Source of the DNA: an uncultured Porphyromonadaceae bacterium
Lineage (GTDB): Bacteria; Bacteroidota; Bacteroidia; Bacteroidales; Muribaculaceae
Assembly (NCBI GenBank): GCA_946414395.1
Contig: CAMKOE010000002.1
Span: 1-64,000, forward strand
Length of the DNA stretch: 64,000 nt
Reading direction: 5' to 3'
A model generated the notes under the pieces. It was not told the origin of the DNA. It made no database searches and saw only the letters and a list, made by a program, of their open reading frames with translations. Positions 1 through 64,000 of the stretch are shown here, one piece after another. How positions within the stretch are numbered: the first letter of the stretch is position 1; every line of letters starts with the position of its first letter. The position numbers were made by a program, and so were the translations under genes.

Positions 1-41
1 TGATAATCAAATAGATATATAAACTAAACAACGATAGAATA

Positions 42-335
42 ATGGAGAAGAAAGAGAAACAGGAATTGAGTGCTGCGGTGAAGTTGTGCCGCGTGGTGGG
101 TATCGTGCTGGTCATTGCGGCCATCGGTTACATCATCTGGCCTGGCGACTTTGACCACAAGGGCATCGTGGGATATGTGGACGACTTCATGGTATTCATG
201 GCGGCTTTCACCTTTGCCCACGGCAGTTTACAGCGCCCTGAGCGCCGTTACATCCGCCGCCAACTCTACATGCTCTCGTCGCTGTTCGCGCTGCTGGGAC
301 TGTGCTGGGTCATCATGATGGCCTTCATCAAGTAA
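42..335 (+). CDS. small membrane protein, DUF1232-like
   Basis: A 97-residue protein with a charged, lysine-rich N-terminus, then two hydrophobic segments (about residues 18-34 and 74-95). The middle reads WPGDFDHKGIVGYVDDF, which resembles the P-D-x(n)-G-Y-x-D-D core of DUF1232/YkvA-type small membrane proteins. That resemblance is by eye only. The role is unknown. Its 3' end overlaps the 3' end of the convergent acyltransferase gene by 70 bp. The upstream end is close to the window edge, so its operon context cannot be seen. Confidence 0.7.
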   Translation: MEKKEKQELSAAVKLCRVVGIVLVIAAIGYIIWPGDFDHKGIVGYVDDFMVFMAAFTFAHGSLQRPERRYIRRQLYMLSSLFALLGLCWVIMMAFIK

Positions 336-1423
336 CGGCGAACCGGCAGATCATAGCAACGCAGGCACATCCACGCCAGAGCGATGCTCACGGCAGGCAA
401 AGCGAGGGCTACCGGCCAGACTTCGGCCATTTTGCCGATGGCAACCAGGTTGCCGTCAAAGCCGATGTGGGCATAGAACAGATACATCAACGGATAATGG
501 ACAGCATAGAGCGGATAACTCAATGCGCCAAGGAAGTGGCTGACGCGATGTGTCATGGCACTCGTTGACAACTGTGAGGCACCTACCCACACGAGCAGGG
601 GGAACACAACAATCACGCACAGGGCATCATACAAGCCGTTCAACCACGGCTGCATGCCGCTGAACGCCAGGGGCAGCAGCCCCACAGAGACAATGACAAC
701 CCCACAGATCCAGAACGCCCCTCTCACCCCTGCCAGGGGCCTGAAGCACCGTGCCATGAGCATTCCCATCGTGTAGGGGAATACCATGCGCACCAGTCCC
801 GTCCACAAGCCGCCGTCCACCATCGACCACCCCACGCCCAGGTAGCCGTCATGCAATGCTATCCCGGCCAGGCCTATGCCCGACACGGCAGCCACTGCTG
901 CCAGCCAGCGTGTGGGCAGACGGCGCAGCAACAGGGCGTACAGGATATTGCCGATGTACTCAAAGAACAGCGACCATGAGGGGCCGTTCAAGGGAAAAAG
1001 TTCGCCATTACCGCGCACGTCGGCAGGCGCCCCGGGATAAAGCGGCAGCAGCAACATTCCCAGCAGCATCGCCACCATCACCCATCCCGTGGAGACATGA
1101 GTTCCGTCCCAGCGCACACTGCCCTGAATCATGAAGCAAACGGCGCCGATGACGGCTCCAGCAATCACCATCGGGTGCAGACGGATGAGGCGTCGCTTGA
1201 AGAAACCGCCAACGGTCAGTCCTTCTCGCCAGCGACTGTCGTAGGCATAACCGATGACAAAGCCCGAGAGCACAAAGAAAAAATCCACGGCAAGGTAGCC
1301 ATGCGGAACTGGCGACCAGTCAAAACACTCAAACACGTGATACGCTATCACAAGCAGGGCCGCGACCCCTCGCAGCCCGTCCAGGATATCATAATGCGGT
1401 TTGGATTGAAACGGCGCCATCAA
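266..1423 (-). CDS. acyltransferase 3 family membrane protein
   Basis: This 385-residue polytopic membrane protein matches the acyltransferase 3 (OafA/YrhL, NolL) family. It starts with YDILDGLRGVAALLVIAYH, the hallmark N-terminal block with the conserved histidine, followed by FFFVLSGFVIGY, RRLIRLHP and about ten hydrophobic helices. Such enzymes O-acylate extracytoplasmic glycans or lipids; the substrate here is unknown. It follows the universal stress protein gene by 13 nt on the same strand, so the two are probably co-transcribed. A second Met immediately follows the first, so the exact start is uncertain by one codon. The C-terminus extends past the last helix into a polar tail that overlaps the convergent gene. 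Confidence 0.9.
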   Translation of the reverse strand: MMAPFQSKPHYDILDGLRGVAALLVIAYHVFECFDWSPVPHGYLAVDFFFVLSGFVIGYAYDSRWREGLTVGGFFKRRLIRLHPMVIAGAVIGAVCFMIQGSVRWDGTHVSTGWVMVAMLLGMLLLPLYPGAPADVRGNGELFPLNGPSWSLFFEYIGNILYALLLRRLPTRWLAAVAAVSGIGLAGIALHDGYLGVGWSMVDGGLWTGLVRMVFPYTMGMLMARCFRPLAGVRGAFWICGVVIVSVGLLPLAFSGMQPWLNGLYDALCVIVVFPLLVWVGASQLSTSAMTHRVSHFLGALSYPLYAVHYPLMYLFYAHIGFDGNLVAIGKMAEVWPVALALPAVSIALAWMCLRCYDLPVRRYLMKAIMMTQHSPSSANSDESM

Positions 1424-1436
1424 TCAGCAGGAGACT

Positions 1437-2540
1437 TCACACGGGCACGACAAGCATCGGCGTGTCGGTCTGGAACAGCACGCGATGGGCTATACTGGGA
1501 TTAAACAGGCGTGAGAAGATACTGGACTTCTTGTTGGGGACGACGATAATCTGGATATCCTCGTCCTTGGCAAACTGGCCAAAACTATCCACAAAGGTCT
1601 TGGTAGCGATGCGCTTGGTCTTGAAGGTACACTCGGGATAATGCTCGCGGCAGTACTGAACCAACTGCTGCAACGACTGATCGACGAGGCGCCGGTCCTT
1701 CTTGTCCACGACGGGGATAATCGTGACCTCAACTCCTCGCATGTTGAACATGCGGGCAAAACGGTCAAGCGAAATCATATCCTGCTGGATGAGATTGGAG
1801 AAAAAGGCCACGCGCGTGATGTCGGCCAGGCTGACGTCGGGCATGCCGATGGGGACAGTGAAGATAGGGAACTTGCAGGCGTCCATCACCTCACCGGCGA
1901 CACTGCCTATCAGGTTTTGACGGCGACGGTTGGTGCCGCTGGTGCCCATCACGATGAGCGACACGTCATTCTTCTGGGCATAATGCAGGATCTGCTCCTC
2001 GGGGATGCCCTCCTTGACCTTGGTCTCAATTTTCACCTTGGGCAACTGGCCAGCGGCAATCATCTCGAACAATATCTGGACAAACTCATCCATCTGCTGC
2101 CGCGCCGTCCGCTTGATGGCCTTCACGTCGTCCTCGGGACTGTCATAGCGGTCGCTGCCAAAGGGCAACGACATCGTGTGGCGCTCATTGGTGTAGCAAT
2201 GCAACAAGAGCACCTTGCCGCGCGTGCGCCGGGCATATTCCATGCCCAGGCGGACAGACTTGAGCGAATACTTGCCGAAGTCCACCGGCAACAACACACA
2301 ACTCTTGCTGCCGGTCGTCACCTCGGGCGACTCGATAATCTGTAACGCCTGCGGCAGGTCGCGCTCACGGATGCGCACCCTCACACCCGAGGACAAGACT
2401 TTCTCGTCGAGGTTGACATTGTGCAATTTCACCTCGATGCCTTCTTCCTCAAGGGTGTTTTTCAAGTCCACAGCGTGCTCAAACGTGTGGATAGCGACAG
2501 TAATCAGCCGGTTAGGATCGTTGTTGCTCTTGTTATCCAT
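1437..2540 (-). CDS. universal stress protein, tandem UspA domains
   Basis: A 367-residue cytoplasmic protein with three parts. Residues 1-75 (ITVAIHTFEHAVDLKNTLEEEGI) resemble the small DUF2007 'putative signal transducing' fold. Residues 80-230 form a UspA domain ending in a G-x2-G-x9-GS nucleotide-binding motif (GTSGTNRRRQNLIGS). Residues 240-367 form a second UspA-like domain without that motif. One active and one degenerate Usp domain is common in tandem Usps. The gene lies 20 nt after the small DNA-binding protein and 13 nt before the acyltransferase, suggesting a three-gene operon driven from the promoter near 2870. The stimulus is unknown. Confidence 0.88.
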   Translation of the reverse strand: MDNKSNNDPNRLITVAIHTFEHAVDLKNTLEEEGIEVKLHNVNLDEKVLSSGVRVRIRERDLPQALQIIESPEVTTGSKSCVLLPVDFGKYSLKSVRLGMEYARRTRGKVLLLHCYTNERHTMSLPFGSDRYDSPEDDVKAIKRTARQQMDEFVQILFEMIAAGQLPKVKIETKVKEGIPEEQILHYAQKNDVSLIVMGTSGTNRRRQNLIGSVAGEVMDACKFPIFTVPIGMPDVSLADITRVAFFSNLIQQDMISLDRFARMFNMRGVEVTIIPVVDKKDRRLVDQSLQQLVQYCREHYPECTFKTKRIATKTFVDSFGQFAKDEDIQIIVVPNKKSSIFSRLFNPSIAHRVLFQTDTPMLVVPV

Positions 2541-2560
2541 TGCTGTGGAGAGTTACGGTA

Positions 2561-2812
2561 TCAGGATTTCTGCTCTAGTATCTCAAGCGCCATGTCGAGA
2601 ATCTGGGGATCGTCAAGGACGACATATCCACCGTCAGGGCCGGGCTCCAGATGGAAACCCATGTTGGTTCCGAAATCATAATTTGACCCGCCAAAGTAAT
2701 TTCTCACCGACTGAACCGGCAGGTTGAGTTTGTCGGCGATAACGTGTATGGAGCCTTCAGGCAGGCGGTTTTTGATCCGCCGCAATTCGTTGAAAGAGAT
2801 AGTTCTCGGCAT
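2561..2812 (-). CDS. small predicted DNA-binding protein
   Basis: An 83-residue protein beginning MPRTISFNELRRIKNRLPEG. The segment IHVIADKLNLPVQSVRNYFGG looks like a helix-turn-helix, and the C-terminal half ends in an acidic helix. It resembles a small family of putative DNA-binding proteins widespread in Bacteroidales, but I cannot name it. It is the first gene of a likely operon with the universal stress protein and acyltransferase, behind a good Bacteroidetes promoter on the minus strand, so it may regulate that operon. That role is inference. Confidence 0.75.
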   Translation of the reverse strand: MPRTISFNELRRIKNRLPEGSIHVIADKLNLPVQSVRNYFGGSNYDFGTNMGFHLEPGPDGGYVVLDDPQILDMALEILEQKS

Positions 2813-2863
2813 AGTGTCAATATTTGGTGATGATAATTCCTATTATTTCAATTATTTACGCCC

Positions 2864-2894
2864 CAAAGTTACAACATTCCCTTCAAAAAACAAA
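2864..2894 (-). promoter_or_regulatory. Bacteroidetes-type promoter for the 2812 operon
   Basis: On the minus strand TAACTTTG (plus 2864-2871) is preceded by TTTG (plus 2891-2894) with 19 nt between, the spacing expected for the major sigma factor of Bacteroidetes. Transcription would start about 50 nt upstream of the small DNA-binding protein gene. Confidence 0.75.
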
Positions 2895-2922
2895 ATAAAA
2901 ATCCTTAAAAGCACTTAATCAA

Positions 2923-2955
2923 TTTGTGGGTTTCACTCAGAATGAATTATTTTTG
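2923..2955 (+). promoter_or_regulatory. Bacteroidetes-type promoter for the 2981 gene
   Basis: TTTG at 2923-2926 and TATTTTTG at 2948-2955, 21 nt apart. It overlaps the first codons of the longest open frame, which shows that translation starts further down at 2981. It is back to back with the minus-strand promoter. Confidence 0.7.
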
Positions 2956-2980
2956 CGCTCAGATTTCGTATTTTTTCAAA

Positions 2981-3403
2981 ATGAAATTGCCGCACGACAC
3001 CCGCCTCAAGTTCAATATCGTGGCCGTCATCTTCTCATTGCTGATGGGTGCTGCCATTGCCTGCCTGCTGCTCATCGACGACTATGACATGAGTGAAGTC
3101 GCCTGCATTGCACCGGCTGGCACAGGGTGCCTGCTGGCAGGCATTTATCTCGCTGTAAACCACTGGGAAGGCCGCGGGTGGGAACAATTGGCACTGCTGA
3201 TGGAGGGATATTCAATGGGATGTGCCTTTCTTCTCGCTTTTTTCGTCATCCTGTTCTTCAACCTGGGCAACACACCAGAGTTCTTCACGCTTGCCCTGGG
3301 CTGCATGATGGCAATAGGCTCCATCCTCCTGATCGGCTTGTTGCTCGCTATACCGCTCGGCCTGCTGGCCTACTGGACCTATCGGCTCACGCACAGGCAG
3401 TAA
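2981..3403 (+). CDS. four-helix integral membrane protein of unknown function
   Basis: The start was set at 2981 (MKLPHDTRLKF), giving 140 residues, because a promoter sits within the upstream 57 nt of the open frame. Four hydrophobic segments are visible: VAVIFSLLMGAAIACLLLI, the one ending GCLLAGIYLAV, the one around FLLAFFVILFF, and a C-terminal one around ILLIGLLLAIPLGLL. No motif I recognise. It is a single gene that ends 3 nt from the 3' end of the convergent PAP2 phosphatase gene, leaving no room for a separate terminator. Confidence 0.65.
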   Translation: MKLPHDTRLKFNIVAVIFSLLMGAAIACLLLIDDYDMSEVACIAPAGTGCLLAGIYLAVNHWEGRGWEQLALLMEGYSMGCAFLLAFFVILFFNLGNTPEFFTLALGCMMAIGSILLIGLLLAIPLGLLAYWTYRLTHRQ

Positions 3404-3406
3404 CGG

Positions 3407-4069
3407 TTACGACCCCTGGACTATGGCCGCGGCAACAAGGCCCACGACCGTCGTGGCAAAGGCCGACGCCATGATGACGTCATCGGCACGGCTGTAGAAG
3501 CCTCGGGGCAACCGCCAACGGCGCATAATCCATCGCATCAGCGCATAGATGAACCACCCCACGAGCACACCGACCACCATACCGCCCAAGATGTCTCCCG
3601 GGTAATGGACACCCAGATAAACCCGGCTGTAGCACTGCAGCAATGCCCACGTGAACAGGCAGATCGCCACCAAGCGACGTCTCATGACCAGCGCCACCAG
3701 CGTCAATGCGGCAAACGAGTTGGCCGCGTGGCTCGAGACAAAGCCATACATGCCGCCACGGTAACCGTTGATCACATGGACGGCCGAGGCCAATGACGGG
3801 TCATGGGTGGGACGCAACCGCTCCACCAGGTGCTTGATCAGGCCTGAAGAGATCTGGTCGGCAAGGACAAACGCCAGCACCAGCATCACCAGCGTCAACA
3901 GGGCATGGCGACGGTTCTGGCGCAACATGCACCCGACAAATGCCAGCAGGATGAGCAATGACGACCACTTGGCCGACACCATCCACCACAACGCGTCCTG
4001 GAAAGTGTCGTGCCAGCCGTTCACGGCCAGCAGGGCCGACGCGTCAACACTTGTCAGATAATCTATCAT
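3407..4069 (-). CDS. PAP2 family lipid phosphatase
   Basis: A 220-residue polytopic membrane protein with the three-part PAP2 phosphatase signature: K-x6-RP (KHLVERLRP), SSHAANS with the catalytic histidine, and SRVYLGVHYPGD with the second histidine and aspartate. Family members dephosphorylate undecaprenyl diphosphate, phosphatidylglycerophosphate or other lipid phosphates at the membrane; the substrate here is not known. Its start overlaps the batE stop by 4 nt, so it is the last gene of the bat operon and translationally coupled to it. Confidence 0.9.
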   Translation of the reverse strand: MIDYLTSVDASALLAVNGWHDTFQDALWWMVSAKWSSLLILLAFVGCMLRQNRRHALLTLVMLVLAFVLADQISSGLIKHLVERLRPTHDPSLASAVHVINGYRGGMYGFVSSHAANSFAALTLVALVMRRRLVAICLFTWALLQCYSRVYLGVHYPGDILGGMVVGVLVGWFIYALMRWIMRRWRLPRGFYSRADDVIMASAFATTVVGLVAAAIVQGS

Positions 4070-4836
4070 ATCACCTCGATGTCCTTAGCATTAATCCAGG
4101 CCTTGTGGCCTCCAGCGGTGGACACTTGCAGCCACTTGCCATTGGTCTTATCGGCGACCGAGTCCACAATCTCGACCCGCGTGCCCTGCTGGAGTTCAAA
4201 CGCCTCCTCTTCCTTGTCACGAGGCACACGCGGCGCGGTGCCCAGCGTGACCTTCTCGGGCATGACGATGGCTCCGTTGCCGCTGGTCGCCTTGTGATAG
4301 ACATGGAAGGCGGCCAGATTGGCCAGAATGCTTGCGGCAATCATCACAGCGCCGCCAAAGAAGCCTATCTTGCGCACAAGTACATGATCGACAAACAGAT
4401 AGGCAGCCACACCCGCCAGGAACAACAGGAAGGTGATAATGGCAATCACAGCCCAGGTGTTACTTGACAAGCGGCTCACCGCCTGGTCCACCCAGTTGCT
4501 GAACCACGAGTCGCCAGCATCGTCGGGCAGTTGCATCTTGCCACGGACAAACTCGAGATTGAAACGCGCGTCATCGTTCGAGGGGTCAAGCAGCAGGGCG
4601 CGCTCGTAGTAGAGAACGGCATGGACATTGTCCTTGAGGCGGTAATAAGTATCGCCGATGTTGCAATACAACGATGACGAGACTCCGGTCTGCCGGGCTT
4701 CCTCCAGGTAGAGTTTCAAGGCCTCATTGTAGAGTTCCTGCTTGTAGGCCTGGTTGGCGCGGTCGATGTTGGCATTATTGGCCACCAGGGGCAATGCCAG
4801 CACGGCTAGTAATAGGGTGATGATTAACTGTTTCAT
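4066..4836 (-). CDS. batE: BatE: TPR and SH3-type membrane protein
   Basis: This 256-residue protein has an N-terminal signal or anchor, TPR repeats (about residues 22-100: ANQAYKQELYNEALKLY, LYCNIGDTYYRLKD), two membrane helices (about 133-185), and a C-terminal bacterial SH3-like domain (VEIVDSVADKTNGKWLQV). This matches BatE of the Bacteroides aerotolerance operon, thought to form an envelope complex with the VWA proteins. It overlaps batD and the PAP2 gene by 4 nt on each side. The biochemical function of the Bat complex is not established. Confidence 0.87.
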   Translation of the reverse strand: MKQLIITLLLAVLALPLVANNANIDRANQAYKQELYNEALKLYLEEARQTGVSSSLYCNIGDTYYRLKDNVHAVLYYERALLLDPSNDDARFNLEFVRGKMQLPDDAGDSWFSNWVDQAVSRLSSNTWAVIAIITFLLFLAGVAAYLFVDHVLVRKIGFFGGAVMIAASILANLAAFHVYHKATSGNGAIVMPEKVTLGTAPRVPRDKEEEAFELQQGTRVEIVDSVADKTNGKWLQVSTAGGHKAWINAKDIEVI

Positions 4837-6656
4837 GACTGCACGGTGGTGGTTTTCTTGCGTTTAACACTTTCCAGCCGGTCGATGATGCCGGCAGCCT
4901 CATCGAGCACGGCATTCATGTCGCCCGAAGCCAATTCGGGGGCATACTGGGCAAACTCGCACTTGTCGATGAGGGCCATGGACTCTTGCCGCAACTGCTC
5001 GTCGATGCCATATTGCTCGAGTTCGGCATTGATGTTGTCCTTGCTCAACGCGCTCACGGGAATAGACAACTTGTCGCTCATGTAGCCCCACAGGGCGTTC
5101 AGCATCTCGGCATAGAAGCCGCTGCGGTCGCCACGTGCGGCAAAGCCGCGAGCAGACTTCAGGCGGCGCTGCGCCACCTTGCTCGCACGCTTGGAACGCA
5201 TGCGGCGCACGTCGGCCCTTTCCTTGAGTTGCTTGCGGTAATAGAGCAGCAGCGCCACCAGTGCCAGCAACGGCAGCAGGAACCACAGCCAGTAGGACCA
5301 GTTGTCCACGATATAGCCGTGGGACTTCTTGAGATCCAGGTCGCCGCTCTTGATGGGGCGGATGTCCATGTTCTTCATGCGGTAATGGTTGCTGGGCTGT
5401 CCCTCTCCCTTGGCCACGGTGAGGTGGCGGGCCGGGATGGTGACAGTCTGGTACTGGCCCGACTCGGGATCAAAGTAGGTGAACTCGCCAGCGGGAATGT
5501 CAAACTCGCCAGCATACTGGGGAATGAAGGTATAGTCCATCACCACCTTGCCGCTCATGTCGCCCGAGCCGTCATTGACCTGGGCGTCGGTCTTGGGATC
5601 ATACACGTCGAACTGGTCGGGGAACTTCACATCGGGTGCCTTGATATACTTGATGTTACCGGTTCCGCTGATGATGTAACGGTAGGTGGCGGCGCTATAG
5701 GTCTTCAAGCCCGTTGCGGGCTTGATGTCGGTCGTGACGTTGAAGCGGCCCACGGCGCCCGTGAACGAGGCCGGACGGGGCTCGGGCAAGGGCAGGATGT
5801 TGATCGTGGCCTTGTTGCTGGTCACCTTCAGGTTCTTCTCCACGGGCTTGGAGATGGTGCCAAAGATGCTCTTGAATGTGTCAAACTGCACCACGCCCAC
5901 GTCATAGTTGCCCGACGTGATCGTCAACTTGCCGCTCTGCTGCGGATAGAGGATGCACTTCTTGAGGATGGCCACCATGTATTGCTCGCCGTTGAGGGTT
6001 TCGACCTTGTTCAGGCTGGGCTGCATGGGGATTTCCTCGATGAGGAAGCCGTCAAACGAGGGCTGGATCGTGGGAATGAACTGTGAGACTTGATACTTGG
6101 TGTACAACTTGATGGTGCACACGACGGCCTGCTGCTCATACACTCGCGGCTTGGACATCTCGATGCGGACAAAGAGATCCTTGCCGCTCACGTCCTTGTC
6201 GGCGCTCTGTGTCATCGGGTCGCTGTAGGGAGTGGGGGCGCCGGGGGTGCGCTGGGTCTGCTGGCTGGGCTGACTGCTGCCAGAGGGCAATACCTCGATG
6301 GTGAAGGCCTTGGTCGCCATGCGCTTGCCGCCGACAACGATCGATGCGGCCCCGACGTGGCACCTGCCCGTATGGGTGGCCTTGTAGATCATGGTGTACT
6401 CCTCGCTCGAACTGCTGCTCGTCTTGCCGTTGACCCACGACGAACTGTAACTGTGGGAGACGCTGGGGCCATAGATGAGTTTGGCTCCGCTCACCTCGGG
6501 TGGCGTGAAATTGCTGCCCTCGCCATTGTTGAGCACAAACGTGACGTTGAACTTGTTGCCCTCGACGACTTGACGAGGCGCCTCGACAGTGAACGATGCC
6601 GCCCGGACTGCCACAATGGTCAAGAGCATGAGTGCTAGGTTGATGATGCGTTTCAT
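4833..6656 (-). CDS. batD: BatD: aerotolerance operon oxygen-stress protein
   Basis: A 607-residue protein with a signal peptide (MKRIINLALMLLTIVAVRA), a long extracytoplasmic beta-rich region (starting FTVEAPRQVVEGNKFNVTF, typical of BatD), one membrane helix (about residues 455-478, WLWFLLPLLALVALLLYY), and a basic cytoplasmic tail that ends in a helical domain. The length fits BatD. The gene sits between batC (38-nt gap) and batE (4-nt overlap). A Gln/Thr/Pro-rich linker follows the first domain. The family is named for aerotolerance in Bacteroides fragilis; the molecular role is unclear. Confidence 0.9.
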   Translation of the reverse strand: MKRIINLALMLLTIVAVRAASFTVEAPRQVVEGNKFNVTFVLNNGEGSNFTPPEVSGAKLIYGPSVSHSYSSSWVNGKTSSSSSEEYTMIYKATHTGRCHVGAASIVVGGKRMATKAFTIEVLPSGSSQPSQQTQRTPGAPTPYSDPMTQSADKDVSGKDLFVRIEMSKPRVYEQQAVVCTIKLYTKYQVSQFIPTIQPSFDGFLIEEIPMQPSLNKVETLNGEQYMVAILKKCILYPQQSGKLTITSGNYDVGVVQFDTFKSIFGTISKPVEKNLKVTSNKATINILPLPEPRPASFTGAVGRFNVTTDIKPATGLKTYSAATYRYIISGTGNIKYIKAPDVKFPDQFDVYDPKTDAQVNDGSGDMSGKVVMDYTFIPQYAGEFDIPAGEFTYFDPESGQYQTVTIPARHLTVAKGEGQPSNHYRMKNMDIRPIKSGDLDLKKSHGYIVDNWSYWLWFLLPLLALVALLLYYRKQLKERADVRRMRSKRASKVAQRRLKSARGFAARGDRSGFYAEMLNALWGYMSDKLSIPVSALSKDNINAELEQYGIDEQLRQESMALIDKCEFAQYAPELASGDMNAVLDEAAGIIDRLESVKRKKTTTVQS

Positions 6657-6694
6657 TGCCTCACATTAGTTTATTGTGTTGGGGTATAAACAGG

Positions 6695-7546
6695 TCACCA
6701 CTTCCTGTTGGTGCGCTGGCGCTCATGGCGTTGTTGCTGAGCCTGCTGGGCATTGATGCGCTGCTGGGTGGCGCGCTCACGGTCCTGCATGGCCTTGAGC
6801 ACCTGCTCGGCATTCTGCTGGCTCATGCCGCCCTGCTGTTGCTGCTGGCGCTGGTCCTGTTTATCCTGATTGTTCTGATTCTGGTCTTGCTTGTCCTTGT
6901 TCTGGTCTTGTTGCTGCTTATCCTGATCTTTGTTTTGATCTTTATTCTGGTCCTTGTTCTGATCCTTGTTGTTCTTGTCTTGATCTTTGTTCTGGTCCTT
7001 GTTATCCTTGTTCTGATCCTGCTGCTGCTTCTTGAGTTGCGCAAGGCGCAGGTTGCGGCGGGCCTGTTCGTCATCGGGGTTGCATCGCAGGGCCTGCTTG
7101 TAGAACTCGACGGCCTGGCCATACTGCTGCCGCCCGTAGGCGATGTTGCCCAGGTCATAGGCGGCCTTGCCGCGCAGTTGCTTGTCCTGGGCGCCCTTGG
7201 CCAGATTGGTCAAGATGCCCTCGGCCTGCTTCATCGGGTTGTTATCATCGTTCTGCTGGGACGTGACACTGCCCTGGCGCATGAGTGCCGTGGCAAGATT
7301 GAACTGCCCCTTCTCGCTGGCCGGGTTGGCCTGCAGGGCCTTGCGATACTCGACCTCGGCCTCGGCATAGCGTTTTTTCTCATATAACTTGTTGCCGTTG
7401 CGCAGGCACACCCGCTCCCGCTTGGTCATTTTAGGAGCCTTTCCCTGGGCCTGCACGAGGCCTCCCATCGACAACATGACGGCCAGCACCACGGCCAGTA
7501 GCCTACTGCTGCCGCTTGTCATCTTTTTTATTTTCAGTCGTTTCAT
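6695..7546 (-). CDS. batC: BatC: TPR protein with Asn/Lys/Asp/Gln repeat tail
   Basis: A 283-residue secreted or periplasmic protein with a signal peptide and TPR repeats (GNKLYEKKRYAEAEVEYRKAL, DLGNIAYGRQQYGQAVEFYKQAL). From about residue 172 to 240 follows a low-complexity tract built of DQNKD units, then a Gln-rich tail. TPR plus a charged tail is typical of BatC. The ORF start overlaps the end of batB by 44 nt; an alternative Met eight codons in (7522) still overlaps. The repetitive tract is also repetitive in DNA (about 6870-7025), so its length may vary between strains. Confidence 0.87.
   Translation of the reverse strand: MKRLKIKKMTSGSSRLLAVVLAVMLSMGGLVQAQGKAPKMTKRERVCLRNGNKLYEKKRYAEAEVEYRKALQANPASEKGQFNLATALMRQGSVTSQQNDDNNPMKQAEGILTNLAKGAQDKQLRGKAAYDLGNIAYGRQQYGQAVEFYKQALRCNPDDEQARRNLRLAQLKKQQQDQNKDNKDQNKDQDKNNKDQNKDQNKDQNKDQDKQQQDQNKDKQDQNQNNQDKQDQRQQQQQGGMSQQNAEQVLKAMQDRERATQQRINAQQAQQQRHERQRTNRKW
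6870..7025. repeat. degenerate short tandem repeat inside batC
   Basis: Units of 9-12 bp reading CTTGTTCTG, CTTGTCTTG and CTGGTCTTG on the plus strand, encoding DQNK/DQDK on the minus strand. It also creates a long hydrophobic open frame on the plus strand that is only a by-product. Confidence 0.75.
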
Positions 7547-8594
7547 TGCTTGTGGATTCCTCTTTCTTTTCTCTAGTGAAGAAATTATACTTCTTGAGCC
7601 ACGGGTTCTTGCGCTCGAGCAGCAGCATCAAGGCCATTAACAGCAGCATGGCAATGACGGCAAACACGGGGAATTGCTCGTCGTGCTGCGTGTAGGTAAC
7701 CGCGGCCAGGTCGCTCTTGGCGAGTTTGTCAAGTGTCTCCTGCAGTGTCGAGACGGCATCGGCGGCCGTTCCCGAAATATAGACGCCCTTGCCCGCCTGG
7801 GCTATTTCCTGGGCCATCTTCTCGTTGAGGTAGGTGGTGACGGGGTTGCCGCTATCGTCAGTCAGGTAACCGCCATCCATGGGGATGGGCGCGCCTGTGG
7901 TGGAGCCCACGCCGATGACATCGACCTGGACACCCAACTTGGCGGCCTGCTTGGCGGCATCCACGGCATCGTCCTCAAAGTTCTCGCCGTCGGTGATGAT
8001 GATAATGGCCTTCTGCGACTTCTTGCTCTGGGAGAATCCGTTCATGGCCAGGTTTATGGCGGCGCCGATGGCGGTTCCCTGGGTCGGGGCCATGTTGGTG
8101 CTGATACCGTTCAAGAACAACTTGGCCGAGGCGGCATCGCCCGTCATGGGCATCTGCATGTAGGCATTGCCGGCAAACACGATGAGTCCCACCTTGTTGT
8201 TGTCCAGGCGGTCTATCAACTTCTGCAAGATCATCTTGGCGCGTTGCAGTCGGCTCACGTCCTGTGGATTCTCGGTGCTCGAGGCGTTCATCGAGTTGGA
8301 AACGTCAACGGCGACCATCACCTCGATGCCATGCACCTGGGTCGTCGTCTTGCTGGAACCGGCACGGGGACGTGCCAGCACCACAATGACCATGGTGAGC
8401 AGCAGGAGTTCCAGCACGAGCCTGATCCACGGCTTGTAACGTGAGACCTCGGGCATCAACGGCTCGATGCTGTCACGCTTGCCATAACGCTGCAGGCGGT
8501 TGCGGCGATCGCGGCGGTTCCAGATGAACAGCAGCACCAGTGCCGGCAACAGCAGCAGCAAGTAGAAATATTGCGGATGAGCAAAATTGATCAT
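7503..8594 (-). CDS. batB: BatB: VWA-domain membrane protein
   Basis: A 363-residue protein with N-terminal membrane helices (FYLLLLLPALVLLFIW and the second near residue 60), a von Willebrand A domain with an intact MIDAS motif (DVSNSMNASS, then the conserved T and D in TDGENFEDDAVD), and a C-terminal helix (VFAVIAMLLLMALMLLLE). This is the standard BatA/BatB architecture. It follows batA by 36 nt and overlaps batC. It probably docks metal-dependently to partner Bat proteins at the inner membrane; that is family knowledge, not demonstrated here. Confidence 0.9.
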   Translation of the reverse strand: MINFAHPQYFYLLLLLPALVLLFIWNRRDRRNRLQRYGKRDSIEPLMPEVSRYKPWIRLVLELLLLTMVIVVLARPRAGSSKTTTQVHGIEVMVAVDVSNSMNASSTENPQDVSRLQRAKMILQKLIDRLDNNKVGLIVFAGNAYMQMPMTGDAASAKLFLNGISTNMAPTQGTAIGAAINLAMNGFSQSKKSQKAIIIITDGENFEDDAVDAAKQAAKLGVQVDVIGVGSTTGAPIPMDGGYLTDDSGNPVTTYLNEKMAQEIAQAGKGVYISGTAADAVSTLQETLDKLAKSDLAAVTYTQHDEQFPVFAVIAMLLLMALMLLLERKNPWLKKYNFFTREKKEESTSNETTENKKDDKRQQ

Positions 8595-8630
8595 ATTCCT
8601 TTTAATTCTCTCTTAACTCTAAAAAGCACA

Positions 8631-9626
8631 TCACGGTATGTGCCTCAACAATGTGTAATCCAGCAGCAGGCTCAACAACAGCAGGCCAAGCAGCAACAGG
8701 GCCCATGGCTCATAGCGGTCCTCGGTGTGCGTGTAGCGCTGCACGTCCATGTGGGTCTTCTCCATCTTGTCGATTTCCTTGAAGATGTTGCTCAACACGC
8801 CACCCGAGGTCGCACGGAAGTACTTGCCGCCCGTGTTGGCGGCGATATTCTTGAGCGTGGCCTCGTCGATCACCACGGGCATGCGCTGGTACTGGATGTT
8901 GCCGGCATAGTCGATGGCGACGGGATACTCGGCGGTGCCGTTGCTGCCCACGCCGATGGTGTAGATCTTGATGCCAAACTTGCGGGCAATGTCGGCGGCG
9001 GTGTTTGGGGCGACCACGCCGGTGTTGTTGGAGCCGTCGGTGAGCAGGATGATGCTCTTGCTCTTGGCCTTGCCGTCACGAATGCGGTTGATGGCCGTGG
9101 CGATTCCGTCACCGATGGCGGTGCCATCCTCCAGGGCGCCGATTTCGGTCTGCCCGATGGCGTTGACCAGTGTGGCATTGTCCATGGTCATGGGCACCTG
9201 GGTGAAACTCTCACCGGCAAACAGCACTAGACCGATGTTGTCATGATCACGGCCGCTGACAAACTGGGTGGCCACACGCTTGGCGCTCTCAAACCGGTTG
9301 GGCGAGAAATCCTTGGCGAGCATACTCGTCGAGACGTCAAGGGCAATGACGATGTCGGTGCCCTCCACGTCGCTCGTGGACCAACTGTCACGGGCCTGAG
9401 GACGGCACAGGATGACGATGAGGCATGCCAGTGCGGCCAGTTTCAAGGCAAATGACGCGTGCTTGAGCCACACCTTCCAACTGGTGCCCAGGTCGTCAAA
9501 CGCGCGCGTTGACGACACGTTCATTTCGGGTTCATTCTTGTCCTGGCTATAGATGTACCATGCGATGAGCGGTATCATCAGCACTGGCATGAGCCACAGC
9601 CAGCCGGGATGAGCAAGGTTCATCAT
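8631..9626 (-). CDS. batA: BatA: VWA-domain membrane protein
   Basis: A 331-residue paralogue of BatB. It has the N-terminal PGWLWLMPVLMIPLIAWYIY helix, a second helix (LAALACLIVILCRP), a VWA domain with MIDAS residues (DVSTSMLAKD; TDGSNNTG), and a C-terminal helix (PWALLLLGLLLLSLLLDY). Its start overlaps the stop of the preceding membrane-protein gene by 4 nt, indicating coupling. Gene order and domain layout support BatA; strict assignment between A and B rests on position. Confidence 0.9.
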   Translation of the reverse strand: MMNLAHPGWLWLMPVLMIPLIAWYIYSQDKNEPEMNVSSTRAFDDLGTSWKVWLKHASFALKLAALACLIVILCRPQARDSWSTSDVEGTDIVIALDVSTSMLAKDFSPNRFESAKRVATQFVSGRDHDNIGLVLFAGESFTQVPMTMDNATLVNAIGQTEIGALEDGTAIGDGIATAINRIRDGKAKSKSIILLTDGSNNTGVVAPNTAADIARKFGIKIYTIGVGSNGTAEYPVAIDYAGNIQYQRMPVVIDEATLKNIAANTGGKYFRATSGGVLSNIFKEIDKMEKTHMDVQRYTHTEDRYEPWALLLLGLLLLSLLLDYTLLRHIP

Positions 9627-10579
9627 TTCTTTGCCTCCTCTTTCTTTTCGGGTTGTTCGACGGGACGGGTCGCCTCAACGAAGTTGACGGCCCGCTGATA
9701 GGCCACCTCATTGTCATCGGCCAGCGGTCGTGCGTTGGCAAACTTGACGATGTCGGCAATCTCCAGGATCATCCCCAACTGCTCGTTGACGGCACGGGTC
9801 TCGTCATTCTTCTTGAGGGTCTCGATAATCTGCGACGAGGTCATCTCCACGGCATTGATGTCAAAGCGGCGGTCGATATACACGCGCAGGATGTCGGTCA
9901 GTCCCGTGAAGTATTCCTTTTCCTGTCCCTGCTGCCACAATTGGGCTGCCTTGAGGTTCTGCAGGTTGATCATTGCCTCCTCATAGGGCGGCAAACGTTT
10001 CCTGCTGGGCTTCAACGGGTTGACGCCTTTCTTGTAATACTTGTGATAGGCCCAGATGCCGGCGGCTATCAGCAGGATACCCAGTAGCCACGCCCACCAG
10101 TAGTCGGGAAGCCAGTCCAGCAGGTTGAACGGCACCGTCTCGACGGGCTTGATGTCGTGAACGTCCTTCATCTGGCTCACATCCACCGGCAGCACCTTGA
10201 GGGTAAGTTGGTTGCTGTAGGCCGTGTCACCGTTGACCACATAGGGGATCGGCTTGATGATCCACATGCCCGAGTCAAAACTCTGGATAATGAGGTCGCG
10301 GTTGATCTGGATGCGGTTATTTCCCAGGTCGGTCGTGTCGGCCTGGGGCCGCTCGGCGATCTCGACCATGGCATTCAAGGTGTCGGCCTGCTCGTTGACA
10401 AAGAATCCGCGGGCATCCTTATCCTGGGTGATTTCCAGATGTAATGCCGTGGTCTTGCCCATGATCAGCGTGGCACTGTCAAGTTTGGCCTTGAACGTGA
10501 CATTGCCGCCCCACGACCCGATGGCAGTGGCCATGAGCAGCACGGCAGTCATCACTATATGTCTCGCATGTTGTGACAT
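9623..10579 (-). CDS. bat-operon membrane protein of unknown function
   Basis: A 318-residue protein with an N-terminal signal peptide (MTAVLLMATAIGSWGG), an extracytoplasmic beta-rich domain (about residues 25-165), one membrane helix (WAWLLGILLIAAGIWAYHKYY) and a cytoplasmic helical domain with several YFTGLTDILRVYIDRRF-like segments. The layout resembles a short BatD-like or DUF4381-like protein. Such a gene between the DUF58 gene and batA is usual in Bacteroidales bat loci. It overlaps batA by 4 nt. Function is unknown. Confidence 0.8.
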   Translation of the reverse strand: MSQHARHIVMTAVLLMATAIGSWGGNVTFKAKLDSATLIMGKTTALHLEITQDKDARGFFVNEQADTLNAMVEIAERPQADTTDLGNNRIQINRDLIIQSFDSGMWIIKPIPYVVNGDTAYSNQLTLKVLPVDVSQMKDVHDIKPVETVPFNLLDWLPDYWWAWLLGILLIAAGIWAYHKYYKKGVNPLKPSRKRLPPYEEAMINLQNLKAAQLWQQGQEKEYFTGLTDILRVYIDRRFDINAVEMTSSQIIETLKKNDETRAVNEQLGMILEIADIVKFANARPLADDNEVAYQRAVNFVEATRPVEQPEKKEEAKK

Positions 10580-10632
10580 TTCTATCTCTCTTGTTTATTC
10601 TTAGGGTGGCCAAATGGCCCCTTTTAAGTCCT

Positions 10633-11511
10633 TCAATTCCTGACTCCACGGTTCTGGAACAGGCCCATCAGGGCGGTAACGTAGTCCTCGTCGGTCGCCA
10701 CACTTGCCAAATCGACATTGCAGCGCTGCAAGGTGCCGTTGACGGCCTGCTGCTGGTTGTACCACCAGCGGCTGTAGGTGTCTCTCACACGCTTGCTGCT
10801 GGTGTTGACCCACTTCATGGTGCCGCGTTCAGCGTCACGCACGCGCATCAGCCCCACGTCGGGCAACTGTGCCTCGCGCTTGTCATAGACCTGCACGGCG
10901 ATGACGTCATGCTTGTGGTTGGCAATCGAGAGCGACTTGCTGTAGTCATGCTCATCGATGAAGTCGCTCACCAGGAAGGTAGTGCAACGCTTCTTCAACG
11001 CTCCCGTCATGTACTCGAGCACCATGTTGATGTCGGTGCCGGTACCCTCGGGCTGGAAGTCGAGCAACTCGCGGATGACGAGCAGGATGTGCTTGCGGCC
11101 CTTCTTGGGCGGGATGAATTTCTCCACCTTGTCGCTGAAGAAGATCACGCCCACCTTGTCATTGTTCTGGATAGCCGAGAATGCGATTGTGGCACCAATC
11201 TCGGCCATCATCTCGCGCTTGGCAACGCCCACGGCACCGAAGTCCTTGCTGCCGCTCACGTCCACGAGCAGCATCACGGTGAGTTCGCGCTCCTCCTCAT
11301 AGACCTTCACATACGGGCGGTTATAGCGGGCCGTGACATTCCAGTCGATGTCGCGCACGTCATCGCCATACTGGTACTCGCGCACCTCGCTGAAGGTCAT
11401 ACCCCTGCCCTTGAAGGCCGAGTGGTACTCGCCGGCAAAAATGTTCTGCGACAGGCCCTTGGTCTTAATCTCGATCTTGCGGACCTTGCGCAACAGTTCA
11501 TTAGTATCCAT
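10633..11511 (-). CDS. DUF58 domain protein of the moxR-bat operon
   Basis: A 292-residue soluble protein with the DUF58 signature: GRGMTFSEVREYQYGDDVR, DIDWNVTARYNRPYVK and a VWA-like segment (ELTVMLLVDVSGSKDFG). DUF58 proteins are regularly encoded next to MoxR AAA+ ATPases and may be clients or partners of the ATPase. Here it lies between moxR and the bat genes, separated from moxR by 184 nt that contain a palindromic repeat element. Confidence 0.92.
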   Translation of the reverse strand: MDTNELLRKVRKIEIKTKGLSQNIFAGEYHSAFKGRGMTFSEVREYQYGDDVRDIDWNVTARYNRPYVKVYEEERELTVMLLVDVSGSKDFGAVGVAKREMMAEIGATIAFSAIQNNDKVGVIFFSDKVEKFIPPKKGRKHILLVIRELLDFQPEGTGTDINMVLEYMTGALKKRCTTFLVSDFIDEHDYSKSLSIANHKHDVIAVQVYDKREAQLPDVGLMRVRDAERGTMKWVNTSSKRVRDTYSRWWYNQQQAVNGTLQRCNVDLASVATDEDYVTALMGLFQNRGVRN

Positions 11512-11528
11512 TACTTAGTTTTAAGTTT

Positions 11529-11649
11529 GCAATTATATAGATGCTGGCCCGAACCCTGCGGGACTAATGCCAATTTCACGAATAGTTTCAAATATTATTA
11601 GGGAAATTAGCATTTAAATCAATGATGGGCCAACTGCTATATCAATCCC
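11529..11649 (+). repeat. palindromic interspersed repeat, copy A
   Basis: About 121 bp, the shortest copy. Left end GCAATTATATAG then CTGGCCCGAACCCTGCGGG; right end GATGGGCCAACTGCTATATC followed by AATCCC. The interior TAATGCCAATTTCAC is partly matched by GGAAATTAGCATT. It carries a deletion in the middle relative to copies B and D. It sits in the 184-nt spacer between moxR and the DUF58 gene, inside the bat operon. No open frame. Confidence 0.85.
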
Positions 11650-11695
11650 TTGAAGTTTTAAGAACGATTGCTATCGTCTAAAACCTAAAGCCTCA

Positions 11696-12691
<996 letters not shown>

Positions 12692-12744
12692 AATAATATC
12701 GTTTTTTCTCTTCTATTGTCTTCATTGATTCTTTTTACGACGTG

Positions 12745-12752
12745 CAAAAATA
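12745..12752 (-). promoter_or_regulatory. likely bat operon promoter (-7 element)
   Basis: TATTTTTG on the minus strand, 54 nt upstream of the moxR start. The -33 box is poor (no clean TTTG at 19-21 nt). It is the best candidate for the promoter of the nine-gene operon. Confidence 0.5.
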
Positions 12753-12922
12753 AGTCATTCCACCCAACCCCCGTCTAAAAATCACGTTAATTTAACACAT
12801 ATATTGTTAAAAGATTAACACAACGACCCGACACCCACCATGCGCTCTATACATTCAGCCATAGTCTCTTGAACGCAAGACGCAACCAAGGCGAAGACAC
12901 AGGGCGATGGGATAAAAAAAAG

Positions 12923-13064
12923 GGGAACGATATAGCAGATGGCCCATCATTGATTTTAATGCCATTTTCGCTAAGAAAACGCATTTCACGAAAAGCATTT
13001 AAAAGTAATTCGTGTACTTGGCATTTGTCCCCGCAGGGTTAGGGACAACTGCTATATCATTGCC
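12923..13064 (-). repeat. palindromic interspersed repeat, copy B
   Basis: 142 bp, inverted relative to copies A, C and D. Plus-strand left end GGGAACGATATAGCAG then ATGGCCCATCATTGATTTTA; right end CCCGCAGGGTTAGGGACAAC then TGCTATATCATTGCC. It has the same length as copy D and matches it along its whole extent when reversed. It directly adjoins the T-tract of the candidate RNA's terminator at 13066. Confidence 0.88.
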
Positions 13065-13065
13065 T

Positions 13066-13217
13066 AAAAAAAAATCCCCGACTCGCGCCGCGGATCATTT
13101 TGAAAAAAAATCTAATTAACCTCTAATACCATTAACATAAACCTTAAAACTAAATCTTAACCTTCATAACAATAACCTCATGCCTCACGGCATCGATTTT
13201 TTGTCTTGATGAAAAAT
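13066..13217 (-). ncRNA. candidate small RNA with promoter and terminator
   Basis: On the minus strand TAACTTTG (plus 13224-13231) precedes a run without open frame. It starts with an 8-bp hairpin CGATTTTT/AAAAATCG (13194-13219), then ATGCC-GTGA-GGCAT, a stem with a GNRA-type tetraloop (13180-13193). Next come about 70 nt with several AGGTTA-like repeats. It ends with ATCCGCGGC-GCGA-GTCGGGGAT (13074-13095), a 9-bp stem with one mismatch and another GNRA loop, followed by nine T. The -33 box is weak. It could instead be a long leader of the bat operon, but the strong terminator argues for a separate RNA. I cannot assign it to a known family. Confidence 0.5.
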
Positions 13218-13335
13218 CGGCTGCAAAGTTAATGCCATTCATGTTATAAAACATAATTTTTGAGCAAGAAAATGCTTTTGTTTAACTTTTTTTAATATTT
13301 CGAGACCATTTTTGTATCAATTCAGCCACTTCAAC

Positions 13336-13430
13336 TCACGCTAAGTCGCGAAGCCGCTAAGATATTTTTTATAAGATGTTTACACTGCGTTCTTCTGATA
13401 TTCATTTATTTCTTGATACTGATACACAAC
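13336..13430 (+). repeat. 90-bp interspersed repeat, copy 1
   Basis: Contains TCACGCTAAGTCGCGAAG, CTAAGATATT, a central CACTGCGTTCT and TTCATTTATTTCTTGATACT. The same blocks in the same order occur at 58520-58605. No open frame and no obvious terminal inverted repeat. Confidence 0.75.
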
Positions 13431-13555
13431 ACTACAATTCCTGTTGACGGCAAATGATAAAATCCTTAATATTAAATACTTATCAACTCAGCACGAATTA
13501 ACGTCGGTGAATAGAAGCACCATTTTGTACCTTTTCAGCCACATGGCCCATCCAC

Positions 13556-13594
13556 AAAAAAAAGGAAGGCGACGCCATGACGGGTCGCCTTCTT
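13556..13594 (-). terminator. terminator of the 13629 amylase gene
   Basis: On the minus strand AAGGCGAC pairs with GTCGCCTT and is followed by CC and eight T. It lies 34 nt past the stop codon. Confidence 0.85.
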
Positions 13595-13628
13595 GATGAA
13601 ATTGCGGGTCAACAAGCCAGGCCGTGCT

Positions 13629-14990
13629 CTATCTGTTGAGTAACAACAAGTACTGATAGGGCTGCAAGGTTATGGTCTTGCCCAGCGGAATCTGCACACC
13701 GGTCAATAGGTTGGTGACCATCTTGCCGTTCCACATGGGGGGAACGTCCATGGTGCGCACGCCATCACGCACGTTGACCATCACCAGCACGTTGTCGTTG
13801 TTGAGCACTCGTTCGACACACAGCACGCTGTTATGCTCGTCGTCATAGGGGAGCACCTTGCCGCTGGAGCGCAGCGAGGGATGCTCGTTATAGATGGCAA
13901 TGAGTTTCTTGTACTCGTCACGCATGCCGGGGTTGGCATCCCAGTTGACGGGCACATACTTGAAGAAGTTGATAGGCTCGGGATAGCCCACTTCCTGTGA
14001 ACCATAGACCAGCATGCCGCCATGCAGCATCGTCGTGGCAACAAACGCCGCCATCGACGCCTTGGCCCCGCCATAGAGTTTGACAGGCGTGGCCTTGGCG
14101 GACTCGTCATGATTGGTCGTGAAGCGCAGTTTGTACTTGCCACGCTCCTGTTCCAGGTCCTTATACTCGTTCTTGTCCACTTCCACCAGTTTGCCCACAT
14201 TGGCATCCCCCTTCATGACCTCGGCGATGGCACCCATGAACTCCCAAGCGTAGTTCAAGTCAAAGCCAGCAGTGAAGTTCTCGGGGTTGGAGCCCTCGGC
14301 AAGCATGATCAGGCGACGGGGCTTGGCATTGGCACGCAGTTTCTTGATACAGGCCATCCAGAAGTCGGAGGGCACCTGGTCGGCCACGTCGCAGCGGAAA
14401 CCGTCCACGCCCACGCTGTCCACCCAGTAGCACATCGCGTCGATCATGGCGGCCCTCATATCCTTGTTGTCATAGTTCAGGTCGGCAACGTCGGTCCAGT
14501 CGGTGCCGGGAGGATAGATGATATTGCCGTCCGCGTCGTGGGTGTACCAGTCGGGGTGCTCCTTCACCCACGCGTTATCCCACGCCGTGTGGTTGGCCAC
14601 CCAGTCGAGGATGACTCCGATGCCACGCTCGTGGCAGGACTCGACCAGCATGCGCAGGTCATCTACAGTGCCATATTCCGGAGCAATGGCCTTATAGTCA
14701 CGCACCGAATAAGGCGAATTCTTGCTCTTCTCCTGCCCGATGGGATAGATGGGCATGATCCAGATCATGTTCACACCCAGGTCCTGGATGGAGTCGAGAC
14801 GCTCCATGACCGCGTGCAACGAATTGGATGGAGCAAACACACGAGGATTGACCTGGTAGAGCACGACGTCGGCCACCTCAGGAGCAACAAACTCTTCACT
14901 AACATCAGGCAACGCATGGTGGTCCTTGGGCTTGCAGGCCGTGGCTACGACCACCAGCATCAACAGTAAAGTTAAGAAAATCTTTTTCAT
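13629..14990 (-). CDS. GH13 alpha-amylase family lipoprotein
   Basis: The start was set at 14990 (MKKIFLTLLLMLVVVATAC), which gives a lipoprotein-type signal ending in ATAC, rather than 29 codons upstream, where the frame would overlap the preceding gene. The mature protein is a glycoside hydrolase 13 barrel: GVILDWVANHTA (region I), VDGFRCDVADQV with the catalytic aspartate, MLAEGSNPE with the acid/base glutamate, and TTNHDESA with the third acid. It should hydrolyse or transglycosylate alpha-1,4-glucans on the cell surface or in the periplasm. No SusC/D genes adjoin. It follows the coiled-coil protein gene by 55 nt on the same strand. Confidence 0.9.
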   Translation of the reverse strand: MKKIFLTLLLMLVVVATACKPKDHHALPDVSEEFVAPEVADVVLYQVNPRVFAPSNSLHAVMERLDSIQDLGVNMIWIMPIYPIGQEKSKNSPYSVRDYKAIAPEYGTVDDLRMLVESCHERGIGVILDWVANHTAWDNAWVKEHPDWYTHDADGNIIYPPGTDWTDVADLNYDNKDMRAAMIDAMCYWVDSVGVDGFRCDVADQVPSDFWMACIKKLRANAKPRRLIMLAEGSNPENFTAGFDLNYAWEFMGAIAEVMKGDANVGKLVEVDKNEYKDLEQERGKYKLRFTTNHDESAKATPVKLYGGAKASMAAFVATTMLHGGMLVYGSQEVGYPEPINFFKYVPVNWDANPGMRDEYKKLIAIYNEHPSLRSSGKVLPYDDEHNSVLCVERVLNNDNVLVMVNVRDGVRTMDVPPMWNGKMVTNLLTGVQIPLGKTITLQPYQYLLLLNR

Positions 14991-15045
14991 CACATTATAT
15001 ATATTATATTTTGGTTTATATTTTCCACGTCTTGCCCTCCCCGGG

Positions 15046-16317
15046 TCACGGCTTGAGTCCCTGCTTGAAGGCTTCAAATTCCTCGGCGCTGACCTCGGTC
15101 ACCGTGAGCGTCACTTGGCCGGCATCATCGTTGCCGATGGCAAACACCAGCACATGTCCATCGACGGTATAACCCGTCTCGATGGCATGGGTCTCATTAT
15201 TGACACGCCAGGGGATAGCCATGCGCGCGTTGCTGCCCTTGAGGGCATTCTTGATGGCCAGTTTGGCCATCTCCACATCCTTGATAGCGGTCGAGAACAT
15301 GGTGCATGACGAGTCGTCACCGGCCGTCTGGGTGAAATCATATTTCTCACTCAACCACAACGCCACGTCACTATAGTGGTACCGGCTCTCGACGGGCTTG
15401 GGCGCGGCGGCACGCTTGCGCGCCTCGGCCTCTTCGCGTTGCGCTTGCTCACGGGCCTGGCGTTCCTCCTCGCGCTGCCGTTTCTCGGCTTCTTTCTTGA
15501 GCCGTTTTTCTTCTTCTTTTTTCTTTTTCTCCTCGGCCTTGCGCTGCTTCTCGGCCTCTTTTAGGGCACGCTCTTCCTCTTGTTGTTTCTCACGCGCGCG
15601 GCGGGCACGGGCACGCTCAGCCATCTCGGCGGCCTCCTTCTGCTTGCGTTCCTGTTGACGGCGCTGCTTCTCGCTCATGACCGGGGCTTCATCCATCTCC
15701 TCGTCCTCATTGTCTTGAGGGGCTAGGTTGTCTTTCCGGGCCGATGCTTGCTCATCGGCCTCTACCACCTGGCGACGGCCGCGGCGCGTGCTGCGCCTGT
15801 CGGGTTTGGAGTCTTGTTTCTTCTCTTCCTTGACGGCCTGTGAGTCGTCCTTCTTGCCCTTGCCCAGCGACTTGTAGTAGCCGGCTGTTTCGGTCACGCT
15901 CACGTAATAGGTGCCGTCGTCCAGTGCCTTGCGCTTGACGCTGAAGCGGAACTTGTTTTTATCATAGCGGTATTCCTTCCAGTAGGTGTCGCTGGTCATG
16001 TGCCACGAGCCCACTGCCTTGATGTCATCATAGGTGGACATCACGCGGTCCACCAGGTCGCGGGCCTTCTGGCTATTCAGCCCCACCGGGGTATTCAGGA
16101 AATAGGCCACCTCGCCCTTGGCACGTTGCTGCTGCATCTCGGCCTTACCCACCTGATAGTAATAATCAAAGTCAAAACGCTTGATGAACACGTCGTTCAC
16201 CACCTCGTCAAGGTACCACTCATAGGCCTCAGCGCCATCATCCTGGGCAACCGTCACCAGTGAGACGCATACCAGGGCGGCAATCATTATATGTCTCAAT
16301 CGATTGATCATCTCCAC
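15046..16317 (-). CDS. secreted protein with central charged coiled coil
   Basis: A 423-residue protein with a signal peptide (IMIAALVCVSLVTVAQ), a folded N-terminal part (residues 25-150) and a C-terminal folded part (about 325-423). Between them lies a strongly charged region (about 195-320) of Lys/Arg/Glu/Ala-rich sequence with EKQRKAEEKKKKEEEKR-type runs predicted to be a long helix. I do not recognise the family. It has its own good promoter and may be co-transcribed with the downstream amylase gene. Confidence 0.75.
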   Translation of the reverse strand: MEMINRLRHIMIAALVCVSLVTVAQDDGAEAYEWYLDEVVNDVFIKRFDFDYYYQVGKAEMQQQRAKGEVAYFLNTPVGLNSQKARDLVDRVMSTYDDIKAVGSWHMTSDTYWKEYRYDKNKFRFSVKRKALDDGTYYVSVTETAGYYKSLGKGKKDDSQAVKEEKKQDSKPDRRSTRRGRRQVVEADEQASARKDNLAPQDNEDEEMDEAPVMSEKQRRQQERKQKEAAEMAERARARRAREKQQEEERALKEAEKQRKAEEKKKKEEEKRLKKEAEKRQREEERQAREQAQREEAEARKRAAAPKPVESRYHYSDVALWLSEKYDFTQTAGDDSSCTMFSTAIKDVEMAKLAIKNALKGSNARMAIPWRVNNETHAIETGYTVDGHVLVFAIGNDDAGQVTLTVTEVSAEEFEAFKQGLKP

Positions 16318-16362
16318 GTCGTTTAACTTATCATTACTGCGTCATTTTGATGTTCCAACTTG

Positions 16363-16394
16363 CAAAATTAATGTTTGTCTGGCACAAAAGCAAA
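16363..16394 (-). promoter_or_regulatory. Bacteroidetes-type promoter for the 16317 gene
   Basis: Minus-strand TAATTTTG (plus 16363-16370) and TTTG (plus 16391-16394), exactly 20 nt apart. Confidence 0.8.
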
Positions 16395-16474
16395 CAAACT
16401 GACATTTTTATTATCTACAATTGCTAACAAATACCAAAATTCAAAACTTGGCCCCGTTTTGCCCCTTGAAATCA

Positions 16475-16506
16475 TTTGGCACTTTAAAAGATAGTGATTA
16501 CCTTTG
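16475..16506 (+). promoter_or_regulatory. Bacteroidetes-type promoter for the GH125 gene
   Basis: TTTG at 16475-16478 and TACCTTTG at 16499-16506, 20 nt apart. It overlaps the upstream in-frame Met at 16504, so translation should begin at 16534. Confidence 0.85.
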
Positions 16507-16533
16507 CAATCGGCTAACTTCAACGACAAGACT

Positions 16534-17994
16534 ATGAAACCTAGACATTTATTATTGACCATCCTGGCCATGGCGGCTGTGTTGCCCGCCACTGCCGAGG
16601 TTCACCCCCGCTACACGACAGTGGTGAGCGACGCGACGACAACCTATGTCACCAAGCGGCCGCCCGCCGAGGAACGCCTCTTCACCAGCATCGTCATCGA
16701 GAAGCGCATCCGTGAGGTGCTCAAGAAGATCAAGGGCAACCCGCGGCTGGCGTGGATGTTCGAGAACTGCTTCCCCAACACCCTGGACAGCACTGTACAC
16801 TACCGCATCGGTGACGATGGTGAGGACGACACCTTTGTCTATACGGGTGACATCCACGCGATGTGGCTGCGCGACAGCGGCGCCCAGGTATGGCCCTATG
16901 TCAAGTATGCCCGTCAGGACGAGAAATTGCGCCACATGCTGCGCGGTGTCATCCTGCGGCAGTTGAAGTGCATCATCCTCGACCCCTATGCCAACGCCTT
17001 CAATGACGGCCCCACGGGCAGCCAGTGGCAGAACGACTTGACCGACATGAAGCCCGAACTGCACGAGCGCAAGTATGAGATCGACTCGCTGTGCTACCCC
17101 ATCCGCCTCGCCTATGAGTACTGGCTCGTGACGGGCGACGACAGCATCTTCGGCGACCTGTGGCAGCAGGCCATGCAGGCCGTGCTGCGCACCTTCAAGG
17201 AACAGCAGCGCAAGGGTGGTGACCGCGGGCCCTACAAGTTCATGCGCCGCGACATCGACGCCAAGTCGTCACTGACGTGGTATGGCTGGGGTCCTCCCGT
17301 CAACCCCGTGGGCCTGATCGTGTCCTGTTTCCGTCCCAGCGACGACGCCACGGTGATGCCCTTCCTGGTGCCCAGCAATTTCATGGCTGTATCCTCGTTG
17401 CGCAAGGCGGGCGAAATCCTCAACAAGGTGAACCACAACACCGATTTGGCCAGCCAGTGCCTCGACCTGGCCCAGGAGGTGGAGGACGCCCTCCACAAGT
17501 ATGCCATCGTCGATCATCCCAAGTATGGCAAGATCTACGCCTATGAGGTGGACGGTTGGGGCGGTCGCGTCCTGGCCGACGACGCCAACGTGCCCAGCCT
17601 GCTGGCAATGGGCTATCTGGGTGATGTACCCATGGACGACCCCATCTACCGTAACACGCGCCGCTTTGTGTGGAGCGAGGACAACCCGTGCTTCTTCAAA
17701 GGCAAGGCCGGCGAGGGCATCGGCGGGGCCCACACGGCCTATAACCTGATCTGGCCCATGAGCATCATGATGAAGGCCTTCACTGCCGACAACGACGAGG
17801 AAATCGCCGCCTGCATGCGCCAGTTGCTCACCACCGACGCCGGCACCGGCTTCATGCACGAGTCCTTCAACAAGGACGACGCGTCGCGTTACACCCGTGC
17901 CTGGTTTGCCTGGCAGAACACCCTGTTCGGCGAACTGGTCATCCATCTCGTCGATCAAGGCAAGACCGACCTGCTCGTCCACTGCCTGGATTGA
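16534..17994 (+). CDS. GH125 exo-alpha-1,6-mannosidase
   Basis: The start was set at 16534 ([21 protein letters not shown]), a signal peptide, giving 486 residues. The body matches glycoside hydrolase family 125 (formerly DUF1237): [52 protein letters not shown] and [21 protein letters not shown]125 enzymes are metal-independent exo-alpha-1,6-mannosidases acting on fungal or host N-glycan mannose. It is a stand-alone gene with its own promoter. The next gene (DUF4954) also has its own promoter. Confidence 0.93.
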
Positions 17995-18055
17995 GCAGGA
18001 ATTTTTCAAAAAAAGCATTTACAATCCCTATCAAATATTAAAATGATGGGGATTG

Positions 18056-18087
18056 TTGTTTTATGGGGCCTAAATGCACTACCTTTG
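18056..18087 (+). promoter_or_regulatory. promoter for the DUF4954 gene
   Basis: TACCTTTG at 18080-18087 with TTGT at 18056-18059, 20 nt upstream. The -33 element is one base off consensus. Confidence 0.7.
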
Positions 18088-18125
18088 CCGTCAACTAGAA
18101 AACCTATCAGAATTCAACTACACCA

Positions 18126-19982
18126 ATGAGAGAATACAGACACCTTACAAACCAGCAAATCGACGCCTTGAAGAAAAACGACTGTTGGGCACAAGACTGG
18201 AATGACATCCTTGTTACCGATGACTTTGACGTCAACCGCTGCCACCGCGTGCAGTTCTATGGCTGGGCACGGCTGGGCAGCAGCGAGGGAACCGTCGAGA
18301 TCACCGAGGGATTTGTGAAAAACTGCGGCATCTACAATGCCACACTGCGCAACGTGACCATCGGCGACGGGTGCCTCATCGAGAACATCGGCAACTACCT
18401 CAACAAGGTCATCATCGGCGACGCGTGCTATATCTCAAACGTGAGCACCATCGATACCACCGGCGAGCCCAATTACGGCCAAGGGCACACCATCGCCGTG
18501 CTCAACGAGGTGGGCAACGGCAACCTGATACTGCTGAGTGAACTCAGCAGCCAACTCGCCGCCCTCATGGTCAAGCATGGCGACAACAAGCCCCTGATGG
18601 AGGCCATCAAGCGCATGGTGCAACAGGCGGTAGCAGCCGCCAGGCCCGAGTGCAGCACCATCGGCAACCACGTGCGCATGGTCAACACCGGTGTCGTCTT
18701 CAACTCCATCATCGACGACGGATGCCAGATCTGCGGTGTGTCACGACTGAGCAACTGCACCATCAGCAGCACGGTCGAGAACCCCATCGTCATCCGCACG
18801 GGCGTCATCTGCGAGAACTGCATCATCAGCGGCGGTTCCCACCTCAACGGCAGCGTCAAGTTGACGGATTGCTTCGTGGGTGAGTCATGCCACCTCGAGA
18901 ACGGTTTCACAGCCGCCAGCAGTGTCTTTTTTGCCAACAGTTACATGTCCAACGGCGAGGCGTGTGCGGCCTTCTGCGGCCCGTTCACGGTGAGCCACCA
19001 CAAGAGTTCGCTGCTCATCGGTGCGATGTTCTCGTTCTATAACGCGGGCTCGGCCACCAACTTCAGCAACCACGCCTACAAGATGGGTCCCATGCACCAT
19101 GGAGCCCTCGAGCGCGGCTGCAAGACCGCTAGCGGGGCCTACCTGCTGCTGCCGGCCAACATCGGGTCCTTCAGCGTGTTGTTTGGCAAACTGATGTACC
19201 ACCCCGACACGCGCGACCTGCCCTTCTCCTACCTTATTGCCTATGGCGACACGATGTACCTCAAGCCGGGACGCAACTTTGCCACCGTCGGCCTGTACCG
19301 CGACATCCGCAAGTGGCCCAAGCGCGACAAGCGCTACCAGGGAGAGCACCGCAGCGTGGTCAACTTCGACTGGCTCAGCCCGTTCACCATCAGCGAGGTG
19401 CTCAGGGGCAAGAAAATCCTCGAGAACCTGCGCGCCGCCAGCGGTGACAACGTGAGCACCTACAACTATCACGAGTATGTCATCAAGGCGCCCCTGCTGC
19501 ACAAGGGCATCAAGTACTATGACATGGCCCTGCGCATCTACATGGGTGCCGTGCTCAAGCGCCACAAGCCCGTGCCGCCCATTTCGACCGATGGCGAGGG
19601 CAACTGGATTGACCTGGCGGGCCTGCTCATGCCGCAGCGCGCCGAGGAGCGGATTATCGAGGACATCATCGCCGGGCGTCTCGACACCATCGACGCCGTC
19701 AATGCCCGTTTCAAGGACATCCATGCCGACTACAACGAGTTGCGCTGGTCGTGGAGTTACCGCATCATCCTCGACTACTACGGCATCGACGAACTGACCG
19801 ACGAAGCCGTGGAACGCATCCACCAGGATTACGTCACCGCCCGCCGCGAGTGGATTGCCCTCATCCGTAAGGACGCCGAGAACGAGTACACCCTGGGCGA
19901 CATCGACCGCGAGGTGCTTGACGACTTTGTCACCCTGCTCGACCGTGAGGTTGACTTCGAGAACCAGAAACTGTACATGTGA
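18126..19982 (+). CDS. DUF4954 family left-handed beta-helix protein
   Basis: A 618-residue cytoplasmic protein. Residues about 60-280 contain runs of hexapeptide-like turns (NVTIGDGCLIENIG, VIIGDACYISNVS, GSVKLTDCFVGESCHLENG), typical of left-handed beta-helix acyl- or nucleotidyltransferase-like domains. The C-terminal third is helical. The length and N-terminus (MREYRHLTNQQIDALKKNDC) fit the Bacteroidetes/Spirochaetes family DUF4954. Substrate unknown; it may be a sugar-phosphate nucleotidyltransferase relative. The 3' end is followed by a 9-bp tandem repeat. Confidence 0.87.
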   Translation: MREYRHLTNQQIDALKKNDCWAQDWNDILVTDDFDVNRCHRVQFYGWARLGSSEGTVEITEGFVKNCGIYNATLRNVTIGDGCLIENIGNYLNKVIIGDACYISNVSTIDTTGEPNYGQGHTIAVLNEVGNGNLILLSELSSQLAALMVKHGDNKPLMEAIKRMVQQAVAAARPECSTIGNHVRMVNTGVVFNSIIDDGCQICGVSRLSNCTISSTVENPIVIRTGVICENCIISGGSHLNGSVKLTDCFVGESCHLENGFTAASSVFFANSYMSNGEACAAFCGPFTVSHHKSSLLIGAMFSFYNAGSATNFSNHAYKMGPMHHGALERGCKTASGAYLLLPANIGSFSVLFGKLMYHPDTRDLPFSYLIAYGDTMYLKPGRNFATVGLYRDIRKWPKRDKRYQGEHRSVVNFDWLSPFTISEVLRGKKILENLRAASGDNVSTYNYHEYVIKAPLLHKGIKYYDMALRIYMGAVLKRHKPVPPISTDGEGNWIDLAGLLMPQRAEERIIEDIIAGRLDTIDAVNARFKDIHADYNELRWSWSYRIILDYYGIDELTDEAVERIHQDYVTARREWIALIRKDAENEYTLGDIDREVLDDFVTLLDREVDFENQKLYM

Positions 19983-19997
19983 TTCTCGGGTCTATCG

Positions 19998-20036
19998 GAG
20001 AACTCCGAGAACTCCGAGAACTCTGAGAACTCTGAG
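19998..20036. repeat. 9-bp tandem repeat, four units
   Basis: GAGAACTCC twice, then GAGAACTCT twice, then GAG, beginning 16 nt after the DUF4954 stop codon. The same unit recurs at 24645-24674. Confidence 0.9.
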
Positions 20037-20077
20037 AAAAAACAAAGAAGCGCCCCGAAATCGAGGCGCTTCTTTGT
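20037..20077 (-). terminator. terminator of the tRNA-Met gene
   Basis: A perfect 13-bp stem, ACAAAGAAGCGCC with GGCGCTTCTTTGT, and a T6 tract on the minus strand. It starts right at the discriminator base of the tRNA. Confidence 0.9.
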
Positions 20078-20150
20078 AGCGGGACTGAGAATTGAACTCA
20101 GGACCTCCGGGTTATGAATCCGACGCTCTAACCAACTGAGCTATCCCGCC
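20077..20150 (-). tRNA. tRNA-Met (CAT), elongator type
   Basis: A 74-nt cloverleaf on the minus strand: acceptor GGCGGGA/TCCCGCT, D-arm GCTC/GAGC, anticodon loop TTCATAA, T-arm CTGAG/CTCAG with TTCAATT. No CCA is encoded. The G1-T72 wobble and the lack of the initiator C1-A72 mismatch argue for elongator Met; a tRNA-Ile2 whose CAT is lysidine-modified cannot be fully excluded. Anticodon-stem position 31-39 is an A-C mismatch. Confidence 0.92.
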
Positions 20151-20280
20151 ATTTCCTAAAAGCGACTGCAAAGGTACAACCAATTCCGCAACTGACCAAA
20201 TTTTTTTTGAAAAAAGTTGCTTCCCCATCATCTTTCTGGTTTTTTTGTCGGGCCATTCCGAGCATATCATGAAAAATGAC

Positions 20281-20288
20281 TACCTTTG
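20281..20288 (+). promoter_or_regulatory. promoter -7 element for the sialidase gene
   Basis: TACCTTTG at 20281-20288. It falls inside the longest open frame and supports the start codon at 20308. The -33 box is unclear. Confidence 0.6.
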
Positions 20289-20307
20289 TGCTATATCTTA
20301 TCCCGGC

Positions 20308-21549
20308 ATGGCGAGAATCCCTCATATAGCCTTTCTGATTGCAGCCTGCCTGACACTCATGCTCGACAGCACCGCCCAGACGGTGGTATTCGACACCGAT
20401 GTGACAGCCGGCCGGTATTACCGCATTCCTGCCCTCGTGCAACTGCATGACGGGCGGCTGCTTGCCATCGGCGACGACCGCCATGGCAGTGACCACGACA
20501 TCGGCGGCAATCACGGCATCGACATCGTGGGCCGCTTCGGTGATGACAAGGGGCAGACATGGGGTGAACCCTTCATGATTGCCGACGGCGACGGACGACG
20601 TGAGGGCTTCCACGACAGCCACGGTGACGGGGCAGCGGTCGTGGACCGCGAGACGGGCCAGGTGCTCATCATGTGTGCCTCGGGCGATCAAGGTTTCCTT
20701 AATTCGACACTGCAGGAGCCGTTGCGCGTGGGTCGCTACATCAGCGATGATGACGGTAAGACCTGGACTGGCGACGACGTGACCAGCGACATCTACGGCA
20801 TCTTTGACGGCTGTCCTGAGGTGAATGCCCTGTTCTTCTCCAGCGGACGCATCTGCCAGAGCAGCCGCATCAAGCAGGGTAGCCATTACCGCATCTACTC
20901 GGCCATAGACGGGCCGATGGGTGTCGGGTGCCTCGTGCTCTACAGTGATGACTTCGGAATATCATGGCAGGCCCTGGGCGGCACGTCGGCACGGCCGACA
21001 ACCGAGCCCTGGGGCGACGAGGCCAAGGTTGAGGAGTTGCCCAATGGCAACGTGCTGCTCAGTTGCCGCTCCAAGCAGACGGTCACCGGCGGCAGGTTGT
21101 TCAACATCTATGATTACGCCACGGGCTCATGGGGCGAGATGGCTGTGAGCAATGACCCGGAATCGGGCACCTACAGCGAAGACTGCTCGTGTAACGGCGA
21201 ACTGCTCATCGTGCCTGCACGGCGCACCAGCGACGACCGCAGTGTCCACCTGGCACTGCAGTCGGTTCCCCGAGGTAAGGGTCGCCAGCGGGTAAGCATT
21301 TACTATAAGGTGTTGCTCGACGGCAGGGATTATGACGAGCCTTCCGACTTCTCATGGGGCTGGCAGCACTATCAGGTGACCGAAGGTTATTCAGCATATT
21401 CCACGATGATTGCCGTCACTAACGGCGACATCGCCTTCCTGCATGAGGACTGCAACGACAACCAGAGCACGTCGGCCTATGACCTTCTGTTCCGACTGCT
21501 CTCAATCCATACTATCACCGGCGGCAGATATACCGCTATCAAACCCTAA
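20308..21549 (+). CDS. exo-alpha-sialidase (neuraminidase)
   Basis: The start was set at 20308, downstream of the promoter, giving 413 residues with a signal peptide (MARIPHIAFLIAACLTLML). The F/YRIP motif (YYRIPALVQ) and at least three Asp-box (S-x-D-x-G-x-x-W-like) repeats (GDDKGQTW, SDDDGKTW, SDDFGISW) identify a six-bladed sialidase, with the arginine and aspartates near GDDRHGSDHD. It releases terminal sialic acid from host glycans. The stop overlaps the start of the dihydrouridine synthase gene by 1 nt (TAATG), an unusual partner. No sialic acid transporter or catabolic genes are in the window. Confidence 0.93.
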   Translation: MARIPHIAFLIAACLTLMLDSTAQTVVFDTDVTAGRYYRIPALVQLHDGRLLAIGDDRHGSDHDIGGNHGIDIVGRFGDDKGQTWGEPFMIADGDGRREGFHDSHGDGAAVVDRETGQVLIMCASGDQGFLNSTLQEPLRVGRYISDDDGKTWTGDDVTSDIYGIFDGCPEVNALFFSSGRICQSSRIKQGSHYRIYSAIDGPMGVGCLVLYSDDFGISWQALGGTSARPTTEPWGDEAKVEELPNGNVLLSCRSKQTVTGGRLFNIYDYATGSWGEMAVSNDPESGTYSEDCSCNGELLIVPARRTSDDRSVHLALQSVPRGKGRQRVSIYYKVLLDGRDYDEPSDFSWGWQHYQVTEGYSAYSTMIAVTNGDIAFLHEDCNDNQSTSAYDLLFRLLSIHTITGGRYTAIKP

Positions 21550-22514
21550 TGAATATGAACGACAACATCCAGATACCAGTGCTTGCGGCTCCGCTGCAAG
21601 GTGTGACCGATAACGTGTGGCGCATGGCGCAACACGATGTGTTTGGCGGCGTGGAGGCCTATTACGCCCCCTTCATGCGTGTGGAGCACGGCGAGGTTAG
21701 GCGCAAGGACCTGCGCGATGTCGATCCCGAGCGCAACACGGGCATCACGCTCATTCCCCAGATTCTCGCCTGCCAGCCCGACCATGCCCTGATGATGGTC
21801 GAGGCCCTCAAGCACATGGGCTATACCCGCATCGACATCAACCTGGGCTGCCCCTTCCCGCCCATCGCCCTGCACCGCAAGGGCGCGGGCATGCTGGCCC
21901 ATCCCGAACTGGTAGAGACGATGTTCAAGGCCCTCGCCACTGTCGGGGACGTGGAGTATAGCGTGAAAATGCGCATCGGCTGGGACCAGAACAACCAGTG
22001 GCGCGACATCCTGCCATTGATGGACACCATCAAGCCCGTGAGCATCGCCATCCATCCCCGCACGGGCAAGCAGCAGTACAAGGGTGAACTGGACATCGAG
22101 CAATTTGAGGCTCTGCTGGCAGCATCGCCGTGGCCGGTGGTCTATAACGGCAACCTGCGCACTGTCGAGGACATCCAGGAGATCATTCAGCGCTACCCCA
22201 CCCTCGCCGCCGTGATGGCGGGAAGCGGACTGGCCGCCAATCCCGGCATGTTCGCCCCCGATGCCATGCCCGACGACTACCGCCGCTTCCACGACCTGCT
22301 CGTTGAGGGTTACACCCAGCAACTCAATGGCGGCGAGGCCCAACTCGTGCGACACCTGCAAGACATATGGCAGACTTTCCTCCCCGGCACCAGCCACAAA
22401 CTGTTCAAGGCCATACGCAAGTCGCGCACCCTCGAGCAGTATGAAGCCGCCGCCACAGCCGCCCTCAACGATGTCGATGCCGCCCTGCATCCGCAGGACG
22501 ACCCGAGTGCATGA
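21549..22514 (+). CDS. tRNA-dihydrouridine synthase
   Basis: A 321-residue FMN-dependent TIM-barrel enzyme of the Dus family. It has PVLAAPLQGVTDNVWR at the N-terminus, DINLGCPFP with the catalytic cysteine, VKMRIGWD, IHPRTGKQQYKG and a C-terminal helical domain. It reduces uridine to dihydrouridine in tRNA D-loops. The usual MIGRG phosphate-binding block reads VMAGSGLAANP, a deviation that may be lineage-specific. An alternative Met lies two codons in. It is translationally coupled to the sialidase gene by a 1-nt overlap. Confidence 0.9.
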   Translation: MNMNDNIQIPVLAAPLQGVTDNVWRMAQHDVFGGVEAYYAPFMRVEHGEVRRKDLRDVDPERNTGITLIPQILACQPDHALMMVEALKHMGYTRIDINLGCPFPPIALHRKGAGMLAHPELVETMFKALATVGDVEYSVKMRIGWDQNNQWRDILPLMDTIKPVSIAIHPRTGKQQYKGELDIEQFEALLAASPWPVVYNGNLRTVEDIQEIIQRYPTLAAVMAGSGLAANPGMFAPDAMPDDYRRFHDLLVEGYTQQLNGGEAQLVRHLQDIWQTFLPGTSHKLFKAIRKSRTLEQYEAAATAALNDVDAALHPQDDPSA

Positions 22515-22632
22515 TACCTCAATGAAGCAATCGCTGACACGGTCATTCACCCCTGGGCGTTGTAGCCCAGAGGGGGGGGTAGGAGTTGTTGTATAAAAAC
22601 GCCGTTGGCATTGTCAATTAAAATGGATTTAT

Positions 22633-22640
22633 TACTTTTG
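22633..22640 (+). promoter_or_regulatory. promoter -7 element for the 22685 gene
   Basis: TACTTTTG 45 nt before the start codon, with ATTG about 19 nt upstream (22610-22613) as a partial -33 box. Confidence 0.6.
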
Positions 22641-22684
22641 CACGGTTATATAACAATCAAATTATCATATCTTTATTTAGAATT

Positions 22685-23296
22685 ATGAAAAGCAAGGTTT
22701 TATTAGTTACAGTAGCATTGATTGCTCTCTTTTGTTTTCCTGTGCAGGCACATGACGATGAAGACACCCGCCATGAGATTGCCATCAGTTATGGTGTAGA
22801 GCCCAATACTTTCTGGCTAGATATGTACACCGATGTCATTAAGGCTGAGTTTGGCGAGACGCTGGACGGTGAAAAATACGTCGGCCCTATCGGTCTGGAA
22901 TATTACTATCACACCAGCCCGTTGCTCGGTGTGGGCGCCGTTGCCGTGCTGGCCACCAACCACCAGAACGGTTTCAGGAACAACGTGCAGAGTTCACACA
23001 CCACCAGGACTTACTTCTCATTCATGCCGTCGGTAAAATTAAACTGGCTGCGTAAGCACAATTGGGGACTGTACTCCAAGGTGGCTGCAGGTGCCACCTA
23101 CATCCGCTTCGCCCAGGATGACTATGATGACAATGGCAAGAAAACCAATGAGAAGAGAACCGTCAATGACCTGATGTTCAACTTCCAGGCCTCGCTCATC
23201 GGCATTGAGGCTGGCGGTCAGAACGTGCGTGGCTTTATCGAACTTGGTGTGGGCGAGCAGGGTGTTGCCCTGGCAGGCGTGCGCTGCAAGTTCTGA
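22685..23296 (+). CDS. small outer-membrane beta-barrel-like protein
   Basis: A 203-residue protein with a signal peptide (MKSKVLLVTVALIALFCFPVQA). The mature part alternates polar and hydrophobic residues in strand-like segments and ends in VALAGVRCKF, a C-terminal aromatic typical of outer-membrane barrels. I cannot assign a family. It is a single gene between its own promoter and a strong terminator. It has less extreme GC bias than its neighbours. Confidence 0.7.
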   Translation: MKSKVLLVTVALIALFCFPVQAHDDEDTRHEIAISYGVEPNTFWLDMYTDVIKAEFGETLDGEKYVGPIGLEYYYHTSPLLGVGAVAVLATNHQNGFRNNVQSSHTTRTYFSFMPSVKLNWLRKHNWGLYSKVAAGATYIRFAQDDYDDNGKKTNEKRTVNDLMFNFQASLIGIEAGGQNVRGFIELGVGEQGVALAGVRCKF

Positions 23297-23315
23297 CGCT
23301 TAAACGTCATCAGTC

Positions 23316-23350
23316 AAAAAGCGGCCCTGAGACTTCCTCTGGCCGCTTTT
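23316..23350 (+). terminator. terminator of the 22685 gene
   Basis: AAAAGCGGCC pairs with GGCCGCTTTT across a 14-nt loop. The stem is symmetrical, but the trailing TTTTATTT favours the plus strand. It runs directly into the next promoter's -33 box. Confidence 0.85.
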
Positions 23351-23351
23351 A

Positions 23352-23383
23352 TTTGTCCCTGTCATGAATTATCACTAACTTTG
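23352..23383 (+). promoter_or_regulatory. Bacteroidetes-type promoter for the 23417 gene
   Basis: TTTG at 23352-23355 and TAACTTTG at 23376-23383, 20 nt apart. It overlaps the upstream in-frame ATG, so the start at 23417 is preferred. Confidence 0.85.
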
Positions 23384-23416
23384 CGCTGCAATATTCACCT
23401 CAACCCGATAGTCATC

Positions 23417-24664
23417 ATGATGAAACTGAATCTTATCACTTTTGCCTCATCGCTCGCCACCCGCGAGTCGATTTTCACCGACCACCACGAACTGCTCGAC
23501 GCCATCGCCCAGGAATATGACGTGCGTTACATCTTTCCCGAGGAACTCGACGGCAAACCTTCCCCGGACGCCACAATGGTGCTTGTGGGCAGTGGCGGTG
23601 TCGAGGAGATGGTCAAGGCCAGCATCGACCTCCTGCCGCCCTATGTCATCCTCATTGCCGATGGCTTGAAGAACTCGCTGGCCGCCTCGCTCGAGATACT
23701 GTCGTGGATGCGTCTTGAGGGGCGCCATGGACGCGTGCTGCACGGGCCCACCAGTTTCATCATGCAGGGCATTGGCAACTATGCCGGCGCCCATGATGCC
23801 ATTGCCAGACTGAACGGCAAGCGGGTGGGCGTCATCGGCAAGCCGTCGGGATGGCTCATCGCCAGCAATGTGTCCTATCAGGCCATGAGCGAGCACTGGG
23901 GCATCGAGATGCTGGATGTGCCTCTCGACGAGGTGGTCAAGGGCTACGAGGCCATCGGCGATGATGAGGTGCAAGACATCACCGACCAGTTCCTCAACCA
24001 CGCGTTCGGCATTCTGGAGCCTACTCGCGACGAGGTAGTCAAGGCCATGCGCCTCTACCGAGCCGTCAAGAACATCGTGGAGCGTTACAACCTGGACGCC
24101 TTCACCCTTAACTGCTTTGACCTGATTCCCACGACCCGCACCACGGGCTGTGTTGCCCTGGCGCTGCTCAACCAGGAGGGCATCCCTGCCGGTTGCGAGG
24201 GCGACGAGCAGACGCTGCTCACCATGCTCGCCGTGCAGGCCGCAACGGGAGAAATGACCTTCATGGCCAATCCGTCCAAGATTCTGGACAACGCCACCCG
24301 CGAGATGGTGTTCGCCCACTGTACCATTGCTCCGGCGATGACCGACCGCTACATTGTGCGCGACCACTATGAGTCGCTGAGCGGTGTGGCTGTCGAGGGC
24401 ATCTTCGACCCGATGGATGTCACGGTGGTCAAGTGCGGTGGCAAGGCCATGGAACGCTACTTCATCACCAGGGCCCGGTTGCTCGAGTGCACCACCAACC
24501 CCAACATGTGCCGCACCCAGTTGCACCTGCGCCTCGACGAGCCCCTCGACTATTTCCTCGAGCGCAGCATCGGCAACCACCACGTCATCGTTCGCGGCGA
24601 CCACGTTGAGAGACTGACCGCCGTCCTGCGTATGCTCGACTCCCGAGAAATCCGAGAACTCTGA
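23417..24664 (+). CDS. L-fucose isomerase-like protein
   Basis: About 415 residues, cytoplasmic, with the two-domain arrangement of the L-fucose/L-arabinose isomerase-like superfamily: an N-terminal Rossmann-like half (VLVGSGGVEEMVKASIDLL) and a C-terminal catalytic-like half (AFTLNCFDLIPTTRTTGCVALALLN, GIPAGCEGDEQTLLTMLAVQA). The sugar substrate is not predictable by eye, and it is not the classical 590-residue FucI. Two adjacent Met codons leave the start ambiguous by one residue. The last codons (REIREL) and the stop are formed by a 9-bp tandem repeat. A kinase gene follows after 26 nt. Confidence 0.8.
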   Translation: MMKLNLITFASSLATRESIFTDHHELLDAIAQEYDVRYIFPEELDGKPSPDATMVLVGSGGVEEMVKASIDLLPPYVILIADGLKNSLAASLEILSWMRLEGRHGRVLHGPTSFIMQGIGNYAGAHDAIARLNGKRVGVIGKPSGWLIASNVSYQAMSEHWGIEMLDVPLDEVVKGYEAIGDDEVQDITDQFLNHAFGILEPTRDEVVKAMRLYRAVKNIVERYNLDAFTLNCFDLIPTTRTTGCVALALLNQEGIPAGCEGDEQTLLTMLAVQAATGEMTFMANPSKILDNATREMVFAHCTIAPAMTDRYIVRDHYESLSGVAVEGIFDPMDVTVVKCGGKAMERYFITRARLLECTTNPNMCRTQLHLRLDEPLDYFLERSIGNHHVIVRGDHVERLTAVLRMLDSREIREL

Positions 24665-24674
24665 GAACTCCGAG
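24645..24674. repeat. 9-bp tandem repeat spanning a stop codon
   Basis: GAGAAATCC, GAGAACTCT, GAGAACTCC, GAG. The stop codon TGA at 24662-24664 lies across the second and third units. Confidence 0.9.
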
Positions 24675-24690
24675 TACCCTAGTTATTATC

Positions 24691-25437
24691 ATGATAAAAA
24701 TCAACAAGAAATATGAGCACCTGCGCCAGTGGCTGGAGCAGTTGCCCGAGCAATTCGGCAGCATCGGCGAGGTCATCTACGACAAGCGCAACCAGTTGAG
24801 GGTCATCACCGCCCCCGACGGCACCCTTGTCAACGTCAAGCGCTATTGTGTGCCTCACTTGATTAACCGCATCGTCTATTCCACGGGCATCCGCCAGCCC
24901 AAGGGCTTGAGGGCATTCACCTACCCCACCCGCCTGCTACAACGCGGCATCGACACGCCCGAGCCCATCGCCTACATCGAGCGGCGCCGTTGCGGGCTGC
25001 TGGGGCTCAGTTACTTTGTCAGCGTGCAGTCCACGATGGGTCACACGCTCTATGAAGTCGGGAACGCCCCTGCGGGCTCCTATGAGCAACTTGCCGAGGC
25101 CCTAGGCCAATTCACAGCGATGATGCACGACCGCGAGGTGCTGCATCTGGACTACTCGCCAGGCAACATCCTGTGGGACAAGGACGAGCAGGGTTACCAC
25201 TTTGCCGTGGTGGACATCAACCGGATGCGATTCTCACCGGTCGGCATCGAGGGCGGATGCGCCACCCTGTGCCGCCTGTGGGGGCCCAAACGGTTCATCG
25301 AACTCACCGCCCGCAGTTATGCCACGGCCCGCGGCTTTGACCCCGATCAGGCCGTGCGGATCACCATGCAGGCCCGCAACGCCTTCTGGACCCGCTACAG
25401 CCGGCGCCACCCCATCGAATTCCCCCTCGAACTCTAA
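24691..25437 (+). CDS. WaaP/KdkA-like lipopolysaccharide kinase
   Basis: A 248-residue cytoplasmic protein kinase-like fold. The catalytic loop is HLDYSPGNIL (H-x-D-x4-N) and the metal-binding aspartate is in VVDINRMRF. The N-terminal lobe has VNVKRY as the ATP lysine. It resembles lipopolysaccharide core heptose or Kdo kinases (WaaP, KdkA) of Bacteroidetes. It would phosphorylate the inner core or lipid A-proximal sugar at the cytoplasmic face. It is probably co-transcribed with the preceding isomerase-like gene. Confidence 0.82.
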   Translation: MIKINKKYEHLRQWLEQLPEQFGSIGEVIYDKRNQLRVITAPDGTLVNVKRYCVPHLINRIVYSTGIRQPKGLRAFTYPTRLLQRGIDTPEPIAYIERRRCGLLGLSYFVSVQSTMGHTLYEVGNAPAGSYEQLAEALGQFTAMMHDREVLHLDYSPGNILWDKDEQGYHFAVVDINRMRFSPVGIEGGCATLCRLWGPKRFIELTARSYATARGFDPDQAVRITMQARNAFWTRYSRRHPIEFPLEL

Positions 25438-25454
25438 TTTTCCCCTCTCATTAA

Positions 25455-25589
25455 ACTATATAGCAGTTGGCCCGAACCCTGCGGGGCTAATGTCAATTTC
25501 GCGAACTAGTTTTAAATATATTTTTCGTGTAATACGTTTTTCTTAACGAAATTAGCATTAAAACTTTTCAGAGCCAACTGTATTAATAT
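25455..25589 (+). repeat. palindromic interspersed repeat, copy C
   Basis: About 135 bp. Left end ACTATATAGCAGTTGGCCCG then AACCCTGCGGGGCTAATG; right end GAGCCAACTGTATTAATA. This is the most diverged right end of the four. It lies directly against the stem of the amylase terminator that starts at 25590. Confidence 0.85.
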
Positions 25590-25629
25590 AAGCCCTATGT
25601 TTGCACCGTCAATGTCAAACATAGGGCTT
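25590..25629 (-). terminator. terminator of the 25655 amylase gene
   Basis: A perfect 14-bp stem, AAGCCCTATGTTTG with CAAACATAGGGCTT, 25 nt past the stop codon. The T-tract expected on the minus strand is replaced by the AT-rich end of repeat copy C. Confidence 0.8.
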
Positions 25630-25654
25630 GTCTCTTGATACCCAGGGCTGTGGC

Positions 25655-27052
25655 TTACTTGTAGAGGATATAGGCTGTCATCGGGGCCAGGGTGCCCTTG
25701 AGCACACCTTTCTTGACCTGCAGGCGCTGCCTGGTCACTGCATCACGGTACTTGCCGCCCTGCAGCGTCACGGGGATAGCCACCTGGGCGGCCTGCTCGT
25801 CGAGGTTGATGACCACAGCGGCCCTGTTGCCGCGCTCCACGACAATCTGCTTGCCATTGTCGCTGTAGATGATGTTCTCAGGTTGGCCCACGTTGCGGTG
25901 GCGGAACTCGTTGACGGCCTTGACCACCGGGTGCTTGAACTCGTCGTTGCCCACCTTGCCAATCTCGTTATCACCCCAGTAGTTCTCACGGGTACTGCCG
26001 TGAGGACGGGAGTAAAACAGCGGTGTGCCATACTGCCGTGCGGTCAGGAAAACCCAACCCAGGCGCACGAGTTCATCACTCATGCCAGCCGAGGCGTGGT
26101 CGTTGCAATAGGTGTCATGCGACTCGACCCAGGTCACCAGGTGGGCGGGATCCACCGAGTGATGCCACGTCAACAGGTTGTCGGCACGGGCATCGTGCTT
26201 ATTGAGCACATTGCGCAACACCCAGCCATAGTTGCTGGCCGTCAAGTCCATGTACTCGGCATAGCCCTGCTCGGGCACATTGCGGTCCTGCAGCACCTCG
26301 CCATAGATGAAAAGTTGCTCGCGCGGCACCGCCAGCCGGAGGCCCTTGACGGCCTTGCGGCCCATGGCCACGTCCCAGAAGTCGTTCTCAGGCGACTTGG
26401 GGTCGCGCATCTCGCCCGGCAGGCCGATGTGCTTGGCCGTATCATAGCGGAAACCGCTCGCGCCACAGGCCAGCACGTCGTTGACATACTGCATGTAGTA
26501 ATACTGGAAGTCTGGATTCTCGGTGTTGACGTCGGGCAGGGTGCCCATCTCACCCGTGGTGCACTGGTAGCGGTCGCTGTAGTCCTTGATGGGCCACAGG
26601 CCATTGGCGTGGAACAGGTTCTCGCGGCCACCGACGGCACTATCCAGCCGCGCGTTGATCTGCGAGCGGTCAATCACCGTGTGGTTGGGCAGCACGTCCA
26701 CAATGACGCGCAGCCCCAAGCGCTTGGCCTCGGCACACATCGCCTTGAACTCGTCGCGCGTGCCCAACTGGTAGTTGCCTATGGTCCAGTCCGTCGGCTG
26801 GTAATGGTAATACCACTTGCCGTGGCCAAACAGTTGGCGGCCGCCGCCTTCGCCAACGACACACTCGTTGATGGGCGACGTCTGCACAATCGTGTAGCCC
26901 GCATCCTTAATCTCGGGCAAATGCTCCCTGATGGTGTTGAACGACCACGACCACGCGTGCAGTATGATCTCATTATTGCCTTCAGCAGCCCCGACGCTGC
27001 TAGTCAAAAAGCCCATGAGGGCCATCAAAACGATAGAAAAAGTCTTTTTCAT
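25655..27052 (-). CDS. GH13 alpha-amylase, secreted
   Basis: The start was set at 27052 (MKKTFSIVLMALMGFLTSS), a signal peptide; the promoter lies 28 nt upstream. It has 465 residues with the GH13 regions: VIVDVLPNHTV (I), ASGFRYDTAKHIG with the nucleophile aspartate (II), FIYGEVLQ with the acid/base glutamate (III) and VESHDTYCN with the third acid (IV), then a C-terminal beta domain. It resembles a classical alpha-amylase hydrolysing starch or glycogen. It differs in sequence from the GH13 lipoprotein at 13629, so it is not a recent duplicate. Confidence 0.93.
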   Translation of the reverse strand: MKKTFSIVLMALMGFLTSSVGAAEGNNEIILHAWSWSFNTIREHLPEIKDAGYTIVQTSPINECVVGEGGGRQLFGHGKWYYHYQPTDWTIGNYQLGTRDEFKAMCAEAKRLGLRVIVDVLPNHTVIDRSQINARLDSAVGGRENLFHANGLWPIKDYSDRYQCTTGEMGTLPDVNTENPDFQYYYMQYVNDVLACGASGFRYDTAKHIGLPGEMRDPKSPENDFWDVAMGRKAVKGLRLAVPREQLFIYGEVLQDRNVPEQGYAEYMDLTASNYGWVLRNVLNKHDARADNLLTWHHSVDPAHLVTWVESHDTYCNDHASAGMSDELVRLGWVFLTARQYGTPLFYSRPHGSTRENYWGDNEIGKVGNDEFKHPVVKAVNEFRHRNVGQPENIIYSDNGKQIVVERGNRAAVVINLDEQAAQVAIPVTLQGGKYRDAVTRQRLQVKKGVLKGTLAPMTAYILYK

Positions 27053-27079
27053 ATACACTGAATTCTTGTTTAATCCTCG

Positions 27080-27087
27080 CAAAGGTA
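27080..27087 (-). promoter_or_regulatory. promoter -7 element for the 27052 amylase gene
   Basis: TACCTTTG on the minus strand, with ATTG (plus CAAT at 27108-27111) about 20 nt upstream as a partial -33 box. Confidence 0.65.
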
Positions 27088-27188
27088 GTGTTTTTTCGGG
27101 TCACATGCAATAGACTGCGTCTGGATTGTGGCCAGTGCCTCACCTTGACAGTGTCTCACTGGATTTTGTGATGAAGTTGTCTCATTAT

Positions 27189-27330
27189 GGCAATGATATG
27201 GATGTTGGCCCGTACCCTGCGGGGCTAATGCTAATTTCACGAATTAGTTTTTAATATTTTTCGTGAAATACGTTTTCATTAGTGAAATTAGCATTAAAAT
27301 CAATGATGGGCCAACTGCTATATCGTTCCC
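27189..27330 (+). repeat. palindromic interspersed repeat, copy D
   Basis: 142 bp, the best-preserved copy. Left end GGCAATGATATGG then ATGTTGGCCCGTACCCTGC; right end GATGGGCCAACTGCTATATC then GTTCCC. Inside is a perfect 15-bp inverted repeat, TAATGCTAATTTCAC (27226-27240) with GTGAAATTAGCATTA (27282-27296), and an alternative pair TTTCACGA/TCGTGAAA. It ends against the T-tract of the hairpin at 27331. Confidence 0.9.
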
Positions 27331-27366
27331 TTAAAAAAAAGAGCGCGGATGACCAAGAATCCGCGC
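27331..27366 (-). terminator. minus-strand terminator without an obvious gene
   Basis: On the minus strand GCGCGGAT pairs with ATCCGCGC and is followed by TC and eight T. The only genes nearby are pepD (plus) and the amylase, whose promoter lies beyond it, so what it terminates is unclear. Confidence 0.75.
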
Positions 27367-27380
27367 CATCATCGCAATGT

Positions 27381-27406
27381 GACCCTGAGGGACTAATGCG
27401 AATGCC
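27381..27406 (+). repeat. remnant of the palindromic repeat
   Basis: GACCCTGAGGGACTAATGC corresponds to the CCCTGCGGGGCTAATGC block near the left end of copies A to D. The rest of the element is absent. Confidence 0.5.
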
Positions 27407-27418
27407 AAAATATAAAAA

Positions 27419-27482
27419 GTTGTGCCGGTTGTCTGAATATGTTGTACAAGTTGTTTGATAATAAATATATTGTCATGGTTGT
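27419..27482 (+). repeat. phased GTTGT repeats
   Basis: GTTGT at 27419, 27428, 27441, 27450 and 27478. The block ends with GTTGTTTGATAATAA, closely matching GTTGTTTGAAATAATT read on the minus strand at 39614-39630. Confidence 0.65.
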
Positions 27483-27526
27483 CTGAAAAAAAAGGACTAA
27501 GGGCTAACAACTAAAAACTTTTTCAC

Positions 27527-27534
27527 TATATTTG
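27527..27534 (+). promoter_or_regulatory. promoter -7 element for pepD
   Basis: TATATTTG 60 nt before the start codon. No good TTTG at the expected -33 distance. Confidence 0.5.
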
Positions 27535-27594
27535 CACCCGAATAAGAAATTTAATTTCAACAACCTGTAAAGACATTAACAGAGAATCAAGACT

Positions 27595-29055
27595 ATGAAC
27601 GAAATCGAAAAATTGCAACCCACGTGCATCTGGCGCAACTTCTATGCGCTGACACAGGTTCCCCGTCCCTCGGGACACGTTGAGAAAATCCAGCAGTTCC
27701 TGCTCGACTTCGCCAAGAAGGTGGGCGTTGAGGCCTTCCAGGATCCCGCCGGCAACATCGTGATGCGCAAGCCTGCCACCCCCGGCATGGAAAACCGCAA
27801 GTGCATCACCATGCAGGCCCACATGGACATGGTGCCCCAGAAGACGCCCGAATCGAAGCATAACTTTGAGACCGATCCCATCGAGCCCTATATCGACGGC
27901 GAGTGGATCAAGGCCCGCGGCACCACGCTGGGTGCTGACGACGGTCTGGGCGTGGCAGCCATCATGGCAGTCATGGAGGACAACACCCTCAAGCACGGTC
28001 CCATCGAGGGCCTGATCACCAAGGACGAGGAGACCGGCATGTATGGCGCCAACGACCTGCCCAAGGGTCAGATGAAGGGCGACATCCTGTTCAACCTCGA
28101 CAGCGAGACGTGGGGCAAGTTTGTCATCGGTAGCGCCGGTGGTATCGACGTTACCTGCACCCGCAAGTATAACGAGGTGAAGACCGCCACCGGCGACACC
28201 GCAGTGCGCATCACCCTCAAGGGCCTGAAGGGCGGCCACAGCGGCCTCGAGATCCATGAGGGCCGTGCCAACGCCAACAAGCTGATGGCCCGCCTCGTGC
28301 AACTGGCCATCGTGGACCACAAGGCCCGCCTGGTAAGTTGGCATGGCGGCAACATGCGCAACGCCATCCCCTTCAAGGCCGAGACCGTCATGGTTCTCCC
28401 CGAGGATAACCTCAAGGGACTCAAGAAACTCGTCAAGACGATGAAGGCCCAGTTCGAGAGCGAGTTCCGTCTCATCGAGGACAACGTGGACCTCACCGTT
28501 AAGGCCATCGACCGTCCCAAGATGAAGATGTCGCTCGACGACCAGACGACCATCCTGCGCGCCCTCTATGCCTGCCACGACGGCGTCGTGCGCTTCATCC
28601 CCGCCTATCCCAACGTGGTAGAGACCTCCAGCAACCTCGCCATCATCGACATCGAGGACGGCAAGGCCAGCGTCAAGATCCTGGCACGCTCGGCACGTGA
28701 GGACATGAAGGAATACATCGTCAAGATGCTCCAGACCTGCTTCCACCTCGCCGACTTCAAGGTAGAGACCGGTGGTGACTACATCGGCTGGGATCCCAAT
28801 CCCGACAGCGAGGCGCTGCACATGCTCCTCGACCTCTACAAGAAACTCTTCAACGAGGAGGGCATCGTGCAAGTGGACCACGCCGGCCTGGAGTGCTCCA
28901 TCATCCTGGGCAAGTACCCGCACATGGACGTCGTTAGTTTCGGTCCCACGCTGCGCAGCCCGCACACCACCATCGAGCGTGCCTATATCCCCGCAGCCGA
29001 GCCCTTCTGGAAATTGCTTGTCAAGGCCCTCGAGGAGGCTCCCGTTAAGGACTAA
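27595..29055 (+). CDS. pepD: aminoacyl-histidine dipeptidase PepD
   Basis: A 486-residue cytoplasmic M20C metallopeptidase. Zinc-site motifs are visible: MQAHMDMVPQK (His and Asp), LGADDGLGVAA (bridging Asp), TKDEETGMYGA (catalytic and metal Glu), and a late HTTIERAY histidine. The length matches PepD (about 485). It cleaves Xaa-His and other dipeptides and supports peptide-based nutrition. It stands alone with its own leader and terminator. High expression is suggested by strongly biased codons. Confidence 0.95.
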   Translation: MNEIEKLQPTCIWRNFYALTQVPRPSGHVEKIQQFLLDFAKKVGVEAFQDPAGNIVMRKPATPGMENRKCITMQAHMDMVPQKTPESKHNFETDPIEPYIDGEWIKARGTTLGADDGLGVAAIMAVMEDNTLKHGPIEGLITKDEETGMYGANDLPKGQMKGDILFNLDSETWGKFVIGSAGGIDVTCTRKYNEVKTATGDTAVRITLKGLKGGHSGLEIHEGRANANKLMARLVQLAIVDHKARLVSWHGGNMRNAIPFKAETVMVLPEDNLKGLKKLVKTMKAQFESEFRLIEDNVDLTVKAIDRPKMKMSLDDQTTILRALYACHDGVVRFIPAYPNVVETSSNLAIIDIEDGKASVKILARSAREDMKEYIVKMLQTCFHLADFKVETGGDYIGWDPNPDSEALHMLLDLYKKLFNEEGIVQVDHAGLECSIILGKYPHMDVVSFGPTLRSPHTTIERAYIPAAEPFWKLLVKALEEAPVKD

Positions 29056-29076
29056 TAGATTTTTCATAATAATTTT

Positions 29077-29113
29077 TACCGCAGACGCCGTGAGGCTCCT
29101 GCGGTATTTTTTT
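29077..29113 (+). terminator. terminator of pepD
   Basis: TACCGCAG pairs with CTGCGGTA, with a smaller internal GCC/GGC pairing, followed by seven T. Confidence 0.85.
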
Positions 29114-29169
29114 GCCCTCAGCAATATAAGCGCCCGGGCACGCTTCATGGCATCTGCCCCCCATCCAGG

Positions 29170-29206
29170 AAAAAGAGTCGCGCCATCACAGGTGGCACGA
29201 CTCTTT
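29170..29206 (-). terminator. terminator of the 29242 gene
   Basis: AAAGAGTCG with CGACTCTTT plus an inner GCCA/TGGC, followed by T on the minus strand. It is 36 nt past the stop codon. Confidence 0.85.
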
Positions 29207-29241
29207 ATTCTAGAAGTTGCGAGAGGCTATTCGCCAGCCGG

Positions 29242-31071
29242 TCACTTCACCACCTTGACGGCGCTCGTTGTGCCGTCGGTGTAGGTAGTCACCTGGATGG
29301 TCATGCCGCTGGGCTGAGCCATCTCCTGACCGGCCACGTTATAGTAGCGAACGCTCTGGACGGTCTTGCCGGCATTCATCTCGTTGACGCTGCTGGGCAG
29401 GTCATACAGCCAAGCGATCTCGCTAGCATTCTTCACGCCGTCCACGTCATAGAAGGCCTGCACGCCGATGTTGCGCGTGAACAAGGGATTGTCACCCTCG
29501 TTGGTGCGGTAGAAGACGCAGCCATAGCCGGTGATGTCATAGCCATAGGCGTAAATCCAGTAAGGAATCTCGGTCGCATCCTCAAACAGGTAGTCGTTGA
29601 CATAGGTGTCGGCCTCAAACGTGAACAGTTCAGGGCCATTGCCGTTGTCAAGCCAGATGCTGAAACTCAGGCACTCGGGATTGAGCAGGTTGCCGTCAAC
29701 GTCGGTGGTGGGCATGGTGAAGATGAAGTAGGAGTTGCCCTCCTCATCGCCGCCATCATACCAGTCATCGAGCACGGGACTGGCAGGAACAGCGGGAACG
29801 GTGTTGATATACTGGGCAAACGGCAGATCCTCGCCCATGGCATCCTTGTTAGAGAACTCAATGCAGCCCATCGACTGATTGTCGCTATAGACGCCCATCA
29901 TGCCCGTAGCGTTACCCCACTCGGGGAACTCGGCCATCACGTCGCCCTCGCTACCCAGCAGGTAGAGTGTGTTATCAAAGAACACAAAATTGATTTCCTC
30001 GACGCTGTTGTCGATCTCATAGCCCATACGCCATGCGCCTTCATAGTCCTGATAGGCATAGGTGCTACCCCACAACAGTTGGATGCCATACTTCATGCTC
30101 TCGTTGTAGTAAACATATTGGCCAGTGGGTACGGCAATCATTCCACTCTCGGCATCATAGGTACCCTCTACCCAGTAACCATAGTCCTGAAGCCACAGGG
30201 GGTTCTGGATATAGGCCTTACCCTCCTGCTCGTTGATGACGATATTCACGTCACCGTCAGTCTTGTTGTGGACGACTTCCCCTCCACTGGTGATGATGGT
30301 GCCGCTGTTGCGCTTCAACGTGTAGAGGTCGCCCTCGGGCTGCTCGGTGATGATCGTGGGGCCCTCGGGGGTGAGGGGCTCGGTCTCGGTGAACACGGTT
30401 CCCCACTCCATTGCGCCGGCAAAACTGTAGTCATCGGTCCAGTAGGCGCCCAGGCCCGTGGCCACAAAGCCCCAGTAGGGGTTAGCGGCATCCTCGACCG
30501 GTGCTACGCCCTCGGGGCCGTAGATGGTCTCGCCATCAATCGTGTAAATCACCTCCTCCATGCGGTCGTCAATCATGAAGTTGATGTAGGGGTTACCAGC
30601 CTCATCATAGGCAATCTCGGTGGTTCCCCAGGCCAGCAGGATGTCGGCCTGATAGGTGTAACTCCAGTACAGTGACTGTCCCATCTGGACAGTGATTTCG
30701 GTTCCCTGGTCGTTGAGTTGACCCTCGACCCAGTAGTTTCCCCACAGGTCACCGGTACGGTACAGGATGTTCTTGAGATACACCTTGCCATCGTCGGCAA
30801 ACACGATATCCATGCGTCCGTCCACCTGGTCACCCATGTAGATATCCTGACCCTCGGGATAGATGGCTGTGCCGCTGCGCAGGTAACTGTGCAGTTCGCC
30901 CGCCGGCTGCTCGGTAATGACGCGGCTGGGGCCAGCCTTGAGTGCTCTCACGCCCTTCTCAACAGGCGTGATCTTGGCGCTCCTCACGTTGTGGGAGGCC
31001 TTGACATTAATGCCGGCTGTGGCACACATGGCCACCATGGCGGCAACTAGTAGAAAAGAGAATTTCTTCAT
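29242..31071 (-). CDS. secreted protein with internal duplication and T9SS-like tail
   Basis: A 609-residue protein with a signal peptide (MKKFSFLLVAAMVAMCATA). Residues about 51-235 and 240-400 are a tandem duplication: both open with ITEQP-x-G-x-L, both contain YWVEG (113 and 299), a following tGQ-x-(V/L)-Y-(Y/W) strand, and LLAWGTT/LLWGSTY. The C-terminus (SVRYYNVAGQEMAQPSGMTI to VKVVK) resembles the short type IX secretion C-terminal domains common in Muribaculaceae and Prevotella. Probably surface-exposed; acidic and rich in Tyr, Trp, Gly and Asp, which suggests a carbohydrate- or peptide-binding beta fold. Function unknown. Confidence 0.8.
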   Translation of the reverse strand: MKKFSFLLVAAMVAMCATAGINVKASHNVRSAKITPVEKGVRALKAGPSRVITEQPAGELHSYLRSGTAIYPEGQDIYMGDQVDGRMDIVFADDGKVYLKNILYRTGDLWGNYWVEGQLNDQGTEITVQMGQSLYWSYTYQADILLAWGTTEIAYDEAGNPYINFMIDDRMEEVIYTIDGETIYGPEGVAPVEDAANPYWGFVATGLGAYWTDDYSFAGAMEWGTVFTETEPLTPEGPTIITEQPEGDLYTLKRNSGTIITSGGEVVHNKTDGDVNIVINEQEGKAYIQNPLWLQDYGYWVEGTYDAESGMIAVPTGQYVYYNESMKYGIQLLWGSTYAYQDYEGAWRMGYEIDNSVEEINFVFFDNTLYLLGSEGDVMAEFPEWGNATGMMGVYSDNQSMGCIEFSNKDAMGEDLPFAQYINTVPAVPASPVLDDWYDGGDEEGNSYFIFTMPTTDVDGNLLNPECLSFSIWLDNGNGPELFTFEADTYVNDYLFEDATEIPYWIYAYGYDITGYGCVFYRTNEGDNPLFTRNIGVQAFYDVDGVKNASEIAWLYDLPSSVNEMNAGKTVQSVRYYNVAGQEMAQPSGMTIQVTTYTDGTTSAVKVVK

Positions 31072-31120
31072 GATGCTAATAGTATTAAATCGGGTTGATA
31101 AAAAAGGTAGTAATTCTTCG

Positions 31121-31152
31121 CAAAGTTATGAAAGACTGGAGGATAATGCAAA
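31121..31152 (-). promoter_or_regulatory. Bacteroidetes-type promoter for the 31071 gene
   Basis: Minus-strand TAACTTTG (plus 31121-31128) and TTTG (plus 31149-31152), 20 nt apart. Confidence 0.85.
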
Positions 31153-31316
31153 CAAAAAACGCATTTTTACTGAATTTGGCAATAAAAAATCGTTCTCACG
31201 CCAGCGCGCGTCCAGTGACCACCGGATCGGCACGTGGTTCCCCCCTTTACTCACCCATCGTTGAGGCGCACAACGTAATTTTTGGACAATAATTACATTA
31301 TTATAAAAATATTGAT

Positions 31317-31324
31317 TACCTTTG
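31317..31324 (+). promoter_or_regulatory. promoter -7 element for the PFOR gene
   Basis: TACCTTTG 66 nt upstream of the start codon, followed by an A/T-rich leader with repeated TAACTA. The -33 box is degenerate. Between 31153 and 31316 I see no further feature. Confidence 0.6.
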
Positions 31325-31390
31325 CACCCTGTAAAATTGATTGAAAAAAAATAACTAATAACTAACTATATCAGTTTTCAACAAGAATTT

Positions 31391-34300
31391 ATGAGTAAAG
31401 AAAAGAAATTCATGACGTGTGACGGCAACCAGGCTGCTGCTCACATCAGTTACATGTTCACCGAGGTAGCCGCAATCTACCCCATCACTCCGTCATCAAC
31501 CATGGCCGAGCACGTGGACGAGTGGGCTGCCGCTGGCCGCAAGAACATCTTTGGCGAGACCGTTACCGTTCAGGAGATGCAGAGCGAGGGTGGCGCCGCA
31601 GGTGCCGTTCACGGCTCATTGCAGGCCGGTGCCCTGACCACTACCTACACCGCATCGCAGGGCTTGCTGCTGATGATCCCCAACATGTACAAGATCGCCG
31701 GTGAGTTGCTTCCGGGCGTGTTCCACGTTTCGGCCCGCACCCTGGCCAGCCACACCCTGTGTATCTTTGGTGACCACCAGGACGTGATGGCAACCCGCCA
31801 GACTGGCTTTGCCATGCTCGCCGAGGGCAGTGTTCAGGAGGTGATGGACCTCGCTGGTGTTGCCCACTTGAGCGCCATCAAGGCTCACGTGCCGTTTGTC
31901 AACTTCTTTGACGGTTTCCGCACCTCCCACGAGATCCAGAAGGTTGAGGCCATGGACCAGGAAGACCTGCGTCCCCTCATCGACATGGAGGAGCTGGCCA
32001 AGTTCCGCAAGGGTGCCATGAATCCCGACAAGCCCGTTACCCGTGGTACTGCCGAGAACCCCGACGTGTTCTTCCAGCACCGCGAGTCGTGCAACGACTA
32101 CTATACCGCAGTGCCTGCCATCGTCGAGGACTACATGAACAAGATCAGCGAGATCACCGGCCGCAAGTATGGTCTGTTTGACTACTACGGCGCCAAGGAT
32201 GCCGACCGCGTCATCATCGCCATGGGCAGTGTGACCGAGGCCATCCGCGAGACCATCGACTACCTCACCGAGAAGGGTGAGAAGGTCGGACTGGTTGCCG
32301 TGCATCTCTACCGCCCCTTCAGCGCCAAGCACTTCCTCGCTGCCGTGCCCAGCACTGCCAAGCGCATTGCCGTGCTCGACCGCACCAAGGAGCCCGGCGC
32401 CAACGGCGAGCCCCTGTATCTTGATGTGAAGGACTGCTTCTACGGCACCGAGAATGCCCCCGTCATCGTCGGCGGTCGCTACGGCCTCGGCAGCAAGGAC
32501 ACCACCCCCGCCCAGATTCTCTCAGTCTATGAGAACCTGGCCCTGCCCATGCCCAAGAACCAGTTCACCATCGGCATCGAGGACGATGTTACCTTCGCCT
32601 CACTGCCCATGAAGGAAGAGGTTGCCATGGGTGGCGCTGGCATGTTCCAGGCCAAGTTCTACGGTCTGGGTGCCGACGGTACCGTGGGTGCCAACAAGAA
32701 CAGTGTGAAGATCATCGGTGACAACACCGACAAGCACTGCCAGGCCTACTTCTCCTATGACAGCAAGAAGTCGGGCGGCTTCACCTGCTCGCACTTGCGC
32801 TTTGGCGACGAGCCCATCCGCTCGACCTACCTCGTGACCACGCCCAACTTTGTGGCTTGCCACGTTCAGGCCTACCTGCACATGTATGACGTGACCCGCG
32901 GCCTGCAGAAGGGTGGTACCTTCCTGCTCAACACCGTCTGGGACGCCGACCAGTTGGCTCAGAACCTGCCCAACAACGTGAAGAAGTACTTCGCCGACAA
33001 CAATATCAAGGTTTATTACATCAACGCCACCAAGATCGCTCAGGAGATCGGTCTGGGCAACCGCACCAACACCATCCTCCAGAGCGCGTTCTTCCGCATC
33101 ACCGAGGTCATCCCCGTTGACCTGGCCATCGACCAGATGAAGAAGTTCATCGTCAAGTCCTACGGCCGCAAGGGTGAGGACGTGGTCAACAAGAACTATC
33201 AGGCTGTTGACCGCGGCGGTGAGTACACCGAACTGCCCGTTGATCCCGCTTGGAGCGATCTCACCGTCGAGGCTCCCGCCGCCGACAATGCTCCCGCATT
33301 TGTCCACAACGTGGTTCGCCCCATCAACGCCCAGAACGGTGACCTGCTTCCCGTGAGCGCCTTCAAGGGCCGCGAGGACGGTACGTGGGATCCCGGCACG
33401 GCCGCCTATGAGAAGCGCGGTGTCGCCGCCTTCGTTCCCGTCTGGAAGAGCGAGAACTGCATCCAGTGCAACAAGTGCGCGCTCGTCTGCCCGCACGCCG
33501 CCATCCGTCCCTTCGTCATGGACGAGGCCGAGGCTGCCGCTTCGCCCTTCAACGAGGCCGACAAACTCAAGGCCATCGGCAAGGGATTCGAGGGCATGAC
33601 CTTCGTTCAGGTTGTTGACGTTATGGACTGCCTGGGTTGCGGCAACTGCGCCGACGTCTGCCCCGGCAAGAAGGGTGAGAAGGCCCTCGAGATGGTTCCC
33701 CTCATGGGACACGAGCAGGACCAGAAACTCTGGGACTATGCCATCAACAACGTCAAGAGCAAGCAGCACCTGGTGGATGTTAAGGCTAACGTCAAGAACA
33801 CGCAGTTCGCTCAGCCGCTGTTTGAGTTCTCGGGCGCTTGCTCGGGTTGCGGTGAGACCCCCTACGTGAAACTGATCAGCCAACTCTTTGGTGACCGTCA
33901 GATCGTCGCCAACGCTACCGGTTGCTCCTCGATCTACAGCGCATCGGTTCCCTCCAGCCCCTACACCGTCAATGCCAAGGGTCACGGTCCCGCATGGGCC
34001 AACTCCCTGTTTGAGGACTTCTGCGAGTTCGGTCTGGGTATGACCATCGCCGACGAGAAGATGCGTGGCCGCGTGGCTGGCTTTGTCAAGGAAGCCATCG
34101 ACGACGCCACCGTTGCTGCCGACGTCAAGGCCCTCTACCAGCAGTGGCTTGAGAACTTCAACGACGGCGACAAGAGCCGCGAGTTGAGCGACAAGATCCT
34201 CGAGGCCATCGAGCACAGCGACAATCCTGCCGACATCAAGGTGCGCGAACTGGGTCAGTACCTGGTTAAGCGTTCACAGTGGATCATCGGTGGTGACGGT

Positions 34301-34942
34301 GCAAGTTACGACATCGGCTTCGGCGGTCTGGACCACGTGATTGCCAGCGGCAAGAACGTCAACATCCTCGTTCTCGACACCGAGGTTTACTCCAACACCG
34401 GTGGCCAGGCATCCAAGGCTACCCCCATCGGCGCCATCGCCAAGTTTGCCGCCGCAGGTAAGCGCATCCGCAAGAAGGACCTCGGTCTGATTGCCAGCAC
34501 CTACGGCTACGTCTATGCCGCACAGATCGCCATGGGCGCCAACGAGGCACAGTGCCTCAAGGCCATCCGCGAGGCCGAGGCCTATGACGGACCGTCAATC
34601 ATCATCGCCTACGCTCCCTGTATCAACCATGGTATCAAGAAGGGCATGGGCAAGGCTCAAGCCGAGGAGAAGGCCGCCGTTGCTTGCGGTTACTGGCACC
34701 TCTGGCGCTACAACCCCGAACTCGAGGCACAGGGCCAGAACCCCTTCACCCTCGACAGCCCCGAGCCCAACTGGGACAACTTCGAGGAATTCCTCAAGGG
34801 CGAGGTGCGCTACGCATCGGTACAGAAGCAGTATCCCGACGAGGCAGCCGAACTGTTTGCTGCCGCCAAGGAGAACGCCCAGTGGCGCTACAACAACTAC
34901 CGCCGTCTGGCCCGCCAGCAGTGGGGTGTTGCCGAGGACTAA
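31391..34942 (+). CDS. nifJ: pyruvate:ferredoxin (flavodoxin) oxidoreductase
   Basis: A single-chain 1183-residue enzyme, the usual length for PFOR. Domain order is visible: N-terminal pyrimidine-binding domain (AAHISYMFTEVAAIYPITPSS), transketolase C-like domain, gamma-type domain, a 2x[4Fe-4S] ferredoxin domain (CIQCNKCALVCPHAA and CLGCGNCADVCPGKK), and a TPP-binding domain (ACSGCGETPYVKL, GDGASYDIGFGG, TEVYSNTGGQ). It converts pyruvate and CoA to acetyl-CoA, CO2 and reduced ferredoxin in anaerobic metabolism. It has its own promoter, a 60-nt leader and a strong terminator. Codon bias is extreme, consistent with high expression. Confidence 0.98.
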   Translation: MSKEKKFMTCDGNQAAAHISYMFTEVAAIYPITPSSTMAEHVDEWAAAGRKNIFGETVTVQEMQSEGGAAGAVHGSLQAGALTTTYTASQGLLLMIPNMYKIAGELLPGVFHVSARTLASHTLCIFGDHQDVMATRQTGFAMLAEGSVQEVMDLAGVAHLSAIKAHVPFVNFFDGFRTSHEIQKVEAMDQEDLRPLIDMEELAKFRKGAMNPDKPVTRGTAENPDVFFQHRESCNDYYTAVPAIVEDYMNKISEITGRKYGLFDYYGAKDADRVIIAMGSVTEAIRETIDYLTEKGEKVGLVAVHLYRPFSAKHFLAAVPSTAKRIAVLDRTKEPGANGEPLYLDVKDCFYGTENAPVIVGGRYGLGSKDTTPAQILSVYENLALPMPKNQFTIGIEDDVTFASLPMKEEVAMGGAGMFQAKFYGLGADGTVGANKNSVKIIGDNTDKHCQAYFSYDSKKSGGFTCSHLRFGDEPIRSTYLVTTPNFVACHVQAYLHMYDVTRGLQKGGTFLLNTVWDADQLAQNLPNNVKKYFADNNIKVYYINATKIAQEIGLGNRTNTILQSAFFRITEVIPVDLAIDQMKKFIVKSYGRKGEDVVNKNYQAVDRGGEYTELPVDPAWSDLTVEAPAADNAPAFVHNVVRPINAQNGDLLPVSAFKGREDGTWDPGTAAYEKRGVAAFVPVWKSENCIQCNKCALVCPHAAIRPFVMDEAEAAASPFNEADKLKAIGKGFEGMTFVQVVDVMDCLGCGNCADVCPGKKGEKALEMVPLMGHEQDQKLWDYAINNVKSKQHLVDVKANVKNTQFAQPLFEFSGACSGCGETPYVKLISQLFGDRQIVANATGCSSIYSASVPSSPYTVNAKGHGPAWANSLFEDFCEFGLGMTIADEKMRGRVAGFVKEAIDDATVAADVKALYQQWLENFNDGDKSRELSDKILEAIEHSDNPADIKVRELGQYLVKRSQWIIGGDGASYDIGFGGLDHVIASGKNVNILVLDTEVYSNTGGQASKATPIGAIAKFAAAGKRIRKKDLGLIASTYGYVYAAQIAMGANEAQCLKAIREAEAYDGPSIIIAYAPCINHGIKKGMGKAQAEEKAAVACGYWHLWRYNPELEAQGQNPFTLDSPEPNWDNFEEFLKGEVRYASVQKQYPDEAAELFAAAKENAQWRYNNYRRLARQQWGVAED

Positions 34943-34976
34943 TCCCTAGATAGTCAACAACTGACCATTATTCATC

Positions 34977-35014
34977 ATCGTGGCTGGGATGTGTTTCCCA
35001 GCCACGATTTTTTC
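34977..35014 (+). terminator. terminator of the PFOR gene
   Basis: A perfect 13-bp stem ATCGTGGCTGGGA with TCCCAGCCACGAT, a 6-nt loop and six T. Confidence 0.95.
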
Positions 35015-35233
35015 ATCCTCACCCTTCCCCCATGCCAGCATATTGCAAGCCTCTGCATCTGCCTGGCATCCATCCAGCCCGTCAAGTCTCACGTAAAGTC
35101 GCTGAATAGATTTCCACCTGGTCCATATTGAAAAAAAATGCTAAAACTATGTTACAACTATTGCAATTTACAAGAAAATTGACTTAATTTGTAACCTAAA
35201 TAACATTTGCTCATCTATAACATTAATAACACT

Positions 35234-35581
35234 ATGGGATTACTTGACGAACTTCAGAGAAAACTGGAAGAGGCCGCACGCCAGGCTCAGCAGGGCGGTG
35301 GTGCCACCACTAGTGGCGGTAACGAGATTCCCAATCCCTGGGATCAAACCCCGCAACAGCCACAGCAGCAACAGGTGCCTAATTACCCGCCTGGCTACCA
35401 GCAGCAGCAACAACAGATGCCCAACCAGCAGCAGTATCAGCAGCAATATCAGATGATCATGCAGCAGATGCAGCAACTCGTGCAACAGGCCTACCAATTG
35501 GGCTACCAGTACGGTGTGGCCGTGGCACAGGCTGGCGGCTATCGAGCCGGCCTCATGGATGACAAGCAGGAGGAGAAGTAA
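35234..35581 (+). CDS. small glutamine-rich protein of unknown function
   Basis: The start was set at 35234 (MGLLDELQRKLEEAARQAQQ), giving 115 residues; the longer frame begins in AT-rich leader. An amphipathic N-terminal helix is followed by a Gly/Thr/Asn/Pro linker, then a Gln/Pro/Tyr-rich tract (residues about 40-85) and a helical C-terminal part (LVQQAYQLGYQYGVAVAQAGG). About a third of the residues are glutamine. No signal peptide. It is a single gene between the PFOR and glutamine synthetase genes and has a strong terminator, which supports its being real. I do not recognise the family. Confidence 0.75.
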   Translation: MGLLDELQRKLEEAARQAQQGGGATTSGGNEIPNPWDQTPQQPQQQQVPNYPPGYQQQQQQMPNQQQYQQQYQMIMQQMQQLVQQAYQLGYQYGVAVAQAGGYRAGLMDDKQEEK

Positions 35582-35612
35582 CCGCCTCCCCCTCACGACC
35601 CATCACCTACAC

Positions 35613-35649
35613 AAGATTGTGTTGCACCCACCCAGTGCAACGCAATCTT
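35613..35649 (+). terminator. terminator of the Gln-rich gene
   Basis: AAGATTG-t-GTTGCAC pairs with GTGCAAC-g-CAATCTT around a CCACCCA loop; the following CTTG is only weakly T-rich. Confidence 0.75.
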
Positions 35650-35687
35650 CTTGCCTCTGTATTCTACCGTAATTCCATCCAGAACTA

Positions 35688-35726
35688 ACAAGAAGGACAA
35701 CGCCACCAGGGCATTGTCCTTCTTGT
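35688..35726 (-). terminator. terminator of the glutamine synthetase gene
   Basis: A 13-bp stem ACAAGAAGGACAA with TTGTCCTTCTTGT, extended by C/G pairs, 31 nt past the stop. The T-tract is poor. Confidence 0.7.
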
Positions 35727-35756
35727 CTTTTCTTGTCTTCAATCCTGATTAAAGCA

Positions 35757-37265
35757 TCAGCCGCACTGGAAGTACTCGTTGACGAGTTGGGCGGTGCGCT
35801 TGGGATCGTGCTCGATGTCGTGGCGCAGGGTGCGGTCGTTGAACGAGCGCAACTCGGCGATGATGCCATCGATCATGTGGGCGCTGAACACACCGTGCTC
35901 CTCAAAGGCGGCACGCAACTTCTCCAGGCAGTCGGCACTGGCCACGCAACTGTCTGGCAGGCAGTCGAGTTCGTTGAGGCGGTCGGCGTTGGCTGCATCG
36001 TGGATGTTGACGTCAACGTAGGTCTTCTTGGCCAGTTCGAGGGCATTCTCCATCTCGAAGCCGTGGCGGCAGGCTACGCACAGGCCGGCGAGCAACTGGT
36101 AGATGTCGGCCGAGCCGTCCGGCGAGCGCATCTCGACGGTCTGCTTCTGGGTCGTGTCAAAGTTGCTGGCGGGTTCCAGCGGATTGGCGATGCGGCACAT
36201 GTCGGCACCGGCAGTCCAGCCCAGGGGAACACGCACGAGCACCGAGCGGTTGCGGTCGCCCCAGCACACGTTGGTGGGAGCCTCCTGGTGGGGAACCAGG
36301 CGGAAGTAGGACATCGGGTTCTTGTTGCCGAAGGCGGTGATAGCGGGAGCCAGGTCCATCATGCCGGCGATGGCCTTGCGGGCCTCGTCGCTCAGGACGC
36401 CCTTGTCGTTGAGCATCATGTTGCGGCCGTCCTTCATCATGCGCATGTGGATGTGCAGGCCCGAGCCAGCCTTGCCCGTGGTGATCTTGGGGGCAAAGGT
36501 GACGTTCAGGTTGGCGCGGAAGGCCAGGTTGCGGATCACCCACTTGGCGACCATCAACTGATCGGCGGCGTCGAGCACGGGAACGGGCAGGAACTCGATC
36601 TCGTTCTGCTCATACACTACACCATCCTGCTCGAAATTGCCCACCTCACTGTGGCCATACTTGATCTGGCCACCGGCCTTGGCAATATAGTCCATGCAGC
36701 GCTGGCGGAAGTCGTTGGTCTTGGCATAGGGCATCGACTCGTGGTAACCGTGCTGGTCGCGGGCGGGGTAGAAGTCAACCGACGGACGGATAACGTAGTA
36801 CTCCAACTCTCCCATCGCATGATACTCCATGCCTGTGGTCTCGCGGAAGGCTTGAGCGGCCTTGCGCAGGGTGTTCTCGGGTGAACTCTCCAGCGGGTTG
36901 CCGTCCTTGTCAAAGAACGAGCACAGCATGCACAGGGTGGGAATCTCGGCAAACGGATCGAGGAACGCGGTGCTGAAGCGCGGCAGCACATACAGGTCGC
37001 TTGAACTTGCCTGGATGAAACTGAACAGGCTGGAGCCGTCCACGCGCTCACCACAAGAGAGGATCGTGCGCAGGTAGTCCTTGCTGCTGATGACAAAGTT
37101 CAAGGTTTTCAACTTGCCGTCACCACCGGGATACATGAAGTTGACCATGCGGATGTTGTTCTCCTCAATGTAGCGGATGATGTCGGCCTTGGTGAACTCG
37201 CGGGGTTCCTTCTGCAGGTAGGCCACTACCTGGTTGGCATTAAGAGCCAGAATTTCGTTTTCCAA
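35757..37265 (-). CDS. glnA: glutamine synthetase
   Basis: A 502-residue protein with the N-terminal beta-grasp domain (NNIRMVNFMYPGGDGKLKTLNF) and the catalytic barrel: AMGELEYYVI (metal glutamate), GSGLHIHMRM (ammonium/metal His), NRSVLVRVPLGW and VEMRSPDGSADIY. It condenses glutamate and ammonia using ATP. No adenylylation motif of the NLYDLP type is seen in the C-terminal part, so adenylyltransferase control is unlikely. It is monocistronic with a leader of about 110 nt. Confidence 0.93.
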   Translation of the reverse strand: MENEILALNANQVVAYLQKEPREFTKADIIRYIEENNIRMVNFMYPGGDGKLKTLNFVISSKDYLRTILSCGERVDGSSLFSFIQASSSDLYVLPRFSTAFLDPFAEIPTLCMLCSFFDKDGNPLESSPENTLRKAAQAFRETTGMEYHAMGELEYYVIRPSVDFYPARDQHGYHESMPYAKTNDFRQRCMDYIAKAGGQIKYGHSEVGNFEQDGVVYEQNEIEFLPVPVLDAADQLMVAKWVIRNLAFRANLNVTFAPKITTGKAGSGLHIHMRMMKDGRNMMLNDKGVLSDEARKAIAGMMDLAPAITAFGNKNPMSYFRLVPHQEAPTNVCWGDRNRSVLVRVPLGWTAGADMCRIANPLEPASNFDTTQKQTVEMRSPDGSADIYQLLAGLCVACRHGFEMENALELAKKTYVDVNIHDAANADRLNELDCLPDSCVASADCLEKLRAAFEEHGVFSAHMIDGIIAELRSFNDRTLRHDIEHDPKRTAQLVNEYFQCG

Positions 37266-37382
37266 TTTCTTTTAAGTATTATCAGAAGCCGCCCATTCAT
37301 TTTATCGCTGCCATTCAGTCAATTACAGCCATAAAAGGGCAAGCGGGCCTCTTTGGTTAATTAATGGTTTACGTTCTACAGG

Positions 37383-37390
37383 CAAAGGTA
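37383..37390 (-). promoter_or_regulatory. promoter -7 element for glnA
   Basis: TACCTTTG on the minus strand, 117 nt upstream of the start codon. The -33 box is not clear. Confidence 0.6.
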
Positions 37391-37504
37391 ATCATTTTTT
37401 TATAAGCAATAGTATTTTTCACAAAGTTTAATTGCCACTGGACATCAGTTTTCGACAAAAACATGGTCATCGGGGACCACCATCATGATTATTTCACTCG
37501 AATT

Positions 37505-37536
37505 CTTGGCCAAGTCATTTTTAATCATTAACTTTG
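37505..37536 (+). promoter_or_regulatory. promoter for the dockerin-like gene
   Basis: CTTG at 37505-37508 and TAACTTTG at 37529-37536, 20 nt apart. It lies within the longest open frame and supports the start at 37569. Confidence 0.7.
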
Positions 37537-37568
37537 ATGTCAACAAGGACGACCAACATTACCGCGAC

Positions 37569-38279
37569 ATGAAAAATTATCTATTCTTGATAGCTTTGAT
37601 GGTTATGGCTCTCTCAACGGCTGCGCAGGAATTGCCTCAATTCAGCCCTTACAACTATGACGGCTGGGAGTACAACAATCCTAACGTGGAATTGTCTACC
37701 ACAGACATCGCGTCGGGCAACATTGCCCTCTATGTCGACAGCAGCAATCGGGCACTGGCGCTCACGTCACCGCAGTTTGACTGCAGTGGCATCAACAGCA
37801 TCGAGGCGCTGGTCAACTGGAACACGCCCACGTTCTACTTGAGCACCTTTGACCTGAGCAGGGCGGCACTGACCATGGTGATTGAGGACGAGGGCCACAA
37901 TGCCATCGATTCGGTCACCTGCGTGCCCACGACACCCGACGTCAGCACCCACAAACTCACGCTCACGCTAGCGGTTCCCACCGGTCTGAGCAAGGCCCGG
38001 CTGCGCTTCATCTCGTGGCAGGCCAACGTGGACAGTTTCGGGGCAGTCAGGAAAGTCAGCCTCACGGCTGCCACAGCGCCCGTCGACATGCTGCCCGGGG
38101 ACCTGAACAGTAATGGCAAACTCGACATCAGTGACGTCACCGCACTGATCGACTTCATCCTGGCGGGGTCGGAATTGGCAACACAGCCGGCAGCCGATGT
38201 GGATGGCAACGGCTCCATCTCGATCAGCGACGTCACCGCCCTCATCGACTCGATACTATCGGGCAACAAGAATTCTTGA
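37569..38279 (+). CDS. secreted protein with C-terminal dockerin-type repeats
   Basis: The start was set at 37569 (MKNYLFLIALMVMALSTAAQ), a signal peptide, giving 236 residues. The mature part is a beta-rich domain of about 145 residues (ALTSPQFDCSGINSIEALVNW, FYLSTFDLSRAALTMVI), resembling a jelly-roll of the carbohydrate-binding type. Then follow two calcium-binding dockerin-like repeats, GDLNSNGKLDISDVTALIDF and ADVDGNGSISISDVTALIDS. Dockerin-like tails occur on many Bacteroidetes secreted proteins without cellulosomes. Partner unknown. Its 3' end faces the permease gene 10 nt away. Confidence 0.8.
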   Translation: MKNYLFLIALMVMALSTAAQELPQFSPYNYDGWEYNNPNVELSTTDIASGNIALYVDSSNRALALTSPQFDCSGINSIEALVNWNTPTFYLSTFDLSRAALTMVIEDEGHNAIDSVTCVPTTPDVSTHKLTLTLAVPTGLSKARLRFISWQANVDSFGAVRKVSLTAATAPVDMLPGDLNSNGKLDISDVTALIDFILAGSELATQPAADVDGNGSISISDVTALIDSILSGNKNS

Positions 38280-38289
38280 CAGGCTCGCT

Positions 38290-39606
38290 TCAACGGCGGT
38301 AACGCAAGCCGTAGAGCAGAACCACCACGAAGCACAGGAAGGGGACCGCAAACGAGGCATTGACGGCGGGCAACCACTGCACGTTGCTGTCGATGATCAT
38401 CGCCTGCACTGCTGGCAGCACGCTGCCGCCCAGGATGGCCATAATCAAGCCTGCGGAACCTAACTCGGCATCATGGCCCACCTCACCCAGTGCGATACCA
38501 TAGATGGTGGGGAACATCAGGCTCATGCACGCCGACACGGCGACCAGACAGCACATGCCAGTGCGGCCGCCCACTAGGATGACGCCCAGCAGCAGCAACA
38601 GGGCCACGGCGGCAAAGAAGGCCATCAGGCGGCCCGGCTTGATGTATTTCATCAGATAGATGTTGACAAACCTCATCAGGCAGAAGATGACCATCGCCAC
38701 GATGTTGTAACGCTGCGACATGACCTCGGCGGCCTGTTCGGTCATGCCCTCGGCCATGAAGACGCGGGTGCCATACTGGATGATGAACGTCCAGCAGGTG
38801 ATCTGGGCGCCGACATAGAAGAACTGGGCCAGCACGCCATAACGATAGGCACGGTTGGCCCACAGGCGCTTCACGACGGTCAATAGGGGCTCACGACGGT
38901 CACTGGCGGCCTGGCGCACCGTGGGAACGCGCACGGCCAGCAATACAGCCAGCAAGGCCAGAATAACCACGCTCAATAGCACATAGGGTTGCACCAGCAC
39001 ACTCAGGTCGCTCTGCTTCAACGCCTCGAAGCGGGCATCGTCGAGCAGGGCCCGCTGTGCGGTATCCAGCGGGGAAAGCCTCGCCTGGATGAAATTCATC
39101 GCGACAAACATGCCCGCCAGCGAGCCGATGGGGTTGAACGACTGGGCCAGGTTGAGGCGGCGGGTGGCGGTTTCACGGTCGCCCATCAACAGGATATAGG
39201 GGTTGCAACTGGTCTCAAGGAACGACAGGCCGCACGTCAGGATGAAGTAGGCGACCAGGAACGGGGCAAAACTGCCCAGGGCCTTGGCAGGCAAGAACAA
39301 CAGCACGCCCAGGGCATAGAGGGCCAATCCCACCAGCACACCGCTCTTGAAGGAATGGCGGCGGATGAACAGCGCAGCCGGCAAGGCCATACAGAAGTAG
39401 CCCCCGTAGAAGGCCACCTGGACCAGCGTGCCATCGGTCACGCTCATGCGGAAAATCTTGGAGAAGGCCTTCACCATCGGGTTGGTGATGTCGTTGGCAA
39501 AGCCCCACAGGGCAAAGCAGCAGGTCACCACAATGAAGGGCAGCACATAACTCACACCCTCACGGGTCACCAGCAGGCGGGATTTCTTTTCTTTATCGGT
39601 TGTCAT
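38290..39606 (-). CDS. FucP-like sugar:proton symporter (MFS)
   Basis: A 438-residue, 12-helix major facilitator. FALWGFANDITNPMVKAFSK and the segment around GGYFCMALPAALFIRR are characteristic of the L-fucose:H+ symporter family, as is LSFLETSCNPYILLMG. Import of L-fucose or a related sugar across the inner membrane is the likely role. It is the last gene of a minus-strand operon with a mutarotase and a cytidylyltransferase/GHMP-kinase fusion. The classical FucI/FucK/FucA are not in this window. Confidence 0.87.
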   Translation of the reverse strand: MTTDKEKKSRLLVTREGVSYVLPFIVVTCCFALWGFANDITNPMVKAFSKIFRMSVTDGTLVQVAFYGGYFCMALPAALFIRRHSFKSGVLVGLALYALGVLLFLPAKALGSFAPFLVAYFILTCGLSFLETSCNPYILLMGDRETATRRLNLAQSFNPIGSLAGMFVAMNFIQARLSPLDTAQRALLDDARFEALKQSDLSVLVQPYVLLSVVILALLAVLLAVRVPTVRQAASDRREPLLTVVKRLWANRAYRYGVLAQFFYVGAQITCWTFIIQYGTRVFMAEGMTEQAAEVMSQRYNIVAMVIFCLMRFVNIYLMKYIKPGRLMAFFAAVALLLLLGVILVGGRTGMCCLVAVSACMSLMFPTIYGIALGEVGHDAELGSAGLIMAILGGSVLPAVQAMIIDSNVQWLPAVNASFAVPFLCFVVVLLYGLRYRR

Positions 39607-39625
39607 ATTGTATCAATTATTTCAA

Positions 39626-39692
39626 ACAACTTGAACAACATTGGACAACAGGTACAACATAAAAAAGGGTTGTTATGGTTGTCGTCAGTTGT
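39626..39692. repeat. phased ACAAC/GTTGT inverted repeat
   Basis: ACAAC at 39626, 39635, 39645 and 39654, then GTTGT at 39669, 39678 and 39688, both with 9-10 nt spacing. The two halves can pair into one long imperfect hairpin. It lies between the orphan gene and the permease gene. Confidence 0.7.
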
Positions 39693-39716
39693 TCCGGTTA
39701 TTTGATTATTTTTCAA

Positions 39717-40214
39717 TCATTCTTTTATAGTATAAACATTAAAACGACATGTATCCATTTCCGACTTTGATGACACCACAAAGAAAGATAAGAATACAGC
39801 TGGTGTATAGATTTTATCTCCCTTGATGATTACAGGCTCATGTTCGTTCCAAGGAAATGTGTGCTTCCATCCATTCGTTTTATTGATAACTACCTTATCT
39901 TTATTATCAAAAAGCCAATTAAATAATCTAGTTATCTTATATTCTAAGACATAATTGTCGGTTAAATCAATAAAATTAATAGGTGCCGTAGTTTCATGTA
40001 CCCAAGTCTCTTTTGTACGAGGATAATATACTGTTTTAGTAGTCGTCCTCATTCCTCCACTACTCTGCCAGAGAGAAAACAGGGTGTCTTGTATTTCCTT
40101 GTCCAGTTCTGTGAATCTTACGGTATTAGGCTCTTTTACAACCGAAGAACGAGAACACTTAAAGGCGATTACACCAATAATCAGAATACCAATCAAAAGC
40201 AAAACCTTTTTCAT
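39717..40214 (-). CDS. AT-rich orphan, membrane-anchored or secreted
   Basis: A 165-residue protein with an N-terminal hydrophobic segment (MKKVLLLIGILIIGVIAFKC). The cysteine resembles a lipoprotein site, but lysine at -1 makes a true lipobox doubtful. The rest (FTELDKEIQDTLFSLWQSS, WKHTFPWNEHEPVIIKGDKI) matches nothing I know. Codon use is markedly AT-rich (many TTA, ATA, AAT), unlike all neighbours. It is inserted 7 nt after the mutarotase gene, inside the sugar operon, which suggests recent acquisition. Confidence 0.7.
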   Translation of the reverse strand: MKKVLLLIGILIIGVIAFKCSRSSVVKEPNTVRFTELDKEIQDTLFSLWQSSGGMRTTTKTVYYPRTKETWVHETTAPINFIDLTDNYVLEYKITRLFNWLFDNKDKVVINKTNGWKHTFPWNEHEPVIIKGDKIYTPAVFLSFFVVSSKSEMDTCRFNVYTIKE

Positions 40215-40221
40215 AAACTTT

Positions 40222-40557
40222 TCACTTTCCTAACTTGAAGATGCGTTCCATCAGTTGCCACTTGGCAGTTGAGGGGGCGTTAGGGTCGCAGCCCTGGAAC
40301 TGGGCCACATAGGCCTCCCACTCGGCTTGACGTGGCAGCGTCGCCAAGCGGGCATTGTCGGCCTCCCAGTCAAACTCGTCGGTCGTGTCACAGATCATGA
40401 ACAGGCGGTTGCCGTGGATATAGATCTGCATGTCCAGGATGCCCACACTGCGGATACCCGCTTGTATCTCGGGCCACACGTGGGCGTGGGCCTCGACATA
40501 TTTTTCTATCATCTCGCGGTCGTCCCGCAGTTCGAGTGTTTGACAATATCGTTTCAT
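40222..40557 (-). CDS. L-rhamnose mutarotase family protein
   Basis: A 111-residue protein of the RhaM (DUF718) family: MKRYCQTLELRDD, the conserved YVEAHAHVWPEIQAGIRSVG with the catalytic histidine, MQIYIHGNRLFMI, and TTDEFDWEADNARLATLP. These dimeric alpha/beta-barrel enzymes interconvert sugar anomers. In fuc-type operons a family member probably acts on L-fucose or a similar 6-deoxysugar. It belongs to the minus-strand operon with the permease. Confidence 0.9.
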   Translation of the reverse strand: MKRYCQTLELRDDREMIEKYVEAHAHVWPEIQAGIRSVGILDMQIYIHGNRLFMICDTTDEFDWEADNARLATLPRQAEWEAYVAQFQGCDPNAPSTAKWQLMERIFKLGK

Positions 40558-40602
40558 AGTATTAAGTTCTTAGTTTTAAGTAATGTTAGTATCGCCTAGA
40601 AA

Positions 40603-40635
40603 AACTCCTCACTCATAACTCCTCACTTCTAACTC
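40603..40635. repeat. 14-bp direct repeat
   Basis: AACTCCTCACTCAT then AACTCCTCACTTCT then AACTC, just past the 3' end of the cytidylyltransferase fusion gene. Confidence 0.75.
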
Positions 40636-40641
40636 AAAAAG

Positions 40642-41811
40642 TTACATTCCTCCGCGGCGGATGGTCAGCGTGATGGCTCCCTCGGGGAAATGGTCACGGT
40701 CACGGCAGACGAGGGCAAGGTAACCGCCTCCACCGGCACCGGGCATCTTCCAGGCCAGCACGCCGTCCATGGCACTATAGCGGTCGATGTAGTCCTGCAC
40801 GCCAGGCTGTATCATGGCGGGGAACATCGCCACCTGGGCCTCAAAGGAGGCCTTGTAACCAGCGGCGAACTCGTCAAGATCCATCTGCTGGATGCCGTCC
40901 CAGCAGCGGTCGGCAGCCGCGGCCAGGGCACGCACCTTGACGGGCGTGATGTCCTTGCCCTCTACCACGCTGCAACCTGGCCTGCGGGGGAACATGGGTA
41001 TCATGCACAGGTGGTCCTCGAGCCAGCCCAGCAGGGCGGCGTCTTGGGTATATTCAATCTTCTCGGGCCAGAAGGCTCCATTATAATAATGACGGGCAAG
41101 GCCAGGGACGCAGATGCCGATGGCGTCCTGAGCCCCGCTCACAATGCCGTCGCTGCGCTCAGGGTCGTTCTCGAGGCAAAAGACCAGACGCGCCAGCATC
41201 TCGGGGTCCATGCTGGGCAACTGGTAGGGCCACACGCGCCTGATGGTGTTGCGCGTGCTCGTGGACAGGCCGCAACGCTCCCTGATCTCGAACGTGGGCT
41301 CCAGCGAGATGGTTAATGCCCAGCCTGGCGCATGACATGACACATAGGGCTGGTCAATCCACGTGCCCGCCAGGTCCAGACGGGTGGGCAACTGGCTCAA
41401 GGCCTGCTTCAGGGCCGTGCTGCTGCGTGCCGCCAAGCCTTCGCCTGGCACGCGCTTGAGCACGATATACTCCATGCCGCGCTGGCGGCACAACTCACGC
41501 TTGTCCTCGCGGTCGCCGTCCTCGTTGACCACCAGGCAGTCGGGACGCACGATGTCGAGGGTGGGCAGGAAGTCCAGGAAGCCGTTGCCCTGGTTGATAT
41601 AGGCCTCCTTGACATAGCGGATGGCGCGCACCATGAACAGGCGTTCCTGCTCACTGTACATCGTCTTGTGCCCCTTGAGGGCCTCAATGGTCTTGTCGCT
41701 GCCGATGCCCACATACAGGTCGCCATACTGCGAGGCCTGCTTGAAAAACTCCACATGACCTGAGTGCAGCAGGTCGTAGCACCCCGATACAAAAACTTTC
41801 TTATTACTCAT
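40642..41811 (-). CDS. cytidylyltransferase-GHMP kinase fusion
   Basis: The start was set at 41811 (MSNKKVFVSGCYDLLHSGHV), between a promoter and the coding motifs, giving 389 residues. Residues 1-135 are a TagD/RfaE-like nucleotidyltransferase with HSGH and the late EGLAARSST motif (equivalent to R-T-x-G-I-S-S-T). Residues about 140-389 resemble a GHMP kinase (HddA or galactokinase-like): TRLDLAGTWIDQP, a shortened GLSTSTR in place of the GLGSS loop, SGAQDAIGI and the C-terminal GAGGGGYLALV. A sugar could thus be phosphorylated and then activated to an NDP- or CDP-form. The substrate, perhaps fucose given the operon, is inference. Confidence 0.82.
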   Translation of the reverse strand: MSNKKVFVSGCYDLLHSGHVEFFKQASQYGDLYVGIGSDKTIEALKGHKTMYSEQERLFMVRAIRYVKEAYINQGNGFLDFLPTLDIVRPDCLVVNEDGDREDKRELCRQRGMEYIVLKRVPGEGLAARSSTALKQALSQLPTRLDLAGTWIDQPYVSCHAPGWALTISLEPTFEIRERCGLSTSTRNTIRRVWPYQLPSMDPEMLARLVFCLENDPERSDGIVSGAQDAIGICVPGLARHYYNGAFWPEKIEYTQDAALLGWLEDHLCMIPMFPRRPGCSVVEGKDITPVKVRALAAAADRCWDGIQQMDLDEFAAGYKASFEAQVAMFPAMIQPGVQDYIDRYSAMDGVLAWKMPGAGGGGYLALVCRDRDHFPEGAITLTIRRGGM

Positions 41812-41841
41812 TGACCTGTCATTGATTAACGGTTCGAGCCA

Positions 41842-41849
41842 CAAAGGTA
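41842..41849 (-). promoter_or_regulatory. promoter -7 element of the fucose-type operon
   Basis: TACCTTTG on the minus strand, 31 nt before the start at 41811. The next minus-strand gene downstream has no promoter of this type, so one transcript to 38290 is likely. Confidence 0.7.
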
Positions 41850-41901
41850 CAACTTCCATCCCACAATTCCATCGACATCATCAGGATTTTGCAGGCAATC
41901 A

Positions 41902-41933
41902 TTTGCATTTGTGGCAAAAAAGGTCTAACTTTG
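41902..41933 (+). promoter_or_regulatory. promoter of the DUF853 ATPase gene
   Basis: TTTG at 41902-41905 and TAACTTTG at 41926-41933, 20 nt apart; divergent from the fucose-type operon promoter. Confidence 0.85.
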
Positions 41934-41974
41934 TAACCAGCAAATACAACCAACAGAAATAAAACAAAAACACT

Positions 41975-43555
41975 ATGTACACTCAAGAGAACGGATTCTA
42001 CATCGCCCACGGGCCCAACGGCCCCATCAGCATCCTGGGCAACATGGCCAACCGCCACGGCCTCATCGCCGGCGCCACGGGAACGGGCAAGACGGTGACC
42101 CTGCAGGTCATTGCCGAGAGTTTCTGCAAGGCCGGTGTGCCTTGCTTCATGGCCGACATGAAGGGTGACCTCTCGGGCGTGAGCCAGCCCGGCAAACTGT
42201 CCAGTTTCATCGAGAAGCGCCTGCCCGAGTTCGGCATCGACCAGAACAGCCTCACGTTTGAGGGCTGCCCGGTCAGGTTCTATGACGTCTATGGCGAGCA
42301 GGGCATCTCCATGCGCTCGACCATCGGCGAGATGGGTCCCGACCTGATGGCACGCATCATGGGACTGAACGAGACCCAGACGGGCGTGCTCAATATCCTG
42401 TACCGCATCCTTGACGAGAAGGGCATCTTGCTCGACGACCTCAAGGACCTGCGCAGCGCCCTGGACTGGCTCTCCCGTCACGCCAAGGAGTACACCACCC
42501 AGTATGGCAACGTGTCCACTGCCAGCATCGGTGCCATCCAGCGCTCGCTGCTGCAACTCGAGAACCAGGGAGCCGACAAGTTCTTCGGCATCCCGTCATT
42601 TGACATCATGGATCTGCTGGCCACACGCGACGGCAAGGGCGTGCTGAGCGTTCTCGCCGCCGACAAGTTGATGCTGCAGCCCAAACTGTACTCCACCTTC
42701 CTGCTGTGGCTGCTCAGCGAACTCTACACCACCTTGCCCGAGGTGGGCGACCTGGAGAAGCCGCGTCTGGTCTTCTTCTTTGACGAGGCCCACATGCTGT
42801 TTGAGGACACGAGCAAGGCCCTCACCGACAAGATCGAGCAGGTGATCCGCCTCATCCGCAGCAAGGGCGTCGGCATCTTCTTCATCTCGCAGTTGCCTAC
42901 CGACATCCCCGACGTGATTCTGGGCCAGTTGGGCAACCGCGTTCAACATGCCCTGCGAGCCTACACGCCACGCGACCAGAAGGCCATCAAGGCCGCAGCC
43001 GAGACCTTCCGCACCAATCCCGCCTTCAAGACCGACGAGGCCATCCTAGGCCTTGAAACCGGCGAGGCGCTGGTATCCTTCCTCGACGAGAAGGGCGCAC
43101 CCAGCGTGGTCGAGCGCGCCAAGGTGCTCTTCCCCTTGAGCCAGATCGGCGCCATCACCGAGGGGCAACGCCTCGATATCATGAACATGGCCAGTGACAT
43201 CAACGCCAAGTACAAGCAGGCAGGCGAGAGGGAGAGCGCATTTGAGGTGTTTGCCCGCGAGGCCGAGGCCGACGCCCAGGCCGCCGAGGAGGCCGCCACA
43301 GCCAAGGAAGCCGAGAAGGCAGAGAAATCCAGGAAGAAGGAGAAAACCATCTGGGACAAGGTCTGGAAAGCCGTCGTGACCGCCATCACGGGAACGCTGG
43401 CCACCATCCTGGGCAAAACCGTGTCCGACACCATCACGGGCAAGAAGGGCAAGGGCACCAGCGCCAAGGACGCCGCCGGACGCGCTGTCAAGAACGCCAC
43501 CAGTGCCGCCACCCGTCAAATCGTGCGCGACATCCTGGGCAACGCTACCAAGTGA
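41975..43555 (+). CDS. HerA-like DUF853 ATPase
   Basis: A 526-residue cytoplasmic P-loop ATPase. Walker A is GATGTGKTVT (residues about 30-39), then DMKGDLSG, and Walker B with DEAH is LVFFFDEAHMLFED. The sensor-like FFISQLPTDIPD and ALRAYTPRDQKAIKAAAETF match DUF853 (YjgR), a HerA/FtsK-related family. Residues about 425-465 are an Ala/Glu/Lys-rich helix, and the tail (VWKAVVTAITGTLATILGKT) is amphipathic. The cellular role is not known; HerA relatives pump or process DNA. No NurA-like partner is adjacent. Confidence 0.88.
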   Translation: MYTQENGFYIAHGPNGPISILGNMANRHGLIAGATGTGKTVTLQVIAESFCKAGVPCFMADMKGDLSGVSQPGKLSSFIEKRLPEFGIDQNSLTFEGCPVRFYDVYGEQGISMRSTIGEMGPDLMARIMGLNETQTGVLNILYRILDEKGILLDDLKDLRSALDWLSRHAKEYTTQYGNVSTASIGAIQRSLLQLENQGADKFFGIPSFDIMDLLATRDGKGVLSVLAADKLMLQPKLYSTFLLWLLSELYTTLPEVGDLEKPRLVFFFDEAHMLFEDTSKALTDKIEQVIRLIRSKGVGIFFISQLPTDIPDVILGQLGNRVQHALRAYTPRDQKAIKAAAETFRTNPAFKTDEAILGLETGEALVSFLDEKGAPSVVERAKVLFPLSQIGAITEGQRLDIMNMASDINAKYKQAGERESAFEVFAREAEADAQAAEEAATAKEAEKAEKSRKKEKTIWDKVWKAVVTAITGTLATILGKTVSDTITGKKGKGTSAKDAAGRAVKNATSAATRQIVRDILGNATK

Positions 43556-43604
43556 CCGCCTAGCCCATCACAACAGGACAATCATCAACCCTGATATCAA
43601 GGCT

Positions 43605-43640
43605 ACCGGCCCGAGGCGTGGATTACTGCCTCGGGCCGGT
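43605..43640 (+). terminator. terminator of the DUF853 gene
   Basis: A perfect 13-bp stem ACCGGCCCGAGGC with GCCTCGGGCCGGT, followed by GCTTTGCTT. Confidence 0.8.
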
Positions 43641-43903
43641 GCTTTGCTTAGTAATAGGTTTGTTCTCTTGTTGAACTAGTGCTTAGTATGGTCTTCTTCT
43701 TTACGCTTAAGTGCTTGGTCTGGTTGTTATTTCTTGTCGTCACTCACAAGGCTTGCCGGCTGCTCGATAGCAATGGTCTGTTTTTATCAATTGGTATGGT
43801 TTGTTTTTCTTTTTAATTAATGTGCGGCAAAAGTCGTTTTTTTTAAGTGTGTTCCGCAACCGGCAAAGCCTGACGAGTGAATTAACATTATTATTACTAT
43901 CAT
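43641..43903. other. AT-rich spacer without a gene
   Basis: No open frame. AGGCTTGCCGG (about 43750) and CCGGCAAAGCCT (about 43861) form a loose inverted pair separated by about 100 nt. Nothing else is identified. Confidence 0.6.
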
Positions 43904-44437
43904 TTATTTTAAAGGTCCGAACTGCTCAAAGCGGCCATCGTTGTAGAATACCAGGATATTGACCACGCGCCGGGCATCGGTTGATGCAGGACCACGGGAA
44001 GCGCCTCGTGCCGTCGCGCTGCTGCGCATGATACTCTGGATGGTCTCGCTCATCGAGGGCGCAGCCTTGACGCGCTGCGACGGCTTGGAGGCGGGCTGAT
44101 AGCCCTGAGGCTCGTCGTCGTCAAACGTGATTGCTCGTTGCCCCGAGTCATCGATAAAGGATTCGGGCAGGGTAGCGGCATCTGACATTTTGTCATCCGC
44201 CCGGCTAGCGCCCGACTCGCTCATCAACATCTCCCCATCGCCAAACATGAGCCACATCACGTTCAAGGAAGGATACGCACGATGTATCTTGCCGATCACC
44301 TCATCGCTCACTTTCTTGTTGCGGCCATTGAGCAACTGCGAAAGCGTCGGGCGAGGAATCTCGCAGGTGTCTGCAAACTGGGAATTGGATATCCCTGTCT
44401 GCTCAAGAAACATTTTTAATCTCGTTACAATATCCAT
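43904..44437 (-). CDS. XRE family HTH transcriptional regulator
   Basis: A 177-residue protein with an N-terminal helix-turn-helix of the Cro/CI type (residues about 7-62: LKMFLEQTGISNSQFADTCE, IPRPTLSQLLNGRNKKVSDE), followed by NVMWLMFGDGEMLM. The middle is polar and flexible, and the C-terminal block RVVNILVFYNDGRFEQFGP is a short beta hairpin seen in a family of Bacteroidales XRE regulators. Target unknown. A 16-bp palindrome lies 19 bp upstream of its start, suggesting autoregulation. It neighbours a 1.2-kb gene-free region rich in palindromes. Confidence 0.88.
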   Translation of the reverse strand: MDIVTRLKMFLEQTGISNSQFADTCEIPRPTLSQLLNGRNKKVSDEVIGKIHRAYPSLNVMWLMFGDGEMLMSESGASRADDKMSDAATLPESFIDDSGQRAITFDDDEPQGYQPASKPSQRVKAAPSMSETIQSIMRSSATARGASRGPASTDARRVVNILVFYNDGRFEQFGPLK

Positions 44438-44455
44438 TTAAGAACAATTTTTAGT

Positions 44456-44471
44456 ACGCGCTCAAGTGCGT
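44456..44471. promoter_or_regulatory. candidate operator upstream of the XRE gene
   Basis: ACGCGCTCAAGTGCGT is a palindrome with one mismatch (ACGCGCT/AGTGCGT), 19 bp from the start codon of the regulator. Confidence 0.4.
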
Positions 44472-45161
44472 GAGAATCTCAAAAATTGGTACAGAAAAAT
44501 ATCTGGCCCAGTACTGCGTCTCGCAAAACCTGTCGAAAACGCCCCGAAAACCGAAAATCGCCTGTTTGCGTTTTTTAATTTTGGGATTGCAAATTTAGAA
44601 CGAATAATTGAAACCACCAAATTTAAAAACGAAAATTTTAAGATTTGCAATTCAACTTTCCAAAAAATGACAATTTTCAGAGAATCCCAAAAGTAAACAA
44701 GATTACTTAAACTTTTACTTTAGGATACGTATGTAATGTGCTTTATATTAGCGATTTAACAAATATGATTTACTAATATCACTACCATCGAGTCGAATAT
44801 CATCAAAACATACAGCAGTACTAGAAGAATCTAGTGTAATTTGCTCATTTTGAGGTAATTGTAGCCTATGTAAACAATTGTTAATGGGTAAATTTGGTGA
44901 ATTTGTAAACTTTATGGGCGTAAATTCTCATTTTTTAAGCGACCAGCACAATTGCAAACCGCTTTTCCTGGCCCCAAATCGGCTGTTTCATTCCCCACCC
45001 TTATGTTTTAAAACGCAAACACGAGGTAGTTTTCAAAGGCGAATTACCCGTTGGTAAAATACCATTTTTGGTTTTCTGACTGCTCAACTCGATTTCCTTG
45101 CGTTTTTTTCCAGCATACCCTAAAACTGGTCGAAATTCTATATTTTGAGCGATTCTAGCGC

Positions 45162-45191
45162 GACAAGAAACTTGTCAATTATTGACAAGTT
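45162..45191. promoter_or_regulatory. three GACAAG half-sites including a perfect 23-bp palindrome
   Basis: AACTTGTCAAT-T-ATTGACAAGTT (45169-45191) is a perfect palindrome, and GACAAG at 45162-45167 adds a third half-site in alternating orientation. This looks like a binding site for a dimeric regulator. No gene starts close by. Confidence 0.5.
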
Positions 45192-45284
45192 GTAATATAA
45201 ACACTACACTCTCATCATTTTTTATTGACTGATTATCGCGAGTTTTTTACCCGTTGGAAAAGTTGATTTTATGGCATTTTTGGG

Positions 45285-45331
45285 CATTTTGGCCGTGAAA
45301 TGGGCCAATAGAGCAAAAAACGGCCAAAATG
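45285..45331. repeat. 12-bp inverted repeat
   Basis: CATTTTGGCCGT (45285-45296) and ACGGCCAAAATG (45320-45331) around a 23-nt loop. No T-tract on either side, so it is not a typical terminator. Confidence 0.7.
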
Positions 45332-45590
45332 TGACATTTTGACCAATTTTCAGTACCCGTTCCCGCTTCCCGCTCACGACCTATCTCGCCCACCCTACAA
45401 GCACTTAACCCCCAAAATGGGCCGACGGCGATAGGAAGATTTCTATGATTTTTCACCCCGCTCTGGCTCCCACGTGAAGAGGTGAACGGGATGGTTTCAG
45501 CGATTTTTCTGACACAAAATCGGAGTCAAATTCAAGAATTCACCTTTTATACCCCACCCAACCGCCTAGAAAAACCTGACACGGGATAGC

Positions 45591-45626
45591 AAAAAAGGGT
45601 GTGCTTCCCGCAGCGGAAACACACCC
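45591..45626 (-). terminator. terminator of uvrA
   Basis: On the minus strand GGGTGTG-t-TTCC pairs with GGAA-g-CACACCC and is followed by six T, 29 nt past the stop codon. Confidence 0.9.
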
Positions 45627-45654
45627 GATGATGATCAAAACATGACAGGTTTCT

Positions 45655-48489
45655 CTAACCTTCAAGTTCTGGTTTAAGAAATTTGGCAGTGACCGATTGG
45701 GTCGATTGGGCGACCACCTCGGGGGTGCCACAGGCGACGAGTTGCCCACCTGCTCGCCCACCCTCGGGCCCCATGTCGATGATGTAATCGGCACACTTGA
45801 TCACGTCAAGATTATGCTCGATGACGATAACGGTGTTGCCCTTATCGACAAGACGGTTGAGCACCCCGAGCAGCACCTTGATGTCCTCGAAGTGGAGACC
45901 GGTCGTCGGCTCGTCCAGGATATAGACCGTCTTGCCGGTGTCCTTCTTGGCCAGTTCACAGGCCAACTTCACGCGCTGGCACTCGCCACCCGACAGGGTA
46001 CTGGAAGGCTGTCCCAACTTGATGTAACCGAGTCCCACATCCTGGAGCACCTTGATTTTCCTTAATATCGACGGAACGGCGTCAAAGAACTCCACCGCCT
46101 GGTTGATGGTCATGTCGAGCACGTCGGCGATGGACTTACCCTTGAACTTGACCTCGAGCGTCTCGCGGTTGTAGCGCTTGCCGCCACACTCCTGGCAGGG
46201 AACTAGCACGTCGGGCAGGAAGTTCATCTCCACCGCCTTGTAGCCATTACCGCCACAGGCCTCACAACGCCCGCCGCCCGTGTTGAACGAGAAGCGGCCC
46301 GGCTTGTAGGCCCTGATCTTGGATTCGGGCAGGTTGACAAACAGGTTGCGGATGTCGGTGAACACGCCGGTATAGGTGGCGGCGTTGGAACGCGGCGTGC
46401 GGCCCAGCGGTGCCTGATCGACGGTGACCACCTTGTCCACATATTCAATTCCCTGAAGGCTGTCATAGGGCATCGGGGCCGTGCGTGAGCGGTAAAACCG
46501 CTGGCTCAGGATGGGCTGCAGGGTGGCATTGATCAGGGTTGACTTGCCACTGCCGCTCACTCCCGTGACACAGATGAAGCGCCCCAGCGGCAACTCCACA
46601 TCGACGCCCTTGAGGTTATTGCCGCGGCATCCCTTGAGGACCAGGCTCTTGCCATTGCCTGCACGGCGCTGTCGTGGCACCTCGATGGCGCGGGTGCCGT
46701 TCAGGTAGTCGGCCGTCAGCGTGTGCTGCCGCAACAATTCCTGCGGTGTGCCGGCAAACACGACGTTGCCGCCCTTGCGACCCGCCAGCGGACCGATATC
46801 GATCACATAGTCGGCCTGCAGCATCATCTCCTTGTCGTGCTCGACCACCAGGATGGTGTTGCCGTCGTCACGCAGGGTCTTCAACGAGTCGATGAGCCGC
46901 TGGTTGTCGCGCTGGTGAAGGCCGATGGAGGGTTCGTCCAGGATATACAGCACATTGACCAGCCGCGACCCGATCTGGGTGGCTAGCCTGATGCGCTGGC
47001 TCTCGCCGCCCGACAGCGAGGCCGAGTTGCGGTTGAGCGACATGTAGTCCAGGCCCACCTCGAGCAGGAAGTTGAGCCTTGAACTGATTTCCTTGACGAT
47101 TTCGCGCGCGATTTCCCACTGGGTGGGCGTCACGTGATTGTGGAGGTCTTCAATCCAGTCCCGCAACTCGTTGATGTCCATGGCAGCCAGTTGGGCAATG
47201 TTCTTGCCGTTGAGCCTGTAGTGCAGCGCCTCGCGGTTGAGGCGGGCACCGTTGCACTCGGGGCACACCGCGCGCGAGAAGAACTGCCCGGCCCACTTCT
47301 GGGCCGCGCTGGTGGCGGTGTCGTCCTGCTGCATCTCGATATACTTCACCAGTCCGTCAAAGGTCAGGAAGTAATTGCTCGTGCTCATCGTCTCGGTGCG
47401 CAGGCTCAAGCGCTCGTCGGTACCGTTGAGGATGTCGTCGAGCGCCTCCTCGGGCAACTCGTTCAAGGGAGTGTCGAGCGTGCAGCCATATTTTTCACAG
47501 ATGGCCGCGATCTGCCAGAAGATCTGCACATTCTTGTATTTTCCCAGCGGCAGTATGCCGCCGCCCTTGATGCTCAGCGTCATGTCGGGCATGATCTTGT
47601 CACGGTCAATGATGTTGACATAGCCCAGTCCCTTGCAATGAGGGCAAGCGCCCTGCGGGGAGTTGAACGAGAAATTGTGCGGAGCCGGTTCCAGGTAGGA
47701 CAGTCCCGTGGCAGGGTCCATGAGCGAGCGGCTGTAGTAGCCCACCTCACCGGTCTCGGCGTCGAGGATCATGAGTTGTCCATTTCCCTGCTTGAAGGCC
47801 AGGTCGGCCGTGTCGGCCAGCCGCTTGAGGTCCTTATCGGCCACCTTGAGGCGGTCAACGACCAGTTCCACCGTGTGGTTGACATAGCGGTCGAGTTTCA
47901 TGCCGAAGGTGATTTCCCGCAACGCGCCATCGACCCTGACATTGATATACCCTTTCTTGCGCAGGTTCTCGAACAGGTCCTTGTAGTGTCCCTTGCGGTT
48001 CTTCACCAGCGGGGCCAAGATGTAGATGCGGTGTCCATTGTACCGCTCCTGAATCAGGCTGAGGATTTTGTCGGTAGTATATTTGACCATCCGTTCGCCG
48101 GACAGATAGGAATAGGCGTCGGCAGCGCGGGCATAGAGCAACCTGAGGTAATCATAGACCTCGGTCGTCGTGCCCACGGTACTGCGCGGATTGCGGTTGA
48201 CGGTCTTCTGCCCTATCGAGATGACGGGGCACAGTCCCGAAATCTTATCGACATTGGGCCGCTCGAGCATGCCCAGCATGTTGCGGGCATAGGATGAAAA
48301 CGTCTCCAGATAACGGCGTTGCCCCTCGGCAAACACCGTGTCAAAGGCCAGCGACGACTTGCCGCTGCCACTCAGGCCCGTGATGACCGTGAGCCTGTAG
48401 TGGGGAATCTCCACATCGATGTCCTTGAGGTTATGCACCTTGGCGCCCAGTACCTCGACACTCTCTATTTCCTTCCCGTTTAGTTTCAT
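45655..48489 (-). CDS. uvrA: excinuclease ABC subunit A (UvrA)
   Basis: A 944-residue nucleotide excision repair ATPase, the usual length. Both ATPase halves are complete: Walker A GLSGSGKSSLAFDT and GVSGSGKSTLINA, signature motifs LSGGESQRIRLA and LSGGECQRVKLA, Walker B with YILDEPSIGLH and YILDEPTTGLH. Zinc motifs CPHCKGLGYV, CPECNGARL and CEACGGNGYK/CQECGGKRYN are visible. It recognises DNA lesions with UvrB. The start is 59 nt after the transglycosylase gene, so the two may share a transcript; no clear promoter lies between them. Confidence 0.98.
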   Translation of the reverse strand: MKLNGKEIESVEVLGAKVHNLKDIDVEIPHYRLTVITGLSGSGKSSLAFDTVFAEGQRRYLETFSSYARNMLGMLERPNVDKISGLCPVISIGQKTVNRNPRSTVGTTTEVYDYLRLLYARAADAYSYLSGERMVKYTTDKILSLIQERYNGHRIYILAPLVKNRKGHYKDLFENLRKKGYINVRVDGALREITFGMKLDRYVNHTVELVVDRLKVADKDLKRLADTADLAFKQGNGQLMILDAETGEVGYYSRSLMDPATGLSYLEPAPHNFSFNSPQGACPHCKGLGYVNIIDRDKIMPDMTLSIKGGGILPLGKYKNVQIFWQIAAICEKYGCTLDTPLNELPEEALDDILNGTDERLSLRTETMSTSNYFLTFDGLVKYIEMQQDDTATSAAQKWAGQFFSRAVCPECNGARLNREALHYRLNGKNIAQLAAMDINELRDWIEDLHNHVTPTQWEIAREIVKEISSRLNFLLEVGLDYMSLNRNSASLSGGESQRIRLATQIGSRLVNVLYILDEPSIGLHQRDNQRLIDSLKTLRDDGNTILVVEHDKEMMLQADYVIDIGPLAGRKGGNVVFAGTPQELLRQHTLTADYLNGTRAIEVPRQRRAGNGKSLVLKGCRGNNLKGVDVELPLGRFICVTGVSGSGKSTLINATLQPILSQRFYRSRTAPMPYDSLQGIEYVDKVVTVDQAPLGRTPRSNAATYTGVFTDIRNLFVNLPESKIRAYKPGRFSFNTGGGRCEACGGNGYKAVEMNFLPDVLVPCQECGGKRYNRETLEVKFKGKSIADVLDMTINQAVEFFDAVPSILRKIKVLQDVGLGYIKLGQPSSTLSGGECQRVKLACELAKKDTGKTVYILDEPTTGLHFEDIKVLLGVLNRLVDKGNTVIVIEHNLDVIKCADYIIDMGPEGGRAGGQLVACGTPEVVAQSTQSVTAKFLKPELEG

Positions 48490-48548
48490 GATTCAGTTTT
48501 TCGGTCGTCTATATGATTTGTGGCGGATGCCAACCATTTCTCTGTGAA

Positions 48549-49514
48549 CTAATCAACCACCCATTCCTTGCTGTAGGCGGTAAAGGTGCGCTTGCTGCGA
48601 TACAGGTCGCTGGACTTGGGAATGCGCACCTTGTAGGTCTTGCCGCTGGCGTTGGTCAACTTGGTGGAACGTATCCATGGGTTGGCCTCACGCAACTGCG
48701 CATAGGTGATGCCCTTGTCACGAGCCCAATCGATCCAACTGGGCACCGCGCCGGTCACGTCAACCGTGTTATAACCCACCGGCTGGTAGAGGTTCTTGCG
48801 CGAGAAGCGGTAACCATAGCGCTTGGGGGATTCCATCACCAGTTTGTAGGCAATGATGCGGAAGACATAGCGGGACGTCTCCTGCACCAGGTACAGATCG
48901 AAGGAGTTATCCACCCGCTGGCGCGACAACTCGGTCGCAATCTTCTGCATACCAGCGTTATAACTGGCAGCCACCGTGGGCCAGTGGCCATATTTCTTGT
49001 AGGCGGCCTTGAGGTACTTGCAGGCTGCGACGGTCGATTTCTCGGGATCAAAGCGCTCGTCCACCTCATCGCTCACCTCCAGGCCGTAGTCACGCGCCGT
49101 CCCCGCCAGCAGTTGCCACATGCCGGCAGCCTTGGCGCTGGAGTAGGCGTTATAGTCCATCGAACTCTCGGTGACGGCCAGGTAGAGGAAATCCTGGGGA
49201 ACGCCCTGCTCCTTCAAGATGCGGGACAGTGCGGGAAAGTACCTGTTGGCCCGCTTGAAGCACAGTTCGGTCGTCGTCTGGCCATAGATGATACCTGTCA
49301 ATTCCCGGTCGAGGCGCTCAATCATGTCCAGACGGTCAAAAGTCACCTTCTCGCCGGCAAAGGTCACACTCGTGGGGATGTCGGGGCTCGCCGTCGTGCT
49401 GAACACCGGCGATGCGCTGCTGGCGCCCGACTTGCTGTATTCGCGCTTGAGTTGGGCCTGCATTGTGACCGTCGAGGCCATGAGCAGTGCCACCATCAAT
49501 AATATTTTCTTCAT
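48549..49514 (-). CDS. membrane-bound lytic transglycosylase, MltD-like
   Basis: A 321-residue protein with a signal peptide (MKKILLMVALLMASTVTMQA). The SLT catalytic motif is LAVTESSMDYNAYSSAKAAG (E of ES catalytic, about residue 113), then GMWQLLAGTARDYGL and VAASYNAGMQKIATEL. This fits the MltC/MltD type of goose-lysozyme-like lytic transglycosylases that cleave peptidoglycan glycan strands. No LysM domain is seen at the C-terminus, which ends in a basic region (KTYKVRIPKSSDLYRSKR). It lies just upstream of uvrA on the same strand. Confidence 0.9.
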   Translation of the reverse strand: MKKILLMVALLMASTVTMQAQLKREYSKSGASSASPVFSTTASPDIPTSVTFAGEKVTFDRLDMIERLDRELTGIIYGQTTTELCFKRANRYFPALSRILKEQGVPQDFLYLAVTESSMDYNAYSSAKAAGMWQLLAGTARDYGLEVSDEVDERFDPEKSTVAACKYLKAAYKKYGHWPTVAASYNAGMQKIATELSRQRVDNSFDLYLVQETSRYVFRIIAYKLVMESPKRYGYRFSRKNLYQPVGYNTVDVTGAVPSWIDWARDKGITYAQLREANPWIRSTKLTNASGKTYKVRIPKSSDLYRSKRTFTAYSKEWVVD

Positions 49515-49552
49515 ATTGTGTTATACTCTTTCTCTTGCAGATTCTCTTATCG

Positions 49553-49580
49553 ACAAATTGCGGCGATTGCCGCAATTTGT
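49553..49580 (-). terminator. perfect hairpin after the T9SS gene
   Basis: ACAAATTGCGGC-GATT-GCCGCAATTTGT, a 12-bp perfect stem with a 4-nt loop, 5 nt beyond the stop codon of the minus-strand gene. No T-tract follows, so it may stabilise the 3' end rather than terminate. Confidence 0.55.
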
Positions 49581-49584
49581 TTGA

Positions 49585-50934
49585 TTAATAGCCTCCCGTG
49601 TCGATGGTGCCGGTACCTGTACCGGAGCCCTCACCCTTCTTGTAACGCAAGATGGTGATGTCGCCACGCTTCTTGTATTTCACTCCATCGCTACCCAGGG
49701 CCGTCACCACATAGTAATAGACGCCCGTGTCCACGAGCCGCCCATGATAGGTGCCGTCCCATCCGCTGCCGGGATCGGTGAACTCACACACCAGGTTGCC
49801 CCAGCGGTTGAAGATCCAGCAGTGGAACTCGACAAGCGACTTGTAGGAAACCTTCCAGATGTCGTTGACGCCCTCGGTGGAACCAGGGGAGAAGATGTTG
49901 GGGCAGACGAGTTCGCTCTCGCTCACGGTCACTGTATAGGTCTCGCCGTAGTACTCGCAGGTGCCATCGGCATTGGCCACCCTGTAGCGCACATAGTAGG
50001 TGCCCGCCTCGGTAAAGGTCTGGTCCAACTCGTCCTGGTTGAACTGCAGGGTGACGTTTTCAAATTCGGGGTCGCTGGCAAATTCCCACACGCGATAGAC
50101 CACCGCATCGGTGGGATAGCCCGTGAACACGATGTGGACCGGTGCCGAACCGCCCAGGCCGTTGTCAATACCTTTCTCGTTGTTGTTGCCACGCAACTCC
50201 TGCACGGCACTCGAGCCGCAGTTGACGGCCTGGGTGTAGAAGTAATCGCTCTGGGCGCCTTCCTCGAGACCCCACTCCTCCAGGAAGCGGTCTCCCGTCA
50301 TCAGGAACTCGGTGTTGCACAACGGGGGGTCTATCGCTACGCTCTGATCCAGAGCCGGAAAGGTCTCGACGACCTCATTTTCCTGCCAGTGGGTACTGTC
50401 GTCCCACACCAGAGTGTTATAAGTCAGTTTAATCTCGCGGTCCAGTATCTGGCGGCGGCCGTCGATCGTGTAATAGGGGATGGCGTCGGCATGGCCGTCA
50501 ACACGGAAAGAAATCAGGCTGCAAGGCGACTCGTTGTTGAAAAACAGGTCGTTCAACTCCAGGTAGTAGTCAGCATAGTTCACCACCCAGCAATAGAAGG
50601 GGGTGGTGCCTTCGGTAATGATATAGCCCTTGTTGGGGATCACCTGGTCGAGGGTTGTGGTCATGCCCTCATGGCGTACGGCCACATCCTCGGGATAGCC
50701 GCCCCCACGCGAGTCATAGGTCTGCCAGTGCACCACGTCGCCCGTGGTGGCAGTATAGGTCATCCCTACCCCCTCGGTATCATACACGACATAGATCTTG
50801 TTCAGGCTGGTATGGTTATCCGACAGGTTGATCACTATGGGCTCATGCTCTCCCACACTGGTAAACGACACCTGGCCGCTCGCCGACAACAAAGCCAGCG
50901 CGGCTGCCATGAGCGTAATCAATCTCTTGTTCAT
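49585..50934 (-). CDS. type IX secretion (type B sorting) surface protein
   Basis: The start was set at 50934 (MNKRLITLMAAALALLSASG), a signal peptide, giving 449 residues. The C-terminal domain (NIFSPGSTEGVNDIWKVSYK, FHCWIFNRWGNLVCEF, GWDGTYHGRLVDTGVYYYVV) is the gliding-motility type B T9SS sorting domain. The rest is beta-rich with Ig-like or adhesin character. Probably exported by the type IX system to the surface. Function unknown. Its N-terminal region and the next gene upstream are separated by a terminator hairpin. Confidence 0.88.
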   Translation of the reverse strand: MNKRLITLMAAALALLSASGQVSFTSVGEHEPIVINLSDNHTSLNKIYVVYDTEGVGMTYTATTGDVVHWQTYDSRGGGYPEDVAVRHEGMTTTLDQVIPNKGYIITEGTTPFYCWVVNYADYYLELNDLFFNNESPCSLISFRVDGHADAIPYYTIDGRRQILDREIKLTYNTLVWDDSTHWQENEVVETFPALDQSVAIDPPLCNTEFLMTGDRFLEEWGLEEGAQSDYFYTQAVNCGSSAVQELRGNNNEKGIDNGLGGSAPVHIVFTGYPTDAVVYRVWEFASDPEFENVTLQFNQDELDQTFTEAGTYYVRYRVANADGTCEYYGETYTVTVSESELVCPNIFSPGSTEGVNDIWKVSYKSLVEFHCWIFNRWGNLVCEFTDPGSGWDGTYHGRLVDTGVYYYVVTALGSDGVKYKKRGDITILRYKKGEGSGTGTGTIDTGGY

Positions 50935-51040
50935 AGTGCGCACTTGATATTTCTTTTTTACATTATATATAACGTCACAACTCCCTTGCTTATTGCCACG
51001 GCAACGCGCTTTCTTGTGCATCGGCACCTCTTTAATAAAG

Positions 51041-51086
51041 CACACACCACGAGTCGGGGGACCTTGTCCCGCTCGTGATGTGGTGC
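51041..51086 (-). terminator. terminator of the 51113 gene
   Basis: CACCAC and CACGAG pair with CTCGTG and GTGGTG with small bulges around a short loop, followed by GCTTTATT on the minus strand. Confidence 0.7.
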
Positions 51087-51112
51087 TATTGCTATCATGT
51101 CAAGTGGGGTGC

Positions 51113-51586
51113 TTAGCGCTGGCGCGTTCCTCCTCGATGGTTACGGCTGATTGCTGTGTCTGATTTATTGATCACATCCCACTTGGTCTTCTGGGGATAG
51201 TCCACCCTGCCCGAACCGCTCGGGGCTGTCTGGGTGTCACTGCTGCCAGGGCGGGTATAGGTCGTGCCGGTCGATGGGCGGGTAACGGTCGTGCTGGCGG
51301 GGCGGGTAACGGTCGTGTTGGTCGACGGGCGGGTAACGGTCGTGCTGGCGGGGCGGGTAACGGTTCCCGAAGGCTGACTCGTTCCAGGCGTGTTCACCTG
51401 CTCGGTCCCGGTTCCTGCATTCACCTTGCTATCATTCGATCCCTTGTCTGTACGGCCAAAAGCCAAAAACAGAACCGTAACGACCAGGGCGGCCAATGCG
51501 GCAATGACGATATAGTTAATCGTTCGGCGCCTACTCTCGGTAGCAGCCTTTTTCTCTCTACTATTCATGTTATCTGCCATAATCAT
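51113..51586 (-). CDS. single-pass membrane protein with TRP repeats
   Basis: The longest frame has several alternative starts; the one at 51586 (MIMADNMNSREKK) or 51580 gives about 157 residues with a basic N-terminus, one membrane helix (NYIVIAALAALVVTVLFLAF) and an extracytoplasmic tail. The tail carries repeats of the form TVTRPxSTT, about six copies, then GSGRVDYPQKTKWDVI and a basic end. The repeat region is a DNA tandem repeat as well. No family recognised. Surface location of the tail and its function are inference. Confidence 0.7.
   Translation of the reverse strand: MIMADNMNSREKKAATESRRRTINYIVIAALAALVVTVLFLAFGRTDKGSNDSKVNAGTGTEQVNTPGTSQPSGTVTRPASTTVTRPSTNTTVTRPASTTVTRPSTGTTYTRPGSSDTQTAPSGSGRVDYPQKTKWDVINKSDTAISRNHRGGTRQR
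51250..51365. repeat. tandem repeat in the TRP-repeat gene
   Basis: Alternating units of 24 and 27 bp beginning GGGTAACGGTCGTG, giving a higher-order 51-bp period. Confidence 0.8.
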
Positions 51587-51835
51587 ATGTTTTTTAGGTT
51601 CAACAATTCGGGAATGAATCAGTTCTGCAGACAACTATAGCATTTTAATTCATGAAGGCCTCGCTAGTGCTCGTTTTTCAAATCCGGGTATTCGAAAAAC
51701 TATTGTTTTCGGTAATATTTGGGCAATTATTAAAATTTCGACATACCATTATCAAATCAGCCATAGTGCCTTCTCTAAAAAACATGCTGAGCCTCACAAT
51801 GAATGCCACACGGAATCTCATTTGACGAGTTATAT

Positions 51836-51866
51836 TTTGCCACAAGCGGGATTATTTGTAATTTTG
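51836..51866 (+). promoter_or_regulatory. Bacteroidetes-type promoter for the 51903 gene
   Basis: TTTG at 51836-51839 and TAATTTTG at 51859-51866, 19 nt apart. It lies within the longest frame and supports the start at 51903. Confidence 0.8.
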
Positions 51867-51902
51867 CATAATAGTCAATACACATTATATATAATAATAA
51901 AC

Positions 51903-52307
51903 ATGGAACAGAATGACGAAATGATAAACGGCATGCCGCGGCGCGAGCGGGCCGTGATGTATAAGCGCACCAACAACTGCTGCCAGGCCGTGCTGCTGGC
52001 CTATGCGCCCGAACTGGGACTGCCCGAGGAGCGGCTGCTGGCGATGGGAGCCTGCTTCGGTAGCGGCATGGGAAGCATGGACGAGACCTGCGGCGCCCTG
52101 TGCGGGGCCCAGATGGTGCAAGGGCTGTTGAAGTTTGACGGGCGGCGCCTCAACCCGCAGGCCAGCCAGTTGAGGGCCGAGTTTGAACAGCGCTGCGGCG
52201 CCACGCGCTGCAAGGACCTGAAGGGCGTCGGCACTGACCGCGGCCCGTTGTGCTCGTGTGAAGACTGCGTGCGCCATGCCGTCGAGATACTGGAAGAGAC
52301 CTGCTGA
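51903..52307 (+). CDS. C_GCAxxG_C_C family protein
   Basis: The start was set at 51903 (MEQNDEMINGMPRRERAV), giving 134 residues. Cysteine motifs CCQAVLLAY, GACFGSGMGSMDETCGALCGA and a C-terminal CSCEDCV match the C_GCAxxG_C_C family (a DsrE- or redox-associated group found in anaerobes). The conserved cysteines suggest metal or electron binding, but no reaction is assigned. It is a single gene in front of the mre operon. Confidence 0.87.
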   Translation: MEQNDEMINGMPRRERAVMYKRTNNCCQAVLLAYAPELGLPEERLLAMGACFGSGMGSMDETCGALCGAQMVQGLLKFDGRRLNPQASQLRAEFEQRCGATRCKDLKGVGTDRGPLCSCEDCVRHAVEILEETC

Positions 52308-52394
52308 GTCCCTCCTGCCTATCCCTGCTTATAGCGCATTAAAAAACACAAAAAAACTACACTAAAACATAGCGGTAGATTGGCGAAATTTCAG

Positions 52395-52402
52395 TAATTT
52401 TG
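52395..52402 (+). promoter_or_regulatory. promoter -7 element of the mre operon
   Basis: TAATTTTG 70 nt upstream of mreB; the -33 box is weak. No other promoter is seen until rodA, in line with one operon. Confidence 0.55.
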
Positions 52403-52471
52403 CAGTCCAATAAACGAGAGATATTTTCAGTAGACATTTATAACTAACTATCAAACATATAGATACTAATC

Positions 52472-53494
52472 ATGGGATGGTTTTCATTCACTCAAGAAAT
52501 CGCTGTCGATTTAGGAACAGCCAACACCATTATCATCCATAATGACCGCATCGTCATCGACGAGCCGTCGGTCGTGGCCCTGGATTCCAAGACCAACAAG
52601 CCCATCGCCGTGGGTGAGCGCGCCCGCGAGATGCACGGCAAGGTGCACGAGGGCATCCGCACCGTGAGGCCCCTGAGCGACGGTGTGATTGCCGACTTCA
52701 ATGCCGCCGAGCACATGATACGCGGCATGATCAAGAAGGTGAGCGCCAAGAACCACTGGTTCTCCCCCTCGCTGCGCATGGTCGTGTGTGTCCCCTCGGG
52801 CTCGACCGAGGTCGAGATCCGCGCCGTGCGCGACTCGAGTGAGCACGCCGGTGGCCGCGACGTCTATATGATCTACGAGCCCATGGCAGCCGCCCTGGGT
52901 ATCGGCCTTGACGTGCTGGCACCCGAGGGCAACATGATTGTTGACATCGGTGGCGGTACGACCGAGATCGCCGTCATCTCGCTGGGTGGCATCGTGAGCA
53001 ACAAGAGCATCCGCACCGCTGGTGACGACCTGACCGAGGACATCCAGGAGCACATGCGCCGCGCCCACAACGTGCGCGTGGGTGAGCGCACTGCCGAGGC
53101 CATCAAGATCAACGTCGGCTCGGCATTGACCGACCTGGGTCCCGACGCCCCCGAGGACTTCATCATCCACGGCCCCAACCAGGTCAACTCGCTGCCGCTG
53201 GAGGTTCCCGTGACCTATCAGGAGGTGTGCCACTGCATCGAGAAGTCGATTTCCAAGATTGAGGCCGCTGTGCTGAGTGCCCTGGAGCAGACTCCTCCCG
53301 AGTTGTACCAGGATATCGTGCACAACGGTATCTTCCTGACCGGTGGCGGTGCGCTGCTGCGCGGTCTGGACCGTCGCTTGACCGACAAGATCGGCATCGA
53401 GTTCCACGTTGCCGAGGATCCCTTGCACGCTGTTGCCAAGGGTACCGGCATTGCATTGAAGAACATCAAGCACTTCAAGTTCCTGATGCGCTGA
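52472..53494 (+). CDS. mreB: rod shape-determining protein MreB
   Basis: A 340-residue actin-like ATPase. N-terminal AVDLGTANTIIIHNDRIVIDE (phosphate 1), IVDIGGGTTEIAVISLGG (phosphate 2), EPMAAALGIGL (connect) and LTGGGALLRGLD (adenosine) are all present. It forms membrane-bound filaments that guide cell-wall elongation. It leads the operon mreB-mreC-mreD-mrdA-rodA. Confidence 0.98.
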   Translation: MGWFSFTQEIAVDLGTANTIIIHNDRIVIDEPSVVALDSKTNKPIAVGERAREMHGKVHEGIRTVRPLSDGVIADFNAAEHMIRGMIKKVSAKNHWFSPSLRMVVCVPSGSTEVEIRAVRDSSEHAGGRDVYMIYEPMAAALGIGLDVLAPEGNMIVDIGGGTTEIAVISLGGIVSNKSIRTAGDDLTEDIQEHMRRAHNVRVGERTAEAIKINVGSALTDLGPDAPEDFIIHGPNQVNSLPLEVPVTYQEVCHCIEKSISKIEAAVLSALEQTPPELYQDIVHNGIFLTGGGALLRGLDRRLTDKIGIEFHVAEDPLHAVAKGTGIALKNIKHFKFLMR

Positions 53495-53592
53495 TTCTAG
53501 TTTCCGGTTGTGAGTTTACAGATTCCAGTACACAGCCAAGAGTCTTTGTACTGATGAATTAAGACTTACGACCTACAACTGATAAAGGCGAG

Positions 53593-54621
53593 ATGAATAA
53601 TCTGCTCAACTTTTTTGTCAAACACAGTGCGTGGTTCATTTTCGCAATCTATGTGATATTGAGCCTCGTGCTGTTGTTTAAGGATAACCCTTACCAGCAG
53701 AGCGTCTACTTGACGTCGGCCAACTCGCTGAGTGCCGCCGTGTACAAGGCGTTCAACAGCGTCACGTCCTACTTCCACCTGCGGGACATCAACGAGAGCC
53801 TGCAGGAGCGTAACGCCGCGCTGGAGATGGAACTGATTGAGTTGCGCAACCAGGTGAACGACCTGGCCTTGCTCTCGCCCGACTTCCTGCACCAGCCCGC
53901 GTTGAGCCAGTACACGTTTGTCATGGCCAACGTGATCAGCAACAGTATCTCGCAGCCCAACAACTACATCACCATCAACCGCGGCTATGACGAGGGCGTG
54001 AAACCCGAGATGGGCGTCATCGACCAGAACGGCGTCGTGGGCATCGTCAACGTCGTGGGCCACCACGCCGCCAGGGTCATCTCGCTGCTCAATCCCCACA
54101 TGAGGCTCTCGTGTAAACTCAAGGGGAGCGGCTTCTTTGGCAGTCTGGTGTGGGACGGCAAGAGTCCGCAGCATGCCGTGCTGGAAGAATTGCCCAAGCA
54201 CGTCACCTTTCACAAGGGAGACACCATCGTCACCAGTGGCTACTCGGCCGTGTTCCCCGAGGGCATCATCGTGGGCACCATCGTGGGACTGGCACGCGGC
54301 ATGAGCGACAGTTTTGTGTCGCTGCGCATCAGGCTGACCACCAACTTCAGCCAGTTGAGCAGCGTGCGCGTGATTACCAACAACATGAGTTCACAGATTG
54401 ACGCCCTGCGCCGTGCCGAGCAAGGAATCGACACCGCCGCCAACATCGAGACTCGTCCCGAAATCAAGCCCGAGATCGTTGACGTTGTCCCTGGCGAGAC
54501 GCAGGACAAGCCCAAGCGTCCGGCCAAGGAACCCGTTAAGGAACCCGTTAAGGAACCCGTGCCAGAGCCTGTTCAACCCGTCCAGTCCGTTGAACCCGAA
54601 ACACCAGTAGAACAGCCATGA
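53593..54621 (+). CDS. mreC: rod shape-determining protein MreC
   Basis: A 342-residue protein with one N-terminal membrane helix (AWFIFAIYVILSLVLLF), a coiled coil (INESLQERNAALEMELIELR) and the periplasmic beta-barrel domain (INRGYDEGVKPEMGVIDQNGVVGIVN). The C-terminus is an unusual proline tail with KEPVKEPVKEPVPEPV repeats, encoded by a 12-bp tandem repeat (GTTAAGGAACCC, 54526-54560). It links MreB to PBP2 in the elongasome. It overlaps mreD by 4 nt. Confidence 0.93.
   Translation: MNNLLNFFVKHSAWFIFAIYVILSLVLLFKDNPYQQSVYLTSANSLSAAVYKAFNSVTSYFHLRDINESLQERNAALEMELIELRNQVNDLALLSPDFLHQPALSQYTFVMANVISNSISQPNNYITINRGYDEGVKPEMGVIDQNGVVGIVNVVGHHAARVISLLNPHMRLSCKLKGSGFFGSLVWDGKSPQHAVLEELPKHVTFHKGDTIVTSGYSAVFPEGIIVGTIVGLARGMSDSFVSLRIRLTTNFSQLSSVRVITNNMSSQIDALRRAEQGIDTAANIETRPEIKPEIVDVVPGETQDKPKRPAKEPVKEPVKEPVPEPVQPVQSVEPETPVEQP
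54526..54560. repeat. 12-bp tandem repeat in the 3' end of mreC
   Basis: AAGGAACCCGTT repeated nearly three times; encodes the K-E-P-V tail. Confidence 0.85.
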
Positions 54622-55136
54622 CCAAGACCATCGTACAATTCATCACGCTCTTCCTGGCGCTCGTCGTGCTGCAACTGGTGTGCAACAGGATTGTGCTCTT
54701 CAATGTCGCCATGCCCGTGGTGTTCATCTACCTCATCCTGAGGTTACCGGTCAACCTGCATGGCGGATGGGTGCTGACGATTGCATTCTTCAGCGGCCTG
54801 ATCATCGACATCTTTAACAACACGCCGGGCATGAACGCGCTGGCATGTACCATTCTGGCTGCCATCAGGCGCCCGGTATTCAACGCGTTTGTCTCTCGAG
54901 AGAACGACATGAACGTTCCCATCCCGTCGGTCGACTCGATGGGCATCGGCGACTACTTCAAGTACATGGCCACTCTGGTGAGCGTCTATTGCACGCTCAT
55001 CTTCCTGATCCAGGCCTTCTCGCTGCACAACATCCTGCTCACGCTGGCGCGCATCGCCGCGAGCAGCGTCCTGTCGGTCATCATCATCTTTGGGTTGGAC
55101 ACGCTAGTCAGCACACGCCGTGAGAAAAGACTATAA
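54618..55136 (+). CDS. mreD: rod shape-determining protein MreD
   Basis: A 172-residue integral membrane protein with five or so helices (TIVQFITLFLALVVLQLVCN; VFIYLILRLPVNLHGGWVLT; AFFSGLIIDIFNN), a typical MreD pattern including L-HGG and D-x-F-NNTPGM. It is between mreC (4-nt overlap) and mrdA (17-nt overlap), so all three are translationally coupled. Confidence 0.9.
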   Translation: MTKTIVQFITLFLALVVLQLVCNRIVLFNVAMPVVFIYLILRLPVNLHGGWVLTIAFFSGLIIDIFNNTPGMNALACTILAAIRRPVFNAFVSRENDMNVPIPSVDSMGIGDYFKYMATLVSVYCTLIFLIQAFSLHNILLTLARIAASSVLSVIIIFGLDTLVSTRREKRL

Positions 55137-57045
55137 CCTCGAGAAACGCAGGCTGGTCATCGGCGGCTTTGTCGTGGCGATTGTGCTCATCTACATCGCC
55201 AGGCTAGTCCAGTTGCAGGTGCTTGACAGCACCTACAAGGCCAATGCCGACAGCAATGCCTTCATGGAGAAAGTCCTGTATCCCTCGCGCGGACTCATCT
55301 ATGACCGCAACGACTCGCTGGTGGTGTATAACGTGCCCGAGTATGACCTGGTGATGATTCCCAAGGATGTGGCCCAGTTTGACACCATCGACTTCTGCAA
55401 CACGCTGCAGATCAGCCGCGAGGAACTCGAGACTCGCCTGCAGGAGATGAAGAAAAGCCGCAGTTACTCGGCCTTTACCCAGCAAGTGCTCATGAACCAC
55501 CTCACCCCAGAAGATTACGGGCGCTTGCAGGAGAAACTGTACCGTTTCCCCGGCTTCTTTGTCGTGCAGCGCATCCTGCGCCAGTACAATTACCCCGTGG
55601 CGGCCAATGTGCTGGGCGACATCCGCGAGGTCAATGCCAAGGATATCGAGAATGACGCCTATTACCGCCCGGGCGACTACACGGGCGACCTGGGTATCGA
55701 GAAGAGTTACGAGACATGGCTGCGCGGCGTCAAGGGCAAGGAAATCCTCATCCGCGACGCCACGGGCAAGATCAAGGGCCGCTACAACGACGGTGCCGAC
55801 GATGTCGCTCCCATTGCGGGTAACAACCTGAGGCTGAGCATCGACATCGGCCTGCAAGCCTATGGCGAGATGCTCATGCAAGGCAAGGTGGGCGCCATCG
55901 TGTGCATCGAGCCCAAGACAGGCGAGATTCTCGCCCTGGTCTCCAGTCCCACCTACGACCCCTCGCTGCTCATGGGCAGGGACAGGGGCAAGAACTACCG
56001 CAACCTGGTCAACAACAGGTTGAAGCCCCTGTATGACCGATCAATCATGGCCGCCTACCCTCCCGGCTCCACCTTCAAGCCCACCCAGGGCCTGATTTTC
56101 CTGCAAGAGGGCATCATCACCACGAGCACCGTGTTCCCGTGCCGCCGCGGCTATGTGAATGCGGGCCTGCGCGTGGGCTGCCACGGTCACGGCTCCCCCA
56201 TTCCCCTCAAGCCTGCCCTGCAGACGTCGTGTAACGCCTACTTCTGCTGGGGATTCAAGTACATGATGGACAAGCGCAGCAAGTATGGCTCGACAGGCAA
56301 GGCGTTTGAGGTGTGGAAAAATCACATGGTGTCGATGGGATATGGCTACAAGTTGGGCATCGACATGCCCGGTGAGAGCCGTGGCTTTATCCCGAACACG
56401 GCTTTCTATGACAAAATCTACGGCGAGGGCCGCTGGGTGGGCCAGACCATCATCAGCGACGCCATCGGCCAGGGCGAAATCCTCGCCACCCCGTTGCAGA
56501 TCGCTAACTTGAGCGCCACTATTGCCAACCGGGGCTACTACATCACTCCCCACGTGGTGAAGAACATTGAGGGCGTCGGCGTGCTCAAGAAGAGCTTCGA
56601 GCGTCATGACACCGACATTGACAAGCGCTATTACACCGACATCGTCGAGGGCATGCGCATGGCCGTGCTGGGCGGCACCTGCACCGGGGCCAATATTCCC
56701 GGCCTGGACGTGTGCGGCAAGACGGGAACGGCCCAGAATCCTCATGGACGCGACCACTCGGTGTTTATGGGCTTCGCTCCGATGAACGACCCCAAGATCG
56801 CCGTGTGTGTGTATGTCGAGAATGCCGGCTTTGGCGCGGCCTATGGTGTGCCCATCGGAGCACTGATGATTCAGCGCTACCTGCGCGGCAATTCACCAGG
56901 CCTGCAGGCGCGGGGCCGTGCAATGGCCAGCCGCCACACGATTTCCTATCCCAAGCCCAAGAAGACGACCGGCACCAGGATAGACAAGAATAAGAAACAA
57001 ACCACCTCAAAATCGACATCTATCGGCGATGGAAGTAAGGAATGA
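55120..57045 (+). CDS. mrdA: penicillin-binding protein 2 (transpeptidase)
   Basis: A 641-residue class B penicillin-binding protein. N-terminal membrane anchor (LVIGGFVVAIVLIYIARLV), pedestal domain, and transpeptidase domain with STFK (Ser about 317), SCN (about 370, C in place of the usual x) and KTGTA (Lys about 534). It cross-links peptidoglycan during cell elongation with RodA. The C-terminus is a basic tail. It overlaps both mreD and rodA by 17 nt. Confidence 0.97.
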   Translation: MRKDYNLEKRRLVIGGFVVAIVLIYIARLVQLQVLDSTYKANADSNAFMEKVLYPSRGLIYDRNDSLVVYNVPEYDLVMIPKDVAQFDTIDFCNTLQISREELETRLQEMKKSRSYSAFTQQVLMNHLTPEDYGRLQEKLYRFPGFFVVQRILRQYNYPVAANVLGDIREVNAKDIENDAYYRPGDYTGDLGIEKSYETWLRGVKGKEILIRDATGKIKGRYNDGADDVAPIAGNNLRLSIDIGLQAYGEMLMQGKVGAIVCIEPKTGEILALVSSPTYDPSLLMGRDRGKNYRNLVNNRLKPLYDRSIMAAYPPGSTFKPTQGLIFLQEGIITTSTVFPCRRGYVNAGLRVGCHGHGSPIPLKPALQTSCNAYFCWGFKYMMDKRSKYGSTGKAFEVWKNHMVSMGYGYKLGIDMPGESRGFIPNTAFYDKIYGEGRWVGQTIISDAIGQGEILATPLQIANLSATIANRGYYITPHVVKNIEGVGVLKKSFERHDTDIDKRYYTDIVEGMRMAVLGGTCTGANIPGLDVCGKTGTAQNPHGRDHSVFMGFAPMNDPKIAVCVYVENAGFGAAYGVPIGALMIQRYLRGNSPGLQARGRAMASRHTISYPKPKKTTGTRIDKNKKQTTSKSTSIGDGSKE

Positions 57046-58498
57046 AGATGAGAATACCAACCTATTGAGGTCGGTGGACTGGTTCACGATCATCCTCTAC
57101 CTCATCATGGTCGTTGCCGGAGCAGTGAGCATCTATGCTGCCACCTACGACTATGACAAGGCGAGCATGTTTGACCTGAGCGAGTACTCGGGCAAGCAAT
57201 TCCTGTGGGCCGGGCTATCGTTCCTCATCGGCTTCTCGTTGCTGCTGATTGACAGGCGCATCTATGAGGCTTATGCCTACCCGCTCTACGGGTTCATGAT
57301 ACTACTGCTGATTGTCACCATCTTTATAGCGCCCGACATCAAGGGCTCCAGGTCATGGCTGGTGTTCGGCCCCGTGAGCCTGCAACCGGCCGAGTTTGCC
57401 AAGACGGCCACTGCCCTGGCGCTGGCTAAACTGTTCAGCACCTACGGCTTCTCGCTCAATGGCTGGCGCAACTATGCCATCGCCATCGCTATCATCCTGC
57501 TGCCCATCCTGTGCATCATCCTAGAGAAGGAGACAGGTTCGGCCCTGGTCTATACATCGCTCATCTTTGTCCTCTACCGTGAGGGCATGTCGGGATTTGT
57601 ACTGTTTGCGGCACTGATGGCTGTCGTCTATTTTGTCGTGGTGCTCAAGTTTGCCGCTATCACCTTCATGGGCATCCCGCTGGGCATGGCCATCGCCTTC
57701 ATCATGGTGATGGTGCTCATCGTGGCCATGCTGCTCATCTATTGCCGCTCGTGGATACTGGGACGCAACGTGCTGCTGGGCTACATCGCGGCTGGACTGT
57801 TGGCAGGGGGACTGACGCTGGCGGGTGTGCACGTCAACGGCTATGCCTTCTTCCTGCCTGTCATCATCCTGTCGCTGCTCTACCTGCTGTGGGGCATGCT
57901 GCATGATGACCTGAAGAAGGTGTTGATCACCATCTGCTTTGCCGCGGCGTCGCTCGTGTTCCTGTTCACCGTGAGTCTCGCGTTCAACCATGTGCTGGAG
58001 CCGCACCAGCAGACGCGCATCAAGGTCACCCTGGGCATCGAGGAGGACCTGCGCGGTGCCGGCTACAACGTCAACCAGAGCAAGATCGCCATCGGTAGCG
58101 GCGGCATCACGGGCAAGGGATTCCTGGGTGGCACTCAGACCAAGTTGAAGTATGTACCCGAGCAGCACACCGATTTCATCTTCTGCACCATCGGTGAGGA
58201 ACAGGGTTTTGTGGGCAGTGTGGCGGTGCTGCTGCTGTTCCTGGCGTTGATATTGCGCATCATCACGCTTGCCGAGCGCAACCACTCGACGTTTGCCCGT
58301 GTCTATGCCTACTGTGTCGCGTCTATCCTGATATTCCACCTGTGCATCAACATCGGCATGGTCATCGGGTTGTGTCCGGTCATCGGCATCCCGCTGCCTT
58401 TCTTCAGTTACGGCGGCTCGTCACTGTGGGGATTCACCTTCCTGCTGTTCATCCTGCTGCGCATCGATGCCGACCGCGGCAACTACGGCACGTGGTAA
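57029..58498 (+). CDS. rodA: RodA peptidoglycan glycosyltransferase
   Basis: A 489-residue polytopic SEDS protein. GSRSWLVFGPVSLQPAEFAK carries the conserved SEDS motif, EKETGSALVY and FFSYGGSSLWGF are also diagnostic. It polymerises lipid II into glycan strands with PBP2. At 489 residues it is longer than E. coli RodA (about 370), with additional helices in the middle, as is common in Bacteroidetes. Last gene of the mre operon. Confidence 0.95.
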   Translation: MEVRNEDENTNLLRSVDWFTIILYLIMVVAGAVSIYAATYDYDKASMFDLSEYSGKQFLWAGLSFLIGFSLLLIDRRIYEAYAYPLYGFMILLLIVTIFIAPDIKGSRSWLVFGPVSLQPAEFAKTATALALAKLFSTYGFSLNGWRNYAIAIAIILLPILCIILEKETGSALVYTSLIFVLYREGMSGFVLFAALMAVVYFVVVLKFAAITFMGIPLGMAIAFIMVMVLIVAMLLIYCRSWILGRNVLLGYIAAGLLAGGLTLAGVHVNGYAFFLPVIILSLLYLLWGMLHDDLKKVLITICFAAASLVFLFTVSLAFNHVLEPHQQTRIKVTLGIEEDLRGAGYNVNQSKIAIGSGGITGKGFLGGTQTKLKYVPEQHTDFIFCTIGEEQGFVGSVAVLLLFLALILRIITLAERNHSTFARVYAYCVASILIFHLCINIGMVIGLCPVIGIPLPFFSYGGSSLWGFTFLLFILLRIDADRGNYGTW

Positions 58499-58519
58499 CG
58501 CCCCACGGGCAATTCATAT

Positions 58520-58605
58520 TCACGCGAAGTCGCCAAGATATTAATTACAAGGGGTTCACATTGCGTTCTCTTGATCTTCATTTATTTCTTGATACCGATA
58601 CGCAA
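58520..58605 (+). repeat. 90-bp interspersed repeat, copy 2
   Basis: TCACGCGAAGTCGCCAAGAT, CACATTGCGTTCTCTTGAT and TTCATTTATTTCTTGATACC align in order with 13336-13430. It starts about 20 nt past the rodA stop codon. Confidence 0.75.
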
Positions 58606-58642
58606 TTTTCCATAGGAGTTTCACTTCATTCACTTAAAAAAG

Positions 58643-58680
58643 AAAAAGTCCGGCTCTCACGAGTGGGACTTTAAATTTTA
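58643..58680 (+). terminator. terminator of the mre operon
   Basis: AAAGTCC with GGACTTT around a 14-nt loop and further TTAAATTTTA; it can work in either direction. Confidence 0.7.
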
Positions 58681-58923
58681 TGAATAGAATCTGTATAGAA
58701 AAGTGCAATATCTATTTAAAAGCACTGCAAAGAACGGACTTTTTTTTGATTTGGCAAACATCAAGCAGGCCAAAAATTCTGCATTATGGTGAAAAAACTG
58801 CATATTTTACCGCTTTAGGTGGGCGAATTTACCGAAAATAATAGTCTCATGATGCTCGGATTTTCCTTCAAATTGTGAAGAAGATTGTTTTCACAGAGGT
58901 AACTTGAGGGTTCTCATTCGCCA
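58681..58923. other. AT-rich spacer without a gene
   Basis: Between the mre operon terminator and the rhomboid stop codon. Short T8 tract at about 58739-58747 and no hairpin strong enough to call. Nothing else identified. Confidence 0.6.
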
Positions 58924-60471
58924 CTATTCATCTTCATCGCCGGGAATATCCCTCTGCATCCAGCGGACATAGGCCGCTCCAGCGACACCTCCGCTCAGGA
59001 ATCCGGCAAGATGAGCCGACAGGCTCACGCCGGGCAGCACACTCGACACCATTGTGAAACCGACAAAGACAATGGCCACCGTGAACGACACTCCATAGGT
59101 CATGCGCCACGCACGGGTCTTATCAAAGAAGATGGCACTGATGCAGTATCCGTACATACCCATTATGGCCCCCGAAGCGCCAGTGACAATGCCGTCGCTG
59201 TAGATGGCACTGCACAGGGCTCCCACAATGCCCGTCCCGAAGAACACCAGCAGGCCACGCCACCCTTGCAGCAACTTGCCGAACAAGGCCAGCGCAACGC
59301 CCAAGGCAATCAGGTTCAGGGCCAGGTGCATGAAGTCGGCGTGCATGAGCATTGACGTGAGCAACCGCCACCACTCACCCAGCGTTATCAAGTGATAGCC
59401 CGTGATGGCTCCATAGTCGAGAAGCATCGATGAATGAGTATAGCCCATAGCCGTTGCTGTCACATAATAGGCCACAAGCAGGACGACAATCAGCACGCCA
59501 GACCAGTTGGCGGGAGTCTTGACAAACTTGATGACATCGTCAATCAGGTCAAGATCCCGTTCTGCCACACCTTTCCCCTTTCTAGACAGAGCATGGGATA
59601 AAAACAAGGCCAACCACACAAGCAACTGGCTGATGAGAAACAGGATCACATTCCCCTTCTCGACACGTGCCTGTGAACCGAGTTGGACATCATCAACGGG
59701 TTTGATAATGACGGGGTTGCTCTGGACAGAGAAGGCCGTGTCGTTGCTCATGATGGACGCGTCCTCGACGGCCCGCATGTAACGCTCGTAATCGTCACTG
59801 TTCTGGGGAGTGATAATGCGGAATGTCCTGCACTGGGCATCATAGCGATGGTGCTGTAACGTGTCACGCAAGGCGACGCAGAAGTCATGATGAAACTGCG
59901 CCACCATGTCCTGCTGGCCATAGAAGAAAGAGTGCTCCTTGTCCTTGACTTGATAGACCGTATAGACGCCCTTGCTGCCCTTGACAGGCGCGGCGACACA
60001 GGCCTTGAAGGTGATGTATTCCTTAGGATTCCTGGTACTCGAACGGGTATCATAGTAATAAAAATAGCCCACCTTGCCGGTGTCCACCTCCACTGGCTGC
60101 CGTGTCTGGATATACTCGTGACCGGCAATGGCGCCCTTGGTGAGGCTATCACACTGGTAGAAGGACGACATGCTGCGATGAGCCCAATCACCGACACTCG
60201 CGAGTCCCGCGATCAGACCAACAGCCCAAACGAAGTAGATGAGTGAGAGCACAGGCTGATTGCGCACCACTTGGGCCGATTTCCTCATCAGGATGACAGT
60301 GGTGGCGACCCAAGCGATTGCCACAAGCACCCTTATCGAGAAGCGGATGTTGCCCAGGCCGACCGCCCTATACAGCAACCCGAAGAGCGCCACCGACAAC
60401 AGCGAGCCCACCGTGATCGAGAAGGCACCCTTCCCCACCCTTGCCCAGTCGTGTCTATTGCCTGTCGCCAT
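58924..60471 (-). CDS. rhomboid family intramembrane protease with large N-terminal part
   Basis: The start was set at 60471 (MATGNRHDWARVGKGAFS); two earlier Met codons are possible. 516 residues. The N-terminal half has four helices and a soluble domain (about residues 115-275) containing YYYDTRSSTRNPKEYITFK. The C-terminal rhomboid domain has MLMHADFMHLALNLIALGVA, the catalytic serine in GASGAIMGMYGY (about Ser433) and the histidine in SAHLAGFLSGG. It is much longer than a basic six-helix rhomboid (200-300 residues). It faces the DUF4105 gene head to head. Confidence 0.85.
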   Translation of the reverse strand: MATGNRHDWARVGKGAFSITVGSLLSVALFGLLYRAVGLGNIRFSIRVLVAIAWVATTVILMRKSAQVVRNQPVLSLIYFVWAVGLIAGLASVGDWAHRSMSSFYQCDSLTKGAIAGHEYIQTRQPVEVDTGKVGYFYYYDTRSSTRNPKEYITFKACVAAPVKGSKGVYTVYQVKDKEHSFFYGQQDMVAQFHHDFCVALRDTLQHHRYDAQCRTFRIITPQNSDDYERYMRAVEDASIMSNDTAFSVQSNPVIIKPVDDVQLGSQARVEKGNVILFLISQLLVWLALFLSHALSRKGKGVAERDLDLIDDVIKFVKTPANWSGVLIVVLLVAYYVTATAMGYTHSSMLLDYGAITGYHLITLGEWWRLLTSMLMHADFMHLALNLIALGVALALFGKLLQGWRGLLVFFGTGIVGALCSAIYSDGIVTGASGAIMGMYGYCISAIFFDKTRAWRMTYGVSFTVAIVFVGFTMVSSVLPGVSLSAHLAGFLSGGVAGAAYVRWMQRDIPGDEDE

Positions 60472-60632
60472 GAAATAAAAAATCCTCAAAATATTCATTG
60501 CGAAATTACACATTTAATCCAGAGCGGCCAAATAATGGCAGGGGATATAGGCGTAAATATACTATCGGGCGCGGGTTTCCCGTTATTAAATTGTCAGTTG
60601 GCATCATTTTTGCCACAGTGTTAAACGTATAG

Positions 60633-61874
60633 ATGCAACGACTGTTGAAGACATATCTGACAGTGTTGTGTGCCCTGTGTGCGACGGGTACACTTGATGC
60701 CGCGCCCGAGCTGCCGTTGCCCGACAGACCCATACAGGTCCAGGAGCGGGAAGAGGACTCGGTGCGCGTGAGCCTTGTCACGTTCTATCCTGGTAGCGAG
60801 CCGCACAACATCTGGGGACATAGCGAGATCCGCGTCCAGCAAGGCCCTGTTGATCTATATTTCAATTACGGAGTGTTTGATTTCCAGGCTCCTGCGTTCA
60901 TGTGGCGCTTCATGCTAGGCAAGACCGACTACATCTGCCAGCCCGTTCCGCGGGCTTACGCCACCATGGGTATGGAGGGCCGCCGCATGATTGAGCAGGA
61001 ACTGAATCTGCCACAGGACAAGGCCATCATGGTCAAGAATTTCCTGTGGAACAACGCCCAGCCCGAGAACTGTGTTTACCGCTATAAATTCCTGAGCGAC
61101 AACTGCTCTACCCGCCCGCGTGACATCATCGAGATGGCCGCTGGTGAGGGATTGGAATACCCGCAACTGTACCGCGAGGGCACGACCTATCGTGCCATTT
61201 TGTCACATTACTGCCAGAACTATGCCTGGGAGCGGTTTGGCATCAACCTGGTGCTGGGATGGGATGCCGACACGACTATCACCAACCGGGCGGCCATGTT
61301 CATCCCCATGAAGTTGATGGACGCCGTTGCTGGCGCCACCATCAAGACCGACAGTGTCGAGATGCCCCTGGTCAAAGCGACCACCGTACCCATCGACGCC
61401 TCGACCGCCGGCCTGGTGAAGCCACCGACGCCCTGGTACCTATCGCCTCAAGCCTTTGCCCTGCTCGTGCTGTTGCTCTCGTTGAGCATCACCGCACGCG
61501 ACTGGAAACGGCGCGACATCTGGCGATGGTATGACTCGCTGCTGTTCACCGTGGGAGGTCTCGCGGGCTGTATCCTGTTTTTCCTGATATTCTTCTCGAC
61601 ACACGAGGCCACATCACCCAACATCAACATTGTGTGGCTCAACCCGCTGTTGCTGCTGCTTGCCGTGTTGCCCTGGTTCAAGAAGTGCCGTCGGCTGTCG
61701 TGCTGGCTGCATGCCGCCAACGCGCTTGTCGTGCTGTTGCTCATGCTGTTGTGGCCCGAACAGCCGCAGTCGGGAGAATGGGCATTCTTCCCGCTGATGG
61801 CATCGCTGGTGATGCGCTCGGCCATCAATGTGCTCGTGGGTTCCCAAACGACCCGCGGCCCCACCTCCAAGTAA
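60633..61874 (+). CDS. DUF4105 membrane protein
   Basis: A 413-residue protein with a signal peptide, an extracytoplasmic DUF4105 (Lnb N-terminal-like) domain (SLVTFYPGSEPHNIWGHSEI, DLYFNYGVFDFQAPAFMWRF, YKFLSDNCSTRPRDIIE) and four C-terminal helices. The conserved H, N, C residues (WGHSEI; NCSTRP) resemble a peptidase-like or NlpC/P60-like site. Function unknown. It is divergent from the rhomboid gene. A weak CATTTTTG may act as promoter at about 60604. Confidence 0.85.
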   Translation: MQRLLKTYLTVLCALCATGTLDAAPELPLPDRPIQVQEREEDSVRVSLVTFYPGSEPHNIWGHSEIRVQQGPVDLYFNYGVFDFQAPAFMWRFMLGKTDYICQPVPRAYATMGMEGRRMIEQELNLPQDKAIMVKNFLWNNAQPENCVYRYKFLSDNCSTRPRDIIEMAAGEGLEYPQLYREGTTYRAILSHYCQNYAWERFGINLVLGWDADTTITNRAAMFIPMKLMDAVAGATIKTDSVEMPLVKATTVPIDASTAGLVKPPTPWYLSPQAFALLVLLLSLSITARDWKRRDIWRWYDSLLFTVGGLAGCILFFLIFFSTHEATSPNINIVWLNPLLLLLAVLPWFKKCRRLSCWLHAANALVVLLLMLLWPEQPQSGEWAFFPLMASLVMRSAINVLVGSQTTRGPTSK

Positions 61875-62010
61875 TCAAGCGCAGGCAGCCAGTGTCTCTG
61901 GCCAGCAAAAGTCTGCATCTTGCTTGAATCACATCAACCGAAACCGCCATTTTTTAGCCTTGGCAGGTCATTTATCCTTATATTAAAGGTGTTTATCTGC
62001 CAAAAAATTG

Positions 62011-62018
62011 TATCTTTG
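62011..62018 (+). promoter_or_regulatory. promoter -7 element for secA
   Basis: TATCTTTG 65 nt upstream of the start codon. The -33 box is degenerate. Confidence 0.55.
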
Positions 62019-62082
62019 CGGTTTAGATTAAATAATCAGAACTAGAAAAAACAAATCATAACATACAACTAAACGAAATCAA

Positions 62083-64000
62083 ATGGGACTTAGTGACATT
62101 TTGAAATCCATGTTTGGCAATAAGTCAACCCGTGACCTGAAGAAGATCACCCCTATTGTCAATCAGATCAAAGCAATTTATCCCGAAATTGACGCCCTGG
62201 ATACCGACAGCCTGCGCCAGCGCACTGCCGACATCCGCCAGTTGCTCAACGATTCGGTACAGGACAAGCGCGACGAGATCGACCGCATCAAGGCCGAGAT
62301 CGAGACCCTCGACTATGAGGAGCGCGAACCGCTGTGGAAGAAGGTCGATGATATCCAGAAGGAGATTCTTGACGTGCTCGAGGACAAACTCAACGAGGTG
62401 CTGCCCACCGTGTTTGCCATCGTGAAATCGACCGCACGCCGCTTTGCCGAGAACGAGACCATCACCGTTACCGCCACCCAACTCGACCGCGACCTGGCTG
62501 CCGAGGGCAAGGACTTTGTCACCATCGAGGGCGACAAGGCCATCTGGCAGAATCACTGGATTGCCGGCGGCAACGACATGAAGTGGGACATGATCCACTA
62601 TGACGTGCAGTTGATCGGTGGTATCGTCCTGCATCAAGGCAAAATCGCCGAGATGGCCACCGGTGAAGGTAAAACCCTGGTGGCAACACTGCCCGTGTTC
62701 CTGAACGGCTTGACGGGCAACGGCGTCCACGTGGTTACCGTCAACGACTATCTGGCCAAGCGCGATAGCGAGTGGATGGGCCCGTTGTACATGTTCCACG
62801 GCATGACCGTCGCCTGTATTGACAAGACCGAGCCCAACTCGCCTCAACGCCGTGCCGCCTACAACTGCGACATCACCTTCGGTACCAACAGTGAGTTCGG
62901 TTTTGACTACCTGCGCGATAACATGGCGATGCGCCCCGAGGACATGGTGCAGCGCCCGCACAACTATGCCATTGTCGATGAGGTCGATAGCGTCTTGATC
63001 GATGATGCCCGCACCCCGTTGATCATCTCTGGCCCTGTGCCCAAGGGCGAGGACCAGATGTTTAACGACTACAAGCCCAACGTGGAGCGCGTCTATAACG
63101 CACAGCGTCAACTGGTGACCGGCCTGCTTGCCGACGCCAAGAAGATGATGGCCAGCGATGACCAGGAGACCGTCAAGGAAGGCACCCTGAGGCTCTACCG
63201 CGCCTTCAAGGGCCTGCCCAAGTACAAGCCCCTGATCAAGTACCTGAGCGAGGAGGGCGTCAAGAACGCCATGCTCAAGACCGAGGCCTACTACATGCAG
63301 GACAACAACCGCGAGATGCCCATCGTCACCGACCCCCTGTACTTCATCATCGACGAGAAAAACAATACCGTCGAGATGACCGACAAGGGTATCGACGTGC
63401 TCACCAAGGGCACCGACGACCCCGAGTTCTTCATCCTGCCCGATATCGCCGCCCAACTGTCGGCCGTTACCAACGAGCCGCTGACCGACGAGGAGAAGAC
63501 CAACAAGAAGGACGAACTGCTCGCCAACTACTCGGTCAAGGCCGAGCGCGTGCACACCGTCACCCAGTTGTTGAAGGCCTATACCCTGTTCAACCGCGAC
63601 GATGAGTATATCGTTGACGCCGAGGGCAAGGTGAAGATTGTCGATGAGCAGACGGGCCGTGTGATGGAAGGTCGCCGCTACAGCGACGGTCTGCACCAGG
63701 CCATCGAGGCCAAGGAGGGCGTGAACGTCGAGGCCGCAACCCAGACGTTTGCCACCATCACGCTGCAGAACTACTTCCGCATGTACCACAAGTTGGCCGG
63801 TATGACCGGTACTGCCGAGACCGAGGCTGGTGAGTTCTGGGACATCTACAAACTGGATGTTGTCACCATTCCCACCAACAAGCCCGTTATCCGCAACGAT
63901 ATGCCCGACCGCGTTTACAAGACACAGAAGGAGAAATTCAATGCCGTTATCGCCGAGATCGAGGCCATGCGCAATCAGGGCCGTCCCACCCTGGTGGGTA
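62083..64000 (+). CDS. secA: preprotein translocase SecA (5' part)
   Basis: The frame opens at 62083 ([20 protein letters not shown]) and runs without stop past the window edge, so only 639 codons of about 1100 are visible. [20 protein letters not shown] is Walker [29 protein letters not shown] and [20 protein letters not shown] (DEVD, Walker B) are SecA hallmarks. A charged insertion (about residues 65-110) precedes the ATPase core, as in Bacteroidetes SecA. It drives Sec-dependent export. A TATCTTTG promoter lies 65 nt upstream. Confidence 0.98.

Follow-up and report, generated by a model that had tools for sequence, protein, structure and literature searches.

The IS1595 family of insertion sequences (PF12762) is characterized by 8-bp target duplications and by ends that start with GG. 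Several IS families, for example ISL3 and IS256, make 8-bp duplications; Y1/HuH transposition is not known to leave a target duplication. In PMC12561309, IS1595 members are described as making AT-rich 8-bp duplications, and ISApl4, which belongs to the IS1016 subgroup of this family, has a length of 712 bp. Among Bacteroidota, the closest described MITE with an internal repeat that we met is BrickBuilt, as presented in the excerpt of PMC4596501. Among the papers listed by a search of titles and abstract starts, with most subscription journals outside its scope, none describes the family that is the subject of this study.

The family was analyzed in the window, which is the whole stretch of 64,000 nucleotides considered here, in the genome from which the window derives, and in genomes of sister species. 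As the sequence-only reading had proposed, the element family is a MITE. Judged from sequence features, namely the common ends, the duplications of 8 bp, a site found empty, and the existence of transposons whose ends are nearly identical and whose duplications have an equal length, it is very probably a non-autonomous DNA transposon on whose ends an IS1595-family DDE transposase of the sister-species type would act.

Copies of the element in the window and in its genome

Copies were scored with R1, a covariance model derived from 22 copies. The four copies in the window, the parts of copy D, and a half-unit to the right of it are as follows (flank values give the agreement over 8 bp):

11528..11649, + strand: copy A, a shortened MITE of 122 bp; R1 93.8 bits; flanks TTTAAGTT / TTGAAGTT, 7/8
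12923..13064, - strand: copy B, 142 bp, in the opposite orientation to D; R1 140.8 bits; BLAST 85% to D; A-rich flanks, 6/8
25451..25596, + strand: copy C, with decayed ends; R1 105.7 bits; flanks 2/8
27189..27330, + strand: copy D, full length, 142 bp; R1 162.7 bits; flanks 3/8
27189..27211, + strand: left terminal inverted repeat (TIR) of D, GGCAATGATATGGATGTTGGCCC; alignment A2; matches IS1595 transposon ends
27308..27330, - strand: right TIR of D; alignment A2; matches IS1595 transposon ends
27215..27296, + strand: interior palindromic unit of D, CCCTGCGGGGCTAATGC...TTAGCATTA; inverted repeat I2; relatives without TIRs exist
27382..27399, + strand: half-unit of the interior without transposon ends, previously taken for a remnant; pattern match with 0 mismatches

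The four copies that had been noticed from the sequence alone are real, and the family extends far beyond chance: with at most one mismatch, the own genome contains 85 occurrences of the end pattern GATATAGNNGTTGGCCC and 0 of its reversed control, and when two mismatches are allowed the numbers are 126 and 18. The coordinates first given for B and D are exact, and these copies do have the same length, whereas A and C are better placed at the positions listed above. The perfect 15-bp inverted repeat reported for D is present as well (27226-27240 with 27282-27296) and sits within a 19-nt pair that is 95% complementary. Common ends do exist in the family, but the 16-mers originally quoted for them are not identical in every copy, the left one being exact in C only and the right one in A and D only. 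The true ends of the element (GGCAATG...CGTTCCC) lie about 6-7 bp outside those quoted, and the 16-mer quoted as a common block is found unchanged in C and D but with variations in A and B. A perfect 14-bp inverted repeat, AAGCCCTATGTTTG/CAAACATAGGGCTT, with a 12-nt loop (window positions 25590-25629) was also observed between convergent genes where copy C ends on the right; it is possibly a terminator.

The own assembly, with a completeness of 81%, consists of 78 contigs that add up to 2,634,927 bases (2.63 Mb). At E-values up to 0.1, R1 gave 113 matches in this assembly, which correspond to 81 distinct places since palindromes match the reverse strand too; 45 of these places score at least 100 bits and 64 at least 50 bits. 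A BLAST search with copy D, for which 40 of 90 candidates were scored, gave at least 53 matches. Intact copies have TIRs of about 23 bp (alignment A2), and the consensus consists of GGCAATGATATAGATGTTGGCCC, about three bases, the interior CCCTGCGGGGCTAATGCGAATT...TTAGCGAAATTAGCATTAAAA and, after a short stretch of variable sequence, the right end, which reads GGGAACGATATAGCAGTTGGCCC as its reverse complement. When overlaps under 40 bp were tolerated, 31 of the 32 copies checked were located between ORFs no shorter than 90 aa, and an ORF of 90 aa runs across the single exception. Many of the intergenic repeats of this genome are explained by the element. Under stricter filters, with no more than 31 candidates taken per genome, R1 matches were found in 42 of 101 genomes of the genus; in a set of 61 genomes, they were found in 18 of the 37 own-genus genomes and in 0 of the 24 genomes of other genera. 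Exact-pattern scans of viral contigs gave 0 matches each for the TIR plus block, the interior unit and the TIR.

Target duplications and an empty site

The flanks of 29 own copies were read for target duplications, 4 of which were excluded because the BLAST match stopped short of the right end. Over 8 bp the mean flank identity of the remaining 25 copies was 0.760, compared to a mean of 0.384 and a maximum of 0.505 in 1000 shuffles of the flanks, and 7 of the 25 copies were perfect at this length. At lengths of 4-7 and 9-12 bp, the identity was at most 0.529. Within the window, A and B retain most of the duplicated positions (7/8 and 6/8), and C and D are without a recognisable target duplication since their flanks agree at just 2/8 and 3/8. 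In the sister genome G002, 2 of 6 duplications are perfect and 5 of 6 agree at 7/8 or better. A second subfamily, in which identical ends surround a different palindrome, was found in G034. This subfamily is young: its 14 copies of 162 bp have a mean pairwise identity of 0.970. Perfect duplications flank 11 of the 14 copies (shuffled mean 0.9, maximum 5), 13 of 14 agree at 7/8 or better, and one copy is without; the duplications are 96% AT. One G034 copy (L064) directly abuts the apparent end of another copy, an arrangement that suggests a nested insertion.

For the own copy at C3:45441-45605 (flanks 7/8), the element with its flanks was searched in 101 genomes of the genus. In at least 30 sister genomes the two flank matches are adjacent on one contig and closer together than in the own genome. 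Seven junctions, picked for short spacing between the flank matches, were aligned (G002, G020, G079, G076, G019, G032, G034), and all seven represent an empty site, in which the conserved flanks meet across a short spacer and the element is absent. At the locus of copy D, the flanking genes of G019 and G009 are close together with no element between them, the flanks being too diverged to align the junction.

IS1595-family transposons with nearly identical ends in sister species

A search for PF12762 in 61 genomes of the genus gave matches in 11, and where the transposase was one of the larger ones, the locus turned out to have identical or similar ends on its flanks. Complete transposons with the TIR GG(C/T)AATGATATAGCTGTTGGCCC and perfect 8-bp target-site duplications (TSDs) were found in G017 (two), G036, G023 and G105, the last being assigned through its coordinates. 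The transposase of these putative partners combines the PF12762 domain (156 bits, cut-off 27; NF033547 194 bits, cut-off 75) with a Zn ribbon (PF12760). The ends of more distant versions are diverged (GGCAACTATATAGGGTTTGACCC). The following transposons were delimited:

G017:C90, 2504 bp: putative partner; TSD tcaagaaa
G036:C15, 2573 bp: putative partner; TSD attatttt
G023:C31, 2972 bp: putative partner; TSD ttttttta
G017:C57, 3962 bp: putative partner; TSD tattttta
G121:C15 (L189, assigned through its coordinates), 2424 bp: putative partner; ends GGCAATGATATAGAAGTTGGCCCA / GGCAATGATATAGCAGTTGGCCCA; TSD aaaataaa; transposase in two pieces
G036:C13, 1689 bp: more distant IS1595 transposon with diverged ends; ttaataaa

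Genome G121 carries both such a transposon and window-type MITEs, with at least 29 R1 matches counted on both strands and a best score of 167 bits. When 101 genomes of the genus were searched with the transposase protein, relatives were detected in 28. Nine of the genomes have a transposase of at least 60% identity that is more than a short remnant (G017, G105, G036, G023, G073, G033, G002, G118, G121), and G006 has a 37-aa remnant. A wider scan of named genomes gave 106 relatives, 80 of which were kept; these come mostly from rumen and gut Bacteroidales MAGs, with a few isolates and other sources. All 80 loci were fetched and 48 of them scanned; we found ends with duplications at 33 and no convincing end pair at 15 (one of them untestable because of a contig edge). 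The ends of the MITE agree at 42-43 of 46 positions with those of six partners, whose transposases are 94-100% identical, and at 23-38 of 46 positions with those of the other 27 elements, so that the end match tracks transposase identity (Spearman 0.73, n=33, phylogeny ignored). R1 matches are present in 5 of 5 genomes with a transposase of at least 94% identity versus 37 of 96 others (Fisher p 0.011, phylogeny ignored). With a 60% cut-off, the corresponding numbers are 7 of 9 versus 35 of 92 (p 0.026, phylogeny ignored, the G006 remnant uncounted); G073 and G033 have a transposase of at least 60% identity yet no R1 match.

The 81%-complete own assembly gave no PF12762 match, and no cognate transposase was seen in it, the best relative being a 24%-identical segment with no TIR pair around it. 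The sequence-only reading had placed the mobilizing transposase outside the window. This agrees with what we found: the gene lies between nearly identical ends in sister species, and none was seen in the own assembly. The search with copy D, the alignment of copies, and the checks for target duplications and for a flanked transposase recovered the family, its TSDs and a likely IS1595 partner. Together with the inverted ends and the empty site in sister species, they bear out the earlier view of the element as a MITE.

Based on these similarities, the IS1595-family transposons of sister species are likely to be the autonomous partner. The DDE transposase encoded by a full transposon would recognize the inverted ends of about 23 bp, move the element, and insert it at AT-rich sites with duplication of 8 bp. 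A transposase of the sister type would then mobilise the MITEs of the window in trans; it may once have been present in the window's species, or may be missing from the assembly.

The partner transposons measure about 1.6-4.8 kb and carry varied passenger genes behind the conserved transposase. An opposite-strand ORF after the transposase contains, in 17 of 31 elements, a motif like IRLTESDLHRIVKESV, located either at the start of the ORF or behind a variable N-terminal part, and a literature search for this motif found nothing. No passenger reached the cut-off of Pfam (10 proteins, including one transposase) or of NCBIfam (9 proteins, including three transposases), and searches of 10 passengers each with PADLOC and PHROGs gave weak matches (best E 2.3e-4). 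The 3962-bp partner of G017 (L094:1356, L149) has an extra internal end copy whose orientation is that of one of the outer ends, which looks like a stepwise addition of passenger cassettes.

The interior palindrome also occurs without transposon ends

The interior of the element consists of a GC-rich mini-hairpin and an imperfect palindrome. BLAST of copy D against 31 partner loci gave matches in six loci, all of them to end sequences, which were either the transposon's own end or a neighbouring end-like site. An origin of the interior by internal deletion of the partner transposon was rejected because the ends alone match. Since the MITEs and the partner share nothing but these ends, descent from the partner transposon is not established.

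The unit CCCTGCGGGGCTAATGCNAATT plus its inverted arm is dispersed in the genus, often without transposon ends. With at most one mismatch, CCCTGCGGGGCTAATGCNAATT has 356 occurrences in 40 of 101 genomes of the genus and 0 among the controls listed. One unit per two-ended MITE leads to an expectation of half the end count, and the units exceed this in 29 of the 40 genomes, where ends that have decayed past one mismatch escape the count. In six genomes (G008, G075, G018, G031, G078, G062) the unit is present, but the end pattern finds no match when one mismatch is allowed. In sister genomes, some of the R1 matches span only model positions 27-111. At seven such loci, five are without an end trace, L262 has a left end near its first unit, and L263 has a trace.

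We inspected 65 units in 60 stretches from six genomes, a sample that is not representative since several of the genomes were picked for many units relative to ends. Neither end was found, with up to 4 mismatches allowed, for 39 of the units, both ends were found for 14, and one end for 12. A looser test on the 39 end-less units detected a left-end trace in 5 (reversed control 1) and a right-end trace in 0, which leaves 34 of the 65 without any end trace. An end-less unit is located at the identical intergenic place in five species (L261, L277, L283, L288, L318).

The fragment at 27381-27406 in the window had been regarded as a remnant of the element. One block is indeed present there, but it corresponds to the interior half-unit ACCCTGAGGGACTAATGC. 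That it is left over from a whole element is not established, because the unit is dispersed end-less in the genus and the stretch aligns, though diverged, to the orthologous region of G020. The half-unit pattern has 4 matches in the window versus 0.25 expected, and a half-unit of this kind need not be a MITE remnant.

Other sequence contexts of the interiors were observed in further sister genomes. In G111 (L269-L281), 9 of 14 units share another upstream leader, like CCCGTTAAAATAAGGGAATAATAAAGATGTGCCTCTGAA, and this leader and unit possibly form a different dispersed element with an identical unit; G024 has a further leader. A tandem repeat of 240 bp in G036, together with a further copy (L217:5529-6103, 8390-8568), contains stretches that resemble the G034 MITE interior. 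The G034 interior is therefore not restricted to MITEs, as two of its stretches match these G036 repeats, which lie outside the transposon there.

Given the end-less units and the second subfamily, in which the ends are identical and the palindrome is different, we regard the elements as IS1595-type MITEs with exchangeable REP-like interiors. The end-less units in several unrelated contexts and the two unrelated interiors speak for capture of a palindrome that existed before by transposon ends, and since the interior also occurs without ends, the MITE may owe its origin to a palindrome becoming flanked by IS1595-type ends. At least a part of the end-less units is explained by loss of ends in old MITEs; such loss is seen for the minority of units that keep an end trace. 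A more speculative proposal, which we consider rather unlikely, is that in this rumen/gut Bacteroidales genus IS1595-type ends were repeatedly placed around host-dispersed hairpins with a functional interior, whose pairing compensatory change across species would have preserved at one locus, the ends being an interchangeable vehicle that spreads the hairpins as mobile regulatory or insulating modules.

RNA structure and other explanations

The family might instead be a structured RNA, or a transcription-terminator or mRNA-stability hairpin, that is dispersed because it is useful. We consider this improbable. Copy D folds strongly (z -6.9), but the MITE copies show no covariation: a double change was found in 1 of 32 pairs, and 1537 of 5000 shuffles reached the observed arm pairing (21 distinct of 22 copies). 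Selection on the RNA structure of the MITE copies was rejected for this reason. The end-less units do pair slightly better with their own arm, as 14 of 5000 shuffles reach the observed value (19 distinct arm pairs in 23 rows, with loci selected by eye and two units lacking a right arm dropped). At the five-species locus, the outer stem of 18 pairs keeps its pairing while one position changes among T-A, A-T and C-G, but this locus alone is not better than shuffles, 456 of 5000 of which reach its value (4 distinct rows). At the gathering score, Rfam has no match on the element and only a tRNA in the window; three sub-threshold matches occur among six loci. A consensus scan identified no terminator-like site inside D, and a stem-loop is located just outside it, at 27342-27367 on the minus strand.

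It is highly improbable that the element is a palindrome of the REP/REPIN type whose movement depends on a REP-associated tyrosine (Y1/HuH) transposase. The element is palindromic and intergenic, its interior unit is dispersed without TIRs, and the own genome has one weak Y1_Tnp match. However, the 8-bp duplications of the family are unlike Y1/HuH transposition, the element ends match a DDE transposon, and no unit is present in a 3.2-kb stretch around the Y1 gene. A RAYT/REPIN origin was rejected on finding, in the own genome, this one weak match with no unit beside it. The label REP-like, which had been offered as an alternative to MITE, accordingly misfits the whole element and is partly right for the interior as a dispersed palindrome that also occurs without TIRs. 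The Y1_Tnp-like gene itself (own C24, L031:942-2105) is flanked by inverted and direct repeats, CTGTGCCATGGCTCAGCCATGGCCATT and TCGCGCGTCAGGCCGGT, and is possibly, with these repeats, a REP-type system of its own. Finally, a MITE of another 8-bp-duplicating IS family, with a fortuitous IS1595 match, is an extremely remote prospect: duplications of this length occur in several families and those searched were PF12762 and PF01797, but IS1595 transposons at several independent insertion sites have near-identical 23-bp ends at both of their borders.

Comparison with known systems

The reading as a MITE that an IS1595-type transposase would mobilise points to a likely transposase; for orphan MITEs of metagenome-assembled genomes, such an assignment can seldom be made. 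With one end type, at least two unrelated interiors, and interiors that occur alone, the modular build makes the family a suitable subject for studying how MITEs may be born without internal deletion of a parent, and it also raises the question whether these MITEs carry a useful hairpin.

The likeness to the IS1595 family (PF12762, NF033547) consists of the transposase family, the GG-starting ends and the AT-rich 8-bp duplications. The window element differs by having no gene, and the partners, at about 1.6-4.8 kb, differ from ISApl4 with its 712 bp, as given in the excerpt of PMC12561309. With REP/REPIN sequences, the interior unit shares the combination of a short GC hairpin and a conserved tail as well as a dispersed, intergenic location; the differences are that no unit lies beside the Y1 gene of the own genome and that the whole element has DDE-type duplications. 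BrickBuilt of Porphyromonas gingivalis is likewise a Bacteroidota MITE with a repeat interior and is always intergenic according to the excerpt of PMC4596501; its description there, with a 23-nt tandem minisatellite in place of a palindromic unit, sets it apart. Like bacterial MITEs in general, the present element is short and gene-less, has TIRs plus TSDs and the ends of an autonomous element, and occurs in many intergenic copies. Unlike them, it has an interior without a match to the autonomous element, which is itself a dispersed palindrome, and at least two interiors occur with one end type. The family would thus be an ordinary MITE in its mechanism, and what appears to be unusual is its exchangeable palindromic interior.
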